Shown here: piece after piece, positions 1 through 46,636 of the stretch
How positions within the stretch are numbered: the first letter of the stretch is position 1
Layout of the letters: each line of letters starts with the position of its first letter
Origin: a virus
Length of the DNA stretch: 46,636 nt
Direction: 5' to 3' (one strand)
IMG/VR virus record: IMGVR_UViG_3300025012_000149
Span: 1 to 46,636 of that record
Position numbers and translations under genes: made by a program
Notes under the pieces: generated by a model
Databases searched by the model: none
Seen by the model: the letters and a program-made list of their open reading frames with translations, nothing else
What the model was told of the DNA's origin: nothing

Positions 1-191
1 AATATTCCTGCCGGTAAATGGTGAAGAATGACTTTTTCGTCATTATGATACAGCGATCCACCTGAATTACCACCGCCACTAAAACGTATTGAATGTGTAT
101 AATCTCCGTTTTTCAATAGATTGTAGCAAATTTTTTTCTTTCCGCAATCTCCCCATTTTAAATCTATAAGAATATCAACGACTTGCGTCAT
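1..191 (-). CDS. Adenylosuccinate synthetase-like protein (PurA family), N-terminal part, cut by window edge
   Basis: PurA-family enzymes join IMP (or, in PurZ-type phage enzymes, dGMP) to aspartate using a nucleoside triphosphate. The 63 visible residues match the PurA N-terminus: a beta strand, then WGDCGKKK where the family has WGDEGKGK, then FSGGGNSGGSL where the family has GGHNAGHTL, then VILHHLPAGI. The start is fixed by a 4-base ATGA overlap with the stop of the upstream gene. The P-loop Glu is Cys, the second P-loop Gly is Lys, and the position of the catalytic His in AGHTL is Gly, while the catalytic-base Asp of WGD is kept. It is therefore either a diverged purine enzyme or one with altered substrate or chemistry. 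The rest lies outside the window, so activity cannot be judged. Confidence 0.8.
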   Translation of the reverse strand, partial: MTQVVDILIDLKWGDCGKKKICYNLLKNGDYTHSIRFSGGGNSGGSLYHNDEKVILHHLPAGI

Positions 192-532
192 CTTAACACC
201 TTTAGTTGCCAAATCTCTTTTGATAGTTCTTCATAATCTTCAAATTGCCCGAATAGTTTATCATCAAACATAAAACAAAAAATATCATATACTTCTTTAT
301 AAAAATCATCAAATGATTTGAACCTTTCAAAAGCCTCCAAAATAAGTTCTGCTTCTGGAAAGTATTCATCAGGCGCGCCCAAAGAAAACAACGCCATTGG
401 ATCGTGATGAGCAATAATGTCTGCGATCATTTTTGTTGTGATGATCATTTCATTTTCCCTTGGTTGTGGATAAAATGTGTTTTCCTTGGCACAAGGCCAA
501 ATATGAGTTGTATAAGGATTTTTATCATCCAT
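188..532 (-). CDS. Small acidic protein resembling DUF1871
   Basis: A 114-residue protein. The middle carries IIAHHDPMALF followed by GAPDEYFPEAELI, close to the pattern HDPxGLFxxAPxDEY of the DUF1871 family, whose function is unknown to me. The first 30 or so residues are Pro/Asn-rich and less family-like, so an internal Met near residue 29 is an alternative start. The given start overlaps the end of the disrupted upstream gene by several bases, which is the usual arrangement here. The stop overlaps the PurA-like start (ATGA), implying translational coupling with it. Family assignment is from pattern only. Confidence 0.7.
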   Translation of the reverse strand: MDDKNPYTTHIWPCAKENTFYPQPRENEMIITTKMIADIIAHHDPMALFSLGAPDEYFPEAELILEAFERFKSFDDFYKEVYDIFCFMFDDKLFGQFEDYEELSKEIWQLKVLR

Positions 533-896
533 TTTCGTTTTCTGTTTCTATTTTGGTCAACCTCGTATCTTCTTCTATCGATTCAATCCCTCGTTTGGTC
601 CAAAAAACAATACTATATTTACCAAAAACGCCTTGATAATAAACTTATCTTTTTTAGAATGACACCATGCTCTTCCTTAGAAGTCCCCACGGAACTTTTT
701 TAACTAAATCACCGACATTTAAATCTGGAATAGAACCCGTATGGGTATATGTATATGGAAGATTAAATACTCCTGCGGTATTGTTGCCGGTTATAGTTAT
801 AGTTCTAAACTCACTATTGTCGCCGGTAAGAAAATCCGATTGTATGTCTTCCAAGGCTTTTTTTAAAGAACAGGGTGCAATATCTTTCTTTTTCAT
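525..896 (-). pseudogene. Small 'GDLV' family protein interrupted by compensating frameshifts
   Basis: The open frame from 896 begins MKKKDIAPC, reaches IPDLNVGDLVKK, then hits TAA at 654-656. The family-typical continuation GVILKKI is present in a second frame, and KYSIVFWTKRG is then read in the original frame to a TGA at 525-527 that overlaps the next gene's start. A base missing from the G run at 685-688 and a base gained near 641-650 would explain this. The reconstructed C-terminal half matches the small GDLV proteins found throughout the window, and its IPDLNVGDLV is nearly identical to the start of the protein at 16853-17068. The first 55 residues (before the GDLV part) are not recognised. 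Either real decay or sequence error. Confidence 0.6.
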
Positions 897-902
897 TTTA
901 TG

Positions 903-2153
903 TTATCCCAACAGTTTCCAAGTTCTTTTGATGGCGCCTCTCGTCGAAAAACTCCATTGAGGGCTCCAATCCGGCTTTATCATATATGGACGATTAACAT
1001 ATATTGTATCCTTATTTATATCAATCCCCCAACATCTTATTGATGTCTGTTTGGAGTTGCTATCAATAAGATCGACAACATAATAATCTTTTCCTTTACC
1101 GGTTTTCTTTTGTATTACATTTCGTGGGATTGCCCACACACAATCGCAAAGTTCCGGATCATACTCGCTTATCGGCGGTATACACATTTCTTCCAGTCTT
1201 CTCAACAACTTCTCTGACATTACCATATCGAACGGAAAAATGCCAGACAAAGTTGTGGCGTGCTCGATTTTTTGTTCCTCGGAGAAGTCCGGTTGACCAC
1301 GATATTCCTCAATGTTTTCAAGGAGTTGTTTTTCGGTTTTAGGACGATTAAAAACAATAGAGCACCACATATGTTTTGTATGCTCAAAACGATTGTCCAT
1401 AATGGACTTTAATGATTCGGACTTCACAAGAACATCAAGAGATTTTTTGTTTAGTTTTTGATAGGAGATATTTTCATTAAACAGAAGTTCTTCAATGGTG
1501 TTGAATGGGCGATTGTTGATGATTTGTTCCATTGCTTTGTCACCCAAGCCTTTAAGTGATGTGAAAGGCTGGACGAGCGTTTTATCGTCATTCGGATCAA
1601 TCTCCCAGTTTGCGGTGGATTTATTAATATCGCAAGGAGAGATTGTAAAGTTTAAACTTTTCACAAGATTGATGGCTTTTTCTTTTTTATCTTCTGATTC
1701 CGCGTCTAAATATGCCGAACTCCATTCAGCAGGGTAATAGTTAAGAAGATAAGCACAAGTATATGAAATGATTGAATAAGAGATCGAATGCGAACGATTA
1801 AACGAATATTTTGAAAAGAAAATCATCTTTTGCCAAAGTTCTTCAGCATCAGAAAGTTTAATCTTTTTTTCCAAACACCCATCAATAAACTTCTGATATA
1901 ATCTATTTTTAACCTCTTCTTCTTTTCCAGTACCCTTCTTTGTTAATACCTTACGAAGCAATTGTCCTTCGTCAAGCGAAATATCCTTGCCGAGTTTATG
2001 AGCAATTTCAGACAACTGTTCTTGAAAAATACAATTATGAACTAATATATTGTTGGCAAAAAAGTTATTATTTTTTTCTACCTCTATGTCATATACTTTT
2101 TTAGGAATTTCGTTCCTTGTAATAGATTTTATCTTTATTCTTTTGATTTCCAT
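903..2153 (-). CDS. dnaE: Split-intein C half (IntC) fused to C-terminal part of DNA polymerase III alpha (DnaE)
   Basis: Residues 1-40 are an intein C-terminal fragment: a VYDIEV block followed by NNNFFANNILVHN, ending in His-Asn (Asn codon 2034-2036). The next residue is Cys (2031-2033), the +1 nucleophile. From there the 376-residue extein reads as DnaE: CIFQEQLSEIA matches the usual YQEQVMxIA segment, then SFNRSHSISYS and CAYLLNYYPAEW, then the helix-hairpin-helix region (FTSLKGLGDKAMEQI) and a divergent OB-like C-terminus. Together with the extein of 3019-5637 (776 aa) this makes 1152 residues, the normal size of DnaE. The start ATG overlaps the end of the endonuclease gene by 19 bases, with a GGGAG ribosome site upstream. 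Function requires trans-splicing with the other half. Confidence 0.93.
   Translation of the reverse strand: MEIKRIKIKSITRNEIPKKVYDIEVEKNNNFFANNILVHNCIFQEQLSEIAHKLGKDISLDEGQLLRKVLTKKGTGKEEEVKNRLYQKFIDGCLEKKIKLSDAEELWQKMIFFSKYSFNRSHSISYSIISYTCAYLLNYYPAEWSSAYLDAESEDKKEKAINLVKSLNFTISPCDINKSTANWEIDPNDDKTLVQPFTSLKGLGDKAMEQIINNRPFNTIEELLFNENISYQKLNKKSLDVLVKSESLKSIMDNRFEHTKHMWCSIVFNRPKTEKQLLENIEEYRGQPDFSEEQKIEHATTLSGIFPFDMVMSEKLLRRLEEMCIPPISEYDPELCDCVWAIPRNVIQKKTGKGKDYYVVDLIDSNSKQTSIRCWGIDINKDTIYVNRPYMIKPDWSPQWSFSTRGAIKRTWKLLG
2034..2153 (-). other. Split intein, C-terminal fragment (40 aa)
   Basis: Forty codons from the ATG to the Asn immediately before the Cys+1 extein residue. The block F-like VYDIEV and block G-like ILVHN are intact, with the catalytic penultimate His and terminal Asn present. 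The length and independent Met start are like those of naturally split inteins such as gp41-1 and NrdJ-1. It pairs with the fragment at 3022-3309. Confidence 0.92.
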
Positions 2154-2977
2154 TTTTCTATTTCTCCCTTTCTTAAATCTTCTAAAAATTCTGTTGATAA
2201 ACTTCCATAAATTCTACAAATTTCATAATTATTTTTAATCGCTTTTTGTGTATAAAATTCATCAACATATTTTTGTTTTTTCATTCTTTGTGTTAAAACA
2301 AATTTATCTTCATTTCCGTGCCAATAATCACCATCATATTCTATAATAAGATGTTTGTTAATAATATAAAAATCATATATATGATTAACATTATCAATTT
2401 TATACCCCGATATTATATCATCCTCACAAACATTTTTGAGTTTATCTTCAAAATCTATTTCTTCTTGAGATCTGTTAACATTTTTTTTCATATCGTGATA
2501 AATTAACATATGATGAGATAATCCAGATCTGTATTTAAAAATCTGATTACAAATTTTACAAATTATTTTTTTTTCTTTTCCGCAAGTTGCTTTGTGTGCT
2601 CGTAAAGAAGTGTTTGTAGAAAACTCTTTATTACAATTCTCACAATTAAAAACTCCAAATTGAATAATTTTATCTCTAAATTTTGAAGCAGTTATTTTAT
2701 CTTTCCACTCTTTAGATTGTTTTCTACCTTTATATCTTCTTTTTAATAGTTCATTTGAACATTTTTTACTACAAGCAATATAACTCCTTACTCTACTCTC
2801 GGGAACTCGTTCTTTTTTTCCACACCTACGACAATAAACATCTACTCTGTTTTTTTCATATTTATTTTTTCTAAAAAGAGATAAACATTCCTTTGAACAC
2901 GTTTTTGTTATTCTTTTTGATTGAACATTTTTAACAAATTCTTTCTCGCAAACCTCACAAACAAATTGTTTATTCAT
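2135..2977 (-). CDS. Free-standing homing endonuclease with zinc fingers and Vsr-like nuclease domain, inside the fractured dnaE
   Basis: The 280-residue protein begins with four cysteine-rich modules: CEVC...CSKEC, CRRC...CSKKC, CENC...H...C and a C2H2-type CKIC...HHMLIYH. The C-terminal third has EEIDFEDKL followed by a strand-turn-strand DFYIINKHLIIEYDGDYWHGN, the pattern of the Vsr/EDxHD nuclease fold seen in the endonucleases associated with fractured genes in marine phage sequences. It lies exactly between the two split-intein halves of DnaE and in the same orientation, overlapping IntC by 19 bases. Its role would be to cut intein-free dnaE alleles and drive spread of the element. Its ribosome site is presented by a hairpin (2978-3001). 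The nuclease family assignment is by motif. Confidence 0.82.
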   Translation of the reverse strand: MNKQFVCEVCEKEFVKNVQSKRITKTCSKECLSLFRKNKYEKNRVDVYCRRCGKKERVPESRVRSYIACSKKCSNELLKRRYKGRKQSKEWKDKITASKFRDKIIQFGVFNCENCNKEFSTNTSLRAHKATCGKEKKIICKICNQIFKYRSGLSHHMLIYHDMKKNVNRSQEEIDFEDKLKNVCEDDIISGYKIDNVNHIYDFYIINKHLIIEYDGDYWHGNEDKFVLTQRMKKQKYVDEFYTQKAIKNNYEICRIYGSLSTEFLEDLRKGEIEKWKSKE

Positions 2978-3003
2978 ATATCAAGATCCTCCTCTTGATA
3001 TAT
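2976..3003 (-). promoter_or_regulatory. Hairpin carrying the endonuclease ribosome binding site in its loop
   Basis: On the minus strand ATATCAAGA, loop GGAGGA, TCTTGATAT form a perfect 9-bp stem (2978-2986 with 2993-3001). Two more A-T pairs extend it into the ATG at 2975-2977. The Shine-Dalgarno sequence is the whole loop, and the start codon is partly in the stem. This suggests structural control of endonuclease translation, as is known for several T4 homing endonucleases; the direction of the effect is inferred. Confidence 0.75.
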
Positions 3004-3018
3004 AAGTAGTTCAATTGT

Positions 3019-5637
3019 TTAATTAATTATTAAAATTTCATCTTCAATTGATAAATCTTTAACCATTTTTAACCCATTTGAAGTATAAATTAAATGCTCT
3101 CCAGTTAATTCTATACATCCTTCTTCGGTTGAAATAGTAAAGGTTTCTTTATATCCCATAAATTTTCCATTTATTATTTTATCTTCTTCGATATATTTTT
3201 TCGTTATATTATAAGAAGGTAATAAAACATCAAAAAGATTATTTTCTACTATATTTTCAATATTTATTTCTCCATCTTCTGTTAAAATTTTCACATCCCC
3301 CGCTAGACAATGACCAAAAGTGGATCCCAATATTTTTTCCAAAATCGGATGAATATATTTTATTGTATCTGGATTTTCTTTTGAATTTAGATAAAGTTTA
3401 TCAACGTTTGCCTGCAAAGTTCCAGGTCGCATGATACTTGTCACATCACTCAACTCATTTATTGAATATGGTTTAACTATTTTACAAAAGTTTTGAGCAT
3501 TTTTTTCTGTAAACTGAAATATAGCAATCCAGTTTCCATTGTGAAAAGCATTTTCCCAAACATTTCTATCATTTAGATTTAATTTATCTGGATGAAGATT
3601 TTCATTATAATACTTCCAAACATCTTGTATTTGAGGATCTGTATTATTATGATTTCGCTTTAAAATTATACGAATACATTGCTCAATAATCCGCAATGTT
3701 TTTAAACCAAGTAAATCAAATTTTAAAATTCCTCGGCGTTCCAAATGGCGAACTGCCTGCCCTTCCGTCCACGGTGAGACGCACTTTCCTCCATTATTGA
3801 TCAATGGCATCCATTTATTTAAATCTTCTCCAATACAAGTTCCTCCTGCGTGAACACCATGAGAACGAACCTGACCTTGAAGTGCTTCTACTCGTTTTTT
3901 AACTTCTGGATATTGTTCAAAAAACCCACGAAGCGTTTTACTGTATCTACAATATTCCTCAAAAGTTGGAACATAAACGCCAGCAGATTGATCGTGTTCT
4001 TTTTTCGCTAATGGTATTGCTTCGCTATCCATTTTACTCGTTACATAGTTCACTTCGCCAAATGGAATATCATAATATTTACTAATATCTTTGATAAGCG
4101 ATTTTAACTGAAGAGTATTAAAGTTTGAAATAAGAACAACGGAGTTTTCTCCCCATTCTTTAATCAAGTGTTCTTTTAGTTTTACTGGCTCGGAAAAATC
4201 TACGTCCAGATCAGGGAAGTCCACAGCATCTCTACGTAAAAAGCGTGAAAACTGAAGATTGTATTTAATCGGATCGATTTGTGTTATATCTAATACATAT
4301 GCCAATAAAGTTCCCGCCCCAGAACCTCTTGCTGGTCCAATCAAACAAATCTTTCTCGCCTCCTCCACAATCGCCTTCATTGTTACAAAGTATTTTGAAA
4401 ACCCTCGATCCTTTATGACATATAACTCTTCCTTCAATCTCTCAACATATTCTTTTTTCTTGTTTAACCCCTTTTTCTTCAATCCCTCGATCGCCAACTT
4501 CGCCAAATAACCGTTTTCATCTTCTCCACTTAGAACGACAAAGTTCGGCAACCTCACCTTGTTATCCGGTTCAAACTCTTCAACGAGAACGAAAGCAATA
4601 TCGTGTGTTCTCTCCAATGTCTCCCGAATGAAATCATCATCATAAGAATATCCACACATCTTGGAATATTTCTTATAATCTGACCATAATTGGTCGCCGT
4701 TTTTCGGATACAAAGTATATCCGATTTCCTCAAGATTTTCGGGTATTTCGTCGCTCAGCCAAGAGGGTTTTTCGCGATTTGATTTTCCAAGCCATCCGAG
4801 GCGCTTATAAAGTTCTCGATCCCGCCAGGCATCTGGTCTTGGATAATGCGCATCAACACAAGAAATAACTTTAAAATCATATTCTTTTGATAACTCAATA
4901 ACGAGCGTATTTAATCTGTGTTGTTCTGGAATATTATTCCATTGTAACTCGCCGAAAAAATGTTCATTACCAAATATGGAAAGCATTTTTTCTATCGGAG
5001 TTCTCATAAGTTCATAGAGTTCCGAATGGGTTTTTTCTTTATTTTGCCAGATGACTTGTGCCAAAATTCCGCCAATACACCCACTTGTAGTTATTAAACC
5101 TTCACTGTAGGTTTTAAGATTTTCATAATCAATTCTGGGATATCTATAGAAGTTATCTCCTCTGTATGAAAGAGAAATAAGCTGGAATAGATTGTTTAGT
5201 CCCGTTTGATTTTTTACTAAAGTGGTTAAATGTCCTCTTCTGTTTATTTTATTTTTATGGTATCGGCGTAAATCTTCTTCATCTTCAAGAGAGATGGCGG
5301 AATGTTCTTCGTCTTTGTCGTTTTTCTTTTCTTTCTTATCCGCTTTATATCTCTCGTATTCAACCTTCCATTCTTCAACGGAATCAATGAAATAAAGTTC
5401 ACTTCCAAAAACTTGACGAAGATACTTTCCCTCTTTTTTCAGTTTTTCATATGCTTCAAGTTGATATGTAAAACCATTCATATTACCGTGATCGGTCAGA
5501 CAAAAAGCATCCAGACCGTTTTCCCAACAATAACGCATATGTTCTTCTGGATGACCCAAGGCATCGAACGGAGAGCCAATATCGCTGTGATGATGAAGAT
5601 TTACGAACTTTATTGATGGTTTTTGTCGTTCGGACAT
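3019..5637 (-). CDS. dnaE: N-terminal part of DNA polymerase III alpha (DnaE) fused to split-intein N half (IntN)
   Basis: This family C replicative polymerase starts with a PHP domain (FVNLHHHSD near residue 12, then CLTDHGN). The catalytic core follows: GPARGSGAG near 432, PDLDVDFS near 470 with the metal-binding aspartates, RSHGVHAGG near 590 and FDLLGLKTL near 640. Extein residues 1-776 end at STFGH, where a normal DnaE would continue into the YQEQ segment. The protein instead continues CLAGDVKILTEDG..., an intein N-terminal fragment of 96 residues, and stops. The start overlaps the upstream small gene by 28 bases. The remainder of the enzyme is encoded at 903-2153. The split site differs from the cyanobacterial split DnaE site, which lies at the FNKSHS segment and is uninterrupted here. 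Confidence 0.95.
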   Translation of the reverse strand: MSERQKPSIKFVNLHHHSDIGSPFDALGHPEEHMRYCWENGLDAFCLTDHGNMNGFTYQLEAYEKLKKEGKYLRQVFGSELYFIDSVEEWKVEYERYKADKKEKKNDKDEEHSAISLEDEEDLRRYHKNKINRRGHLTTLVKNQTGLNNLFQLISLSYRGDNFYRYPRIDYENLKTYSEGLITTSGCIGGILAQVIWQNKEKTHSELYELMRTPIEKMLSIFGNEHFFGELQWNNIPEQHRLNTLVIELSKEYDFKVISCVDAHYPRPDAWRDRELYKRLGWLGKSNREKPSWLSDEIPENLEEIGYTLYPKNGDQLWSDYKKYSKMCGYSYDDDFIRETLERTHDIAFVLVEEFEPDNKVRLPNFVVLSGEDENGYLAKLAIEGLKKKGLNKKKEYVERLKEELYVIKDRGFSKYFVTMKAIVEEARKICLIGPARGSGAGTLLAYVLDITQIDPIKYNLQFSRFLRRDAVDFPDLDVDFSEPVKLKEHLIKEWGENSVVLISNFNTLQLKSLIKDISKYYDIPFGEVNYVTSKMDSEAIPLAKKEHDQSAGVYVPTFEEYCRYSKTLRGFFEQYPEVKKRVEALQGQVRSHGVHAGGTCIGEDLNKWMPLINNGGKCVSPWTEGQAVRHLERRGILKFDLLGLKTLRIIEQCIRIILKRNHNNTDPQIQDVWKYYNENLHPDKLNLNDRNVWENAFHNGNWIAIFQFTEKNAQNFCKIVKPYSINELSDVTSIMRPGTLQANVDKLYLNSKENPDTIKYIHPILEKILGSTFGHCLAGDVKILTEDGEINIENIVENNLFDVLLPSYNITKKYIEEDKIINGKFMGYKETFTISTEEGCIELTGEHLIYTSNGLKMVKDLSIEDEILIIN
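3022..3309 (-). other. Split intein, N-terminal fragment (96 aa)
   Basis: It starts at Cys1 (codon 3307-3309) with CLAGDVKILTEDG (block A), contains LTGEHLIYT (block B, with the T-x-x-H pattern), and ends at a stop after DEILIIN. No endonuclease domain lies in the polypeptide; the nuclease is the separate gene that follows. The size matches the N halves of fast natural split inteins. Confidence 0.93.
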
Positions 5638-5828
5638 ATAACATACCTTTCTAATGCTGACACATAATATTTTGTGAAACCATTAGGATCTTTAAACCAA
5701 TAAACACTATAAAGATCACTTAAATACTTCCGTTCTATTTTAATAATAACTCCAAGGCTTACTTCTCGTAGATAGTTGATATGTTTTACAAGATCGCCAA
5801 CCACAAGTTTATTCTGATTTATCTTCAT
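5610..5828 (-). CDS. Small 'GDLV' family protein
   Basis: 72 residues: KLVVGDLVKH, then LGVIIKIE, then YSVYWFKDPNG, a layout of short beta strands repeated in about 14 proteins in this window. The fold is probably a small beta barrel (SH3/KOW-like), but this is inference and the function is unknown. It overlaps the nucleotidyltransferase-like gene upstream by 20 bases and the DnaE start downstream by 28 bases, so it is co-translated with the polymerase. Confidence 0.8.
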   Translation of the reverse strand: MKINQNKLVVGDLVKHINYLREVSLGVIIKIERKYLSDLYSVYWFKDPNGFTKYYVSALERYVICPNDKNHQ

Positions 5829-6822
5829 TCTTATTGATCCTGTAAATCGGATTCAATTTTCTTCTAATTGGATTATATTTCCATTTGGTTTTATCACGAT
5901 GATGCCGTTTACTCTCTATCGGCAGCAAAATAGGCTCACTTCTAATCATTTCTCTTTTCTCTTTTGATTCCATATACTTACAATAGGTTTCCCAACTGTC
6001 AATGGTATAATACCACGGAATCTCTATTCGCACAATGTTTTCTTCGTCTTCAAACTGGAAAACATCATCCAGAGTATAAACATCTTTAACCACATATTTA
6101 TCTGCCGATCTATGAATGGTAAAAACTTCGTGGACAACAGAACGATTTTTAACTTCTATTATATTGTTTGAATATGTTTTCCGCGAAGCATTTAAAAGCT
6201 TTTTCTTTATTCTGACAACATCTTTGTATAGAATAATAAAACCCGTATAAAGTCCTTGTTCAACGGTTTGTCCCTTGTATGATAACAAAACCGTCTTATT
6301 ATTTTTCATAACATTTCTACTGGAAAAATCAATCGTCTCTGAAGAATATACACCATAAGGAAATGAAACATAAAATCGTGTTGGAGATATCCACTTTGTT
6401 ATATTACGACTAATGTTGTGGGCAACCGTTGCTCCATAAATAACACTCCAAGCAAAACTATTCATTGTTTTGTGTTGAAGAGTCTTTATTGGAATATAAA
6501 AGATCGGTATTTTTCTCTCATACTTTGCCGCCATTCTTATAGAAATGAACTTTCCCTTTTCTATTGACTCCGGATCTTTTAGCCATTCACCGATTCTGTA
6601 TTTTAATAAAGGTTGAATGTCATCATTACAAATGATCCAAATCGTTTTACAACCAGCGCGAGCAAGTTCCATCAGACATTTTTCAATGGCAACCAAATCT
6701 CTGCCAATCGGCATCATACATTCGGGCCACTCAAACCCAAAATCAAGCGCACCTCCAGCAACCGGAATGATCCCCGCCAAGTGATCGTGCGATGATCTTG
6801 CGCGTATTCTTTCTTCAGACAT
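5809..6822 (-). CDS. Nucleotidyltransferase-like protein (GT-A fold start)
   Basis: 337 residues. The N-terminus (about 16-55) reads AGIIPVAGGALDFGF, then ECMMPIG, then AGCKTIWIICNDD. This is the signature layout of NTP-transferase/sugar-nucleotide pyrophosphorylase enzymes: a glycine-rich loop, a P-x-G step, and a second strand ending in an acidic residue. The Gly-rich loop is shorter and lacks the classical basic residues, so substrate and activity are uncertain. The rest (positions 130-270) is beta-rich without a motif I recognise, and the C-terminus is basic. The stop/start junction with the upstream gene is at 6822. Confidence 0.6.
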   Translation of the reverse strand: MSEERIRARSSHDHLAGIIPVAGGALDFGFEWPECMMPIGRDLVAIEKCLMELARAGCKTIWIICNDDIQPLLKYRIGEWLKDPESIEKGKFISIRMAAKYERKIPIFYIPIKTLQHKTMNSFAWSVIYGATVAHNISRNITKWISPTRFYVSFPYGVYSSETIDFSSRNVMKNNKTVLLSYKGQTVEQGLYTGFIILYKDVVRIKKKLLNASRKTYSNNIIEVKNRSVVHEVFTIHRSADKYVVKDVYTLDDVFQFEDEENIVRIEIPWYYTIDSWETYCKYMESKEKREMIRSEPILLPIESKRHHRDKTKWKYNPIRRKLNPIYRINKNEDKSE

Positions 6823-7799
6823 TATTCTGTATATCCAAATCCAGATAAATAATCTTTGCTCATTTCTTCAGAAGAGATGTATTTACTCACTATTCTATTA
6901 TACAAATAAGAATCCAACACTCTGACTTGTTCTTGATTTAATAAATCTTCTTCAGTTATATTCATTTGTGTTATATTTGAATCCTTGTTAAAAGCATATT
7001 GATTTTTATCGATCGGTTGAACAATACGAAACTTGTGTTCAAGCTTTATTTTTCTTGCTATTTTTTTAATCTCTATAGCAGTATTCCTATTTATAAAATC
7101 CTGGGCATATAGTTTAATCGTGAAATGTGTATAATCACCTTGCTCGTTTTCATATTCTTCTACAGTTGGCAAAGAAATACAAATGATTTGTTTTGTACCA
7201 AAAGTATTATCTGCTCTGACTCTACAATAGAAATATATTTTATTTAATGTCTTTTCCGGCTCATTGTCACAAAAATCAAATGAAGTTCTTATAATATTAA
7301 AACCTCGTTTTATATACTTTACTGTATCAAACCAATCAATACATCTTAAACTATTGTATCTTTTCTCTGGAACGGGAAGGTTTATTATTTTGTCGTCATC
7401 AAAAAGAAATAGGTTATCGTAAGTAATACGAAATATTCTATGTTTATTAGTTGTGATTTTTAATGTATTATTATCTTCCAGTTCTATTTGATTGATATAT
7501 TGCGGAACCATTTTTATCATTCCGCTTATTGAAAGTGTAAATATGATTCTTTCATAAACTTCAAGTTTACTAATCCCAAACTCTACTTCCTCGCCGTTCA
7601 TATTTTTTAATATGTGTTTTTTATTACGAATATTTACATTTTTAGTTAAAACGCTTTTATCAAAGAAATCAAATAGTTGTGGCGGATTATAGTTTGATAA
7701 GAGCAATGGAACATTATTCAAGTATGAATAAATAACCGCACTCAACGAAGAACCGATGACCAAATATTCATAATGATATTGATGTTTCATAAGGGACAT
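6822..7799 (-). CDS. Unrecognised protein with Rossmann-like N-terminus
   Basis: 325 residues between thyX and the nucleotidyltransferase-like gene, sharing one base with each neighbour (stop/start overlaps). Residues 10-35 read EYLVIGSSLSAVIYSYL then PLLLSN, like a dinucleotide-binding beta-alpha-beta unit (IGxSLSA in place of GxGxxG). The remainder is rich in Asn, Ile and Tyr without catalytic motifs I can name. A flavin- or nucleotide-binding enzyme is possible, but no family is assigned. Confidence 0.65.
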   Translation of the reverse strand: MSLMKHQYHYEYLVIGSSLSAVIYSYLNNVPLLLSNYNPPQLFDFFDKSVLTKNVNIRNKKHILKNMNGEEVEFGISKLEVYERIIFTLSISGMIKMVPQYINQIELEDNNTLKITTNKHRIFRITYDNLFLFDDDKIINLPVPEKRYNSLRCIDWFDTVKYIKRGFNIIRTSFDFCDNEPEKTLNKIYFYCRVRADNTFGTKQIICISLPTVEEYENEQGDYTHFTIKLYAQDFINRNTAIEIKKIARKIKLEHKFRIVQPIDKNQYAFNKDSNITQMNITEEDLLNQEQVRVLDSYLYNRIVSKYISSEEMSKDYLSGFGYTE

Positions 7800-8485
7800 T
7801 ATTTACTACATTCAAGCATTTTTTCTAATGACACTGGTGCTATTTCTTTTACCAGTGTTTTTAAAGCAACAGCATATTCTTTGATTTCCCACTGTGCGTG
7901 TTTATCGTCCCGTAAAACAATAAAGTTTTGAACAGCTTGTAGTGAAGCTGTCCAATAAAACTCCGTATAAAAAGAAATAGGAATGACTCCTCGCGCTATT
8001 TCCTTGGCAACTCCCAAAGAAATAAGTTTTCTATATGATTCATAAGATTTATTTAAGGATTTTTCATATACACTTTGTGCTTTTTCTGTATCATATATTT
8101 CTTCATTTAGAGACGCCTGTTTATTGTTTAAACTTTGTTTTCTCCAAAATGAAGGAACATAAAACTCATCTTCAAGAACAACATATCTTCCAGATATTTC
8201 ATTCCAAGCGGTATCCTTAAAAGTATAATCAGATCCAACGATGTGTTTATACCATTGTCTCGCAACAAACTCGGGACATTTAATATGAAACTGAAATACA
8301 GTATGTCTAAATGGACTAAAATGTCTTTCTTTTGCGAGAAACTCTACAAGATTTTCATCTTTCTTGCTTAAAGTTTTTTTTCGTTTTCCAAACGAAACAC
8401 GAGCAGAGTTAACAGTGGTTAAATCTCCTCCAAGTTTATCTACAAGTTCAACAAATCCTTTATCTAAAACATCTATTTTCATCAA
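7799..8485 (-). CDS. thyX: FAD-dependent thymidylate synthase ThyX
   Basis: This enzyme makes dTMP from dUMP using methylenetetrahydrofolate and FAD. 228 residues is normal for ThyX. Visible signatures are SARVSFG (about 27-33), HFSPFRH (55-61), ARQWYKH (75-81) and NEISGRY (95-101), the family's RHR...NExSxRY region with about a dozen residues between the two halves, and SLQAVQNFI near the C-terminus. It overlaps the L,D-transpeptidase gene by 4 bases. With NrdJ and the deaminase it supplies deoxynucleotides for replication. Confidence 0.95.
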   Translation of the reverse strand: MMKIDVLDKGFVELVDKLGGDLTTVNSARVSFGKRKKTLSKKDENLVEFLAKERHFSPFRHTVFQFHIKCPEFVARQWYKHIVGSDYTFKDTAWNEISGRYVVLEDEFYVPSFWRKQSLNNKQASLNEEIYDTEKAQSVYEKSLNKSYESYRKLISLGVAKEIARGVIPISFYTEFYWTASLQAVQNFIVLRDDKHAQWEIKEYAVALKTLVKEIAPVSLEKMLECSK

Positions 8486-8904
8486 TATTCCTTTATAATA
8501 ATGTTTGTTTTATGATCAATAAAGTTCTTATTTAACCACTTAGCATCATCAATCAAAACACGGACGCATCCGTGAGATTCGTGTTTTCTAATAATCCTTT
8601 TTGTTCCGTGAATGCCAAGTCCTTGTGATGATAACTTCATATAATAATACATTCGGGAACCACAAGATTTCTTGTTTTTACATTCCACTGGAAACAAATC
8701 CGATCTTCTATTATATCCATATTTTCTAATCAGTTTATAAGATCCCGATTTTGTCTTACAGGATAAGCGACGATTTTCTTTACATTTATTTCTGCCGCCA
8801 ACCGATATTCCTCTTTTGATAATCTGTCCGTTATTGATTGCCCGCCATTCAAAGTTCTTAAGATCAACTACGATCAGTTTGGCAAACAAAATCGTTGTTA
8901 GCAT
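8482..8904 (-). CDS. L,D-transpeptidase (YkuD-domain) protein
   Basis: 140 residues formed by one YkuD-type catalytic domain. A VDLKNFEW strand opens it, then IIKRGISVGG, GIHGT (97-101, His99) and SHGCVRV (110-116, catalytic Cys113), followed by DDAKWLN. YkuD enzymes cross-link or modify peptidoglycan through the Cys. The N-terminal hydrophobic stretch TTILFAKLIVV is too short and too close to the domain to be a clear signal peptide, so export is uncertain. It sits with metabolism genes rather than with a lysis cassette. A role in modifying the host wall is inference. Confidence 0.85.
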   Translation of the reverse strand: MLTTILFAKLIVVDLKNFEWRAINNGQIIKRGISVGGRNKCKENRRLSCKTKSGSYKLIRKYGYNRRSDLFPVECKNKKSCGSRMYYYMKLSSQGLGIHGTKRIIRKHESHGCVRVLIDDAKWLNKNFIDHKTNIIIKEY

Positions 8905-8906
8905 TT

Positions 8907-9173
8907 TTAACTTTCTTTATCAAAAAGATAAAATTTTGCATTTAAACGAGATCCCGTAAAATCATAGTGATTTATTTTTCCCACAGAAGGACTATCTTTC
9001 CTTGTTGAAGAAATCATATATACACTCCAAAGAGGATATTCGATAGATTTAGTAGTTTTTTTTACAACTAATCCAATCCATTCGCCATCATTTAATGAAC
9101 TTATATGTGTATATGTCATTTTCCATTTAAATAAATCCCCAACCTTCAAAGAAGAAGGTTCAATTTCTTTCAT
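8907..9173 (-). CDS. Small 'GDLF' family protein
   Basis: 88 residues from the ATG at 9171-9173, chosen because it forms an ATGA overlap with the GroES stop; the open frame extends further upstream to 9212. The sequence has SLKVGDLFKW, then WIGLVVKK, then WSVYMIS, the pattern of the dispersed small family in this phage, with a longer C-terminal tail (SRLNAKFYLF). Function unknown. Confidence 0.75.
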   Translation of the reverse strand: MKEIEPSSLKVGDLFKWKMTYTHISSLNDGEWIGLVVKKTTKSIEYPLWSVYMISSTRKDSPSVGKINHYDFTGSRLNAKFYLFDKES

Positions 9174-9466
9174 TCTACGACTCCGATTACATAATTTTCC
9201 GGAATTACACAAAAAAGATAATCTCCTACAATAACTTCTTCAATACCGATCGTTTGAACAACAATCTTTTCTCCCTCTTTCAGATCCAAACCAGTGTTTA
9301 GAGAAACACCTCTTACAAAACAAAGAGTTGTTTTATCAATGGCGAGTTGAGGTTTTTCATTGGCATACTCAAAATCAAAACCCATAAGATCGCCACTTTT
9401 AATCTTTTTTGTTTCTTTCAAAATCTTTTCAATCAAAACATATCTATTGACTGGTCGGAAGTTCAT
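9170..9466 (-). CDS. 31: GroES-like co-chaperonin (T4 gp31-type)
   Basis: 98 residues from the ATG at 9464-9466: NFRPVNRYVLIE at the start, LKEGEKIVVQTIGIEEVIVG, then FCVIPENYVIGVVE, the beta-barrel layout of GroES and phage co-chaperonins. In T4, gp31 replaces GroES so that GroEL can fold the capsid protein gp23, whose gene is also present here. The open frame runs to 9517, but the first 17 residues lie inside the upstream gene and do not match the family. Confidence 0.85.
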   Translation of the reverse strand: MNFRPVNRYVLIEKILKETKKIKSGDLMGFDFEYANEKPQLAIDKTTLCFVRGVSLNTGLDLKEGEKIVVQTIGIEEVIVGDYLFCVIPENYVIGVVE

Positions 9467-9467
9467 C

Positions 9468-9737
9468 TTATTTAACCCTCTTTCCGCAACAACATTCGCC
9501 ACAATTACAACCCACATCTTCTGTAGAAGAGATTACTTCGGAAAATGCTTTACGATACTTTCTTGATTCTTCCGCAAGTCCTTGAAGATCCTCGTCTTTT
9601 AGTTTTGGTGGTGGCGGTAGAGAACCAGAGATTTCGGTTTGAACATCATCTTGTTTACTTCCAAACATTCTTTCCCAATTTTTTTGATAAAGTTTACTAC
9701 CATAAAACTCTGTAAATGATTTATTCGAGTATTTCAT
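9468..9737 (-). CDS. Unrecognised small protein with Cys-rich C-terminus
   Basis: 89 residues. The first half is charged and aromatic (FTEFYGSKLYQKNWERMFG) and the middle has a proline run (SLPPPPKL). The end is GCNCGECCCGKRV, five cysteines in ten residues, which suggests metal binding. It lies one base upstream of the GroES-like gene and overlaps the upstream gene by 4 bases. No family is recognised. Confidence 0.65.
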   Translation of the reverse strand: MKYSNKSFTEFYGSKLYQKNWERMFGSKQDDVQTEISGSLPPPPKLKDEDLQGLAEESRKYRKAFSEVISSTEDVGCNCGECCCGKRVK

Positions 9738-9979
9738 TTATTATAACCCTCGATCGTCAATAGGTGTTCAAACTTCTTAAACTCATCCAAAAAAAAGATA
9801 TTCCACAATCTCTTTTGACATCTGGCACAATAAAAACCAACTGATACATTGTTTCCGATCGATGATTCAATACCGCCAGTCAACAAGAAAATATGATTTT
9901 GTTTGCCCGAATCAGATTCAGGACAATATTCCCGTTGTAAGTGTTTAGGCAATAAATGATTTAGTTTCGTTTGTTTCAT
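9734..9979 (-). CDS. Unrecognised small protein, possible zinc-binding
   Basis: 81 residues. One CPES and one CARC motif, separated by about 30 residues, could form a zinc ribbon, but the first pair has only one Cys. The first 20 residues are basic. It is in the run of small genes between GroES and NrdJ and shares a 4-base overlap with the next gene. Function unknown. Confidence 0.6.
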   Translation of the reverse strand: MKQTKLNHLLPKHLQREYCPESDSGKQNHIFLLTGGIESSIGNNVSVGFYCARCQKRLWNIFFLDEFKKFEHLLTIEGYNK

Positions 9980-9994
9980 ACAGATAACCCGTCT

Positions 9995-10288
9995 TTACGC
10001 AACCATATTCACTTTTTCTTTTACGAGTTCTTCGATCTCTTCGATCGTTTGTTCAGAAGCGTTTTCTTGATCTAGAGATAACTTCAATTTTACGAGACGA
10101 ATAACCTTTCCGAGCAACTTATGATTAATACGATCCGCAAACTCTTCTTTGAGTTGCTTTGTATCTTCCTTGAGAACATTTGCTTCGCGTTGGATTTCAA
10201 AAAATCGCTTTACAAACTCTTCTACTGCTTGTTGATCGTAAGGAATGTCCTTCTTGGGACGACCACGACCGCGTTTTTGTTCTTCCAT
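9995..10288 (-). CDS. AT-hook plus coiled-coil small DNA-binding protein
   Basis: 97 residues. Residues 5-13 are KRGRGRPKK, a classic AT-hook. Residues 20-65 form a helical, charged stretch ending LLGKVIRLVKLK, a layout reminiscent of the GapR/DUF2312 nucleoid proteins, and an acidic helix closes the protein. Likely a DNA-binding architectural or regulatory protein of the phage; the GapR resemblance is weak and by eye only. The start is one base after the stop of the upstream gene. Confidence 0.65.
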   Translation of the reverse strand: MEEQKRGRGRPKKDIPYDQQAVEEFVKRFFEIQREANVLKEDTKQLKEEFADRINHKLLGKVIRLVKLKLSLDQENASEQTIEEIEELVKEKVNMVA

Positions 10289-10289
10289 T

Positions 10290-10547
10290 TTATGCTCCTT
10301 GTTTTACGAATTTGTAAAATCTAAATTCAGCATTACCATTATATTCCGAATACATTTCTTTACACATTATTGGACCTTGATCATATAAAAAATGTAAATA
10401 TCTGAAATCATCGATATCTTTTTCAATAACGATTGACCACCAAAACCAATCATCGTGTTTTGAAGAAATCACATAGATCATATCGCCGATTTCCACATCA
10501 TCGGCGGAAGACACGAGCAACCACTTGCCGGGTGGCAGTTTCACCAT
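10290..10547 (-). CDS. Small 'GDM/GDL' family protein, first gene after a promoter
   Basis: 85 residues: DVEIGDMIYVIS, then WWSIVIEK, then LHFLYDQG, a divergent member of the small dispersed family. A sigma-70-like promoter (10554-10582) sits directly upstream, with the expected RNA start almost on the annotated ATG and no visible ribosome site. Translation may therefore be leaderless, or the true start may lie further in. Function unknown. Confidence 0.6.
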   Translation of the reverse strand: MVKLPPGKWLLVSSADDVEIGDMIYVISSKHDDWFWWSIVIEKDIDDFRYLHFLYDQGPIMCKEMYSEYNGNAEFRFYKFVKQGA

Positions 10548-10553
10548 ATTTAG

Positions 10554-10582
10554 AGAATAGCAGAGAGAGGTGGTGGTGTCAA
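10554..10582 (-). promoter_or_regulatory. Sigma-70-like promoter
   Basis: TTGACA (10577-10582), 17-base spacer, TATTCT (10554-10559) on the minus strand. It lies in the short gap between the nrdJ stop (10601) and the next gene, so it can restart transcription towards groES and thyX. Its -10 and the preceding GC are identical to those of the promoter at 17864-17892. Confidence 0.75.
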
Positions 10583-10600
10583 GAAGAAAAAACTAAAGGG

Positions 10601-13600
10601 TTATGAGCACTTACTATATCCACAATGTATACAAGAAACACACCCCTCTTTGTAGTTGAGAGCATCTTCTTGCTTACATTCTGGGCAAACTTTATCTCCC
10701 TCTGGTTTTTCTCCGTCTAAAATATATGTTTTTAACACTCTCGCAATACAGCGAGAAAACGAAAACATATCACTATCTTTGTCCTTTTGAAGTTGTTCTA
10801 CAATATAGTTTATCTTAGCTCCGTGTCGTAAACCCAAAGAAATCATTCGAGTTAATGCGGAATGATTTGGATTATCAAAAATCTCAATAACATCTTTGAT
10901 AACAATCTCGCTACCGTTCTCTCCAATTCTTAAATCATAAACATTTTTTTTAGTTTTATATTTTCGTTTTTCCAAAGATGCTTTTTTATAAGATTTGGGA
11001 ACTTCAATATATTTCGATAACCCCCCAATAACTTCATATGGTTTATCTTCCATAAGACCAACAGCAATCGTCCAGTTTTCTCCTTTAAACTTCATTTGAT
11101 GAATATCGCATAAAAGTTTATCTGGTCTTTTGGGGGCGTTATATTGAGGAAATATTTCATTTACATTTTGTTTTTTTTCATTATTTGCAATAAGGACTCC
11201 AGAGCGTGAACCGTCTACATAAACAGTAATACCCTTTAAACCCTTTTTCCACGCTCTTTTATACAAACTTCCAACAACTTCAGAAGTTGTTCCTTTTGGA
11301 AGATTTATTGTTGAAGAAATACTATGATCAATATTTTGCTGAATAACCGATTGTATATCAACTCTTTTTTCCCAATCTATTTGATCGCTTTCAATAAAAT
11401 AATCTGGCATTTTATCTGTACCAAAGAGTGTTAAATATTCTTTAACATTATGATGATAAACTTTATATTCTTTCCACTTATCTCCAACATCATCTATAAA
11501 ATCAGCCCTTTCGCTTTTTTCATTATGGTTTAGTTTCCTTCTACGAATATAATGATTTCTAAATACTGGCTCAATACCAGAACTTGTTTGGCTGATAACA
11601 GATACGGTGCCAGTAGGAGCATTAGTCAGTAAAGAAATATTTCTTCTACCTCTTTTTTGAATATCTTTTTGTATTTTTTCAGGAAGTCTTTTAATGAAAA
11701 AATTATTTTTTTCTTTTTCCCAATCGAACAATGGAAAACTGCCCCTTTGTTCCGAAAGATTTACACTTTCTCCATAAGCATTATTTCTTAGTATTTCATA
11801 TATTTTTCCAATAATATCTAATGATTCATTAGAATCATATTTCATTTCTAAACAGGCAATACAATCTGCTAATCCGTGAGTTCCGAGTCCTATTCGTCTT
11901 CCAGTCTTACAAGCGTTTAAAAGTTTATTCCATAACACTTTTTCGCTTTCTTCATCTACAATATTCAATATTTTTTCAAGTTTTTCTATTTCCAAATCAA
12001 CTAAATCATCTGAGAGTCGAGTAGCGATTTTAACAACTTCAGAAAATTTATTAAAATCAAAAAAAGCATCTTTGGAGAACTTATTAGATACAAAATGTTT
12101 TAGATTTATTGAAATCAATCGACAGGAATCATATTCTGACAGTGGAAGTTCAGAACAGTTTGAAACAAGTAGTCCACCAGTCCAATATGTATGTTCTTCA
12201 TCGTCAACCGATATATCATAAACTTCTTGTTTCCCTAAAGATATTATTTCTTTTATTTCATAAGTTATTTTCTGCTTATTAATGTTAGATCTATATCCCA
12301 AACATATATCATCTAGTTTTTTTGATTTATATGGTTGTATAAACCCAATCATTTCTCTAAATTTTCTTCTATCAACAGTTATATTTAAATCATAACTTTG
12401 ACGACACTCATAAACTCCATTTGAAAACTCTACGCATTTTGATTTATTTGTAGTATAATAAGAAGAAATGCCAATAGAAGAAAGCATTTGTTGAACTTCT
12501 CTAATAATCCTGAAACTTGATGCTTTTAATGTAATGCGCGTAGAAACAACAGATCCATTTGCCGAATACAAACCTCTTAAAAATCCAACAACTTTATTAT
12601 AATCACCTTTTAAAAATCTTTCAGGAATATATCTATCGTAAGTTTTTGGAAGTTCTGTAGCTATTATAGTAGTTTTAACTTCCCATCCATAATCAAAAGC
12701 CTCCCTTCTATCTTTTAAAATTAAAGAAGATATTTCAGAAGTAAAATAATCTTGATCATCTTTTCCAATACATAAATATACCGATAAATCATTAGATGCT
12801 TTATGAACAGTTCCGTCTCCAACAATCATTCCATCCATTATGTCTTGTATATTAATATTACTAGAAGATATCAGTCCGCCTTTACAAATATCAATAGCAT
12901 AAGCATTTTTAACTTCTATTTTCTCTCCTTCGCACATTACACGATGATTTTCTGTTCCAATAAAACTTCCAGCAGTCGTTGAATAATCAAAAACTTCTTT
13001 AACTCCTGTTTTCCATTTTTTCGTTATTTTGGTCCACCGCTTCCCCGACCAAACAAAATCACCCTCGCTAACTTCTCCGATCGTTGAAATACCATTTGAA
13101 GTTAAAACAGTTGCCCAAGAAGGCTGGCAGGGATTGACAGAGACGGATCTAAACGATTCATAACATTCCGCCGGAAGATTATTTCTTACATTGTCCCACA
13201 TGATCAACCCGGGTTCTGCTGTATATGTAGCCGATTTTACAATCAAATCCCATAAAGTTTTTGCTTTTATTATTTTTGAAACTTTAGGATTATTTGAATC
13301 AATCGGAAACTTAAGTTCAAAATTCCCATCCTTCTCCACTGCTTTCATAAACTCGTCAGATATTTTAACAGAGACATTTGCTCCCGTAGTTTTTTTTAAA
13401 TCTTGTTTCATTACAACAAATTTTTCAACATCTGGATGTCTTACATCCATTGAAATCATTAAAGCTCCACGACGATTATTTTGTCCAACCATTCTACAAA
13501 CATATGAATAAAAATCAGAAAAACTCCAAGCTCCAGTAGTAGTTCCAGCAGAGTTATTCACTCCACAACCATCTGGACGAAGAGTAGAAATATCTATTCC

Positions 13601-13996
13601 AACTCCACAACGACGCTTAAAAAGATTAGCAAGTTCCTTCCCTTTGTCAATAATAGAAGACATATTATCTTCTGGAGATGCGATTACAACACAGTTGCTT
13701 AATGATACATTTGCGTAATCATTTCCTATTCCATACATTGGACTACCTTGAGGAATAATATTTTTAAATCCCTTTAATAATTCATAAATTTCTTCTTCGC
13801 TCATAGAATTTGGATATTTTTTTTCTATTCTCGCAAATTCTTTTGCCAATCTTCTATGCATATCATCGGGAGTCTTTTCTAAAAGATTTCCTTCTTTATC
13901 TTTTAAAGCATATTTTTTAATCCACACATCTGTCGCAAGTTCATCGCCATTAAAATATTCAAGTGTAGATTTATACACCTCTTCTTTGCTATACAT
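10601..13996 (-). CDS. nrdJ: B12-dependent (class II) ribonucleotide reductase NrdJ with an in-frame intein
   Basis: This enzyme reduces ribonucleotides to deoxyribonucleotides using adenosylcobalamin. Extein landmarks are LSNCVV (Cys102, radical-site cysteine), RRCGVGIDIS, GAWSFSDFYSYV, RRGALMISMD, then VNP at 287-289 and, after the intein, CSELPLSEYDSC (catalytic NPC motif plus downstream). The sequence continues with NAPTGTVS, NHYIRRRKLN, and a C-terminal zinc-type tail CPEC...CVSCIHCG, typical of NrdJ. Residues 290-613 are an intein, leaving about 807 residues of enzyme. The gene overlaps the helicase stop by 8 bases. Unlike T4, which has NrdA/B, no small subunit is needed. Confidence 0.95.
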   Translation of the reverse strand: MYSKEEVYKSTLEYFNGDELATDVWIKKYALKDKEGNLLEKTPDDMHRRLAKEFARIEKKYPNSMSEEEIYELLKGFKNIIPQGSPMYGIGNDYANVSLSNCVVIASPEDNMSSIIDKGKELANLFKRRCGVGIDISTLRPDGCGVNNSAGTTTGAWSFSDFYSYVCRMVGQNNRRGALMISMDVRHPDVEKFVVMKQDLKKTTGANVSVKISDEFMKAVEKDGNFELKFPIDSNNPKVSKIIKAKTLWDLIVKSATYTAEPGLIMWDNVRNNLPAECYESFRSVSVNPCQPSWATVLTSNGISTIGEVSEGDFVWSGKRWTKITKKWKTGVKEVFDYSTTAGSFIGTENHRVMCEGEKIEVKNAYAIDICKGGLISSSNINIQDIMDGMIVGDGTVHKASNDLSVYLCIGKDDQDYFTSEISSLILKDRREAFDYGWEVKTTIIATELPKTYDRYIPERFLKGDYNKVVGFLRGLYSANGSVVSTRITLKASSFRIIREVQQMLSSIGISSYYTTNKSKCVEFSNGVYECRQSYDLNITVDRRKFREMIGFIQPYKSKKLDDICLGYRSNINKQKITYEIKEIISLGKQEVYDISVDDEEHTYWTGGLLVSNCSELPLSEYDSCRLISINLKHFVSNKFSKDAFFDFNKFSEVVKIATRLSDDLVDLEIEKLEKILNIVDEESEKVLWNKLLNACKTGRRIGLGTHGLADCIACLEMKYDSNESLDIIGKIYEILRNNAYGESVNLSEQRGSFPLFDWEKEKNNFFIKRLPEKIQKDIQKRGRRNISLLTNAPTGTVSVISQTSSGIEPVFRNHYIRRRKLNHNEKSERADFIDDVGDKWKEYKVYHHNVKEYLTLFGTDKMPDYFIESDQIDWEKRVDIQSVIQQNIDHSISSTINLPKGTTSEVVGSLYKRAWKKGLKGITVYVDGSRSGVLIANNEKKQNVNEIFPQYNAPKRPDKLLCDIHQMKFKGENWTIAVGLMEDKPYEVIGGLSKYIEVPKSYKKASLEKRKYKTKKNVYDLRIGENGSEIVIKDVIEIFDNPNHSALTRMISLGLRHGAKINYIVEQLQKDKDSDMFSFSRCIARVLKTYILDGEKPEGDKVCPECKQEDALNYKEGCVSCIHCGYSKCS
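12158..13129 (-). mobile_element. Intein in NrdJ with LAGLIDADG-type endonuclease domain
   Basis: 324 codons, from Cys1 (codon 13127-13129, CQPSWATVLTSNG) to the terminal Asn (12158-12160, GGLLVSN), inserted between Pro and the catalytic Cys of the NPC motif. Block B is GTENHRVM. Two dodecapeptide-like motifs, MDGMIVGDGTV and FLRGLYSANGS, mark a LAGLIDADG endonuclease. The C-terminal splice block VYDISV...GGLLVSN ends Ser-Asn rather than the usual His-Asn, which other inteins tolerate. The reading frame is intact, so splicing and homing may both be active. Confidence 0.92.
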
Positions 13997-15359
13997 TTTT
14001 CTTTTCCTTTATATTCCTTAAATGTTCTTTATATTTTTCTTTAACATCCTTATCTTCTTTCGTTTCAATATTGTTTCCCAAAATCTTTATCGTTGATGTC
14101 GCCGTATCCATAAAAATAGGAAATACAATGCCATCCGGACCATTACGATTCTTTGCTATAAATAATCTTCCTGTATTTGAGTTTTTGTCTTCGGTAGATC
14201 TCGACAATGAAATGACGAAATCAGCAACAAATGTTTTGGCAAAACTTTCAGCAATACCATCTAATCCAATCACTTCGGAGTTAAAATTGTTTCTATTAGC
14301 TTGACTCGCAGTTATTAGTGAGCAATCATACTCTTGAGCAATAGCGCGCAGGTCTTCAAATATTGCTTCAAGATCTAATCTTTTTTCCTTATAAATAGAT
14401 ATTGATTTAAGTAAATCTCCATAATCAACAAGAATCATATCCGGATTTATATCATTTTGTCTTAGTTTTTCCAAATGATTCCGCAATGTTATAACCGAAG
14501 CAGATTTTGTTGGATATTCTTTTATTATAAGTTTTCCCGGAACATCTTTGACCATTTCAAAGACTTGATCTTTAAAGCGATGAAGTTCATTTATGGAAAA
14601 TCCAGTTATACAAGAATCAAAACGAGAAGCTACTAAAGTATCGGCAAGTTCAAGCGTATAATAAACGACCGTTTTGCCCGCTTTGATCGCCTGCGCTCCA
14701 AGAAAAACCATCAGTTGACTTTTACCGGTTCCACTTGTAGCGATTATTATTGATAGTTCCCTTTTTCCCATACCACCCTTACAAATGCTATCTATTGCTT
14801 CCCATCCGGTAGAAATCGGTGCTCTGGATTTTATTTCAAATCTCTTTTCAAAATCCTCAATATAATCATATCCAAAATCGTTATTTTCGCCCTTTTTAAG
14901 AGCATTATTGATTGTTGTGCTTATTTCATCAAAAGAACATTTGTTTAATAAGTCTACCGATTCAAGTATCGCTTTTTTAAGAACTTGTTTGCGACAGAAA
15001 TCAAGAGATTTATCTTTTATATATTCTTGATCTCCGACATTATTGTAGTCTTCCGTAGAAAACGATTTCGCAAAAAAGGAACGAATCTGTTCTTGAACCA
15101 AATCATTTTCATCATTCAAATCGGTTCTTATAACCGCTTTCATAATATTGATCGAAGGGTGTATCTTATATTCAGTTTTGTAATCAAATACCTTTCTCGT
15201 AAAAACTTGAAGGTATTTCTGTTCAAAATACATTGGCTCAAGAACTTCTTGTATTTGATTACAAAAAGATCGATCCAATAAAATGAGTCTTGCTAAATTT
15301 TCTTGAAATGATTTACCGAAGATAGAAAGGTTGGCGGTTTCATTATTTTTATTTGACAT
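13989..15359 (-). CDS. 41: Replicative DNA helicase, DnaB/gp41 type
   Basis: 456 residues. An N-terminal helical domain (1-160) is followed by a RecA-fold ATPase: STGWEAIDSICKGGMGK, Walker A ATSGTGKS (about 207-215), TLELAD, Walker B MILVDYGDL (about 308-316), then ITASQANR. T4 gp41 and DnaB form the hexameric helicase that unwinds the fork for the polymerase. The gene overlaps both nrdJ (8 bases) and the upstream small gene. No intein is present here, although gp41 genes are a known intein site in related phages. Confidence 0.93.
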   Translation of the reverse strand: MSNKNNETANLSIFGKSFQENLARLILLDRSFCNQIQEVLEPMYFEQKYLQVFTRKVFDYKTEYKIHPSINIMKAVIRTDLNDENDLVQEQIRSFFAKSFSTEDYNNVGDQEYIKDKSLDFCRKQVLKKAILESVDLLNKCSFDEISTTINNALKKGENNDFGYDYIEDFEKRFEIKSRAPISTGWEAIDSICKGGMGKRELSIIIATSGTGKSQLMVFLGAQAIKAGKTVVYYTLELADTLVASRFDSCITGFSINELHRFKDQVFEMVKDVPGKLIIKEYPTKSASVITLRNHLEKLRQNDINPDMILVDYGDLLKSISIYKEKRLDLEAIFEDLRAIAQEYDCSLITASQANRNNFNSEVIGLDGIAESFAKTFVADFVISLSRSTEDKNSNTGRLFIAKNRNGPDGIVFPIFMDTATSTIKILGNNIETKEDKDVKEKYKEHLRNIKEKKNV

Positions 15360-15549
15360 TTTCCTCCTTGATTAAGAGTTTAATAATAGAAAATGAAGTT
15401 TCCAAAAAAAGTTTTCGTTCTTTCGTCCAATAAACTGTATAAAAATATCCATTACCCATAATCTTTAAAACTATCCCGATACCAAAATGAGTGCTTAAAG
15501 ACGGATTAAACTCTACCAAATCTCCGACCTTAAAATAATTTTTGTTCAT
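15349..15549 (-). CDS. Small 'GDLV' family protein
   Basis: 66 residues from the ATG at 15547-15549 (the frame is open to a TTG at 15561). YFKVGDLVEF, GIGIVLKI and YTVYWTKE show the family pattern clearly. It overlaps the helicase start by 11 bases and the upstream family member by about 20, forming a run of three adjacent paralogues (15349-15920). Confidence 0.78.
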   Translation of the reverse strand: MNKNYFKVGDLVEFNPSLSTHFGIGIVLKIMGNGYFYTVYWTKERKLFLETSFSIIKLLIKEENVK

Positions 15550-15763
15550 CGTGCCGAACAATCTTCCATTCTGGAATATAATATTTAAACATTTTATTTA
15601 GTTTAATCCAGAATATCTGATATTCTTCAAACTTTTCTTCAAAATTATATCGTTTATTTATGATTACTCCATAATCGCCATATTGATTTAATGGAGGATA
15701 TTTCCAAGTAATAAGTTCTCCGACTTTAAATACTTCATCATTCCGGTTCATAAAATTCATCAT
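15530..15763 (-). CDS. Small 'GEL' family protein
   Basis: 77 residues: VFKVGELITW, YGVIINKR, EEYQIFWIKL. Same strand pattern as its neighbours at 15349 and 15738 but with quite different sequence, so the copies diverged long ago. Alternative start at the fifth codon. Overlaps both neighbours. Confidence 0.75.
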   Translation of the reverse strand: MMNFMNRNDEVFKVGELITWKYPPLNQYGDYGVIINKRYNFEEKFEEYQIFWIKLNKMFKYYIPEWKIVRHDEQKLF

Positions 15764-15920
15764 AACTTCTTACTTGATCCGGGCATACCATATTATCGGA
15801 GTTACTCCAAATCATATATTCTCCCCATTTTTCATCGTTATTGGTATATCCAAGAATAATATTAAATGTTTTGTTCTTTTTATCTATTATCAATGTTCCT
15901 ATTTTAAGAAGATCTTTCAT
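15738..15920 (-). CDS. Small family-like protein (divergent)
   Basis: 60 residues: LLKIGTLIID, then FNIILGYT, then EYMIWSN, the family pattern with GTL in place of GDL. It overlaps the start of its downstream neighbour by 26 bases and the FEN nuclease stop by 17 bases. Function unknown. Confidence 0.68.
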   Translation of the reverse strand: MKDLLKIGTLIIDKKNKTFNIILGYTNNDEKWGEYMIWSNSDNMVCPDQVRSYDEFYEPE

Positions 15921-16875
15921 TTAATAAAATCCGGTTAAACGAATAATAGAGTTCATCCCAGTTCCACTCTCCAAGTCCATCATAAGCCATCATAGAAAGA
16001 AGTTTGGTCTTATTAAAAATAAGTTCTTTATTCTCCATCATATTCTGAATCATTTGCTTTGATTGAATACTGATTGACGGAGAGTATAACTGGGTTATCT
16101 TGTAGTTTTCAACTATTTTTTGTTGTTCCCGCACAAGATTTTCATATGCCTTGAGTTTTGATCCTTCATTTACTTTTTCTTGAGCAAAATCAACAAGTTC
16201 TGGAATAGTATATGATTTATTCTTCGACAAGAAAGAAAACCTATTTGCTACAGTAGAAAGACCGATGCCGGAAACCCCTTCAATATTGTCTCCCTTATCT
16301 CCAGCAATAGATCTTGCTAAAGCAAAGTTTGTCGGATGTATTTTATATTGTTCTACGATTCTTTTTGTATTTAAAATCTCATCTTTAATGGGGCGATATA
16401 AAAGAGTTTTATCACTGTGAAGTAGTTGAATGAAATCTTTATCTGAAGAATAAACTATTTTTTGATGTAACTCCATAAAATGTGTTTGGCACAAAAAAGC
16501 AATAACATCATCCGCTTCAACTCCCTCAATAATGACTTGATAAATCGGCATTAAATCATAATATTCACCAAGTCTCGTCATTTGCTGAATATTATTTTGT
16601 CTCTCTTCATTTTCGTTGAGTTGAAACTGACGATTTAAGCGAAGAGGTTTGCGACCTTGTTTATATTGTTTATTGATCGTCCTTCTTTTTTGAGATCCGC
16701 CAGCACCATCATAAACAATAATGATCTTATCCGGTTTAGTTAAACGAACGATCTTTTGAATAGATTTGAGGGTTCCAACGATACCGCCAGAAGGATATCC
16801 ATCTTTATTCAAGGTTGGATTTACGACATAGTTTCGTATAAACAAGTTTGAGTTATCTATTATTAAGTATCGCAT
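15904..16875 (-). CDS. 5'-3' exonuclease / flap endonuclease (FEN/RNase H type)
   Basis: 323 residues with the FEN layout: LIIDNSNLF (Asp7), IVYDGAGG followed by a basic arch (KRRTINKQYKQGR), EGVEADD (117-123), SSDKDF (143-148), and the helix-three-turn segment GDKGDNIEGVSGIG (192-205). T4 RNase H and the N-terminal domain of Pol I are of this type and remove RNA primers and flaps. It is separate here from the family A polymerase-like gene at 21806-22999. Confidence 0.92.
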   Translation of the reverse strand: MRYLIIDNSNLFIRNYVVNPTLNKDGYPSGGIVGTLKSIQKIVRLTKPDKIIIVYDGAGGSQKRRTINKQYKQGRKPLRLNRQFQLNENEERQNNIQQMTRLGEYYDLMPIYQVIIEGVEADDVIAFLCQTHFMELHQKIVYSSDKDFIQLLHSDKTLLYRPIKDEILNTKRIVEQYKIHPTNFALARSIAGDKGDNIEGVSGIGLSTVANRFSFLSKNKSYTIPELVDFAQEKVNEGSKLKAYENLVREQQKIVENYKITQLYSPSISIQSKQMIQNMMENKELIFNKTKLLSMMAYDGLGEWNWDELYYSFNRILLNERSS

Positions 16876-17068
16876 ATGTCTCTTCGTTGTATTTTGCCAA
16901 GTTAAAATCCGACGTATAATAGAAATTTGGTCGATAATTTATCCAATAAACCAAATAAGAATGTCTTTTCGGGCGTTTTTTAAGTATTATTCCAATGTTT
17001 AGTTTTTTTAATAATATCAGTTCTACTTTATGATAAACCAAATCTCCAACATTTAAATCTGGTATCAT
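16853..17068 (-). CDS. Small 'GDLV' family protein
   Basis: 71 residues: IPDLNVGDLVYHK, NIGIILKK, YLVYWINYRP. It shares its opening IPDLNVGDLV with the disrupted gene at 525-896, the closest pair in the family. It overlaps the FEN nuclease start by 23 bases. Confidence 0.78.
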   Translation of the reverse strand: MIPDLNVGDLVYHKVELILLKKLNIGIILKKRPKRHSYLVYWINYRPNFYYTSDFNLAKYNEETYAILNNR

Positions 17069-17070
17069 TA

Positions 17071-17235
17071 TTATTTAACGACTTCAATGTAAGGTGATGA
17101 CTTTTCACAGAATGTCGCTCTTTTGATATCAATCCAATATACCCAATATTGTAAATAATCTTCTTTAAAAACTATTCCATAGCCATTTTTAATATCATCA
17201 TCTCCCGACCAAAGTATCAAACTACCTATTTTCAT
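17071..17235 (-). CDS. Small 'GSL' family protein
   Basis: 54 residues from the ATG at 17233-17235 to TAA at 17071-17073: MKIGSLILW, YGIVFKE, YWVYWIDI. It overlaps the upstream family member by 14 bases and ends 2 bases before the next one. Length and pattern fit the family; function unknown. Confidence 0.7.
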   Translation of the reverse strand: MKIGSLILWSGDDDIKNGYGIVFKEDYLQYWVYWIDIKRATFCEKSSPYIEVVK

Positions 17236-17413
17236 TTTCATTATTTAAAATAGTCCAATATTCTTTAATATCATTTTTTGATTGAATAGTAAAATAACCA
17301 CTATATTTTTTTGTAATATTAAAAGTATAAATTCTAAAGTATTGAGCAGTAGTTTGAATTATTATTCCAAAATAATCACTATTAAAATATCTTATCAAAT
17401 CTCCGATTTTCAT
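17222..17413 (-). CDS. Small 'GDLI' family protein
   Basis: 63 residues: MKIGDLIRYF, FGIIIQTT, FRIYTFNITKKY. Third of three consecutive paralogues at 16853-17413, placed between the FEN nuclease and the deaminase. The start follows the deaminase stop by 2 bases. Confidence 0.75.
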   Translation of the reverse strand: MKIGDLIRYFNSDYFGIIIQTTAQYFRIYTFNITKKYSGYFTIQSKNDIKEYWTILNNENENR

Positions 17414-17415
17414 TT

Positions 17416-17832
17416 TTATAACTTCAAAATGCCGATCTTGTTATCATCCATCGTGTATACAATCTTTTTAATACCGCAAAACTTCATAATGCCATAACAC
17501 ATTGAACAAGGTTTTGACAAACGAAATTCGCCCTTTGTATTGATTCTAACGACATAAAGGGTTGATCCATATGTCAACGATCGACTTATTCCCAATATCG
17601 TCTTTATTTCAGCGTGACGACTGGAAAATCTATTTTCTTTCTTTTCGCAAAACCTTTTTGAAAAGGCGCAAAACTCTTTATCATTATAAGAAGCGTTTAT
17701 AATCGCACCACCGCGTACAAGAACGGCACCGTGGCGCCACTTGTCGTATGTGCTTTGATACGCCTGACGCCGAGCAAGTTCCAGATAACGACTTATTTTA
17801 TGGGATATTGGAATCTCTATTGAAGCAGACAT
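17416..17832 (-). CDS. Cytidine/deoxycytidylate deaminase family protein
   Basis: 138 residues with the zinc-site motifs of the family: HAE at 73-75 (zinc ligand and catalytic Glu) and PCSMC at 108-112 (two Cys ligands). GAVLVRGGAIINASYND precedes them. A dCMP deaminase would provide dUMP for ThyX, which fits the neighbouring nucleotide genes, but the motifs do not by themselves distinguish free cytidine, dCMP or RNA substrates. It has its own promoter just upstream (17864-17892). Confidence 0.85.
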   Translation of the reverse strand: MSASIEIPISHKISRYLELARRQAYQSTYDKWRHGAVLVRGGAIINASYNDKEFCAFSKRFCEKKENRFSSRHAEIKTILGISRSLTYGSTLYVVRINTKGEFRLSKPCSMCYGIMKFCGIKKIVYTMDDNKIGILKL

Positions 17833-17863
17833 CTTTTTTGCCTTTCTTGGATGTCACTTCTAT

Positions 17864-17892
17864 AGAATAGCACTACTCTCCTTCTTTGTCAA
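17864..17892 (-). promoter_or_regulatory. Sigma-70-like promoter
   Basis: TTGACA (17887-17892), 17-base spacer, TATTCT (17864-17869) on the minus strand. The -35 lies within the last codons of uvsX. It drives the deaminase and probably the following small genes. Confidence 0.75.
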
Positions 17893-19033
17893 GAACAGAA
17901 AACACTGTGTTTTCGGGAGGTTCCAGCATATCGTCATCGCGTTCGGGACGATCGGTTCCCTTCTCTATCAAAACTTCGTCCATAATCGCAAGAACTCGAT
18001 CGTGAAAACGTTTTTCCTTCAACTTATCAAGAAATGTATTAGATTGAAACTTTTCTTCTGTTCCATCTCCCATATCCATCGTAAACCAAGCACCACTGTT
18101 CTTTACATAAGAAGTTGATTTAATCGCTTCCATCCAACTTTCTTGATCCATAATACCAAGTTTATCGCCAGCCCATAGAATCTTGAAACTACAAGTTCTT
18201 CCCTCTCTCCCGAACCTTGATTTTTTAATAGTCGCTTTTACCTCAGATCCGATTTGTTGTTCATTTTCATCTAAAATATAACTTGCTTTACCGCGACGCA
18301 TTGTTAGATATATTCTCCAACTTGCCGCAAATATTAAACTCTTTCCTCCGGGGGTTACATACGGATCAATATATTTTTCTGCGACGCTATTTGTAATATT
18401 TGTTTTTAGTTGATTTAATACCAGTAATATTGAGCCGTGATTTGCCAATGGAATAACAAGTTTTGAAAATCCTTTGGATAATATCCTTGCCTTAACCCCT
18501 ATAGATGAGTTAGGATTAAAATCTCCTTCAATATCGTTTATTGAAGGAGTCATCGCCAATGAATCCCAGATAAATATATATGGCTTTGGGCTTTGCCCCA
18601 TAAGTTCTTCTATTGTCTCTAAAACATATTCTACACTTGTTGCTTGAACATAAATAAAATCATCAAGATCTATTCCCATTCGTTGAATAAATCCACTGTC
18701 GATCGCAGACTCGGAATCAAAATATACGACCGTATATCCTTTCTTCATAGCATTTCCGGCAATCTGGATTGCCATATAAGATTTGCCCGATCCAGAAAGC
18801 CCACTTAACTCTATAATTTTAGATTTTGGAACTCCCCCCATTTGTCCCTTACAAATAATACTATCCAACCAACGCGAACCAGTAGATATCCATTCTTTGA
18901 CATCGGTTGGATTTTCTTTGGTTAAATCGTAAGCAACGGTCATTCCTGCTTTTTTATTTATTCTATCGCGGAGTTCTTGAATGGAAGGTGCTTTATCGTT
19001 ATTTTCGTCTTTTTCTTTCTTTGGTCTCGCCAT
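17873..19033 (-). CDS. uvsX: UvsX/RecA-type recombinase
   Basis: 386 residues. After a basic N-terminus, TGSRWLDSII (51-60) leads into Walker A LSGLSGSGKS (76-85), then VVYFDSESA, then Walker B-like YIFIWDSLA, LVLNQLKTN and VTPGGKSLIFAASWR, which are RecA-fold landmarks. It catalyses strand exchange for recombination-dependent replication and repair. A strong ribosome site (AGGAGAAAGGAG) precedes the ATG. The C-terminal tail is acidic, as in T4 UvsX. Confidence 0.92.
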   Translation of the reverse strand: MARPKKEKDENNDKAPSIQELRDRINKKAGMTVAYDLTKENPTDVKEWISTGSRWLDSIICKGQMGGVPKSKIIELSGLSGSGKSYMAIQIAGNAMKKGYTVVYFDSESAIDSGFIQRMGIDLDDFIYVQATSVEYVLETIEELMGQSPKPYIFIWDSLAMTPSINDIEGDFNPNSSIGVKARILSKGFSKLVIPLANHGSILLVLNQLKTNITNSVAEKYIDPYVTPGGKSLIFAASWRIYLTMRRGKASYILDENEQQIGSEVKATIKKSRFGREGRTCSFKILWAGDKLGIMDQESWMEAIKSTSYVKNSGAWFTMDMGDGTEEKFQSNTFLDKLKEKRFHDRVLAIMDEVLIEKGTDRPERDDDMLEPPENTVFSVLDKEGE

Positions 19034-19068
19034 ATTCTCCTTTCTCCTATAATATCAATATGTTACTA

Positions 19069-19153
19069 CTGTGAGAGTAGGATTCGAACCTATGATGGGC
19101 TTTTCGCCAACAGATTAACAATCTGCTCTCTGCTTCCGCTCGAGTACCTCACA
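19069..19153 (-). tRNA. tRNA with anticodon GTT (Asn) and a long variable arm
   Basis: 85 bases including discriminator G. The acceptor is TGTGAGG with TCTCACA (one G-T). The D arm is CTC/GAG, and the anticodon arm is GCAGA-TTGTTAA-TCTGT with GTT at 19117-19119. A long variable arm contains GGC GAAAA GCC, and the T arm has loop TTCGAAT with one A-C mismatch. No CCA is encoded. The architecture is that of bacterial tRNA-Tyr (type II), but the anticodon reads Asn codons. Confidence 0.85.
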
Positions 19154-19157
19154 TTAA

Positions 19158-19229
19158 ATCCGAAGGTGGAACTTGAATCCACATCTCTCCTCTACAATAA
19201 GGAGGCTTTACCAGTTAAGCTACTTCGGA
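19158..19229 (-). tRNA. tRNA, probably Thr (anticodon TGT)
   Basis: 72 bases including the discriminator. The acceptor TCCGAAG/CTTCGGA is perfect, the D arm is GCTT/AAGC, and the T arm is GTGGA-TTCAAGT-TCCAC. The best anticodon stem is CTCCT/AGGAG, leaving an 8-base loop TATTGTAG in which U33-TGT-A37 is the natural reading. A 7-base loop would need a poorly paired stem. The discriminator is T and no CCA is encoded. Confidence 0.75.
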
Positions 19230-19247
19230 TTTTATTCTATTATTTAG

Positions 19248-19499
19248 TTAGTTAAGCCAACTCCAGTTTTCTCGTCGCACAATACGACCCACCTGCGAAC
19301 GAGAAACATAAAATGCTTCAGCAAGTTCGGATTGAGTCCAACCTTGTCGATAAAGAATCCGAATTCTCTTAACTTCTCCCGGAGTTAAAAACGCATGTGA
19401 ACTTGGAAGCGCATTCGTTTGACGGACTACCGCAAATCCAAGATTTCGCAGTGTCTTGGTGAGATCTGATACTGACGCTGTTGTGTTTGTTCGTGACAT
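19248..19499 (-). CDS. Helix-turn-helix DNA-binding protein
   Basis: 83 residues from the ATG at 19497-19499. That start is chosen because GGAGGA lies 5 bases upstream; the frame also opens at 19511. The C-terminal half, LTPGEVKRIRILYRQGWTQ then SELAEAFYVSRSQVGRIVRR, is a helix-turn-helix of the sigma region 4/resolvase type. Likely a phage transcription regulator. A pair of direct repeats lies just upstream (19530-19558) and could be its operator. Confidence 0.75.
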   Translation of the reverse strand: MSRTNTTASVSDLTKTLRNLGFAVVRQTNALPSSHAFLTPGEVKRIRILYRQGWTQSELAEAFYVSRSQVGRIVRRENWSWLN

Positions 19500-19529
19500 A
19501 TTTTCCTCCATTGGTTATGTCTACTTTTT

Positions 19530-19558
19530 CTATCGCTCAACCATTACCTATCGCTCAA
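19530..19558 (-). repeat. 11-bp direct repeat upstream of the helix-turn-helix gene
   Basis: TTGAGCGATAG occurs twice on the minus strand (19548-19558 and 19530-19540), 18 bases apart in register and ending about 30 bases before the start codon. The spacing of nearly two helical turns suggests tandem protein-binding sites on one face of the DNA. No clear -10 element is visible. Confidence 0.55.
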
Positions 19559-19574
19559 ATCAAATACTCAATTG

Positions 19575-19775
19575 TTAAACTTCTTTTACAGACGATAAGT
19601 TACTTACACTCATCCAGTTTGAAAATGTAGCGACCAACGATACATCTTCCTTTTCTTTTGTGCCGTTCAAAAATGTAAGATATCCTTCATTAACAGAATA
19701 TCTCTCTGCTTTAACTTCAAAGCGCTTTCCTGGTTGTTCTGGAGTTGGAAGTAATTCCACTACAAAAGTTTTCAT
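19575..19775 (-). CDS. Unrecognised small protein
   Basis: 66 residues, beta-rich with charged turns (FVVELLPTPEQPGKRFEV, then YLTFLNG), between gp32 and the helix-turn-helix gene, starting 2 bases from the gp32 stop. A helper of the single-strand binding protein is possible only from location. No family recognised. Confidence 0.65.
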   Translation of the reverse strand: MKTFVVELLPTPEQPGKRFEVKAERYSVNEGYLTFLNGTKEKEDVSLVATFSNWMSVSNLSSVKEV

Positions 19776-19776
19776 T

Positions 19777-20559
19777 TTATTCTCCTGTTAACTCTTGAAA
19801 TGCTTTCTCGATCGAATCCATTTCATTACTACCGGCTTCGTCGCCTTTTTTGCTTCCGCCGGCGGCATACTTCTTTACCTCTTTTCCAAGGACGTCTCCC
19901 TCTTCATCTTTTAACATAAATTCGTTTAAAGTTTGTTCAACCTCCTTACTTGATTTACGCTCATATAAAGTTGTCAAATCAGGCAGATTTTCAAGAAGCT
20001 GCTTTGTTTTTTCTTTTGAATCCGTCATCTTTGACGTATTTCGCTTTGCTTGAATGTTTGTCTTTGCCCAACTTTGACCAGGCGCCTTTTTATAGGAAAC
20101 AACAATATCCGTTCCCTTATCTACATCTGTAATATCCCCGTATTCTGGATCGACAAGCAACTTATAAAGATCTTCCCAAACCGTTTTACCGAACGACCAA
20201 ATCTTGGGTGTTTGTTCTTCTTCACCACGAACAAGAATCGTCGCAAAGAATCTTTGCGACACAAACAGTTTCTTTGCCAGAGCCATATCCTCTTGATTAT
20301 TTTTTTCTTTGCCGGCGGCATATAACTTGCTGGCAAATGAACAAACTACACAATCATCTCCAAAGTTTCGCTTTGGACACAATACACCACCACGCGCAAT
20401 CTCGTAATGAATATGAAAATCCTTTACCGGATCTCCATCGGGAGATGGTAGAATACGAACTACCGCTCCATCTTCTGGCTTCCAATAGTTTGAACTTCCA
20501 CCACCTTTGTTTTGGATCTTCTCCATCCTCTCCTTGATCTTATCTAGATTAAGAGCCAT
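19777..20559 (-). CDS. 32: Single-stranded DNA-binding protein, gp32 type
   Basis: 260 residues. The N-terminal LNLDKIKERMEKIQ is a basic helix like the gp32 cooperativity domain. The core has NYWKPEDGAVVRILPSP, then H51, C61, C70 and C73, the zinc-binding pattern of T4-like gp32, then WSFGKTVWEDL. The C-terminus (GDEAGSNEMDSIEKAFQEL) is acidic, as in gp32, where it docks other replication proteins. It sits with helicase, UvsX and nuclease genes, as expected of a replication cluster. Confidence 0.9.
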   Translation of the reverse strand: MALNLDKIKERMEKIQNKGGGSSNYWKPEDGAVVRILPSPDGDPVKDFHIHYEIARGGVLCPKRNFGDDCVVCSFASKLYAAGKEKNNQEDMALAKKLFVSQRFFATILVRGEEEQTPKIWSFGKTVWEDLYKLLVDPEYGDITDVDKGTDIVVSYKKAPGQSWAKTNIQAKRNTSKMTDSKEKTKQLLENLPDLTTLYERKSSKEVEQTLNEFMLKDEEGDVLGKEVKKYAAGGSKKGDEAGSNEMDSIEKAFQELTGE

Positions 20560-20778
20560 TTATTCCTCCTTTTGGCATTCTTCTTTAAAATACTTGATCA
20601 GATATTCTATCAATTTGGTCCTATCTCTCAAAGTAGAATATTCTTTTTTCTTTTTTAATACCCTCCTAAAGTCATTGTCGTCCAACATATAATCAACATA
20701 TTTGTCACAATATAAAGAATCTTCCCAATGCTCGTCTCTCATTTCTATTAGTTGTTGAACAATATCTTTGTTTTTCAT
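20560..20778 (-). CDS. Unrecognised small protein
   Basis: 72 highly charged, helical residues (IVQQLIEMRDEHWED, then FRRVLKKKKEY), directly upstream of gp32 with a one-base gap and overlapping the tubulin-like gene by 4 bases. Function unknown. Confidence 0.65.
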   Translation of the reverse strand: MKNKDIVQQLIEMRDEHWEDSLYCDKYVDYMLDDNDFRRVLKKKKEYSTLRDRTKLIEYLIKYFKEECQKEE

Positions 20779-21638
20779 CTTTGTATTTCCGAACTTCGAG
20801 ATATTACAAACGCAAAACTTTCATTATAATCAGATTCATATATTCCATATGATATTTTACAACCTTTTTGTTGTTCTTTTTTCCTCTTTAGTTGTTCCTT
20901 GATTTTCAAATGAAGTGTTTTATCGGTTTGAAACACTTCGTGAGGAACAACATAGTAATAACACTTCTCCCGAACTGTGTCAAGCGGAAAAAAAGTTTTT
21001 TCTTCTCCACCAACAATCTCCATTACTCCAAGCGTAGAAATCCTTGAAATCATTGAAGTTTCCGACCAATTATTGATATGCGACGACGAGCCGTTCAAAA
21101 AATTTATAAAATGAAAAGTCCGAACCACCACTTCGTTGATTTTTTGATGATATTCAAACATCGAAACACCATCGACTATACTTTTCTCTATTTCTCGGTT
21201 ACTTAATAAAATTATTTCTTCAAACACTCCTGATCTTGTATATTCCTGAAGAACATTATATACAACTTTTTCTTGAAGAGATTTTATTTCCGATAAGAAC
21301 TCTACATCGGGCTTTATATAAAGAATGTGTATTTTTGTTCTATCTTTTATCTTTTGAAGTATCGCCAGAGTTGCTCCGGAAATAATACTTGCTCCGCAAA
21401 CGACCACATATGTTTTTTCTTTGATATTCCTAAAAAAAATATCCAGACTTAAATCTGATATATATTGTTCATAATCTTCTGGGGATTTATATTTCTTTAC
21501 TTTATAATGTTTAACCTTCTTGTGTTTATTAGATTCATTATCGATTGTTAAACATTGATAGTCTGGATATTGAGATATCTCGTTTGCTATATTGACGCCG
21601 GATTTTCCTATTCCCAATATTGTTATTTTTGAAGACAT
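20775..21638 (-). CDS. Tubulin/FtsZ-like protein
   Basis: 287 residues. The opening ITILGIGKSGVNIANEIS resembles the FtsZ/tubulin first loop and helix, followed by a CLTIDNE strand (FtsZ: AINTD). VVVCGASIISGATLAIL occupies the place of the glycine-rich signature GGGTGTG, and ILYIKPDVEFLS plus ILLSNREIEK occupy the places of VVTKPF and VIPNDKL. The Gly-rich loop is degenerate, so GTP hydrolysis may be altered or lost. Phage tubulins (PhuZ) position DNA in some large phages; this one is much diverged. Assignment rests on motif order. Confidence 0.5.
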   Translation of the reverse strand: MSSKITILGIGKSGVNIANEISQYPDYQCLTIDNESNKHKKVKHYKVKKYKSPEDYEQYISDLSLDIFFRNIKEKTYVVVCGASIISGATLAILQKIKDRTKIHILYIKPDVEFLSEIKSLQEKVVYNVLQEYTRSGVFEEIILLSNREIEKSIVDGVSMFEYHQKINEVVVRTFHFINFLNGSSSHINNWSETSMISRISTLGVMEIVGGEEKTFFPLDTVREKCYYYVVPHEVFQTDKTLHLKIKEQLKRKKEQQKGCKISYGIYESDYNESFAFVISRSSEIQR

Positions 21639-21639
21639 T

Positions 21640-21834
21640 TTATTTATTTAACTTTTTCCAACCACCAAAACTTCTTTCTGACCACCAATAAAAACTTTTA
21701 TTGTTAATAGAATACCAATACATTTTATATGAATGAGGAAGTTTTTTGATATTTATTTCAACTATTATTCCCAGGTTGTTTCCTATCGCAAACAAATCAC
21801 CCACTTTATACTTTAACTTTTCGCATTTGTCCAT
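21640..21834 (-). CDS. Small 'GDLF' family protein
   Basis: 64 residues: KYKVGDLFAI, NLGIIVEI, YKMYWYSINNK. Overlaps the end of the polymerase-like gene by 29 bases and ends one base before the tubulin-like gene. Family function unknown. Confidence 0.75.
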   Translation of the reverse strand: MDKCEKLKYKVGDLFAIGNNLGIIVEINIKKLPHSYKMYWYSINNKSFYWWSERSFGGWKKLNK

Positions 21835-22999
21835 AGTTTTTTCCCATTTTCATATTGACGACAAATCTTCCAAGCGGAGTATCTTTAAACTCTTCCAACA
21901 AAGACATTAACACACTTTCATCATCTCTGTGAAAATCCAGTATAACCGAATCAAATATCATAAATGATACATACGATTTTTTATTCTCAAGGATATTATT
22001 TAATCTGCTCGCCATTACATTTACAAGATCGGAAGTTACCGACTGGTTTAAATAACTCAAGGCGTGATTTCTATCACATTGTATTTTTCGATCAAAGATA
22101 GTATTTATTTCATTTTTATTCCAATACATATCGATCATTTTCTGGCGGTTATATAATGTTTCAAGTTTTGATTTGGCGTCCATATTATATAACCAAGAAA
22201 ATGTCTCTTTTTTTATTTGCTCCCGCGTCATATCTGACTGTTTAAAAATATTGTTGCAGTTCCACTCGTGAATATCATTTTGCGGTTGTTTCTCTCCCAG
22301 CATAGCAAGCATCACGCGGAGGTCGCAAGCATTATAATCAAACTCCACGAAGAAATCGTTATTTGGCAACAAAACCCGCCGTAGCTCGCGCCGTAGATTT
22401 AAAATAGGGAAACTGCCATTTTTTGTTGTGAGGCGCCCTGTGACCGACCCAAAAAGATTATATTCAACGTTGCTTGCCCCATTTTTCACTTTATTGTGTA
22501 AAGCAGAAATACCGGCGACATCAAAATTCTGAATCATAAAACTTTTATCAAAGTTTAAGTTTCTATATTTAATATCCGCAATAAGTTTAGTTATATCCAA
22601 CAATAGATCGTAGTTGTTTGGTCTTGAATATGTTTCAAAAACATATTTAGTTATATCCATTTTAACTTTACAATATTGTGTCAATATTTCAACAGGAACA
22701 AGATCAAAAAAACATACATTATTGAGATTTACTTTCGCTTCAACAAAAGATCGATAATATGCTTTAAGTTTTTCTTTTATATTATCCCAATCGTTTTTCA
22801 AATATTCTGGGCATATTTCATCAATAGGTTGACCACAATATAAAAAAGCATACTCTATATTTTCTTTATGTTTTAACCATTGTGAATAGTTCCAAGTATG
22901 CGAAAGTTCGTTCGGTATCTTATCAAAATAAAGCATACCGCTTTCGTCATAAAAGCCAATACAGTTTTGTTTGTCGTCAAATGATTGAAAGAAAGTCAA
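21806..22999 (-). CDS. Family A DNA polymerase-like protein, short
   Basis: 397 residues with the Pol I signature order. GSVTGRLTT (184-192) is followed by LNLRRELRRVLLP. Motif A is FDYNACDLRVMLAML (Asp221). Motif B has R259, K263, F267 and Y271 at four-residue spacing (Pol I: R-x3-K-x3-F-x3-Y), with Asn after the Tyr where Gly is usual. Motif C is MIFDSVIL (Asp350), with Phe for the usual His. Both catalytic aspartates are kept. The first 180 residues show no clear 3'-5' exonuclease motifs. It could be a gap-filling polymerase working with the separate FEN nuclease, since DnaE is also present. Confidence 0.8.
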   Translation of the reverse strand: MTFFQSFDDKQNCIGFYDESGMLYFDKIPNELSHTWNYSQWLKHKENIEYAFLYCGQPIDEICPEYLKNDWDNIKEKLKAYYRSFVEAKVNLNNVCFFDLVPVEILTQYCKVKMDITKYVFETYSRPNNYDLLLDITKLIADIKYRNLNFDKSFMIQNFDVAGISALHNKVKNGASNVEYNLFGSVTGRLTTKNGSFPILNLRRELRRVLLPNNDFFVEFDYNACDLRVMLAMLGEKQPQNDIHEWNCNNIFKQSDMTREQIKKETFSWLYNMDAKSKLETLYNRQKMIDMYWNKNEINTIFDRKIQCDRNHALSYLNQSVTSDLVNVMASRLNNILENKKSYVSFMIFDSVILDFHRDDESVLMSLLEEFKDTPLGRFVVNMKMGKNYGQMRKVKV

Positions 23000-23011
23000 A
23001 TCGACACGCTT

Positions 23012-24868
23012 TTATTGTGGAGACATTGACCAGCCACGACATTTGGCTTGTGTTCCTATTGAACCACCACCTGGAACTCTTCGATAATATATTCTTATAT
23101 TGCTCGTTATCGGAAATTTTCCAATAGATTCAGAGGCGGTTCCAGAAGCATTACCGGTTGAAAGAATAGTTTGGGTGGTGCTAGCACCACCGGTTTCAAA
23201 ACCATCAACCCACCAATAAACATCTCCCCATCCCACCCCGCCGCTTGCTTGTCCCCAAAGCCACATATCGGCGGATGTTGCAATTGCAGGAACGTATGTA
23301 GATAAACTAACTGCTACAGCAGCACCATCCGACCCGTTGCCGGTAGATGCTAAAACCTCAAACATTGAACCATATTTGAAATCCCCTGGAGATACATTAT
23401 AAAACTGTATTATATCTCCCGATCCATCGTTCCGAACTGCCCCAAAACATTTAAATGCCGTAGCATAACTTGGCGGCCCGCCGGAATCCGGATCGTTCGT
23501 GTGCCCCACAAGACCTATATTGTTTCCATCTTGAACACCATAAATATAATACCAAGTCGAATTAGCTTCAGATATTGTATCTAATCCTCCAAGACCACTT
23601 ACGCTTAGTTTAAACGTTCCGGATGAAAACTGTTTTCGAGAACCATTGCTCAAATAAAAATATTCGGTTCTGCCAGACCAAGTTGATATCGTTATCGTAT
23701 CGGCGTCGGTCCATACAAGTTTTGGTAACACAATATCGTCCTCCACTTCGATGAAAGTTTGAGCAGACACACTTTGTTCTATATGTCTGCCAGTGCTCGC
23801 AACTACATTCCACAGATTTGAATCTTGCGATATATCCGTTTTTACTTGCGAGCGAAGTTGTTGTTCAACATATGATAATGACCTCGCGGTGTCAAGAGAA
23901 TTTTCAAGTTCTTTCGTTGTTTTTATTTTCTCTTGTATTTCCGCAAAATTCCAGTTTTTGCCCTCTTCCGAAGATCTTATATTTATATACACTTCTGTCC
24001 AATCAATATTTTCTACATCAGATACAGTTAGATTTTTTCTTTTTGTGATGACCGATTTAGTTTCAAACATACCAGATTCTATTTTTTTTTGGTTTGGATG
24101 CGATTTTATATAACTCACATAAAACTGTGATAAATATTTTTTTAAAATCTGAATATCAAACTCTTGAGTTTTATAATAATAGATTTCAAATAAATCACTT
24201 GCCGTTCCTGGTTCATATTTTATACCATATTTCTCGGCATACTTTAACATAGACTTCGAACCAACATTGGCAATAATCTGCCAAGGAATGTGTTTATTGA
24301 TATAAAACCCAAACTTTTCGGCAGCATTTAAATAAAATCCATAATTTGAATCATTTATATATTTTTGTAATGTTTTTTCTTTTGTTGTATATGTTTCTTT
24401 AGCAATATCAATTACAAGTCCACTTACAAATACTGGGCATTTATTTGATTTTACGAATGCCGTTTTCGTTATTGGATGTCTTAAAAAGTCTTTTGAAAAT
24501 AAAATAAACTCATTGATAAAATCTCTAAAGTTTAATATTTTTGAAGATCTATTATTAGTATTGATATATGAAACAACGAATGCTTCATATATTTTTGACA
24601 TATTTTGATGATAGATTTCGTTTAAGTTTTGCCAGGCGCGATATGGTTTTATTTTATCATATACAGAATCTTTATTTATTCTTCCTTGAACTTTTGCTCT
24701 TTCAAAATATTGCTGTAAATCATGAAAAGCATCTACAACAAAATCAGCCGCCATAAATGTTCCTTCATCATCAATGGGAGATAGATTTGATTCAGAAAGA
24801 AATACATAGTTTCCCTTTCGATCAACTTTTCCATAGTTTTGCTTATCATACCATAAATCGATCAACAT
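23012..24868 (-). CDS. Virion structural protein with fibre-like C-terminal domain
   Basis: 618 residues. Residues 1-320 are mixed, with many Tyr and Lys (YFERAKVQG, AEKFGFYINKHIPW), resembling a conserved structural protein of T4-like environmental phages. From about 350 the composition changes to Gly/Ser/Thr-rich beta strands (WTDADTITISTWSG, YFYLSNGSRKQFSSG, YIYGVQDGNNIGLVGH) ending in IRIYYRRVPGGGSIG, typical of receptor-binding tail or head fibres. The last gene of the tail module in transcription order, directly after the hub. A role in host recognition is inferred. Confidence 0.65.
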   Translation of the reverse strand: MLIDLWYDKQNYGKVDRKGNYVFLSESNLSPIDDEGTFMAADFVVDAFHDLQQYFERAKVQGRINKDSVYDKIKPYRAWQNLNEIYHQNMSKIYEAFVVSYINTNNRSSKILNFRDFINEFILFSKDFLRHPITKTAFVKSNKCPVFVSGLVIDIAKETYTTKEKTLQKYINDSNYGFYLNAAEKFGFYINKHIPWQIIANVGSKSMLKYAEKYGIKYEPGTASDLFEIYYYKTQEFDIQILKKYLSQFYVSYIKSHPNQKKIESGMFETKSVITKRKNLTVSDVENIDWTEVYINIRSSEEGKNWNFAEIQEKIKTTKELENSLDTARSLSYVEQQLRSQVKTDISQDSNLWNVVASTGRHIEQSVSAQTFIEVEDDIVLPKLVWTDADTITISTWSGRTEYFYLSNGSRKQFSSGTFKLSVSGLGGLDTISEANSTWYYIYGVQDGNNIGLVGHTNDPDSGGPPSYATAFKCFGAVRNDGSGDIIQFYNVSPGDFKYGSMFEVLASTGNGSDGAAVAVSLSTYVPAIATSADMWLWGQASGGVGWGDVYWWVDGFETGGASTTQTILSTGNASGTASESIGKFPITSNIRIYYRRVPGGGSIGTQAKCRGWSMSPQ

Positions 24869-24873
24869 TTTTA

Positions 24874-27435
24874 TTAGGGCCTATTTGTAAACAATATTTT
24901 CCAGAATCTTCTTGAATGTTCTTTCTTTTCTTTTTCTTCTATTTTGCTTGAAGCCACAATCTTCTTATTTATTTTATTAAATCGTTCAATATTTTCTTTT
25001 GTTCTCTCAACCGGCTTTTTCATTTGTTTTCCACTTTCTTCGGCATATTGCCAAATCGCGGTAATCGTAGTTTCATAATCGTTAGAACTAAAAGAATGCT
25101 CTATTCCAATAACATTATAATAACCGCCCAAACCAAGTTCTCTCGCCAAAGACCCTTTCGCCAACGGATTATCCAACCCCATCCGCGATGTATCAATATA
25201 TATTTGTGCGCCTGGATAAAATATATTGTTTCCGATCATCGTTATTTTGGCATTATAAAGACCTTGTATTCTTTTTGACTCACTTGAAGTTTGTGTTGCT
25301 CTCATTGTGTCGACATGTGGTTGTGAAACTCTTTCAAACTCTATTTTTTTAACGAGGCCGCCATTCGCGCCGGTATACAAATGATAAATGCCTCTTTCAA
25401 TATCTTCTTTTTCATTTCCTTTCAATCCGTGATTAGGAGACGAAGAAACATAGATATATAGATAATGAAATAACTGTGGCGTAGGTTTGTGTGTGCTATA
25501 TGAAAATGGCTCGTTATTTGCCGATGTTCCTCTTCTATTGATTAAATCATTTATTGTTATTCTTTCTTTTGCGCCGGAAGGAATGGGTTCTATTTCGCCA
25601 TCTTTTCCCATTCCCGGAACTGTAAAAAAGTTCATACTTATATCATTTATTTGTTGCCCCAATCCTAAAAAACACAGTTCTCCCAATGCCGGCGTTACAA
25701 GAGAAGATAAGATATCTTTTAAAAATGGCGCCAAATGATATGATGGTCTTTGTGGGGCCACGACCTTTTTTAACCACCAAGTCAAAAATAGATTTAATGA
25801 GATTGGAATATCGGCAATATTTAATGTCTTTGGAGTAGTATCGTTTGGATTTGTTGGATCAATAAATGTAATAGGTCCCAATATTACTCTCAACGACTTC
25901 TTATTTAAAACAGATAAAGCAATATCTAAAAGATCTCCCAAATAAAAAAAATTGATTCTCTTACACTCTTTACATTCTTTGGGTTTATCTGATAAAACAA
26001 ACTCTTCAAACTCTCCGACCACTTTCTCTACTTCTTCTTTGGTTTTTTTTCTTAAAATTGTAGAAGTTTTTTTAAGTTCCAACTCCGAAACATTTATTTT
26101 AGCAGTCGCCTCTTGAAACCTTTTAAAAACATTTGTCGGCAATGTTCTCTTGGGATTTATTTTTTGTGTTCTCAAATTTTCTTTTATAAATTTTTCATAA
26201 AATATAATATCTTCGTCAGTTAAAGTCCCTTTTTCTTTTAATTTGTCCAAAACTTCTTTTTGACCTTTATCAAATGCTTTAATTGACGATTCATCAACAT
26301 CAATAAACCACATTTTTGACGATCCTTGAATGGCTTTAATCAATCTGGAATATCTTATTTGTTTATCTAATGATTCCGCAAATAAAGATTCTCGTGAAAG
26401 TTGCTGTGCTTTCGTTGGTTTAATACCGACGGCAACTTCTGTTTTATTTTCCGGATTTCCACTTGTTAAAACATTATCTATAATCCATTTTTTCGCTTTT
26501 AATCTATCTGTTGTTGGTGCTTTTTGTTGTTTCTCTTCTTTAGATGCTTTTTTTGCCAAATCCTTTGAAACTTGTAAAAATGCTGTTGGAGATAATAGAT
26601 CCGCTCTCTCATCTGCCATCAATGCTTCTCCGCGAGCATTATAATCTATACTCACCTCTAATGAACCGTTTTGATCAAAGCGAAGATTTTCGCTATGTAG
26701 TGTCATCAATAAAACGGTGCTGGAGCGATCGATTGCCTTTCTTAAAGACTTATTTATTAAAATCTCATTTGGATCGGAAGGACTTGCCCAGCCAGCGATT
26801 ATTTTAATCTCAAAATGCTTTGGATTCCAGACTCTTGCCCCTTTTATGGTTTTTCCTGTTTTCGGATCCGTCCTATTTGTATCAATATAATCTGCTTCAG
26901 GAACCAAAAGATTGTATAATCTTCCGGTATTCTCATCTTCCGCTGGCGCCAATATACTTGAAGCATTTTGTAAATAAAATGTTAGATTACATTGAGAATA
27001 CCCAGCTTGCGTTATATTTTCGCCCCTTAGCGCATAACTGAAACTTTTTAATCCAACATCATCGCCTCGTCCAAATCTTGTTTTTGTTATATTATCAATC
27101 GTTTTTAAGTTCGTATGATCTCGGAATACAATCTCTTGATCAATGGGTTTAGATTTTTTATCTGGATTTGAATATTTGACTTTAAATATTTGTATTTTGG
27201 GAACAAGCAAAGCAAGTTGTGCTGGAGTTATATGAAATAAATCTTCTATTCCTTTCTTTCCAACCAACTCGTGAACAACCAAGGGAGGATTTCCATTCAA
27301 CATTATAAAATTTTGATATGATTGTTGTTTTGTTACACTCTCATTGATATTTGAAAGTTTGCGCCAGTTTTCGATCAAAAAACATTGTTCTTGAAAGCGT
27401 TCACCTTCTTTTATATCTTTTTCGTTATCTGCCAT
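24874..27435 (-). CDS. Baseplate hub-like structural protein
   Basis: 853 residues. The C-terminal part (about 720-830) reads IQGLYNAKITMIGN, IYIDTSRMG and GGYYNVIGIEHSFSSNDYET, then TITAIW, the pattern of gp27/gpD-type hub proteins in which beta-barrel domains cap the tail tube. The N-terminal region has VPKIQIFKVKY and repeated strand-turn patterns. Placed after the LysM-type gp53 homologue and before the fibre-like gene, as expected for baseplate genes. Exact T4 equivalent not certain. Confidence 0.7.
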   Translation of the reverse strand: MADNEKDIKEGERFQEQCFLIENWRKLSNINESVTKQQSYQNFIMLNGNPPLVVHELVGKKGIEDLFHITPAQLALLVPKIQIFKVKYSNPDKKSKPIDQEIVFRDHTNLKTIDNITKTRFGRGDDVGLKSFSYALRGENITQAGYSQCNLTFYLQNASSILAPAEDENTGRLYNLLVPEADYIDTNRTDPKTGKTIKGARVWNPKHFEIKIIAGWASPSDPNEILINKSLRKAIDRSSTVLLMTLHSENLRFDQNGSLEVSIDYNARGEALMADERADLLSPTAFLQVSKDLAKKASKEEKQQKAPTTDRLKAKKWIIDNVLTSGNPENKTEVAVGIKPTKAQQLSRESLFAESLDKQIRYSRLIKAIQGSSKMWFIDVDESSIKAFDKGQKEVLDKLKEKGTLTDEDIIFYEKFIKENLRTQKINPKRTLPTNVFKRFQEATAKINVSELELKKTSTILRKKTKEEVEKVVGEFEEFVLSDKPKECKECKRINFFYLGDLLDIALSVLNKKSLRVILGPITFIDPTNPNDTTPKTLNIADIPISLNLFLTWWLKKVVAPQRPSYHLAPFLKDILSSLVTPALGELCFLGLGQQINDISMNFFTVPGMGKDGEIEPIPSGAKERITINDLINRRGTSANNEPFSYSTHKPTPQLFHYLYIYVSSSPNHGLKGNEKEDIERGIYHLYTGANGGLVKKIEFERVSQPHVDTMRATQTSSESKRIQGLYNAKITMIGNNIFYPGAQIYIDTSRMGLDNPLAKGSLARELGLGGYYNVIGIEHSFSSNDYETTITAIWQYAEESGKQMKKPVERTKENIERFNKINKKIVASSKIEEKEKKEHSRRFWKILFTNRP

Positions 27436-27446
27436 TTTATTTTTGT

Positions 27447-27785
27447 TTAATATCCGAGTATTTGAAGAACTTTATTGAGAGGAAAGGGAATATAAATGAC
27501 ATCTCCAACATTTATATGTGCTTCTGTTGGTTTTTGATTATAATGAGCAATAACATACCATAAATCAACATCGCCATAATGTTCGTGCGCCAACTTATAA
27601 AAACGATCTCCAGTCTTCCATATATGCCCAATGATATCAAGATCGGCGATTTCTTCAGTGGTCGGATGTTTTAATACTTGTGTCCGAAACATCCGAATGA
27701 AGTTGACACCTCTATCGCGAAAGATCTTCTTATAGTTTTCGTTATCATTTATAGAAACTACTTGATTATCATATCGTCCTGCCAT
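27447..27785 (-). CDS. 53: Baseplate wedge protein, gp53/LysM type
   Basis: 112 residues. The C-terminal half, WKTGDRFYKLAHEHYGD then LWYVIAHYNQKP, INVGDVIYIPFP, is a LysM-like fold as in T4 gp53 and the tail X proteins of other myophages. The N-terminus (MAGRYDNQVVS) is short. It lies between two tail genes with 2- and 11-base gaps. Confidence 0.8.
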   Translation of the reverse strand: MAGRYDNQVVSINDNENYKKIFRDRGVNFIRMFRTQVLKHPTTEEIADLDIIGHIWKTGDRFYKLAHEHYGDVDLWYVIAHYNQKPTEAHINVGDVIYIPFPLNKVLQILGY

Positions 27786-27787
27786 TT

Positions 27788-28585
27788 TTATTTAACACCC
27801 AATACTTTGTTTGCTTGAGCACTTCTTTGTGCGTCTGTTCCACCGGTTTTTGAACTATTGTTAACTTCCTTTAACTTTAAATCATCAAAGTCTCGTTCGC
27901 CATACGGAAAAAGCGGAGTTCTTTTGTTTTTTTCTCTATTCCACCCCAAAGGAGTTGTGTGTAATACCGTAAACTCACAAGATAGATTGACCGTTTTTGG
28001 ATGTAATATTGCCGGTTCTGGATCAAACATTCCTGCGTTTAAATCTGGTTCATATGTGAATCCCGCCACTTTTCCAACCAATCCGCTATCCGCTATAGTT
28101 CCACCTGCTTTTGCTTCTGATTTTCCTGGAGAAGAAGGACTTTCTTTGTTTCCTTCACCATAACTTCGTATCAAGTTGGCAAAAGACAACTTCATCAGCG
28201 GAGATGCCACGATTGAAGAAGCATTAAACTTTCCAGAACTTTTATCATAAACCGGATAAAGCATTGATAAAAGAAGAGAAGATCTTTGAAGATTTTCTTT
28301 TGCTTCTTGTTCTGATGCCGCAACAACGCTCCAACCAAGCGAAATCACTCTTCTTGTGTTTATAAAGTTTGAAATCGGATCCGATCTTCCGTACACATCT
28401 TCATCTTTCCAGTTGGAAGTATATTGATCGGAATATCTTGTAATCATTGCTTTAAACTGAACAGAACGACCGGTGGGAATATGAAAAAACTCAATAAAAT
28501 ACTTCTTATTTACATAAGACCATTCCGCATCAAAATAACTCGATCCTTCTTCTTTTTTTCCGGGACCTATTTTAAAGTTTGGCAT
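27788..28585 (-). CDS. Virion structural protein, likely tail tube-baseplate junction
   Basis: 265 residues. FHIPTGRSVQFKAMITRYSD, then FINTRRVISLGWSVVAASE and LLLSMLYPVY, then CEFTVLHTTPLGW, are strand-rich segments. Position just before the gp53-like and hub genes suggests a tube initiator or tail-end protein (gp48/gp54 role), but I do not recognise a definite family. No ribosome site is visible and the start overlaps the region of the upstream stop, suggesting coupling. Confidence 0.55.
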   Translation of the reverse strand: MPNFKIGPGKKEEGSSYFDAEWSYVNKKYFIEFFHIPTGRSVQFKAMITRYSDQYTSNWKDEDVYGRSDPISNFINTRRVISLGWSVVAASEQEAKENLQRSSLLLSMLYPVYDKSSGKFNASSIVASPLMKLSFANLIRSYGEGNKESPSSPGKSEAKAGGTIADSGLVGKVAGFTYEPDLNAGMFDPEPAILHPKTVNLSCEFTVLHTTPLGWNREKNKRTPLFPYGERDFDDLKLKEVNNSSKTGGTDAQRSAQANKVLGVK

Positions 28586-28588
28586 TCA

Positions 28589-29323
28589 TTAGTAAATAGA
28601 AATATCTCCTAAAATACTATCAACCTCTTCTCTGGTTTCATATTTTAACAGCCTTTTCTTTGCGTCTTGAAACTTTTTCATATTATTCTTATAGTTTGCC
28701 ATATTTAAAGGGACTTCTATAAATGAATCGGTCAAATCAAACCTTTTATTTATTACACTTTTGCTGATCTCAAAACAATAGTGTTCTTTACCGTCTGTAA
28801 ATGATATTCCCGAAGGAGATGAACGAAATACATTGATATTTTCTATATCAATATAGTTCATTTTAGACACAATGATTTGAAATCTTGTTGGTCTACGAAC
28901 AAGCATTATATAATACAATAAATCTGGATTTAGATCGTATTCTTTTATAGAGAAATCTAATCTTTCATTTCTCAATAAAGAAACAGAACAGGCGACCTCC
29001 TTATATTGTTCACCATACAATAACTCTTTATATTTATCTCGATCTCTGTTGTGTTCCGAGATTTTTTCATATTCTGATTTACAGTTTTCCTTTTCCATAA
29101 TCGTTTTCGCGCCGATGCCAATATCATTTTTTACAAGATCTATGGCAACATCTTTTCCGGAAATATTCAAAGAACAACCAAAACTTTCATAAACAAAGTT
29201 TTCCCAATCCTTTGAAGATACATATAGATTTCCATCTCTACTATTTCCCTTATTTGAAACATTTGCCAATAAACTTAAATCATCTTTGATTTTAAGCAGT
29301 TCGACGCCCTCAAAAAATATCAT
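28589..29323 (-). CDS. Unrecognised protein, possibly a restriction-like nuclease, with own promoter
   Basis: 244 residues. DGNLYVSSKDWENFVYES is followed by KDVAIDLVKNDIGIGAKTIM, a D-x(n)-GIGAKT layout reminiscent of some PD-(D/E)XK nucleases, but the second acidic/Lys motif is not clear. Later strands (FQIIVSK, SFIEVPLN) have no known match. Unlike its virion neighbours it is preceded by a sigma-70-like promoter (29363-29392) and a good ribosome site (AGGAG), so it looks like a separately expressed insert in the tail module. Confidence 0.5.
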   Translation of the reverse strand: MIFFEGVELLKIKDDLSLLANVSNKGNSRDGNLYVSSKDWENFVYESFGCSLNISGKDVAIDLVKNDIGIGAKTIMEKENCKSEYEKISEHNRDRDKYKELLYGEQYKEVACSVSLLRNERLDFSIKEYDLNPDLLYYIMLVRRPTRFQIIVSKMNYIDIENINVFRSSPSGISFTDGKEHYCFEISKSVINKRFDLTDSFIEVPLNMANYKNNMKKFQDAKKRLLKYETREEVDSILGDISIY

Positions 29324-29362
29324 TTTCCACTCCTATGTTTAGCACTTCAGCACATATATAAA

Positions 29363-29392
29363 GTTATACTTAAGTTATTTGCGGAGTGTCAA
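29363..29392 (-). promoter_or_regulatory. Sigma-70-like promoter
   Basis: TTGACA (29387-29392), 18-base spacer, TATAAC (29363-29368) on the minus strand, in the 71-base gap after the tape-measure gene. It faces the gene at 28589-29323. Confidence 0.75.
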
Positions 29393-29394
29393 GA

Positions 29395-32109
29395 TTAAAT
29401 GGCACGACGAGGAGACATTTTTTTGTTCATCACATCAACAATCCGCTTGTCGATTTCTTTGCCGTCCAATTGAAGGATTACGGTAAATCCTCCAGTTCCA
29501 GAGGTACCGCCGGCGCCAGAAGATGCCGTATTTGTAAGGAAGTTTGTAAAACTATTGGTTACATTGTTGACTTTGGTTTCTTCAACGATTTCTTTATATC
29601 TTTGTGCTTGATCAACAAGTTTTCTTGTGTTTTCAACCGAAACTGGTTCCAAGTCGTTTGATGCTTCGACGACGGACGATAAACTTTGTATTGTTGAGTT
29701 AAATGATATTACTTTTTTATCTGGAATACTGCCCATTGCTTTTGCTATTTTCGTAATCATTTCGGCGACGCCGGAAAGAGCAGAAACCGTTCTTTCACTA
29801 AACTTCGAAAGACTCATAAACATTATGGTCAAGAACATAAGATCTTTTGTTTTTATAAGTGCCAAAGATAACGCCAGCGCTCCCATTCCAACAGCCAAAG
29901 CAGTTAACCCTATGGACGCCATAATCGCCCCAGGAAGCATTAATATCATTGCCAGCGATAAAGCGGTCAGATTTAAAGCAAACGCCCCCAAAGTCTCCTG
30001 ATGTTGTAATAATAGAGCAAAAAACCCTGTCAATGATTTAATAACCAATGCTATGCCGGTCATTATAAGAAATATTCCAGCGCCAATCAACCCCACAGCA
30101 ATACCAAGAGGTATCATTCCTGCCGAGGCGGCTAATGATGCCGTAGCGAGGAAATAAAGACCAACGCCGATCATCGTCAAAATAGTAACCAACAGAACCC
30201 CTTCTCCTAATGATATTCCTTTTAATGATTTTGCCAATAATGCGATACCTGCCGTTGCCAAAGCAACTCCAGCACCAATCATCATTATTGCCAAACCCAA
30301 AGCAAGCATTGGTCCAACCGATGCTTTTGTTGTGGCGGTTTGTTCTTTTTGAACCTTATTTAATGCTTTATCGGTTGCCATTTCCACATTTCGTGCGGTT
30401 ATTTTTGCCCATATTTTACTTATAAATCCGGTCAATATTCCCGCTCCGTTTTTAACGACGCGATTTAAAACAAATAATACACCAGTAACAGATACTACTA
30501 TTGGAATAAGTTTTCCGCCCCAAGCCTCATTCCATTGTAAGATTTTATCAATAAAACCACGAACAACATCAATAACCGGACGCATACTTACGGCAAACAT
30601 CATCATTGTTTGTCTCAACTTATCTGTTATTGATTGTGTTATTTTTGTCATATCCGCCATTTGTTTTTGTGTCAGCGCTTCTTTTTGTGATGCCGCAATA
30701 TTTTTATCTATATCTCCGGTCAATAACTTTCGGACTTCTCCTTCGTCTTTTAAAGATGGAATGACATCACGAACCGATTGTAGAAAATAATATCGCTGTG
30801 CTTCGGTCATTGTGTCCAATGATTTTCCAGACTTTTTAAATGCTTCTCCAAGCATTCTTATTCTGTCGGCTGGATCAACATTTTTAATCATTGTCATTGA
30901 ATCAAGAAAACCACCACTCAATATTTGATTTAACTTTCCTACTGCTTCACCAGCGCTCGCAAAGGTATCAAACTGTTTGGTGATTCCTATTAAAGAAGAA
31001 ACCTGAATACCTGTACTTTTTGCTACTGCCGAAAGTTCTTTAAACTTTTGTATTGCCGTATCTCCAAAAGCAGTCAATGAAGGTAGAGCATTGCGAAAAT
31101 CCTCTGCCATTTGTTTCGGAGATAACCCCAAAGCAACACCGGTGGCAACGATTTCTTTTTGTGCCGTCATCGCTTGATTTACATTGAGTCCAAGCGATTT
31201 CGTCATTCCTTGAATATTTTCGGCAGTTGTTTCACTATCAACTCCAAGTTTTTCCATTGTTGCTGAAAATAATGAAAGTTCTCTTTGAGTTTGCCTGTTC
31301 AACAGAGTAAAATCTGTAAAAACGCGTCTTAAAGATTCAATAGATTTTGCCGCATCTTCCGTGCTGATACCCAAGGTTAAATGATCTTTTCCAAGATCGA
31401 CAATCATATTGTCATATTCACCAATGGCACCAGTAGCACGATTAAATGACGCTAAAGCAAAATCTTGTTCTTTAATCAACATTCCGGTTGCTTCTTCAAC
31501 TTTTAATAAAGAAGATTTAAATATATTTGTTAAAGATATAGCTTTTGCTATACCTTTCCCAATACTAGCAATAGCTTTTCCAATATCTTCTGCGGATAAA
31601 AGTTGAGATATTAAAGAAGATTTATCCGAACTTATCCCCGTCAATATTGTTATAATGCGTTCGGTGGTATTTTCAATATTTTGATATGTTTCTTCTTGTT
31701 CTTTTATTGTCTTATTTGTTTCTTCATATGCTTTCTTTTCTTTATCTAAAATATCTTTCTTTTCTTTCCAATGCTTTTTTGCTTCTTCGTATTGATCTCG
31801 TTGTATTTTTTCTTGTTCTTTGAGATTATTTAAATGTTCTTCAGATACATCATTTAGTTTTTTAGCATCTTCTAATAACTTTTCAGCATTTTTCAGTTTA
31901 TGCTGTTGATCAATAAGTTCTTCATCAGAAAGAGTTACTTCTTTTTTAGATATTTCAAGACGCTTTTGTGCCTTTTCTTCAATATCGGTTAAAAGATCGA
32001 GTTTTTCTTTTTCAAGTTCAATCTCTTTCTTTAACTTTTCAATATTTTGTTGTCTTTTGTTAACGATATTCGTTATCGTTTTAAGGAGTTCTTCTTCGGG
32101 AGTTGCCAT
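29395..32109 (-). CDS. Tail tape measure protein
   Basis: 904 residues. Residues 1-160 are a long charged coiled coil (repeated Lys/Glu heptads). Residues 160-590 are helical with alpha-rich phage tape-measure composition (EDIGKAIASIGKGIAKA, MTKSLGLNVNQAMTA). About 600-790 contain several long hydrophobic segments (MLALGLAIMMIGAGVALA and similar). The C-terminus is Gly/Thr-rich and ends in basic residues. Tape measures set tail length and enter the host envelope. The position after the tube and chaperone-like genes supports this. Confidence 0.88.
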   Translation of the reverse strand: MATPEEELLKTITNIVNKRQQNIEKLKKEIELEKEKLDLLTDIEEKAQKRLEISKKEVTLSDEELIDQQHKLKNAEKLLEDAKKLNDVSEEHLNNLKEQEKIQRDQYEEAKKHWKEKKDILDKEKKAYEETNKTIKEQEETYQNIENTTERIITILTGISSDKSSLISQLLSAEDIGKAIASIGKGIAKAISLTNIFKSSLLKVEEATGMLIKEQDFALASFNRATGAIGEYDNMIVDLGKDHLTLGISTEDAAKSIESLRRVFTDFTLLNRQTQRELSLFSATMEKLGVDSETTAENIQGMTKSLGLNVNQAMTAQKEIVATGVALGLSPKQMAEDFRNALPSLTAFGDTAIQKFKELSAVAKSTGIQVSSLIGITKQFDTFASAGEAVGKLNQILSGGFLDSMTMIKNVDPADRIRMLGEAFKKSGKSLDTMTEAQRYYFLQSVRDVIPSLKDEGEVRKLLTGDIDKNIAASQKEALTQKQMADMTKITQSITDKLRQTMMMFAVSMRPVIDVVRGFIDKILQWNEAWGGKLIPIVVSVTGVLFVLNRVVKNGAGILTGFISKIWAKITARNVEMATDKALNKVQKEQTATTKASVGPMLALGLAIMMIGAGVALATAGIALLAKSLKGISLGEGVLLVTILTMIGVGLYFLATASLAASAGMIPLGIAVGLIGAGIFLIMTGIALVIKSLTGFFALLLQHQETLGAFALNLTALSLAMILMLPGAIMASIGLTALAVGMGALALSLALIKTKDLMFLTIMFMSLSKFSERTVSALSGVAEMITKIAKAMGSIPDKKVISFNSTIQSLSSVVEASNDLEPVSVENTRKLVDQAQRYKEIVEETKVNNVTNSFTNFLTNTASSGAGGTSGTGGFTVILQLDGKEIDKRIVDVMNKKMSPRRAI

Positions 32110-32114
32110 TTAGA

Positions 32115-32609
32115 TTATTTAAAAGGCCAAATCAAGTTCGTTGTTCTCTCGAACTTTTTGACCGCTCCATCAAGCATATGCTTTGAACGATATGTCTCTG
32201 GATCTTCTAACCCGTATTTCTTATATGCTTCAATATATCTTTTTTCTTTTTGAAGTGTTCCATAAAAACTTTCAACTTCTCTTTTTGTTCCACGAACGGA
32301 AACTGGAATAGTATTCATTCCAAACATTCGCTCCAATATTGTTTTAACCCAAGCGCCCCACATCGCAAGAAAACTTTCATTTAGTTGACCACGATTTGCT
32401 ATTCCAAGATCGACCACAATCGGCTGTTGATTCATTATTTCCTCGCTTTCTCCAATGGGAGGTGCGCTTTCGGAACGCTCCGGATTTGGATGCTCTGTGT
32501 ATGGAGGAACATTTGGGTGTCCTCCCTTTGAGATAAGTTCAACTTTTTTCTTTTTATGACCGGAAATCATTTTCTGTTGAAATGGTTCCGTTTCGTTGAG
32601 ATTTTTCAT
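32115..32609 (-). CDS. Unrecognised virion-region protein
   Basis: 164 residues from the ATG at 32607-32609, chosen because GAGGG lies 8 bases upstream; the frame is open to 32756 but that extension crosses the promoter region. The first 60 residues are Lys/Pro/Glu-rich and disordered in look. The second half (FLAMWGAWVKTILERMFG, then KRYIEAYKKYGLED) is helical. It lies immediately before the tape measure gene, so a tape-measure partner is possible. No family recognised. Confidence 0.65.
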   Translation of the reverse strand: MKNLNETEPFQQKMISGHKKKKVELISKGGHPNVPPYTEHPNPERSESAPPIGESEEIMNQQPIVVDLGIANRGQLNESFLAMWGAWVKTILERMFGMNTIPVSVRGTKREVESFYGTLQKEKRYIEAYKKYGLEDPETYRSKHMLDGAVKKFERTTNLIWPFK

Positions 32610-32625
32610 ATAGAAACCCTCAACA

Positions 32626-32632
32626 TAAATAG
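32626..32632 (-). promoter_or_regulatory. Possible late promoter core
   Basis: CTATTTA on the minus strand, 17 bases upstream of the gene starting at 32609. The same core lies inside the 12-base word shared upstream of the tail sheath and a neck gene. Alone it is weak evidence. Confidence 0.35.
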
Positions 32633-32725
32633 ATATATGATTTGTTTTTAGATAACACTTTGAAATATTTAAACATTTTTTATTTGATTTTAAAATGTAT
32701 TTACCATAAGGAGATAAAACATAAT

Positions 32726-33355
32726 ATGGGGTTTTCAAAAGCAAGATATAAAACACACGAAGAGTTTAAAGATATTTGTGTGGGATATCCAGTCGGTTCC
32801 AACACTCCGAATATTCGTCCTTGTTCGGAGATTAGAAAATTGTGTATTCAAGAAATGAGTGTTTTTTCTCCGTTTAATGTATTAGATGTTGGTGGTAGAA
32901 ACGGCGTTCATCATAGCGAGCTATTAAATGAAAATCTCACTTCTAATATCAATAAATATTATGTTCTTGAAACAGACGCATTTGTATCATCTTATCGAAC
33001 AATATCTAATCCAAATATAAAACTTATTTCATCTCTCAATGATTGTGACAATAAAGATAAAATCGATCTTATTTATACAAACGGTGGATTTCAATATATG
33101 AAGTGTCCTTTAACCGATTTTGTTGATCGGTTTAATCCAAAAATGTTCTTATTTGAAAGAACATCGGTTTCAAATGAAGAATCCTTTTATACTGTTCAAG
33201 ATTTTGGTGGAAACCTGGCGTATCGCGTTTATGGCAAAGAAGAGTTGGAAACTTCTTTAAAAGATTATGATTTAATAAAAGAAGATGATTTTGATATGAG
33301 ATTTGAAAAAGGTTACGGATTTATTCCAAAATCAATGCTTTGGAAAAGAAAATAA
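32726..33355 (+). CDS. SAM-dependent methyltransferase-like protein (only plus-strand gene)
   Basis: 209 residues from the ATG at 32726-32728, preceded by AAGGAG; the open frame extends to 32642, but those residues lie upstream of the ribosome site. NVLDVGGRNGVHH (51-63) is a SAM-binding motif I, then YYVLETDAF, then IDLIYTNGGFQY (motif IV-like), and MFLFERTS. This layout resembles the TIGR04325 putative methyltransferases often found with glycan genes. It is inserted against the direction of the tail module, ending 2 bases from the convergent gene at 33358. Probably an acquired gene; substrate unknown. Confidence 0.7.
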   Translation: MGFSKARYKTHEEFKDICVGYPVGSNTPNIRPCSEIRKLCIQEMSVFSPFNVLDVGGRNGVHHSELLNENLTSNINKYYVLETDAFVSSYRTISNPNIKLISSLNDCDNKDKIDLIYTNGGFQYMKCPLTDFVDRFNPKMFLFERTSVSNEESFYTVQDFGGNLAYRVYGKEELETSLKDYDLIKEDDFDMRFEKGYGFIPKSMLWKRK

Positions 33356-33357
33356 TA

Positions 33358-33585
33358 TTATTTGGATTTGCTTCTTGCTTTTTGATTTGCTTTTTCGACC
33401 GCTTCTTGTTCTTTCTCAAGTTGCTTGGTCAAAAGATCAACATAATAGTTACGAAGTTCTATTGGCAAGTTATATGCTTCAATAAATGACCAACCGCCAT
33501 AATATTTCATCAAATGAAACTGTTCATACACCTTTCGTATATAAGAACTACTTAAACCAAAAAAAGCTTGCCCCAAACGGGACAT
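33358..33585 (-). CDS. Small tail protein overlapping the upstream gene, chaperone-like
   Basis: 75 residues: YEQFHLMKYYGGWSFIEAY then NLPIELRNYYVDLL and a charged coiled-coil tail. This pattern (GGWSF..AY.LP..LR) occurs in small phage proteins encoded between tail tube and tape measure genes. It begins inside the last 38 bases of the preceding gene in another frame and has an ideal ribosome site, AGGAGGTGA, directly before its ATG. A run of seven T lies in the overlap, so a frameshifted fusion product is also possible. Confidence 0.65.
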   Translation of the reverse strand: MSRLGQAFFGLSSSYIRKVYEQFHLMKYYGGWSFIEAYNLPIELRNYYVDLLTKQLEKEQEAVEKANQKARSKSK

Positions 33586-34429
33586 TCACCTCCTGATTTG
33601 CTCCGCATTCATCACAAGTAACGAGCTGTTTAAACTCAATATTTGGAACAAGTTCGGCATATGTATTTCGTAAATATTTGCTATCGCTTGCCGGCATTAC
33701 TTTTAAAAACTGATCAATAAGATCCTTTTTCATTACCCCGTTCAAAGATACAACATATTGTTTCATTTGATCCAATAGAGGAGTTTCTTGAAGTTTCTTT
33801 TGTTTTCGCAAAGCGGATGTTTCGGACAGATATGTTTCATCTTGACCGGTCAGCAATCGGCATTCAACCGAAACATTTGTTTTCGGCAATACGAAAGAAA
33901 AAGTTTTTGTTTCTTCGTTTAAAAATGCTTTGTATTGTTCTTTCTTCTCTTCTGAAAGAATACCTTCGTTCTGGGTAACATTTTTAAGATCGAATGTATG
34001 CTCTTTTACATCCGCACACGCAGAACAAGGAATGGAAACCTTATATTCTTCTCCATACCCCGTTATTCTTGTTGCCACGATTATTGCGTTGCGATCTCCA
34101 GAAGTTAAAAACTCCGGTCGTATTTTTCGATCGACCAATATACTTTCGATCAACTTTTCAATAGCAACGCCCTTTTTAAGATACGATTGATTTGCCAAGA
34201 TATCTTCTTGCGGAGTGGACATATATCTGATTTCCACATCCTTTTTCATAAAAAGTGGATGTTCTGAAATATAAAATCTTCCTTGTGACGGCAATGTTAC
34301 AAACTCTGTAGGGTTTGTCCATTTTAATAATGAATCTTGATTGGGTATCGGAGGATCTGAAGATATTGCTTTTACACCACCTTCTCCAGAAATGCGTTCG
34401 GCATTACGAGAACTTGGATTGTCTGACAT
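33548..34429 (-). CDS. Baseplate hub/tail assembly protein (gp26-like), zinc-binding
   Basis: 293 residues. WTNPTEFVTLPSQGRFY is followed by KKDVEIRYMSTPQEDILAN and CSAC (about 150), with CDEC near the C-terminus, a split zinc ribbon. Similar proteins in T4-like environmental phages are annotated as gp26-type hub or assembly factors. Its position between tail tube and tape measure is where tail assembly chaperones are encoded, and the overlap with 33358-33585 is like a G/GT pair. T4 equivalence is by context and pattern. Confidence 0.6.
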   Translation of the reverse strand: MSDNPSSRNAERISGEGGVKAISSDPPIPNQDSLLKWTNPTEFVTLPSQGRFYISEHPLFMKKDVEIRYMSTPQEDILANQSYLKKGVAIEKLIESILVDRKIRPEFLTSGDRNAIIVATRITGYGEEYKVSIPCSACADVKEHTFDLKNVTQNEGILSEEKKEQYKAFLNEETKTFSFVLPKTNVSVECRLLTGQDETYLSETSALRKQKKLQETPLLDQMKQYVVSLNGVMKKDLIDQFLKVMPASDSKYLRNTYAELVPNIEFKQLVTCDECGANQEVNVPFGASFFWFK

Positions 34430-34457
34430 TTTTCACCTTTATTTGTTTTGATTGTTT

Positions 34458-34976
34458 TTACGCAGGAACACTTTCACCAGCGCCGGTCATTGTAGCATAG
34501 TCATAACGAATCGTTAGTTTAATCTCTGTAAGATCGCTATTTTCATATGCCAACTCGCCAAACTCTGCCTTTTGAACCCAAGCGTTAACGAGATTCCATT
34601 CCTCAATAACATTGTCACCTTCGGCGCCGATTTGTTGAATCATTACTTGTCCCAAAGCACCGACCGCGCGGGCTTTAGAAATCGTCGATGTGTTATTGGG
34701 ATTTAAGGGAAATACGTATCCCGAGTTTATTAAAATATCTTGTATCGTTTTTGAAGCGTCTGGTGATGCTGGGTCTATAAGAACGATATCAATGGGTTCC
34801 CACTCAACTCTTCCTGGGTAATAGAAGGAATGGTTAAGGTAGGCGTGCTTGCTTTCATCGATCGACCATTTTGGTTTACCAGTAGATTTTACAAACCAAG
34901 TTGGACGACCACCAAGGTATAGAAGCCAGCGAAAGTTTCGTTTTGGTTCTGTGTTAATATCGCTAAAAAATGCCAT
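34458..34976 (-). CDS. 19: Tail tube protein gp19
   Basis: 172 residues. It starts FFSDINTEPKRNFRWLLYLG, continues YYPGRVEWEPIDIVLIDP, and ends KAEFGELAYENSDLTEIKL then IRYDYAT, matching the tail tube family that polymerises into the inner tube of contractile tails. The ribosome site AAGGAG precedes the start. It follows the sheath gene, from which it is separated by a broken homing endonuclease. Confidence 0.9.
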   Translation of the reverse strand: MAFFSDINTEPKRNFRWLLYLGGRPTWFVKSTGKPKWSIDESKHAYLNHSFYYPGRVEWEPIDIVLIDPASPDASKTIQDILINSGYVFPLNPNNTSTISKARAVGALGQVMIQQIGAEGDNVIEEWNLVNAWVQKAEFGELAYENSDLTEIKLTIRYDYATMTGAGESVPA

Positions 34977-35025
34977 CGATTTGATTGTTCTCCTTTGAAA
35001 TCCTATTATATATAGTTTTTAAAAC

Positions 35026-35934
35026 TTAAATATTCACCCAAGTTTTATAATGAATAATAGAATGTAATGTTGAAACATTAATATCATATTCTTTAGAAAG
35101 TTGAGAATAACTATATGTTCCGGTCGAATATTTTCTTCGTATCTCTATAACCTTTTCACAAGTAAGTTTTGTGGTTGGATGATTTTCTCCGCATTTTTTA
35201 ATATAAATATAATCTTCATTTTTCCAGTTTTTATTGTTTATAATACTTTGAATAGATGATATTTTTGTATTATATTCATCCGCCAAATCACCATATGTAT
35301 ACAATCCGGATTGATATTTTTCTCTAATCTCATTTGCCTTTTCTATAGAAAATAAAAAGTTTTTCCCTTTTCTGATTTTAAGTGGTTTATAATCTTCATC
35401 TTTCCAAATTTTATTTTTTAATATTCTTTCGGCGTGTCCCTTTTTAAGATTATATTTTTTATTTATATCACAAATAAACATATTTGTTTTAGCATAATCT
35501 TCTCTTATATGATTTACTATTTCCCAAGTTAAAATAGACCGTGAATGATTTTCTCCACTATTTTTTTCTTTTGCTTCTTTAGACCAAAATCTTGTATTAA
35601 AATAAAATTTTATATCATAATGACAGTTATATCCCTTTAAATCACTACAAGAATCTAATGCTTTTATTCACATTTTTTCTTTATTTACAATATCTTCTGG
35701 ATTTTCATTTTTTTCTAGAATAATGAACTTAAAGTTTTCTTCTCCATATTTATTAAATGAGTTTTGTAAATGTTTATTGAAATGTTTTTGTTTTTTAAGT
35801 TTTCTATAATGAGTTTTAAGTCTAACTTTAAAATCAAGAGTTGCTCCAACATATTTTTTATCATTGATAATATTTTTAATACAATATATTCCCGATATTT
35901 CTTTTACACTTAAATAGTCAAAATCATTTAACAT
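35026..35934 (-). pseudogene. GIY-YIG homing endonuclease, interrupted by an in-frame TGA
   Basis: Codons 1-88 encode a GIY-YIG domain: SGIYCIKNIINDKKYVGAT, then Arg, then NSFNKYGEENFKFIILE. At 35668-35670 a TGA stands where the family has Trp (E-x-M-W-I). The same frame continues without further stops (IKALDSCSDLKGYN) for 214 more codons. The tail holds a remnant NUMOD3-like segment and three repeats of a 45-residue helix-turn-helix unit (for example CEKVIEIRRKYSTG). TGA is used as a real stop elsewhere in the window, so this is a nonsense mutation. It sits between sheath and tube genes with its own promoter. Confidence 0.85.
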
Positions 35935-35940
35935 TTCTTA

Positions 35941-35968
35941 TTCTTACACAAAAGATCTTTTTTGTCAA
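35941..35968 (-). promoter_or_regulatory. Sigma-70-like promoter
   Basis: TTGACA (35963-35968), 16-base spacer, TAAGAA (35941-35946) on the minus strand, directly upstream of the broken endonuclease gene. A 12-base palindrome AAAAGATCTTTT (35950-35961) lies in the spacer. Confidence 0.6.
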
Positions 35969-35971
35969 GAT

Positions 35972-38908
35972 TTAATCTGCGAACGAAGCCCCACTATTCG
36001 TAATATTAAAGTCGATCGCAATAAACTCGATTGATTTCGCTGGTTTTAAATACAGAATAGCATAGAGCAAATTTTGATCAATAGCGCTAGCATCAGTTGT
36101 GCTTTCATCTAACTTGAACAACCATTCCGTTACACCCAACCGCACCTGAACGCTTCGCATAAATGGCTCAACTTTTGATCTAAATCTTGCCCATGTTTCT
36201 TTTGTATTTTGAGAAAAAAGAATCGTCGCCGCCATTCTACTAACTTCTTTCTTCAAATAAATAAGCAACCGGCGAACATTAATACGATCAAGAGCACTCG
36301 GCGTAACTTGAAGTGTTTTATTCCCAAAGATTACAATACCTTCGTTCGGGAACTTGGCAATCGGATTAATATTGGCAGCATAAAGTTTATCCCTTTGTTT
36401 AACTGTTAGTTGCTCCCGCACTCCAAGAACCGGAACGCCCGCCGAACCTTCCGTCAACCCACCTCTCGTAAATCCTGCTGGGGCAAACCAGATTTCACTC
36501 TTTGTTTCGCTACTTCCCATCGTTCCCAGAGCGACGATTGATGGAGGCGCCCAGAGAACTGCATCATTGACGGTATCTCGAATTTGAACCCAAGGATAAT
36601 AAGCACAACCGTAAGAACTATTAATACCTCTTTGCTGAAGATTGCTAATGGTTGTATCAACATCCCCTCGGTTTCCAGCGGCATTATCACCATTTGTATT
36701 TTCTGTTGACGGTATAAAACCACCCTTTAGATCGATAATCGCAAGACTATCTGCCCTTTCTTCACAAACATTGAGCATATGTAAAGTTAGAGATTCATTT
36801 GTAATGCCCGGCATTGCCATAACATTACTTTCTACAACTTCTGGGTCTCTAACTGAATCTACCGCGCGCTTAACACTATTATACGCATAGTTCGTTAGTT
36901 CAGTTCCACCTTCGAGATCGGTGTTATTGAAAGGTTCTTTTTCTGTGATATCCAACCCATCAAAACCACCGAATAGTGGAGCAGTAAAACGATCAAATCC
37001 AGAAGTCAATACCTTCTTATAATTCGTCGCGTCGGCAGCCGTGATCGAAGTTCCTGCCGCTCTACTACCAGATACATAAACGGCATGTAGACTCGAAAGA
37101 CTACTACCCGATAGATCGTCCAATGAGAAAATGAAAGAATGCTCCGTTTCTCCGGCAGTTGCGGCAAAAGTATCAAATCCAACCGGTAGTGGACGAATCA
37201 AATCGCCATATCCTACATCAAATCGAGTCGTTGAGTTATTTAGCGCCGTACTAATCCCGAAATAAGCATCTTGTGGATTTGATAGATTTCCATCGGAACT
37301 TGATACACGAAGTGGAAGTGACGGAAATAAGAATGAACCCGTATATGTATGATATCCAAGGCTGCTCGAGCCTGCATTGACAACATCCGATCCGGTAACT
37401 CCGGAGCGACAAATATCACCAGTAGCACCTTTTACAAATGCTGCCGAGAAATCGTTACCATCCGCACTTACACCATAGTTTTGGAAAGCATCCGCACCAC
37501 CGATAATCGCAAATCCAAGCGGGCGAATCGGACCAAAAACACCAAATGGAAGAACTTCCACATTTACACCGCCAGCTTGAACATCCGTATTCATTTCCAC
37601 ACGAACAAACTTGGAGCGGTTGTCGTAGTTGCCATATTCACGGAACCTACGATCGGTGTCATCCCAAGTTACATATCGATCGCCGATTTTACGAGCAATA
37701 TAGTTGATTGAGTTTGGATTTAGATTACATCCACTATAACGCTCGATCGCTTGAATAGAATTATCGCTATCTTGTGCTCGTCTCAAGATAACCGTAAATG
37801 TTCCATATGGATCTGCTGGATTTGTGGACGCCTTAATATCTTGAATGGAAATCTTTATATTTTGTTGTGTCCACTCGCCAGTATCAAGACAATGAAACTT
37901 GAAAAGTTTGGTCATACTCTGGGGTTGATAAGAGTTTGATCCGCCCGAAACAACCGAAAGGTCTTGCGAAAAGAACCAACCAGATTGGGCTGCTTGAGCA
38001 CCAAATCTAAAATCACCACCTTCTTTTGTTCCGGAGTCACCTTTGAGACCTAAAATAATACCATAGTTTTCTCCGGTTCCGCCGGTAACATATGTATCAA
38101 GATGTCTTTCGTATGTTTGACCAAGCCAATAAGAAGCAGTATTGGCACCCAAAGATATATCTGGATTTGTAAGGGTCGGATTTGTATTGAAAACCTTGCG
38201 AATATACTTTGGAGAGTTGATATTAAAGTTAAATGTAGTTGTGTTGACCACATTTCCTTGAGCATTACGAATAATCGCCTTAAACTCTTTATTGCTACCA
38301 AGAGATTTAATAAGAATCGCAGAACCAGAAGCGGTAGCAGTAGAAGTATTTGAACGAGACGAACCGGTTAGAGTAATGGAACCCTCGTTAAAATACCAAA
38401 CGGCAGCCAAAGCGCCGGTTGTTGGCGCAGGATCTCTCGTCGAACCCAAAGAATCGCCAGATCCGGAATCAATGATAAAAAGACCATAAGCGCCACCGCC
38501 AGCATCGACATTATCGAGTCCGTTTGAAACTCCAGCCGCATCTTTCGTTTCAAAACCAGCTTCGCCGGCAGTTGTAGCATTTGTATGTTGAGTTCCCAAG
38601 AGGCGAACATAAGTTAGAGGAGAGTTATTTCTCAAATAGGCTTGAGCCGCATAGGCACCATACATTGGAGCGGTTTTGTTACCCTCGCGCCATACGTCGC
38701 CACCCTGTCCTCCGGCGACCGGATCACCAAATATTTGGACCCATTCAGAAAATGATTCAACTTTAACCGGTCGCATACCAGGACCGCGTTGGGCGCGACC
38801 AATGACGATAGGACCGATTTTATCGGATTTTTTCGGGGTCTGGGAGTTGTCTATTTCTTGGATCGCCACGCCCGGAGATATTAGCTTGTATTTCTCATAA
38901 CCTGCCAT
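35972..38908 (-). CDS. 18: Tail sheath protein gp18
   Basis: 978 residues. It begins YEKYKLISPGVAIQEID, then PVVIGRAQRGP-like text (GPIVIGRAQRGPG), and ends with the conserved contractile-sheath domain (LYAANINPIAKFPNEGIVIFG then RINVRRLLIYLKKEV, and FRSKVEPFMRSVQVR). The central 300 to 700 residues are a Gly/Ser-rich insertion that makes it longer than T4 gp18 (659 aa). The sheath contracts to drive the tube through the envelope. A candidate late promoter lies 42 bases upstream. Confidence 0.93.
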   Translation of the reverse strand: MAGYEKYKLISPGVAIQEIDNSQTPKKSDKIGPIVIGRAQRGPGMRPVKVESFSEWVQIFGDPVAGGQGGDVWREGNKTAPMYGAYAAQAYLRNNSPLTYVRLLGTQHTNATTAGEAGFETKDAAGVSNGLDNVDAGGGAYGLFIIDSGSGDSLGSTRDPAPTTGALAAVWYFNEGSITLTGSSRSNTSTATASGSAILIKSLGSNKEFKAIIRNAQGNVVNTTTFNFNINSPKYIRKVFNTNPTLTNPDISLGANTASYWLGQTYERHLDTYVTGGTGENYGIILGLKGDSGTKEGGDFRFGAQAAQSGWFFSQDLSVVSGGSNSYQPQSMTKLFKFHCLDTGEWTQQNIKISIQDIKASTNPADPYGTFTVILRRAQDSDNSIQAIERYSGCNLNPNSINYIARKIGDRYVTWDDTDRRFREYGNYDNRSKFVRVEMNTDVQAGGVNVEVLPFGVFGPIRPLGFAIIGGADAFQNYGVSADGNDFSAAFVKGATGDICRSGVTGSDVVNAGSSSLGYHTYTGSFLFPSLPLRVSSSDGNLSNPQDAYFGISTALNNSTTRFDVGYGDLIRPLPVGFDTFAATAGETEHSFIFSLDDLSGSSLSSLHAVYVSGSRAAGTSITAADATNYKKVLTSGFDRFTAPLFGGFDGLDITEKEPFNNTDLEGGTELTNYAYNSVKRAVDSVRDPEVVESNVMAMPGITNESLTLHMLNVCEERADSLAIIDLKGGFIPSTENTNGDNAAGNRGDVDTTISNLQQRGINSSYGCAYYPWVQIRDTVNDAVLWAPPSIVALGTMGSSETKSEIWFAPAGFTRGGLTEGSAGVPVLGVREQLTVKQRDKLYAANINPIAKFPNEGIVIFGNKTLQVTPSALDRINVRRLLIYLKKEVSRMAATILFSQNTKETWARFRSKVEPFMRSVQVRLGVTEWLFKLDESTTDASAIDQNLLYAILYLKPAKSIEFIAIDFNITNSGASFAD

Positions 38909-38949
38909 TTTTATATTATTCTCCTCTGAATAAGAAAATCTTTCAATAG

Positions 38950-38961
38950 TAAATAGTTGGT
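38950..38961 (-). promoter_or_regulatory. Candidate late promoter word upstream of tail sheath
   Basis: ACCAACTATTTA on the minus strand, identical over 12 bases to the word at 44056-44067, each some 30-45 bases upstream of a structural gene start. It differs from the T4 late consensus TATAAATA, so its role is inferred from recurrence and placement. Confidence 0.5.
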
Positions 38962-38999
38962 AGGATTTGTAAAAGTAGACGGGATACTAAAAAGGAAGA

Positions 39000-39878
39000 C
39001 TATTCATTATTTATTTTCATCGTCCCCACAAACCCTTGATTCTTTGGATCCTTTGATTGCTCATTAACATCTCCAACGATCGATCTCTCTCTATTAAATC
39101 TAATAGCAACGGCATTCTCTCTCACCACAATATTCGGTTGTTCTTGATTTTTATCCATTCCAATCAAATGTCCCAAAACCTTTATTGGAATGGTCGTTTC
39201 ATATTTTTTTTCGTTTTCTCCAGTATTCGCAAGATTATTAGAAAGTTTAAAATCTTGATCAATAAAACCTTCATATCGATGTCCTTCGTATTTACATATA
39301 AAATAGTTGATACCACCGGTTTGTGTTAAAAATGGTTGTAATATTTCATTCATTTGTTGTTGATATAAAGTTCTAACGATAACATTATATGTAACTTCCA
39401 CATATACTGGCATAGGTATTGAATATGTGTTATATACTATTTTTTTATTTTGACGCGGAAAGTTTATTTGACCAGTTTTTCTTTTTGAATCCGCGTTCGC
39501 AAAGTTAGAAGTTTTATCTTGATTGATTTCTCTCGCTATTGTTATTGACCCACCTTTTTCATCACCAACCGCCGGAACATTTCCCCAAGCGGAGCCTTTT
39601 TTTGTTGGATCTTTTACAACCGAAACTCTTTCGATCGATATCAAAGGAAGATTGACCATTCCTTCAAGATCGGTCGCTTCTTTTGATCGTTTTGTTAGAA
39701 AGGCTCGTTCGGCGGTTAGCCAAATAATATCAACCTTTTCCCAGCCTTCGACGGTGGAACAAAAAATATTTAATGTATTGTCCAACCAATTGTTAAACGC
39801 TCGATCGATTGTTTCGATTGAACTTTCTTGAAATGGTATTTTTTTTATTTTTGCCAGCTCTTGTTTTGGTTGCGACAT
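39000..39878 (-). CDS. Tail completion/sheath-stabiliser-like protein
   Basis: 292 residues. IDRAFNNWLDNTLNIFCST, then DIIWLTAERAFLTKR, ISIERVSVV, and VYVEVTYNVIVRTLYQQQMN followed by GGINYFICKYEGHRYEGFI form a conserved pattern in T4-like environmental phages. The position between neck genes and the sheath suggests the gp15 (or gp3) tail completion role. Starts one base over the stop of the upstream gene. Role by context. Confidence 0.55.
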   Translation of the reverse strand: MSQPKQELAKIKKIPFQESSIETIDRAFNNWLDNTLNIFCSTVEGWEKVDIIWLTAERAFLTKRSKEATDLEGMVNLPLISIERVSVVKDPTKKGSAWGNVPAVGDEKGGSITIAREINQDKTSNFANADSKRKTGQINFPRQNKKIVYNTYSIPMPVYVEVTYNVIVRTLYQQQMNEILQPFLTQTGGINYFICKYEGHRYEGFIDQDFKLSNNLANTGENEKKYETTIPIKVLGHLIGMDKNQEQPNIVVRENAVAIRFNRERSIVGDVNEQSKDPKNQGFVGTMKINNE

Positions 39879-40369
39879 TACAGATTAAAAGTCCCCTTTC
39901 GCGCTCTTATACAGGTTGCCGATATTTCAATCTTATGTTCGACATATCCAAATAACTGTCGCGGTTCGTTTAATGTAACAAGTTCGTATAAAAAATTCCC
40001 ATAAAGCAAATGATCACCAATCTTCACTTCAAGGTTTTGATCTTCCGTCAACCTTCTTTTATGAAAATGAACGACAATGCTGCTCTTTTTATCAACACCG
40101 ATATTTGATGTATCCGTTGTTTGACCTTCCCATTCAATCAAAGCATATACTCTTATTGGATCGAGAAAGTTTTTTTCTATACACTCGCCATATAACGAAT
40201 GATAGTTTGAATGTTCAAGAGATATGGGATAATATACAATCTCTTGACCGATTATTCGTTCAAGGATTTCATCATTTATTTGTTTTACATAATCCCGTTC
40301 CTTATCGCCAAAGAATAACTTTGGTGGCGGGTTTGTCGGTCTTGTAAACTTGTTATTTTGATCGGACAT
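39878..40369 (-). CDS. Neck/head-closure-like protein
   Basis: 163 residues: KLFFGDKERDYVKQINDEIL, then IVYYPISLEHSNYHSLYGE, DPIRVYALIEWE, and KIGDHLLYGNFLYEL. This strand pattern resembles head-closure or stopper proteins that join the portal to the tail. It ends exactly at the next gene start. A precise T4 counterpart (gp13 or gp14) cannot be fixed by eye. Confidence 0.5.
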   Translation of the reverse strand: MSDQNNKFTRPTNPPPKLFFGDKERDYVKQINDEILERIIGQEIVYYPISLEHSNYHSLYGECIEKNFLDPIRVYALIEWEGQTTDTSNIGVDKKSSIVVHFHKRRLTEDQNLEVKIGDHLLYGNFLYELVTLNEPRQLFGYVEHKIEISATCIRARKGTFNL

Positions 40370-41953
40370 TTATTTTAGTTCTTTTGAATAAGCTTTAACC
40401 AATATTTCTTCTGATAGATCTTTATTATTGTCGACAAAATAAATAAACTTTTTTATAGCTTCTAAATGTTTTGATTCTGTATTTCTTGAAAGATTGCCTA
40501 TTTTAAAAAGAATATTTGCGTTTCCATATTTTTCGTCGTATGTTCTTATCGACATACTTAAATATTCTTTAAAAAAGTTTACCACCCTACTTTCATTTAA
40601 TGGTAGTTTAAGTTGTTGATCATTTTCTCTTGTTTTCATAAAAATATCTGTTACAAATATAAATGTTGAATCTCTCAAAACATCAATATTAATATCTGGA
40701 ATCCTTACATCAAGCTCCACATTAATGCTATTATCTTTCTCATCAACCCAAAAATGATTAAAATCTTCGTTCTTTATTTCATTTATAAACTTTGTATATT
40801 CAGAAACTTCCACATATCCCGCTTGCTCCAAATATCGATATATTTCTTCTTTGGCTTGAGAAAAGTTTTCATCCATATCTTTTACTCGTTCGGCAAAACT
40901 TTCAAATCCATCTTCATCATTATTTTCTTCGCTACTAAATAAAATATCTATTTTATTTGACTCAAGTTCAACTTCTCCATATATATCATTTTTATGGAAG
41001 ATATCTTCTATTTTATCTCGCAAATCTCTATCTTTCCAAGAAAAATCTTGTTTCAAATCGTCAAACTCAATACCACCCCACCCCGAAAAATACAAATAAT
41101 TCCCTTCTCCATCATCTTCAATAGAATAATCCACCGAACAATATTCCATTTGATTATTATAACTATCTCTTATTTGTTGAAGTCTTTCTTCATCAAACTG
41201 AAGTTCTGGGAGATTATCTTTTGCGTGTTCTTCCATTTTGGATTTCAGTTGTCTATATATTTGTTCTCCTTTCTCGTCATCAACTTTTACATTTCTTATT
41301 ATTTGAATAGTCGCACTTCTTTCTGATATTCTGCTATCTTGCGTATCATATATTTCTTCCAAACCACCTCTTCCAAAAACAAACACCAAACGCCTGCCGG
41401 CATCATCTTCCGGAAGATTTTCGTTTCTTAAAAAATAGAATACTTTTCCTTGACTCGTATAACTTTTAAAATAGTTTTTTGATTTTGTCGCCGCAATACA
41501 CCAATGTGTATTTCGTCCGTAATAACAAGATGCTTCTTCTGTATTGGGTCTTACAACAAAAAAGTTTTCATCTTCATAAATGATTTCAGAACCTTCTATG
41601 GCAACTTCTTTTTTCTTTTTTCTTTTTTCTTGTCCCGATTGACCAAGATTTTCAACAGTATTCTTCAAATCTTCTAAAGATTGATATTTATTGATATCTT
41701 TTTCTTTTATTCGTTGTAGATTTTGATGGAAAATTTTAACAACATTAACAACATTTTGTAAACTACCTGTGTTTACATATTGATTCATCATCCAATCAAG
41801 ATATTTATTATTTCCAGATGGGTCATTTTTGGACAAAACATCCACTACGCTTTGATGATCTGGATACTTTTTCTTAACATCCTCCAATCGCCCTTCAAAA
41901 AGTTCGTCTTCGGATATAAACTTCCGAAAATTTTCAAAAAGTCTTTGAATCAT
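40370..41953 (-). CDS. Unrecognised phage protein with 'YGRNTHWC' domain
   Basis: 527 residues from the ATG at 41951-41953, chosen because MIQRLFENFRKFI is a recurrent N-terminus of phage proteins and AAGGGA lies upstream; the longer frame to 42028 overlaps the neighbour. Near residue 170, EASCYYGRNTHWCIAAT then NYFKSYTSQGKVFYFL is a conserved domain of unknown function seen in many phages. The rest is very acidic and Asn-rich. It sits between head-tail connector genes, so it is possibly a virion-associated or injected protein. Confidence 0.65.
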   Translation of the reverse strand: MIQRLFENFRKFISEDELFEGRLEDVKKKYPDHQSVVDVLSKNDPSGNNKYLDWMMNQYVNTGSLQNVVNVVKIFHQNLQRIKEKDINKYQSLEDLKNTVENLGQSGQEKRKKKKEVAIEGSEIIYEDENFFVVRPNTEEASCYYGRNTHWCIAATKSKNYFKSYTSQGKVFYFLRNENLPEDDAGRRLVFVFGRGGLEEIYDTQDSRISERSATIQIIRNVKVDDEKGEQIYRQLKSKMEEHAKDNLPELQFDEERLQQIRDSYNNQMEYCSVDYSIEDDGEGNYLYFSGWGGIEFDDLKQDFSWKDRDLRDKIEDIFHKNDIYGEVELESNKIDILFSSEENNDEDGFESFAERVKDMDENFSQAKEEIYRYLEQAGYVEVSEYTKFINEIKNEDFNHFWVDEKDNSINVELDVRIPDINIDVLRDSTFIFVTDIFMKTRENDQQLKLPLNESRVVNFFKEYLSMSIRTYDEKYGNANILFKIGNLSRNTESKHLEAIKKFIYFVDNNKDLSEEILVKAYSKELK

Positions 41954-41955
41954 TT

Positions 41956-42732
41956 TTACTGTTGTCCCTTGGATATTCTTATTGCCGATTGTATTTTTGT
42001 TGAAAACGGACCAATAACCTTTTGCCAATATGCGGACACCTTGCTTCCAAGTTTCGCAAAATCATCAAAAAGTTCCGGTTCCGTATTTGATAACACTTGA
42101 ACCTTTTTCAAAGCGAGATTCATAAGATCCGAACCTTCACCCGTCAACTTCGTTATATCCGTAACATTTTTTGCTTTATTTAAATCATCAATCCAAGCGA
42201 TTGTCTTGGCGATTGTATCCGACATATCTCCTCTTGTATGTTTGTCGTATTCCACAAGAAATCCTTTCAATCCATTTATTGTTTTTTGATCAACGATTTC
42301 TTTACCTTGACTTACTGCCGCTTCAGCATTGCTGGCAAATAAAGACATTGCTCCAAAAACAACCACCGATGTCAAAGTTGCGACGGCAAGTTGACAAGCG
42401 GTTTTATGATTTTGACAAAATATCCCAATCTTTTTTGCCATAGCACTCAATACTTTCAATCCGCTAAATAGTGTTTTTGATCCTCTGGAAATATATTCTA
42501 TTGCTTCCACGGATTTTTTCAAAATGAAGTCGGAAACCTTTTTCCATAGGTTTTTTATTTTTGTTGCCGTCCAATCTTTTGCTTTGGCGAGAACACTCCA
42601 AATGTCTTCGTTTAAGGTTTGTTCGATTTCGTTTAATGAGTGTTGTTCCCATAAAAGAACCTTTCTTTCAAATAAATATATTTGAACTTCTTCTTTTATA
42701 AGTTCTTGAAGATATTGATGATTTATTTTCAT
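41956..42732 (-). CDS. Unrecognised protein with one transmembrane segment
   Basis: 258 residues. A helical, amphipathic first half is followed by a strongly hydrophobic stretch, LAVATLTSVVVFGAMSLFA (about 114-132) ending NAEAAVS, like a late membrane anchor or fusion peptide. The second half is helical. Starts 5 bases from the upstream structural gene. Its place in the neck region suggests a virion or membrane-interacting protein; no family recognised. Confidence 0.6.
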   Translation of the reverse strand: MKINHQYLQELIKEEVQIYLFERKVLLWEQHSLNEIEQTLNEDIWSVLAKAKDWTATKIKNLWKKVSDFILKKSVEAIEYISRGSKTLFSGLKVLSAMAKKIGIFCQNHKTACQLAVATLTSVVVFGAMSLFASNAEAAVSQGKEIVDQKTINGLKGFLVEYDKHTRGDMSDTIAKTIAWIDDLNKAKNVTDITKLTGEGSDLMNLALKKVQVLSNTEPELFDDFAKLGSKVSAYWQKVIGPFSTKIQSAIRISKGQQ

Positions 42733-42737
42733 TGTCG

Positions 42738-44024
42738 TTAACCCATAAAAATAAGCATTGGTATTTGATCGGCGATTTTTTCGCTACTTTCGGCGATCTT
42801 GGCATCTTTTTCTGCCAACTTCTCATATGTTAGTTCGTCAAGAAGTTCTTTCAGTTCTTTTCGCAGTTCTTCTTTTTCTTCCTTTGCTTGCGAAAGAAGT
42901 TCGGGACCATTTAAGGTTACTTCACCATTCGGAATGGGAACCGAAGCGATCTTTGAACGAATATTTCCCAATATTTCTTTTGTTAGAGCAAGAGCATATC
43001 GTTTTATCCACATTTTACCAATACCATTGATATTTTCAAACGGTAGTTGAGAAAATGGAAGACTGTTCACATTGTTTATTCCATCAATGCCAATCGTTCG
43101 GTTTGTATCTTCTTCCCATCCGTTTCCGGCAACAGAAAACTTTATCCACATTTTACTGGGAGATCCAGAAGAAGGAGGTGGAAATAAACGAAGCTTATTA
43201 TTTTTAAGTTCATATGAATAGTGACTGTTTCTTACCCAAATCGCATCTTCATAGTTCATTGCTTGAAGTCTATTCTGCCACACCGGAATGACTTCAAAAG
43301 TTGAATCATCGGAATATTGACCGTAGTTGGTTAGGTTTCCAACAACATTGAGACCACCGTAAAACCCATAAAATCTCCACATTGCTTGTGGTGTTTTATA
43401 GTATACTTTTGTTACCAATATTTTTTTGTTGCCCACCTTTCCGTAATATTCTGCACCCGAAACATCCGATGCCGATACGATCGTCTGAAGATCATAATCT
43501 TGAAGACCACGAGTTACGGTAAACGAAGCAGAATATTCGGTTATGCTACCGCCAACTCCGGAATCCGCACCGACACCATCAAATACTCGTTTAGCGTATC
43601 CAAAGGAAAACTTTGGATATTTTAGATTTATATGAGTTCCAGAAAGATCGGTTTTGAGTTGACTTGTCTTTAGAACACCATCTTGATCAAATGTTCCGGT
43701 GGCTTGACCAAGAAGACTGCTCAAGGTATTCTTTGCTTGGTGTTGATTTAAAATATAGGAATATTCAAGAGTTGACTCTTCGTAGGCGCCATAAACATTC
43801 GCCGGCACGATTTCAAGATCGAGAACATCGCCACCAAGGCGATAATATGTAAATGCGACTTGATCGACCGCGCCGGAAATGAAATCGGTTGAATAAAAGT
43901 CCGAAGTTGGATCAGAATATATCTGAAACGGACAACCGGCATTTACTAATGTTGCCGATCCGGTTGATGTCAAAACGGAAACCGATGTATTTGAAGTAGG
44001 GGTTAATGTAGGATAAGCCGACAA
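42738..44024 (-). CDS. Virion structural protein of the neck region
   Basis: 428 residues: Ser/Thr-rich N-terminus, beta-rich middle (FTYYRLGGDVLDLEIVP, WVRNSHYSYELKNNKLRLF), and a C-terminal helical hairpin (YALALTKEILGNIRSK, VPIPNGEVTLNGPELLSQA, long Glu/Lys coiled coil). The C-terminal pattern recurs in head-tail connector proteins of T4-like environmental phages. The start is a TTG at 44022-44024. A better-placed ATG at 44027-44029, with GGAG 7 bases upstream, is out of frame by one base, so a one-base sequence error or indel near 44025 is possible. Confidence 0.6.
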   Translation of the reverse strand: MSAYPTLTPTSNTSVSVLTSTGSATLVNAGCPFQIYSDPTSDFYSTDFISGAVDQVAFTYYRLGGDVLDLEIVPANVYGAYEESTLEYSYILNQHQAKNTLSSLLGQATGTFDQDGVLKTSQLKTDLSGTHINLKYPKFSFGYAKRVFDGVGADSGVGGSITEYSASFTVTRGLQDYDLQTIVSASDVSGAEYYGKVGNKKILVTKVYYKTPQAMWRFYGFYGGLNVVGNLTNYGQYSDDSTFEVIPVWQNRLQAMNYEDAIWVRNSHYSYELKNNKLRLFPPPSSGSPSKMWIKFSVAGNGWEEDTNRTIGIDGINNVNSLPFSQLPFENINGIGKMWIKRYALALTKEILGNIRSKIASVPIPNGEVTLNGPELLSQAKEEKEELRKELKELLDELTYEKLAEKDAKIAESSEKIADQIPMLIFMG

Positions 44025-44055
44025 ATCATATAAATCTCCATTGGTTTGCTATAGA

Positions 44056-44067
44056 TAAATAGTTGGT
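44056..44067 (-). promoter_or_regulatory. Candidate late promoter word upstream of a neck gene
   Basis: ACCAACTATTTA on the minus strand, 32 bases upstream of the gene at 42738-44024; an exact 12-base match to 38950-38961. The bases on both sides are also similar (CC/CT before; TCTAT versus CTATT after). Confidence 0.5.
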
Positions 44068-44087
44068 GGGCATCATAAAAGAAAATG

Positions 44088-44267
44088 TTAGACAGAAACT
44101 ACAAGTTTAACAGATGTTGTATGAATGCTTATACAACGGTCAAATATATATCTTTCAATGCGCTTTTGTTTTAAACAATATATAGTCATAACTGTTGATG
44201 TTACTTTTATGACCATACAATACCCAGACCAATCGAGAAGATCGCCGACTTTTGGAAAATATAGCAT
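44088..44267 (-). CDS. Small 'GDLL' family protein
   Basis: 59 residues from the ATG at 44265-44267 to TAA at 44088-44090: FPKVGDLLDW, CMVIKVTS, MTIYCLKQKR. Begins immediately after the stop of the next family member, forming a trio (44088-44721) downstream of the endonuclease remnant. Confidence 0.68.
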   Translation of the reverse strand: MLYFPKVGDLLDWSGYCMVIKVTSTVMTIYCLKQKRIERYIFDRCISIHTTSVKLVVSV

Positions 44268-44465
44268 TTATTTTAACTTTTTAAGTCTGGGATTCAAGAT
44301 TCGTTCTGGAAGAACATATTTATAATCTATCCAAAATATATTCACATAATCATATCCGCCAAGATAGAATTTATTTATAACTATTCCTATAGGATGCCTT
44401 CGTTTGGCCAGCGAGTCTTTTTCCCACTCCCAACAAACAAGATCTCCGACTTTGAAGTCATTCAT
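44268..44465 (-). CDS. Small 'GDLV' family protein
   Basis: 65 residues from the ATG at 44463-44465, which overlaps the upstream stop by 8 bases; the frame is open to 44513. DFKVGDLVCWEW, PIGIVINKF, VNIFWIDYKY show the family pattern well. Confidence 0.75.
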   Translation of the reverse strand: MNDFKVGDLVCWEWEKDSLAKRRHPIGIVINKFYLGGYDYVNIFWIDYKYVLPERILNPRLKKLK

Positions 44466-44721
44466 TTTTATTTTTACTGCTGGCAAGGAGTTTATCGGTT
44501 TTGTAGATTTCAAAGCCGCTTAAAATCTCATAAGTATCTCCGTAGTTTGTCGCAAAAACTTTATAAGTCGTATATTTTTCACAATCACATAAATAACGTT
44601 TTTCACGTATTGATTTATCTAATATCAAATATATATAAGTTCCTTCTTTTGAAGTGTTTGATAGGAGATCGCCCGGTTTTAGGTTCAAGCGGAGTTTTTG
44701 GCAGAGGCGGCAGAGGGGCAT
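44458..44721 (-). CDS. Small 'GDLL' family protein
   Basis: 87 residues: NLKPGDLLSNTS, YIYLILDKS, TTYKVFATNYGD. It also begins with MPLCRLCQKL, a single CxxC. First of three adjacent paralogues after the homing endonuclease; starts 6 bases after the end of that element. Function unknown. Confidence 0.68.
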   Translation of the reverse strand: MPLCRLCQKLRLNLKPGDLLSNTSKEGTYIYLILDKSIREKRYLCDCEKYTTYKVFATNYGDTYEILSGFEIYKTDKLLASSKNKNE

Positions 44722-44727
44722 TTATAT

Positions 44728-45932
44728 TTATTCTTTCCAAGTTTTATTTTGAACAATCTTACATATTGCCTGTTTTCCTACTCCATATTCCTTTGCTAAT
44801 GTAGAATACGAACCTTCACTGTTTTCATATCTCTTTCTTATTTCTCTTGCTATATCTAATGTCAATACACCAATATTTTTATCTGGGATTTTATATGTTT
44901 CGTCTATCCAGATTTTATTTCTTATTATTCTAGCAATTGTATCTTCTTCTACTTTATATTCCAACGCTAAATCATCATATGAAAGTTTTTCGTTTATATA
45001 TCTTTGTCTTATTTCACAAGCCGTTTCTTTATTCAACTTTTTGCTTTGCTTATATGTTGGAATAATATATTCTGAATCTTTAAATGTTTTGTTTTTAACA
45101 ATATCGTTTATTGTCATTACGTGAACATCATAAATATCTGTTAACTCTTGTTGAGTTTTCCCTTCCAAAACAAGTTTGCGAATTTCTTTCGCAATATCAC
45201 AAGAAAGTTTCAAGTTTATCCTTGTTGAAGAGTATAAATAGTTTGAATCTTTCCAAATATCTCCAACTACAACTTTATCTATTGTACTCTTTGAAACATT
45301 ATATTCTTTTGCCAGTTCTTTTCTTTTCGTCCCCATTTCTGTTTTTTTTCGTATTTCTTTAACATCTTCATAAGTAAGTTTTGCTACAGCACTATTCTCA
45401 CCACTTGAATCAATATGATTTTCTCGCATTTTTTCTTTTGTTTCTTCGGAATGTTTTTGACCATAAAAAGGATTCTTTTCTCCAAGCATTTTTCCAACAA
45501 GAGCAAGACTTATTTTTCTTTTTCTTTCTTCAGTAAAAACAACTCCGAAAGTATTACCGGCAGTAGGACTTTTATTGTATCCTTTCTCTTGTTTATATGA
45601 TTCAAAAAAATCTAACCAATATTGTTCTCTTTGAATGATCAAAAACGGATTATATACCTTTTCTAAAACAAAAATTCAAAATTTTCTTCTTTATATTTAT
45701 TCCAAGCATTTTGAAGATGATTATTTTTATGTTTATTGTTGTTTAATGTGGAAAAATGAACACTTTGACGATGTTTTAAATACAAAGAACTTCCAACATA
45801 TCTTTTTCCATTTACTTTGTTGTAGAATGAATAAATCGCGCCATCTTTTAAAAAAAGAATATTGTTATTAAATAAATATTTTAATATTTGAGACATAAAA
45901 GTATCAAGTTCTGTTATCTTTTTCTTTTTCAC
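44728..45932 (-). pseudogene. GIY-YIG homing endonuclease with a frameshift
   Basis: The first part (45663-45932, GTG start with AGGA upstream) encodes the GIY-YIG domain: GAIYSFYNKVNGKRYVGSS, then HLQNAWNKYKEENFEF, and stops. The family continuation VLEKVYNP then LIIQREQYWLDF is in another frame and runs to 44728. One T missing in the T5 run at about 45674-45678 explains it. The C-terminal part has NUMOD3-type repeats (GKMLGEKNPFYGQKHSEET) and four tandem 45-residue helix-turn-helix units (for example AREIRKRYENSEGSYSTLA). It lies just downstream of the capsid gene with its own promoter; real decay or sequence error. Confidence 0.87.
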
Positions 45933-45964
45933 TGTTAAATCCTTTTGCTGTTTATTACTACATC

Positions 45965-45993
45965 AGTATATCTTATGATCTTTAGTAAGTCAA
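45965..45993 (-). promoter_or_regulatory. Sigma-70-like promoter
   Basis: TTGACT (45988-45993), 17-base spacer, TATACT (45965-45970) on the minus strand, between the capsid terminator and the endonuclease start. This gives the endonuclease gene expression independent of late capsid transcription. Confidence 0.75.
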
Positions 45994-46007
45994 GCAAAAA
46001 AGGAAGG

Positions 46008-46029
46008 AGCCCCCGATTTTTCGGGGGCT
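46008..46029 (-). terminator. Rho-independent terminator after the capsid gene
   Basis: A perfect 9-bp stem AGCCCCCGA / TCGGGGGCT with a 4-base AAAA loop on the minus strand (46008-46016 with 46021-46029), 50 bases after the gp23 stop, followed by CCTTCCTTTTTT. It would end late transcription of gene 23. Confidence 0.85.
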
Positions 46030-46078
46030 TTGTTGGACTTTAATTGGTTATATTACGTAGGAGATGTAGGATATTTGA

Positions 46079-46636
46079 TTACCCGAGAAGATCCACAACT
46101 ATGACCAAGCCGTAATAATCACTTCTCGTCATTTGTTTGGCATAACGAGTCATTACACCTCGGCGTGGAGTGAACGTCTCTGTATCAAAGATTGTGGGCG
46201 TTACCTGCAACGGAACGTACGGGCAGTACGCAAATCCCGATTCCAGAAAAGACGAACCTTTACGACCCACTAGAATCACATTTCGTGGGAAATAAGGATC
46301 AACCCACAGGTCCCATTTCTTCGTCACACTACCGCTCTTGACGACACTTACATCACCCTTGTTATCATCCGCAGTAACATTCGCTCGGAAACCATTCGTC
46401 ATTTCGAGAATGTTCGCAACTTCTGGACTTGTCACCAGGAAGTTCGCACCACCTCGAAGCGTCTTACGATGGATTTGAGCACTTACATCGTTGATGGTTT
46501 CAACAAGAGTCTCATACCATTGACTTACGTTACCCGTGAAGTCTGGCAGATTCGCTCCATTGCTCGTAATATCAAGACCGGTCGTCTTATTCACAAACTT
46601 ACCCGGACGACGAGACCAATGATATACACCAGCGGT
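46079..46636 (-). CDS. 23: Major capsid protein gp23, C-terminal part, cut by window edge
   Basis: 186 residues are visible and the frame stays open to the window end. VYHWSRRPGKFV, then LDITSNGANLPDFTGNV, AQIHRKTLRGGANFLVTSPE, and FAYCPYVPLQVTPTIFD followed by FTPRRGVMTRYAKQM closely match the C-terminal half of T4-family gp23. This protein forms the head shell after cleavage by the prohead protease and folding by GroEL with gp31. A terminator follows. Start codon outside the window. Confidence 0.96.
   Translation of the reverse strand, partial: TAGVYHWSRRPGKFVNKTTGLDITSNGANLPDFTGNVSQWYETLVETINDVSAQIHRKTLRGGANFLVTSPEVANILEMTNGFRANVTADDNKGDVSVVKSGSVTKKWDLWVDPYFPRNVILVGRKGSSFLESGFAYCPYVPLQVTPTIFDTETFTPRRGVMTRYAKQMTRSDYYGLVIVVDLLG

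What the first reader, a model, noticed from the sequence alone, without database searches (positions are those of the whole stretch)
903..5637. Fractured DnaE: split intein with a homing endonuclease gene between the two halves
Seen: DnaE N-extein plus a 96-aa intein N fragment (gene ends 3019), then a separate zinc-finger/Vsr-like endonuclease gene (2135-2977), then a 40-aa intein C fragment ending His-Asn before Cys and the DnaE C-extein. Known: 'fractured genes' of this layout were described from marine phage sequences for helicase, reductase and IMPDH genes. Inference: the phage replicative polymerase works only after protein trans-splicing, and the site (TFGH/CIFQEQ) differs from the cyanobacterial split DnaE site. 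This would be a new natural split intein in a phage family C polymerase.
Basis: partly seen in the sequence, partly recalled or inferred. Interest (0 to 1): 0.92.

Follow-up and report, generated by a model that had tools for sequence, protein, structure and literature searches.

The report
Phage polymerase gene split by intein
In this uncultured phage the gene for the DNA-copying enzyme is broken in two by a self-splicing protein element with a DNA-cutting enzyme gene lodged in the break, so the enzyme must probably be stitched together after its halves are made; related phages carry the same break, and some have broken the gene into five or more pieces.

Summary
On the minus strand, DnaE residues 1-776 are fused to a 96-aa intein N half. 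A separate zinc-finger/Vsr-fold nuclease gene follows, then a 40-aa intein C half fused to the last 376 DnaE residues. Both halves match the curated intein models above cut-off. Joined, the exteins give 1152 aa, collinear with unbroken phage DnaE (1140 aa, 53% identity). The break falls in a motif (GFLIFQEQ) read intact in 82 of 82 unbroken relatives, and the +1 residue is Cys where they all have Leu, as splicing needs.

Seven other viral contigs have a split intein within one codon of this site (in one only the C half is held). Five keep a full-length homologous nuclease between the halves; one keeps a remnant. Every full-length relative of the nuclease lies inside a fractured dnaE. Two related phages have dnaE in five and eight ORFs.

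Best reading: a fractured gene of the kind described by Dassa et al. 2009, in a phage family C replicative polymerase, joined by protein trans-splicing and spread by homing. Splicing and homing are inferred, not shown. I found no published phage DnaE case, but the 2009 paper could not be read.

The parts
3310..5637 (-). DnaE N-extein, 776 aa (PHP, palm/NTPase and most of the fingers domain; catalytic PDLDVD and KFD motifs), start ATG at 5637
3022..3309 (-). Intein N half, 96 aa, Cys1 (CLAGD...), block B TGEH; stop codon 3019-3021
   Evidence: TIGR01445 29.2 bits, cut-off 24.5
2974..3005 (-). RNA hairpin around the nuclease start: ribosome-binding AGGAGG in the loop, AUG in the 3' arm; conserved with paired changes in relatives
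2135..2977 (-). Free-standing predicted homing endonuclease, 280 aa: zinc-binding motifs (two C2H2) then a Vsr/EDxHD-type nuclease domain (EYDGDYWHGN)
2164..2168 (-). GGGAG ribosome-binding-like site for the IntC ORF, inside the end of the nuclease gene (ORFs overlap 2135-2153)
   Evidence: Sequence
2034..2153 (-). Intein C half, 40 aa, ending LVHN; start ATG at 2153
   Evidence: TIGR01443 34.3 bits, cut-off 15.6; Pfam Intein_splicing 33.8 bits, just under its cut-off of 35.8
906..2033 (-). DnaE C-extein, 376 aa, first residue Cys(+1) then IFQEQ; end of fingers domain, HhH and C-terminal region; stop 903-905

Best explanation
A fractured gene. A mini-intein (96 + 40 aa) sits in dnaE at STFGH/CIFQEQ and is split where inteins usually hold their endonuclease; a free-standing Vsr-fold endonuclease gene lies between the halves. 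Three ORFs are translated separately. The intein halves associate, trans-splice the exteins and leave a 1152-aa family C polymerase (inferred). The nuclease, under a hairpin that masks its ribosome site and start codon, cuts unbroken dnaE alleles in co-infecting phages, so IntN + nuclease + IntC is copied in as a unit (inferred).
For: Intein halves at curated cut-offs, with Cys1, TxxH, VYD, HN and Cys+1. Exteins collinear with unbroken relatives, both halves similarly conserved (51% and 55%), catalytic Asp motifs kept. Site reads GFLIFQEQ (GYLIFQEQ in two) in 82/82 unbroken relatives; the +1 Leu is Cys in the window and in G001. IntN net charge -11, IntC +3. Abrupt A+T-rich insert. Split intein within one codon of the site in seven other contigs, nuclease homologue between the halves in five and a remnant in a sixth. 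All six full-length nuclease relatives found lie in fractured dnaE. Nuclease model: Vsr Z 10.5, I-Bth0305I Z 8.6. Hairpin with 4 of 11 pairs changed on both sides.
Against: No splicing or cleavage data. The record may be incomplete, so an unbroken dnaE elsewhere in the genome is not excluded. Nuclease model confidence is moderate (pLDDT 76, pTM 0.40, four sequences). Intein and nuclease are as diverged as the exteins between phages, so recent transfer is not shown.
Confidence: 0.9

Rival explanations
1. The inteins are dead or slow and the two DnaE pieces work as a non-covalent two-subunit polymerase.
For: Phage genes can be broken by endonuclease genes without splicing (general knowledge). 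In G002 and L127 one dnaE break (near L002 residue 660) has a nuclease gene but no recognisable Cys1 or terminal HN.
Against: All splicing residues are kept in the window, including a Cys+1 that replaces a Leu invariant in 82 unbroken relatives. The break is inside an invariant motif of the fingers domain, a poor place for a permanent nick. The halves are kept across phages whose C-exteins share only about 30%.
Confidence: 0.05
2. Assembly error, frameshift or pseudogene: really one contiguous intein with an internal endonuclease, or a decayed gene.
For: A contiguous DnaE intein with a Vsr-like motif inside does exist in L024.
Against: Three ORFs in three frames, each with its own start, and ribosome-binding sites before the nuclease and IntC starts. 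The same layout recurs in several other contigs, each with its own sequence. No internal stops in the exteins.
Confidence: 0.02
3. The halves are joined at RNA level by an intron or by ribosomal bypassing.
For: Vsr-type nucleases also occur in phage introns (distant relatives in group II introns, PMC12350094).
Against: No Rfam intron in the window at gathering score and no Rfam match at E<=1 in 1900-3400. The inserted coding sequence is intein at both ends.
Confidence: 0.01
4. Splicing is as proposed, but the nuclease is a passenger that does not home at this site, or now acts elsewhere.
For: In L126 the nuclease homologue sits in dnaE at another break (L002 residue 700) while the IFQE site is unbroken. 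G002 has lost all but a remnant. No cleavage data.
Against: Full-length relatives lie between intein halves at this site in five of the six full-length cases outside the window. The EYDGDYWHGN-type catalytic motif is conserved in the four aligned, and the control hairpin in five loci.
Confidence: 0.12

Closest known systems
Fractured genes with split inteins and Vsr-related (EDxHD) homing endonucleases (Dassa et al. 2009, Nucleic Acids Res 37:2560)
   Same: Conserved phage enzyme gene broken by a split intein with a free-standing nuclease gene in the gap; Vsr-type nuclease; control element before the nuclease (from memory of the abstract; paper not held)
   Different: Host gene here is a family C replicative polymerase at the GFLIFQEQ site; relatives are broken many times over. 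Whether DnaE is among the enzyme types of that paper could not be checked
Split DNA polymerase B of Pseudomonas jumbo phage MIJ3 (PMC6892783)
   Same: Phage replicative polymerase in two ORFs with a split intein and a free-standing endonuclease gene between
   Different: Family B polymerase, reported as an HNH nuclease, intein block A given as SVDGSTILNTSL
Cyanobacterial split DnaE inteins (Ssp, Npu DnaE)
   Same: Natural split intein in DnaE, similar half sizes, same +1 Cys chemistry
   Different: Site 76 residues downstream; genes far apart with no nuclease between (general knowledge); intein sequence only weakly similar (PDB 4kl5/2keq E 3e-4, against 2e-12 for the Spl DnaX mini-intein)
I-Bth0305I and E. 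coli Vsr (PDB 3r3p, 1cw0)
   Same: Nuclease fold of the C-terminal domain (Z 8.6 and 10.5)
   Different: Under 20% identity; here preceded by zinc-binding motifs

Membership tests
Fractured genes (Dassa 2009) | Conserved enzyme gene broken in two ORFs that are collinear with an unbroken homologue | tested here: met
Fractured genes (Dassa 2009) | Intein halves at the broken ends | tested here: met
   TIGR01445 and TIGR01443 above cut-off
Fractured genes (Dassa 2009) | Free-standing endonuclease gene between the halves | tested here: met
   own start with SD-bearing hairpin
Natural split intein, class 1 | Cys1, block B TxxH, block F D, His-Asn end, Cys/Ser/Thr +1 | tested here: met
   Sequence
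Natural split intein, class 1 | Trans-splicing activity | not testable with these tools
   Needs co-expression
EDxHD/Vsr homing endonucleases | Vsr-type PD-(D/E)xK fold | tested here: met
   Predicted model: Vsr 1cw0 Z 10.5 over 111 residues, rmsd 2.9; 3r3p Z 8.6. Pfam Vsr weak, in 2 of 4 members, best E 0.023
EDxHD/Vsr homing endonucleases | Site-specific cleavage and homing | not testable with these tools
   No biochemical data
Cyanobacterial split DnaE intein | Insertion at the Y/CFN site of DnaE | tested here: not met
   Window site is 76 residues upstream (alignment to PRK07373 and PRK09532)
Family C DNA polymerase (DnaE) | PHP, palm and fingers domains with catalytic Asp residues | tested here: met
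   PF02811, PF07733, PF17657; PDLDVD and KFD conserved

The most novel reading that the evidence does not exclude
The window is the simplest member of a phage lineage in which dnaE is shattered repeatedly: G001 has five ORFs joined by four putative split inteins (exteins sum to 1144 aa, collinear with unbroken DnaE), and G002 eight ORFs with six putative split inteins, one extein being only seven residues (SGAPDID, holding the catalytic aspartates). If all splice, one replicative polymerase is assembled by several different trans-splicing reactions that must not cross-react.
Probability: 0.7. Interest if true: 0.88.

Novelty: new member of a known kind. Interest (0 to 1): 0.72.

Why it matters
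It puts an essential replicative polymerase under the control of protein trans-splicing in a phage, gives a set of new natural split inteins for protein engineering, and supplies a graded series (unbroken, once broken, many times broken, nuclease decayed, contiguous intein with nuclease inside) in which the origin of gene breaking can be tested. The multiply broken relatives ask how several split inteins in one protein avoid mis-joining.

Tried and rejected
Intron-mediated joining: no Rfam match. P0003 relatives in the 50,697 annotated phage records: none at E<=1e-5. Gordonia phage ChisanaKitsune looked like a second case but its polymerase is one annotated gene with an HNH gene behind it. Salicola phage SCTP-2 gene 4 carries a contiguous intein in an unrelated protein. 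Contig L122 matched the junction pattern by chance. Full-text searches found no phage DnaE split intein.

Full report
OBSERVATION. The three ORFs exist as described. P0001 (5637-3019, minus) is DnaE residues 1-776 plus a 96-aa intein N half starting CLAGD. P0003 (2977-2135) is a separate gene. P0002 (2153-903) is a 40-aa intein C half ending LVHN plus 376 DnaE residues starting CIFQEQ. NCBIfam intein_Nterm and intein_Cterm are above their cut-offs, and the DnaE superfamily model runs to position 673 on one ORF and resumes at 676 on the other. Removing the halves gives 1152 aa, 53% identical over its length to an unbroken phage DnaE, L002, with catalytic motifs kept. The only DnaE in the 46.6-kb IMG/VR record is this one.

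THE INSERT IS A UNIT. Exteins are 36-37% G+C; IntN, nuclease gene and IntC are 22.5-24.6%. The three ORFs lie in three frames; the nuclease and IntC starts each have a ribosome-binding-like site, the IntC one within the nuclease gene. This argues against a frameshifted contiguous intein.

THE EMPTY SITE. In 82 of 82 unbroken relatives examined (L002, L003 and the 80 best-covered loci, a sample biased to unbroken genes) the site reads G[FY]LIFQEQ. Window and G001 read GH/CIFQEQ and GL/CIFQEQ. The Leu-to-Cys change at +1 is what a Cys-type intein needs. Three registers occur one residue apart: L002 positions 767 (L118, L119, L125, G002), 768 (window, G001) and 769 (L127).

RELATIVES. Junction-pattern and nuclease scans give split inteins within one codon of this site in G001 (57 kb), G002 (309 kb), the L118/L124 contig (205 kb), the L119/L128 contig (340 kb), L125, L127 (183-kb contig) and L117 (C half only). 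A full-length P0003 relative lies between the halves in five of these; G002 keeps a remnant. All six full-length relatives of P0003 outside the window lie in fractured dnaE; in L126 the break is at position 700 and the IFQE site is unbroken. Identities of intein, nuclease and exteins between phages are comparable, so long residence is as likely as recent transfer.

MULTIPLY BROKEN RELATIVES. G001 dnaE is five ORFs with junctions at L002 positions 430, 584, 768 and 848; exteins 433+154+183+80+294 = 1144 aa. IntN models hit pieces 1-4 (piece 1 below cut-off) and IntC models pieces 2 and 4; the other C halves are read from sequence only. G002 is eight ORFs with junctions at 430, 463, 470, 700, 767 and 848 plus one near 660 without recognisable splice residues; IntN models hit pieces 1, 2, 5, 6 and 7 (2 and 7 below cut-off), and IntC models 6, 7 and 8; the piece-3 IntC hit falls at residues 181-201, not at its start. 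One extein is SGAPDID; the joined FLSVHR-SGAPDID-TDLARRD resembles FLSVYRKGAPDIDTDLADRD of L119. L126 and L127 are also in several pieces. These are readings of sequence; none has been shown to splice.

THE NUCLEASE. P0003 has two C2H2 fingers plus further Cys pairs and a C-terminal domain with EYDGDYWHGN, conserved in the four aligned members. AlphaFold2 on that alignment gives pLDDT 76; the domain aligns with Vsr (Z 10.5, rmsd 2.9, 111 residues) and I-Bth0305I (Z 8.6). Its PHROGs matches are annotated as HNH or homing endonucleases. In the window its start lies in a hairpin with AGGAGG in the loop and AUG in the stem (z -4.3). In five loci the stem is 94% paired, with four pairs changed on both sides and no slid control close. 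This predicts translational control of the nuclease, as known for T4 homing enzymes (general knowledge).

MECHANISM. Shown: anatomy, conservation, fold prediction, empty site, recurrence. Inferred: trans-splicing to a working polymerase; nuclease-driven homing into unbroken dnaE; hairpin control.

COMPARISON. The layout meets the defining features of fractured genes (Dassa 2009, recalled; not held). MIJ3 PolB is the closest published phage polymerase case. It is not the cyanobacterial DnaE intein: the site is 76 residues away and the closest solved inteins are others. Hence a new member of a known kind; the many-times broken relatives would be a new variant.

Noticed in passing
window 10604-13996 (minus): NrdJ ribonucleotide reductase carries a contiguous intein (SVNP/CQPSW ... 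LLVSN/CSELPLS, roughly residues 290-612) with LAGLIDADG-like motifs, so this phage has two inteins of different build.
   Followed up: partly
L036 (G002), reverse-complement 6379-7125: A seven-residue extein, SGAPDID, with the polymerase's catalytic aspartates, lies between two putative split inteins.
   Followed up: partly
L036 rc 9138-12141 and L127 1917-4983: Homologous dnaE break near L002 residue 660 with a large nuclease gene but no recognisable Cys1 or terminal Asn; perhaps an intein that decayed to a permanent gene break in a variable linker.
   Followed up: partly
L024 2493-6842: DnaE-like protein (1450 aa) with a contiguous intein (GPKE/C ... VVHN/SGMM) that holds a Vsr-like IEYDGDYWH motif inside: a possible contiguous counterpart of the split form.
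   Followed up: partly
L020-L022, ORF ending before the nuclease gene: A ribonucleotide-reductase-like 538-aa ORF (annotation by eye) ends in an intein N half followed by a Vsr-type nuclease gene: another fractured gene.
   Followed up: no
L007 2166-3981: An IS607-like element (TnpB-like ORF and serine recombinase, annotation by eye) interrupts a nuclease gene inside the fractured dnaE of G001.
   Followed up: no
window 19069-19230 (minus): Two adjacent tRNA-like genes, one tRNA-Asn and one with an unresolved anticodon loop.
   Followed up: no
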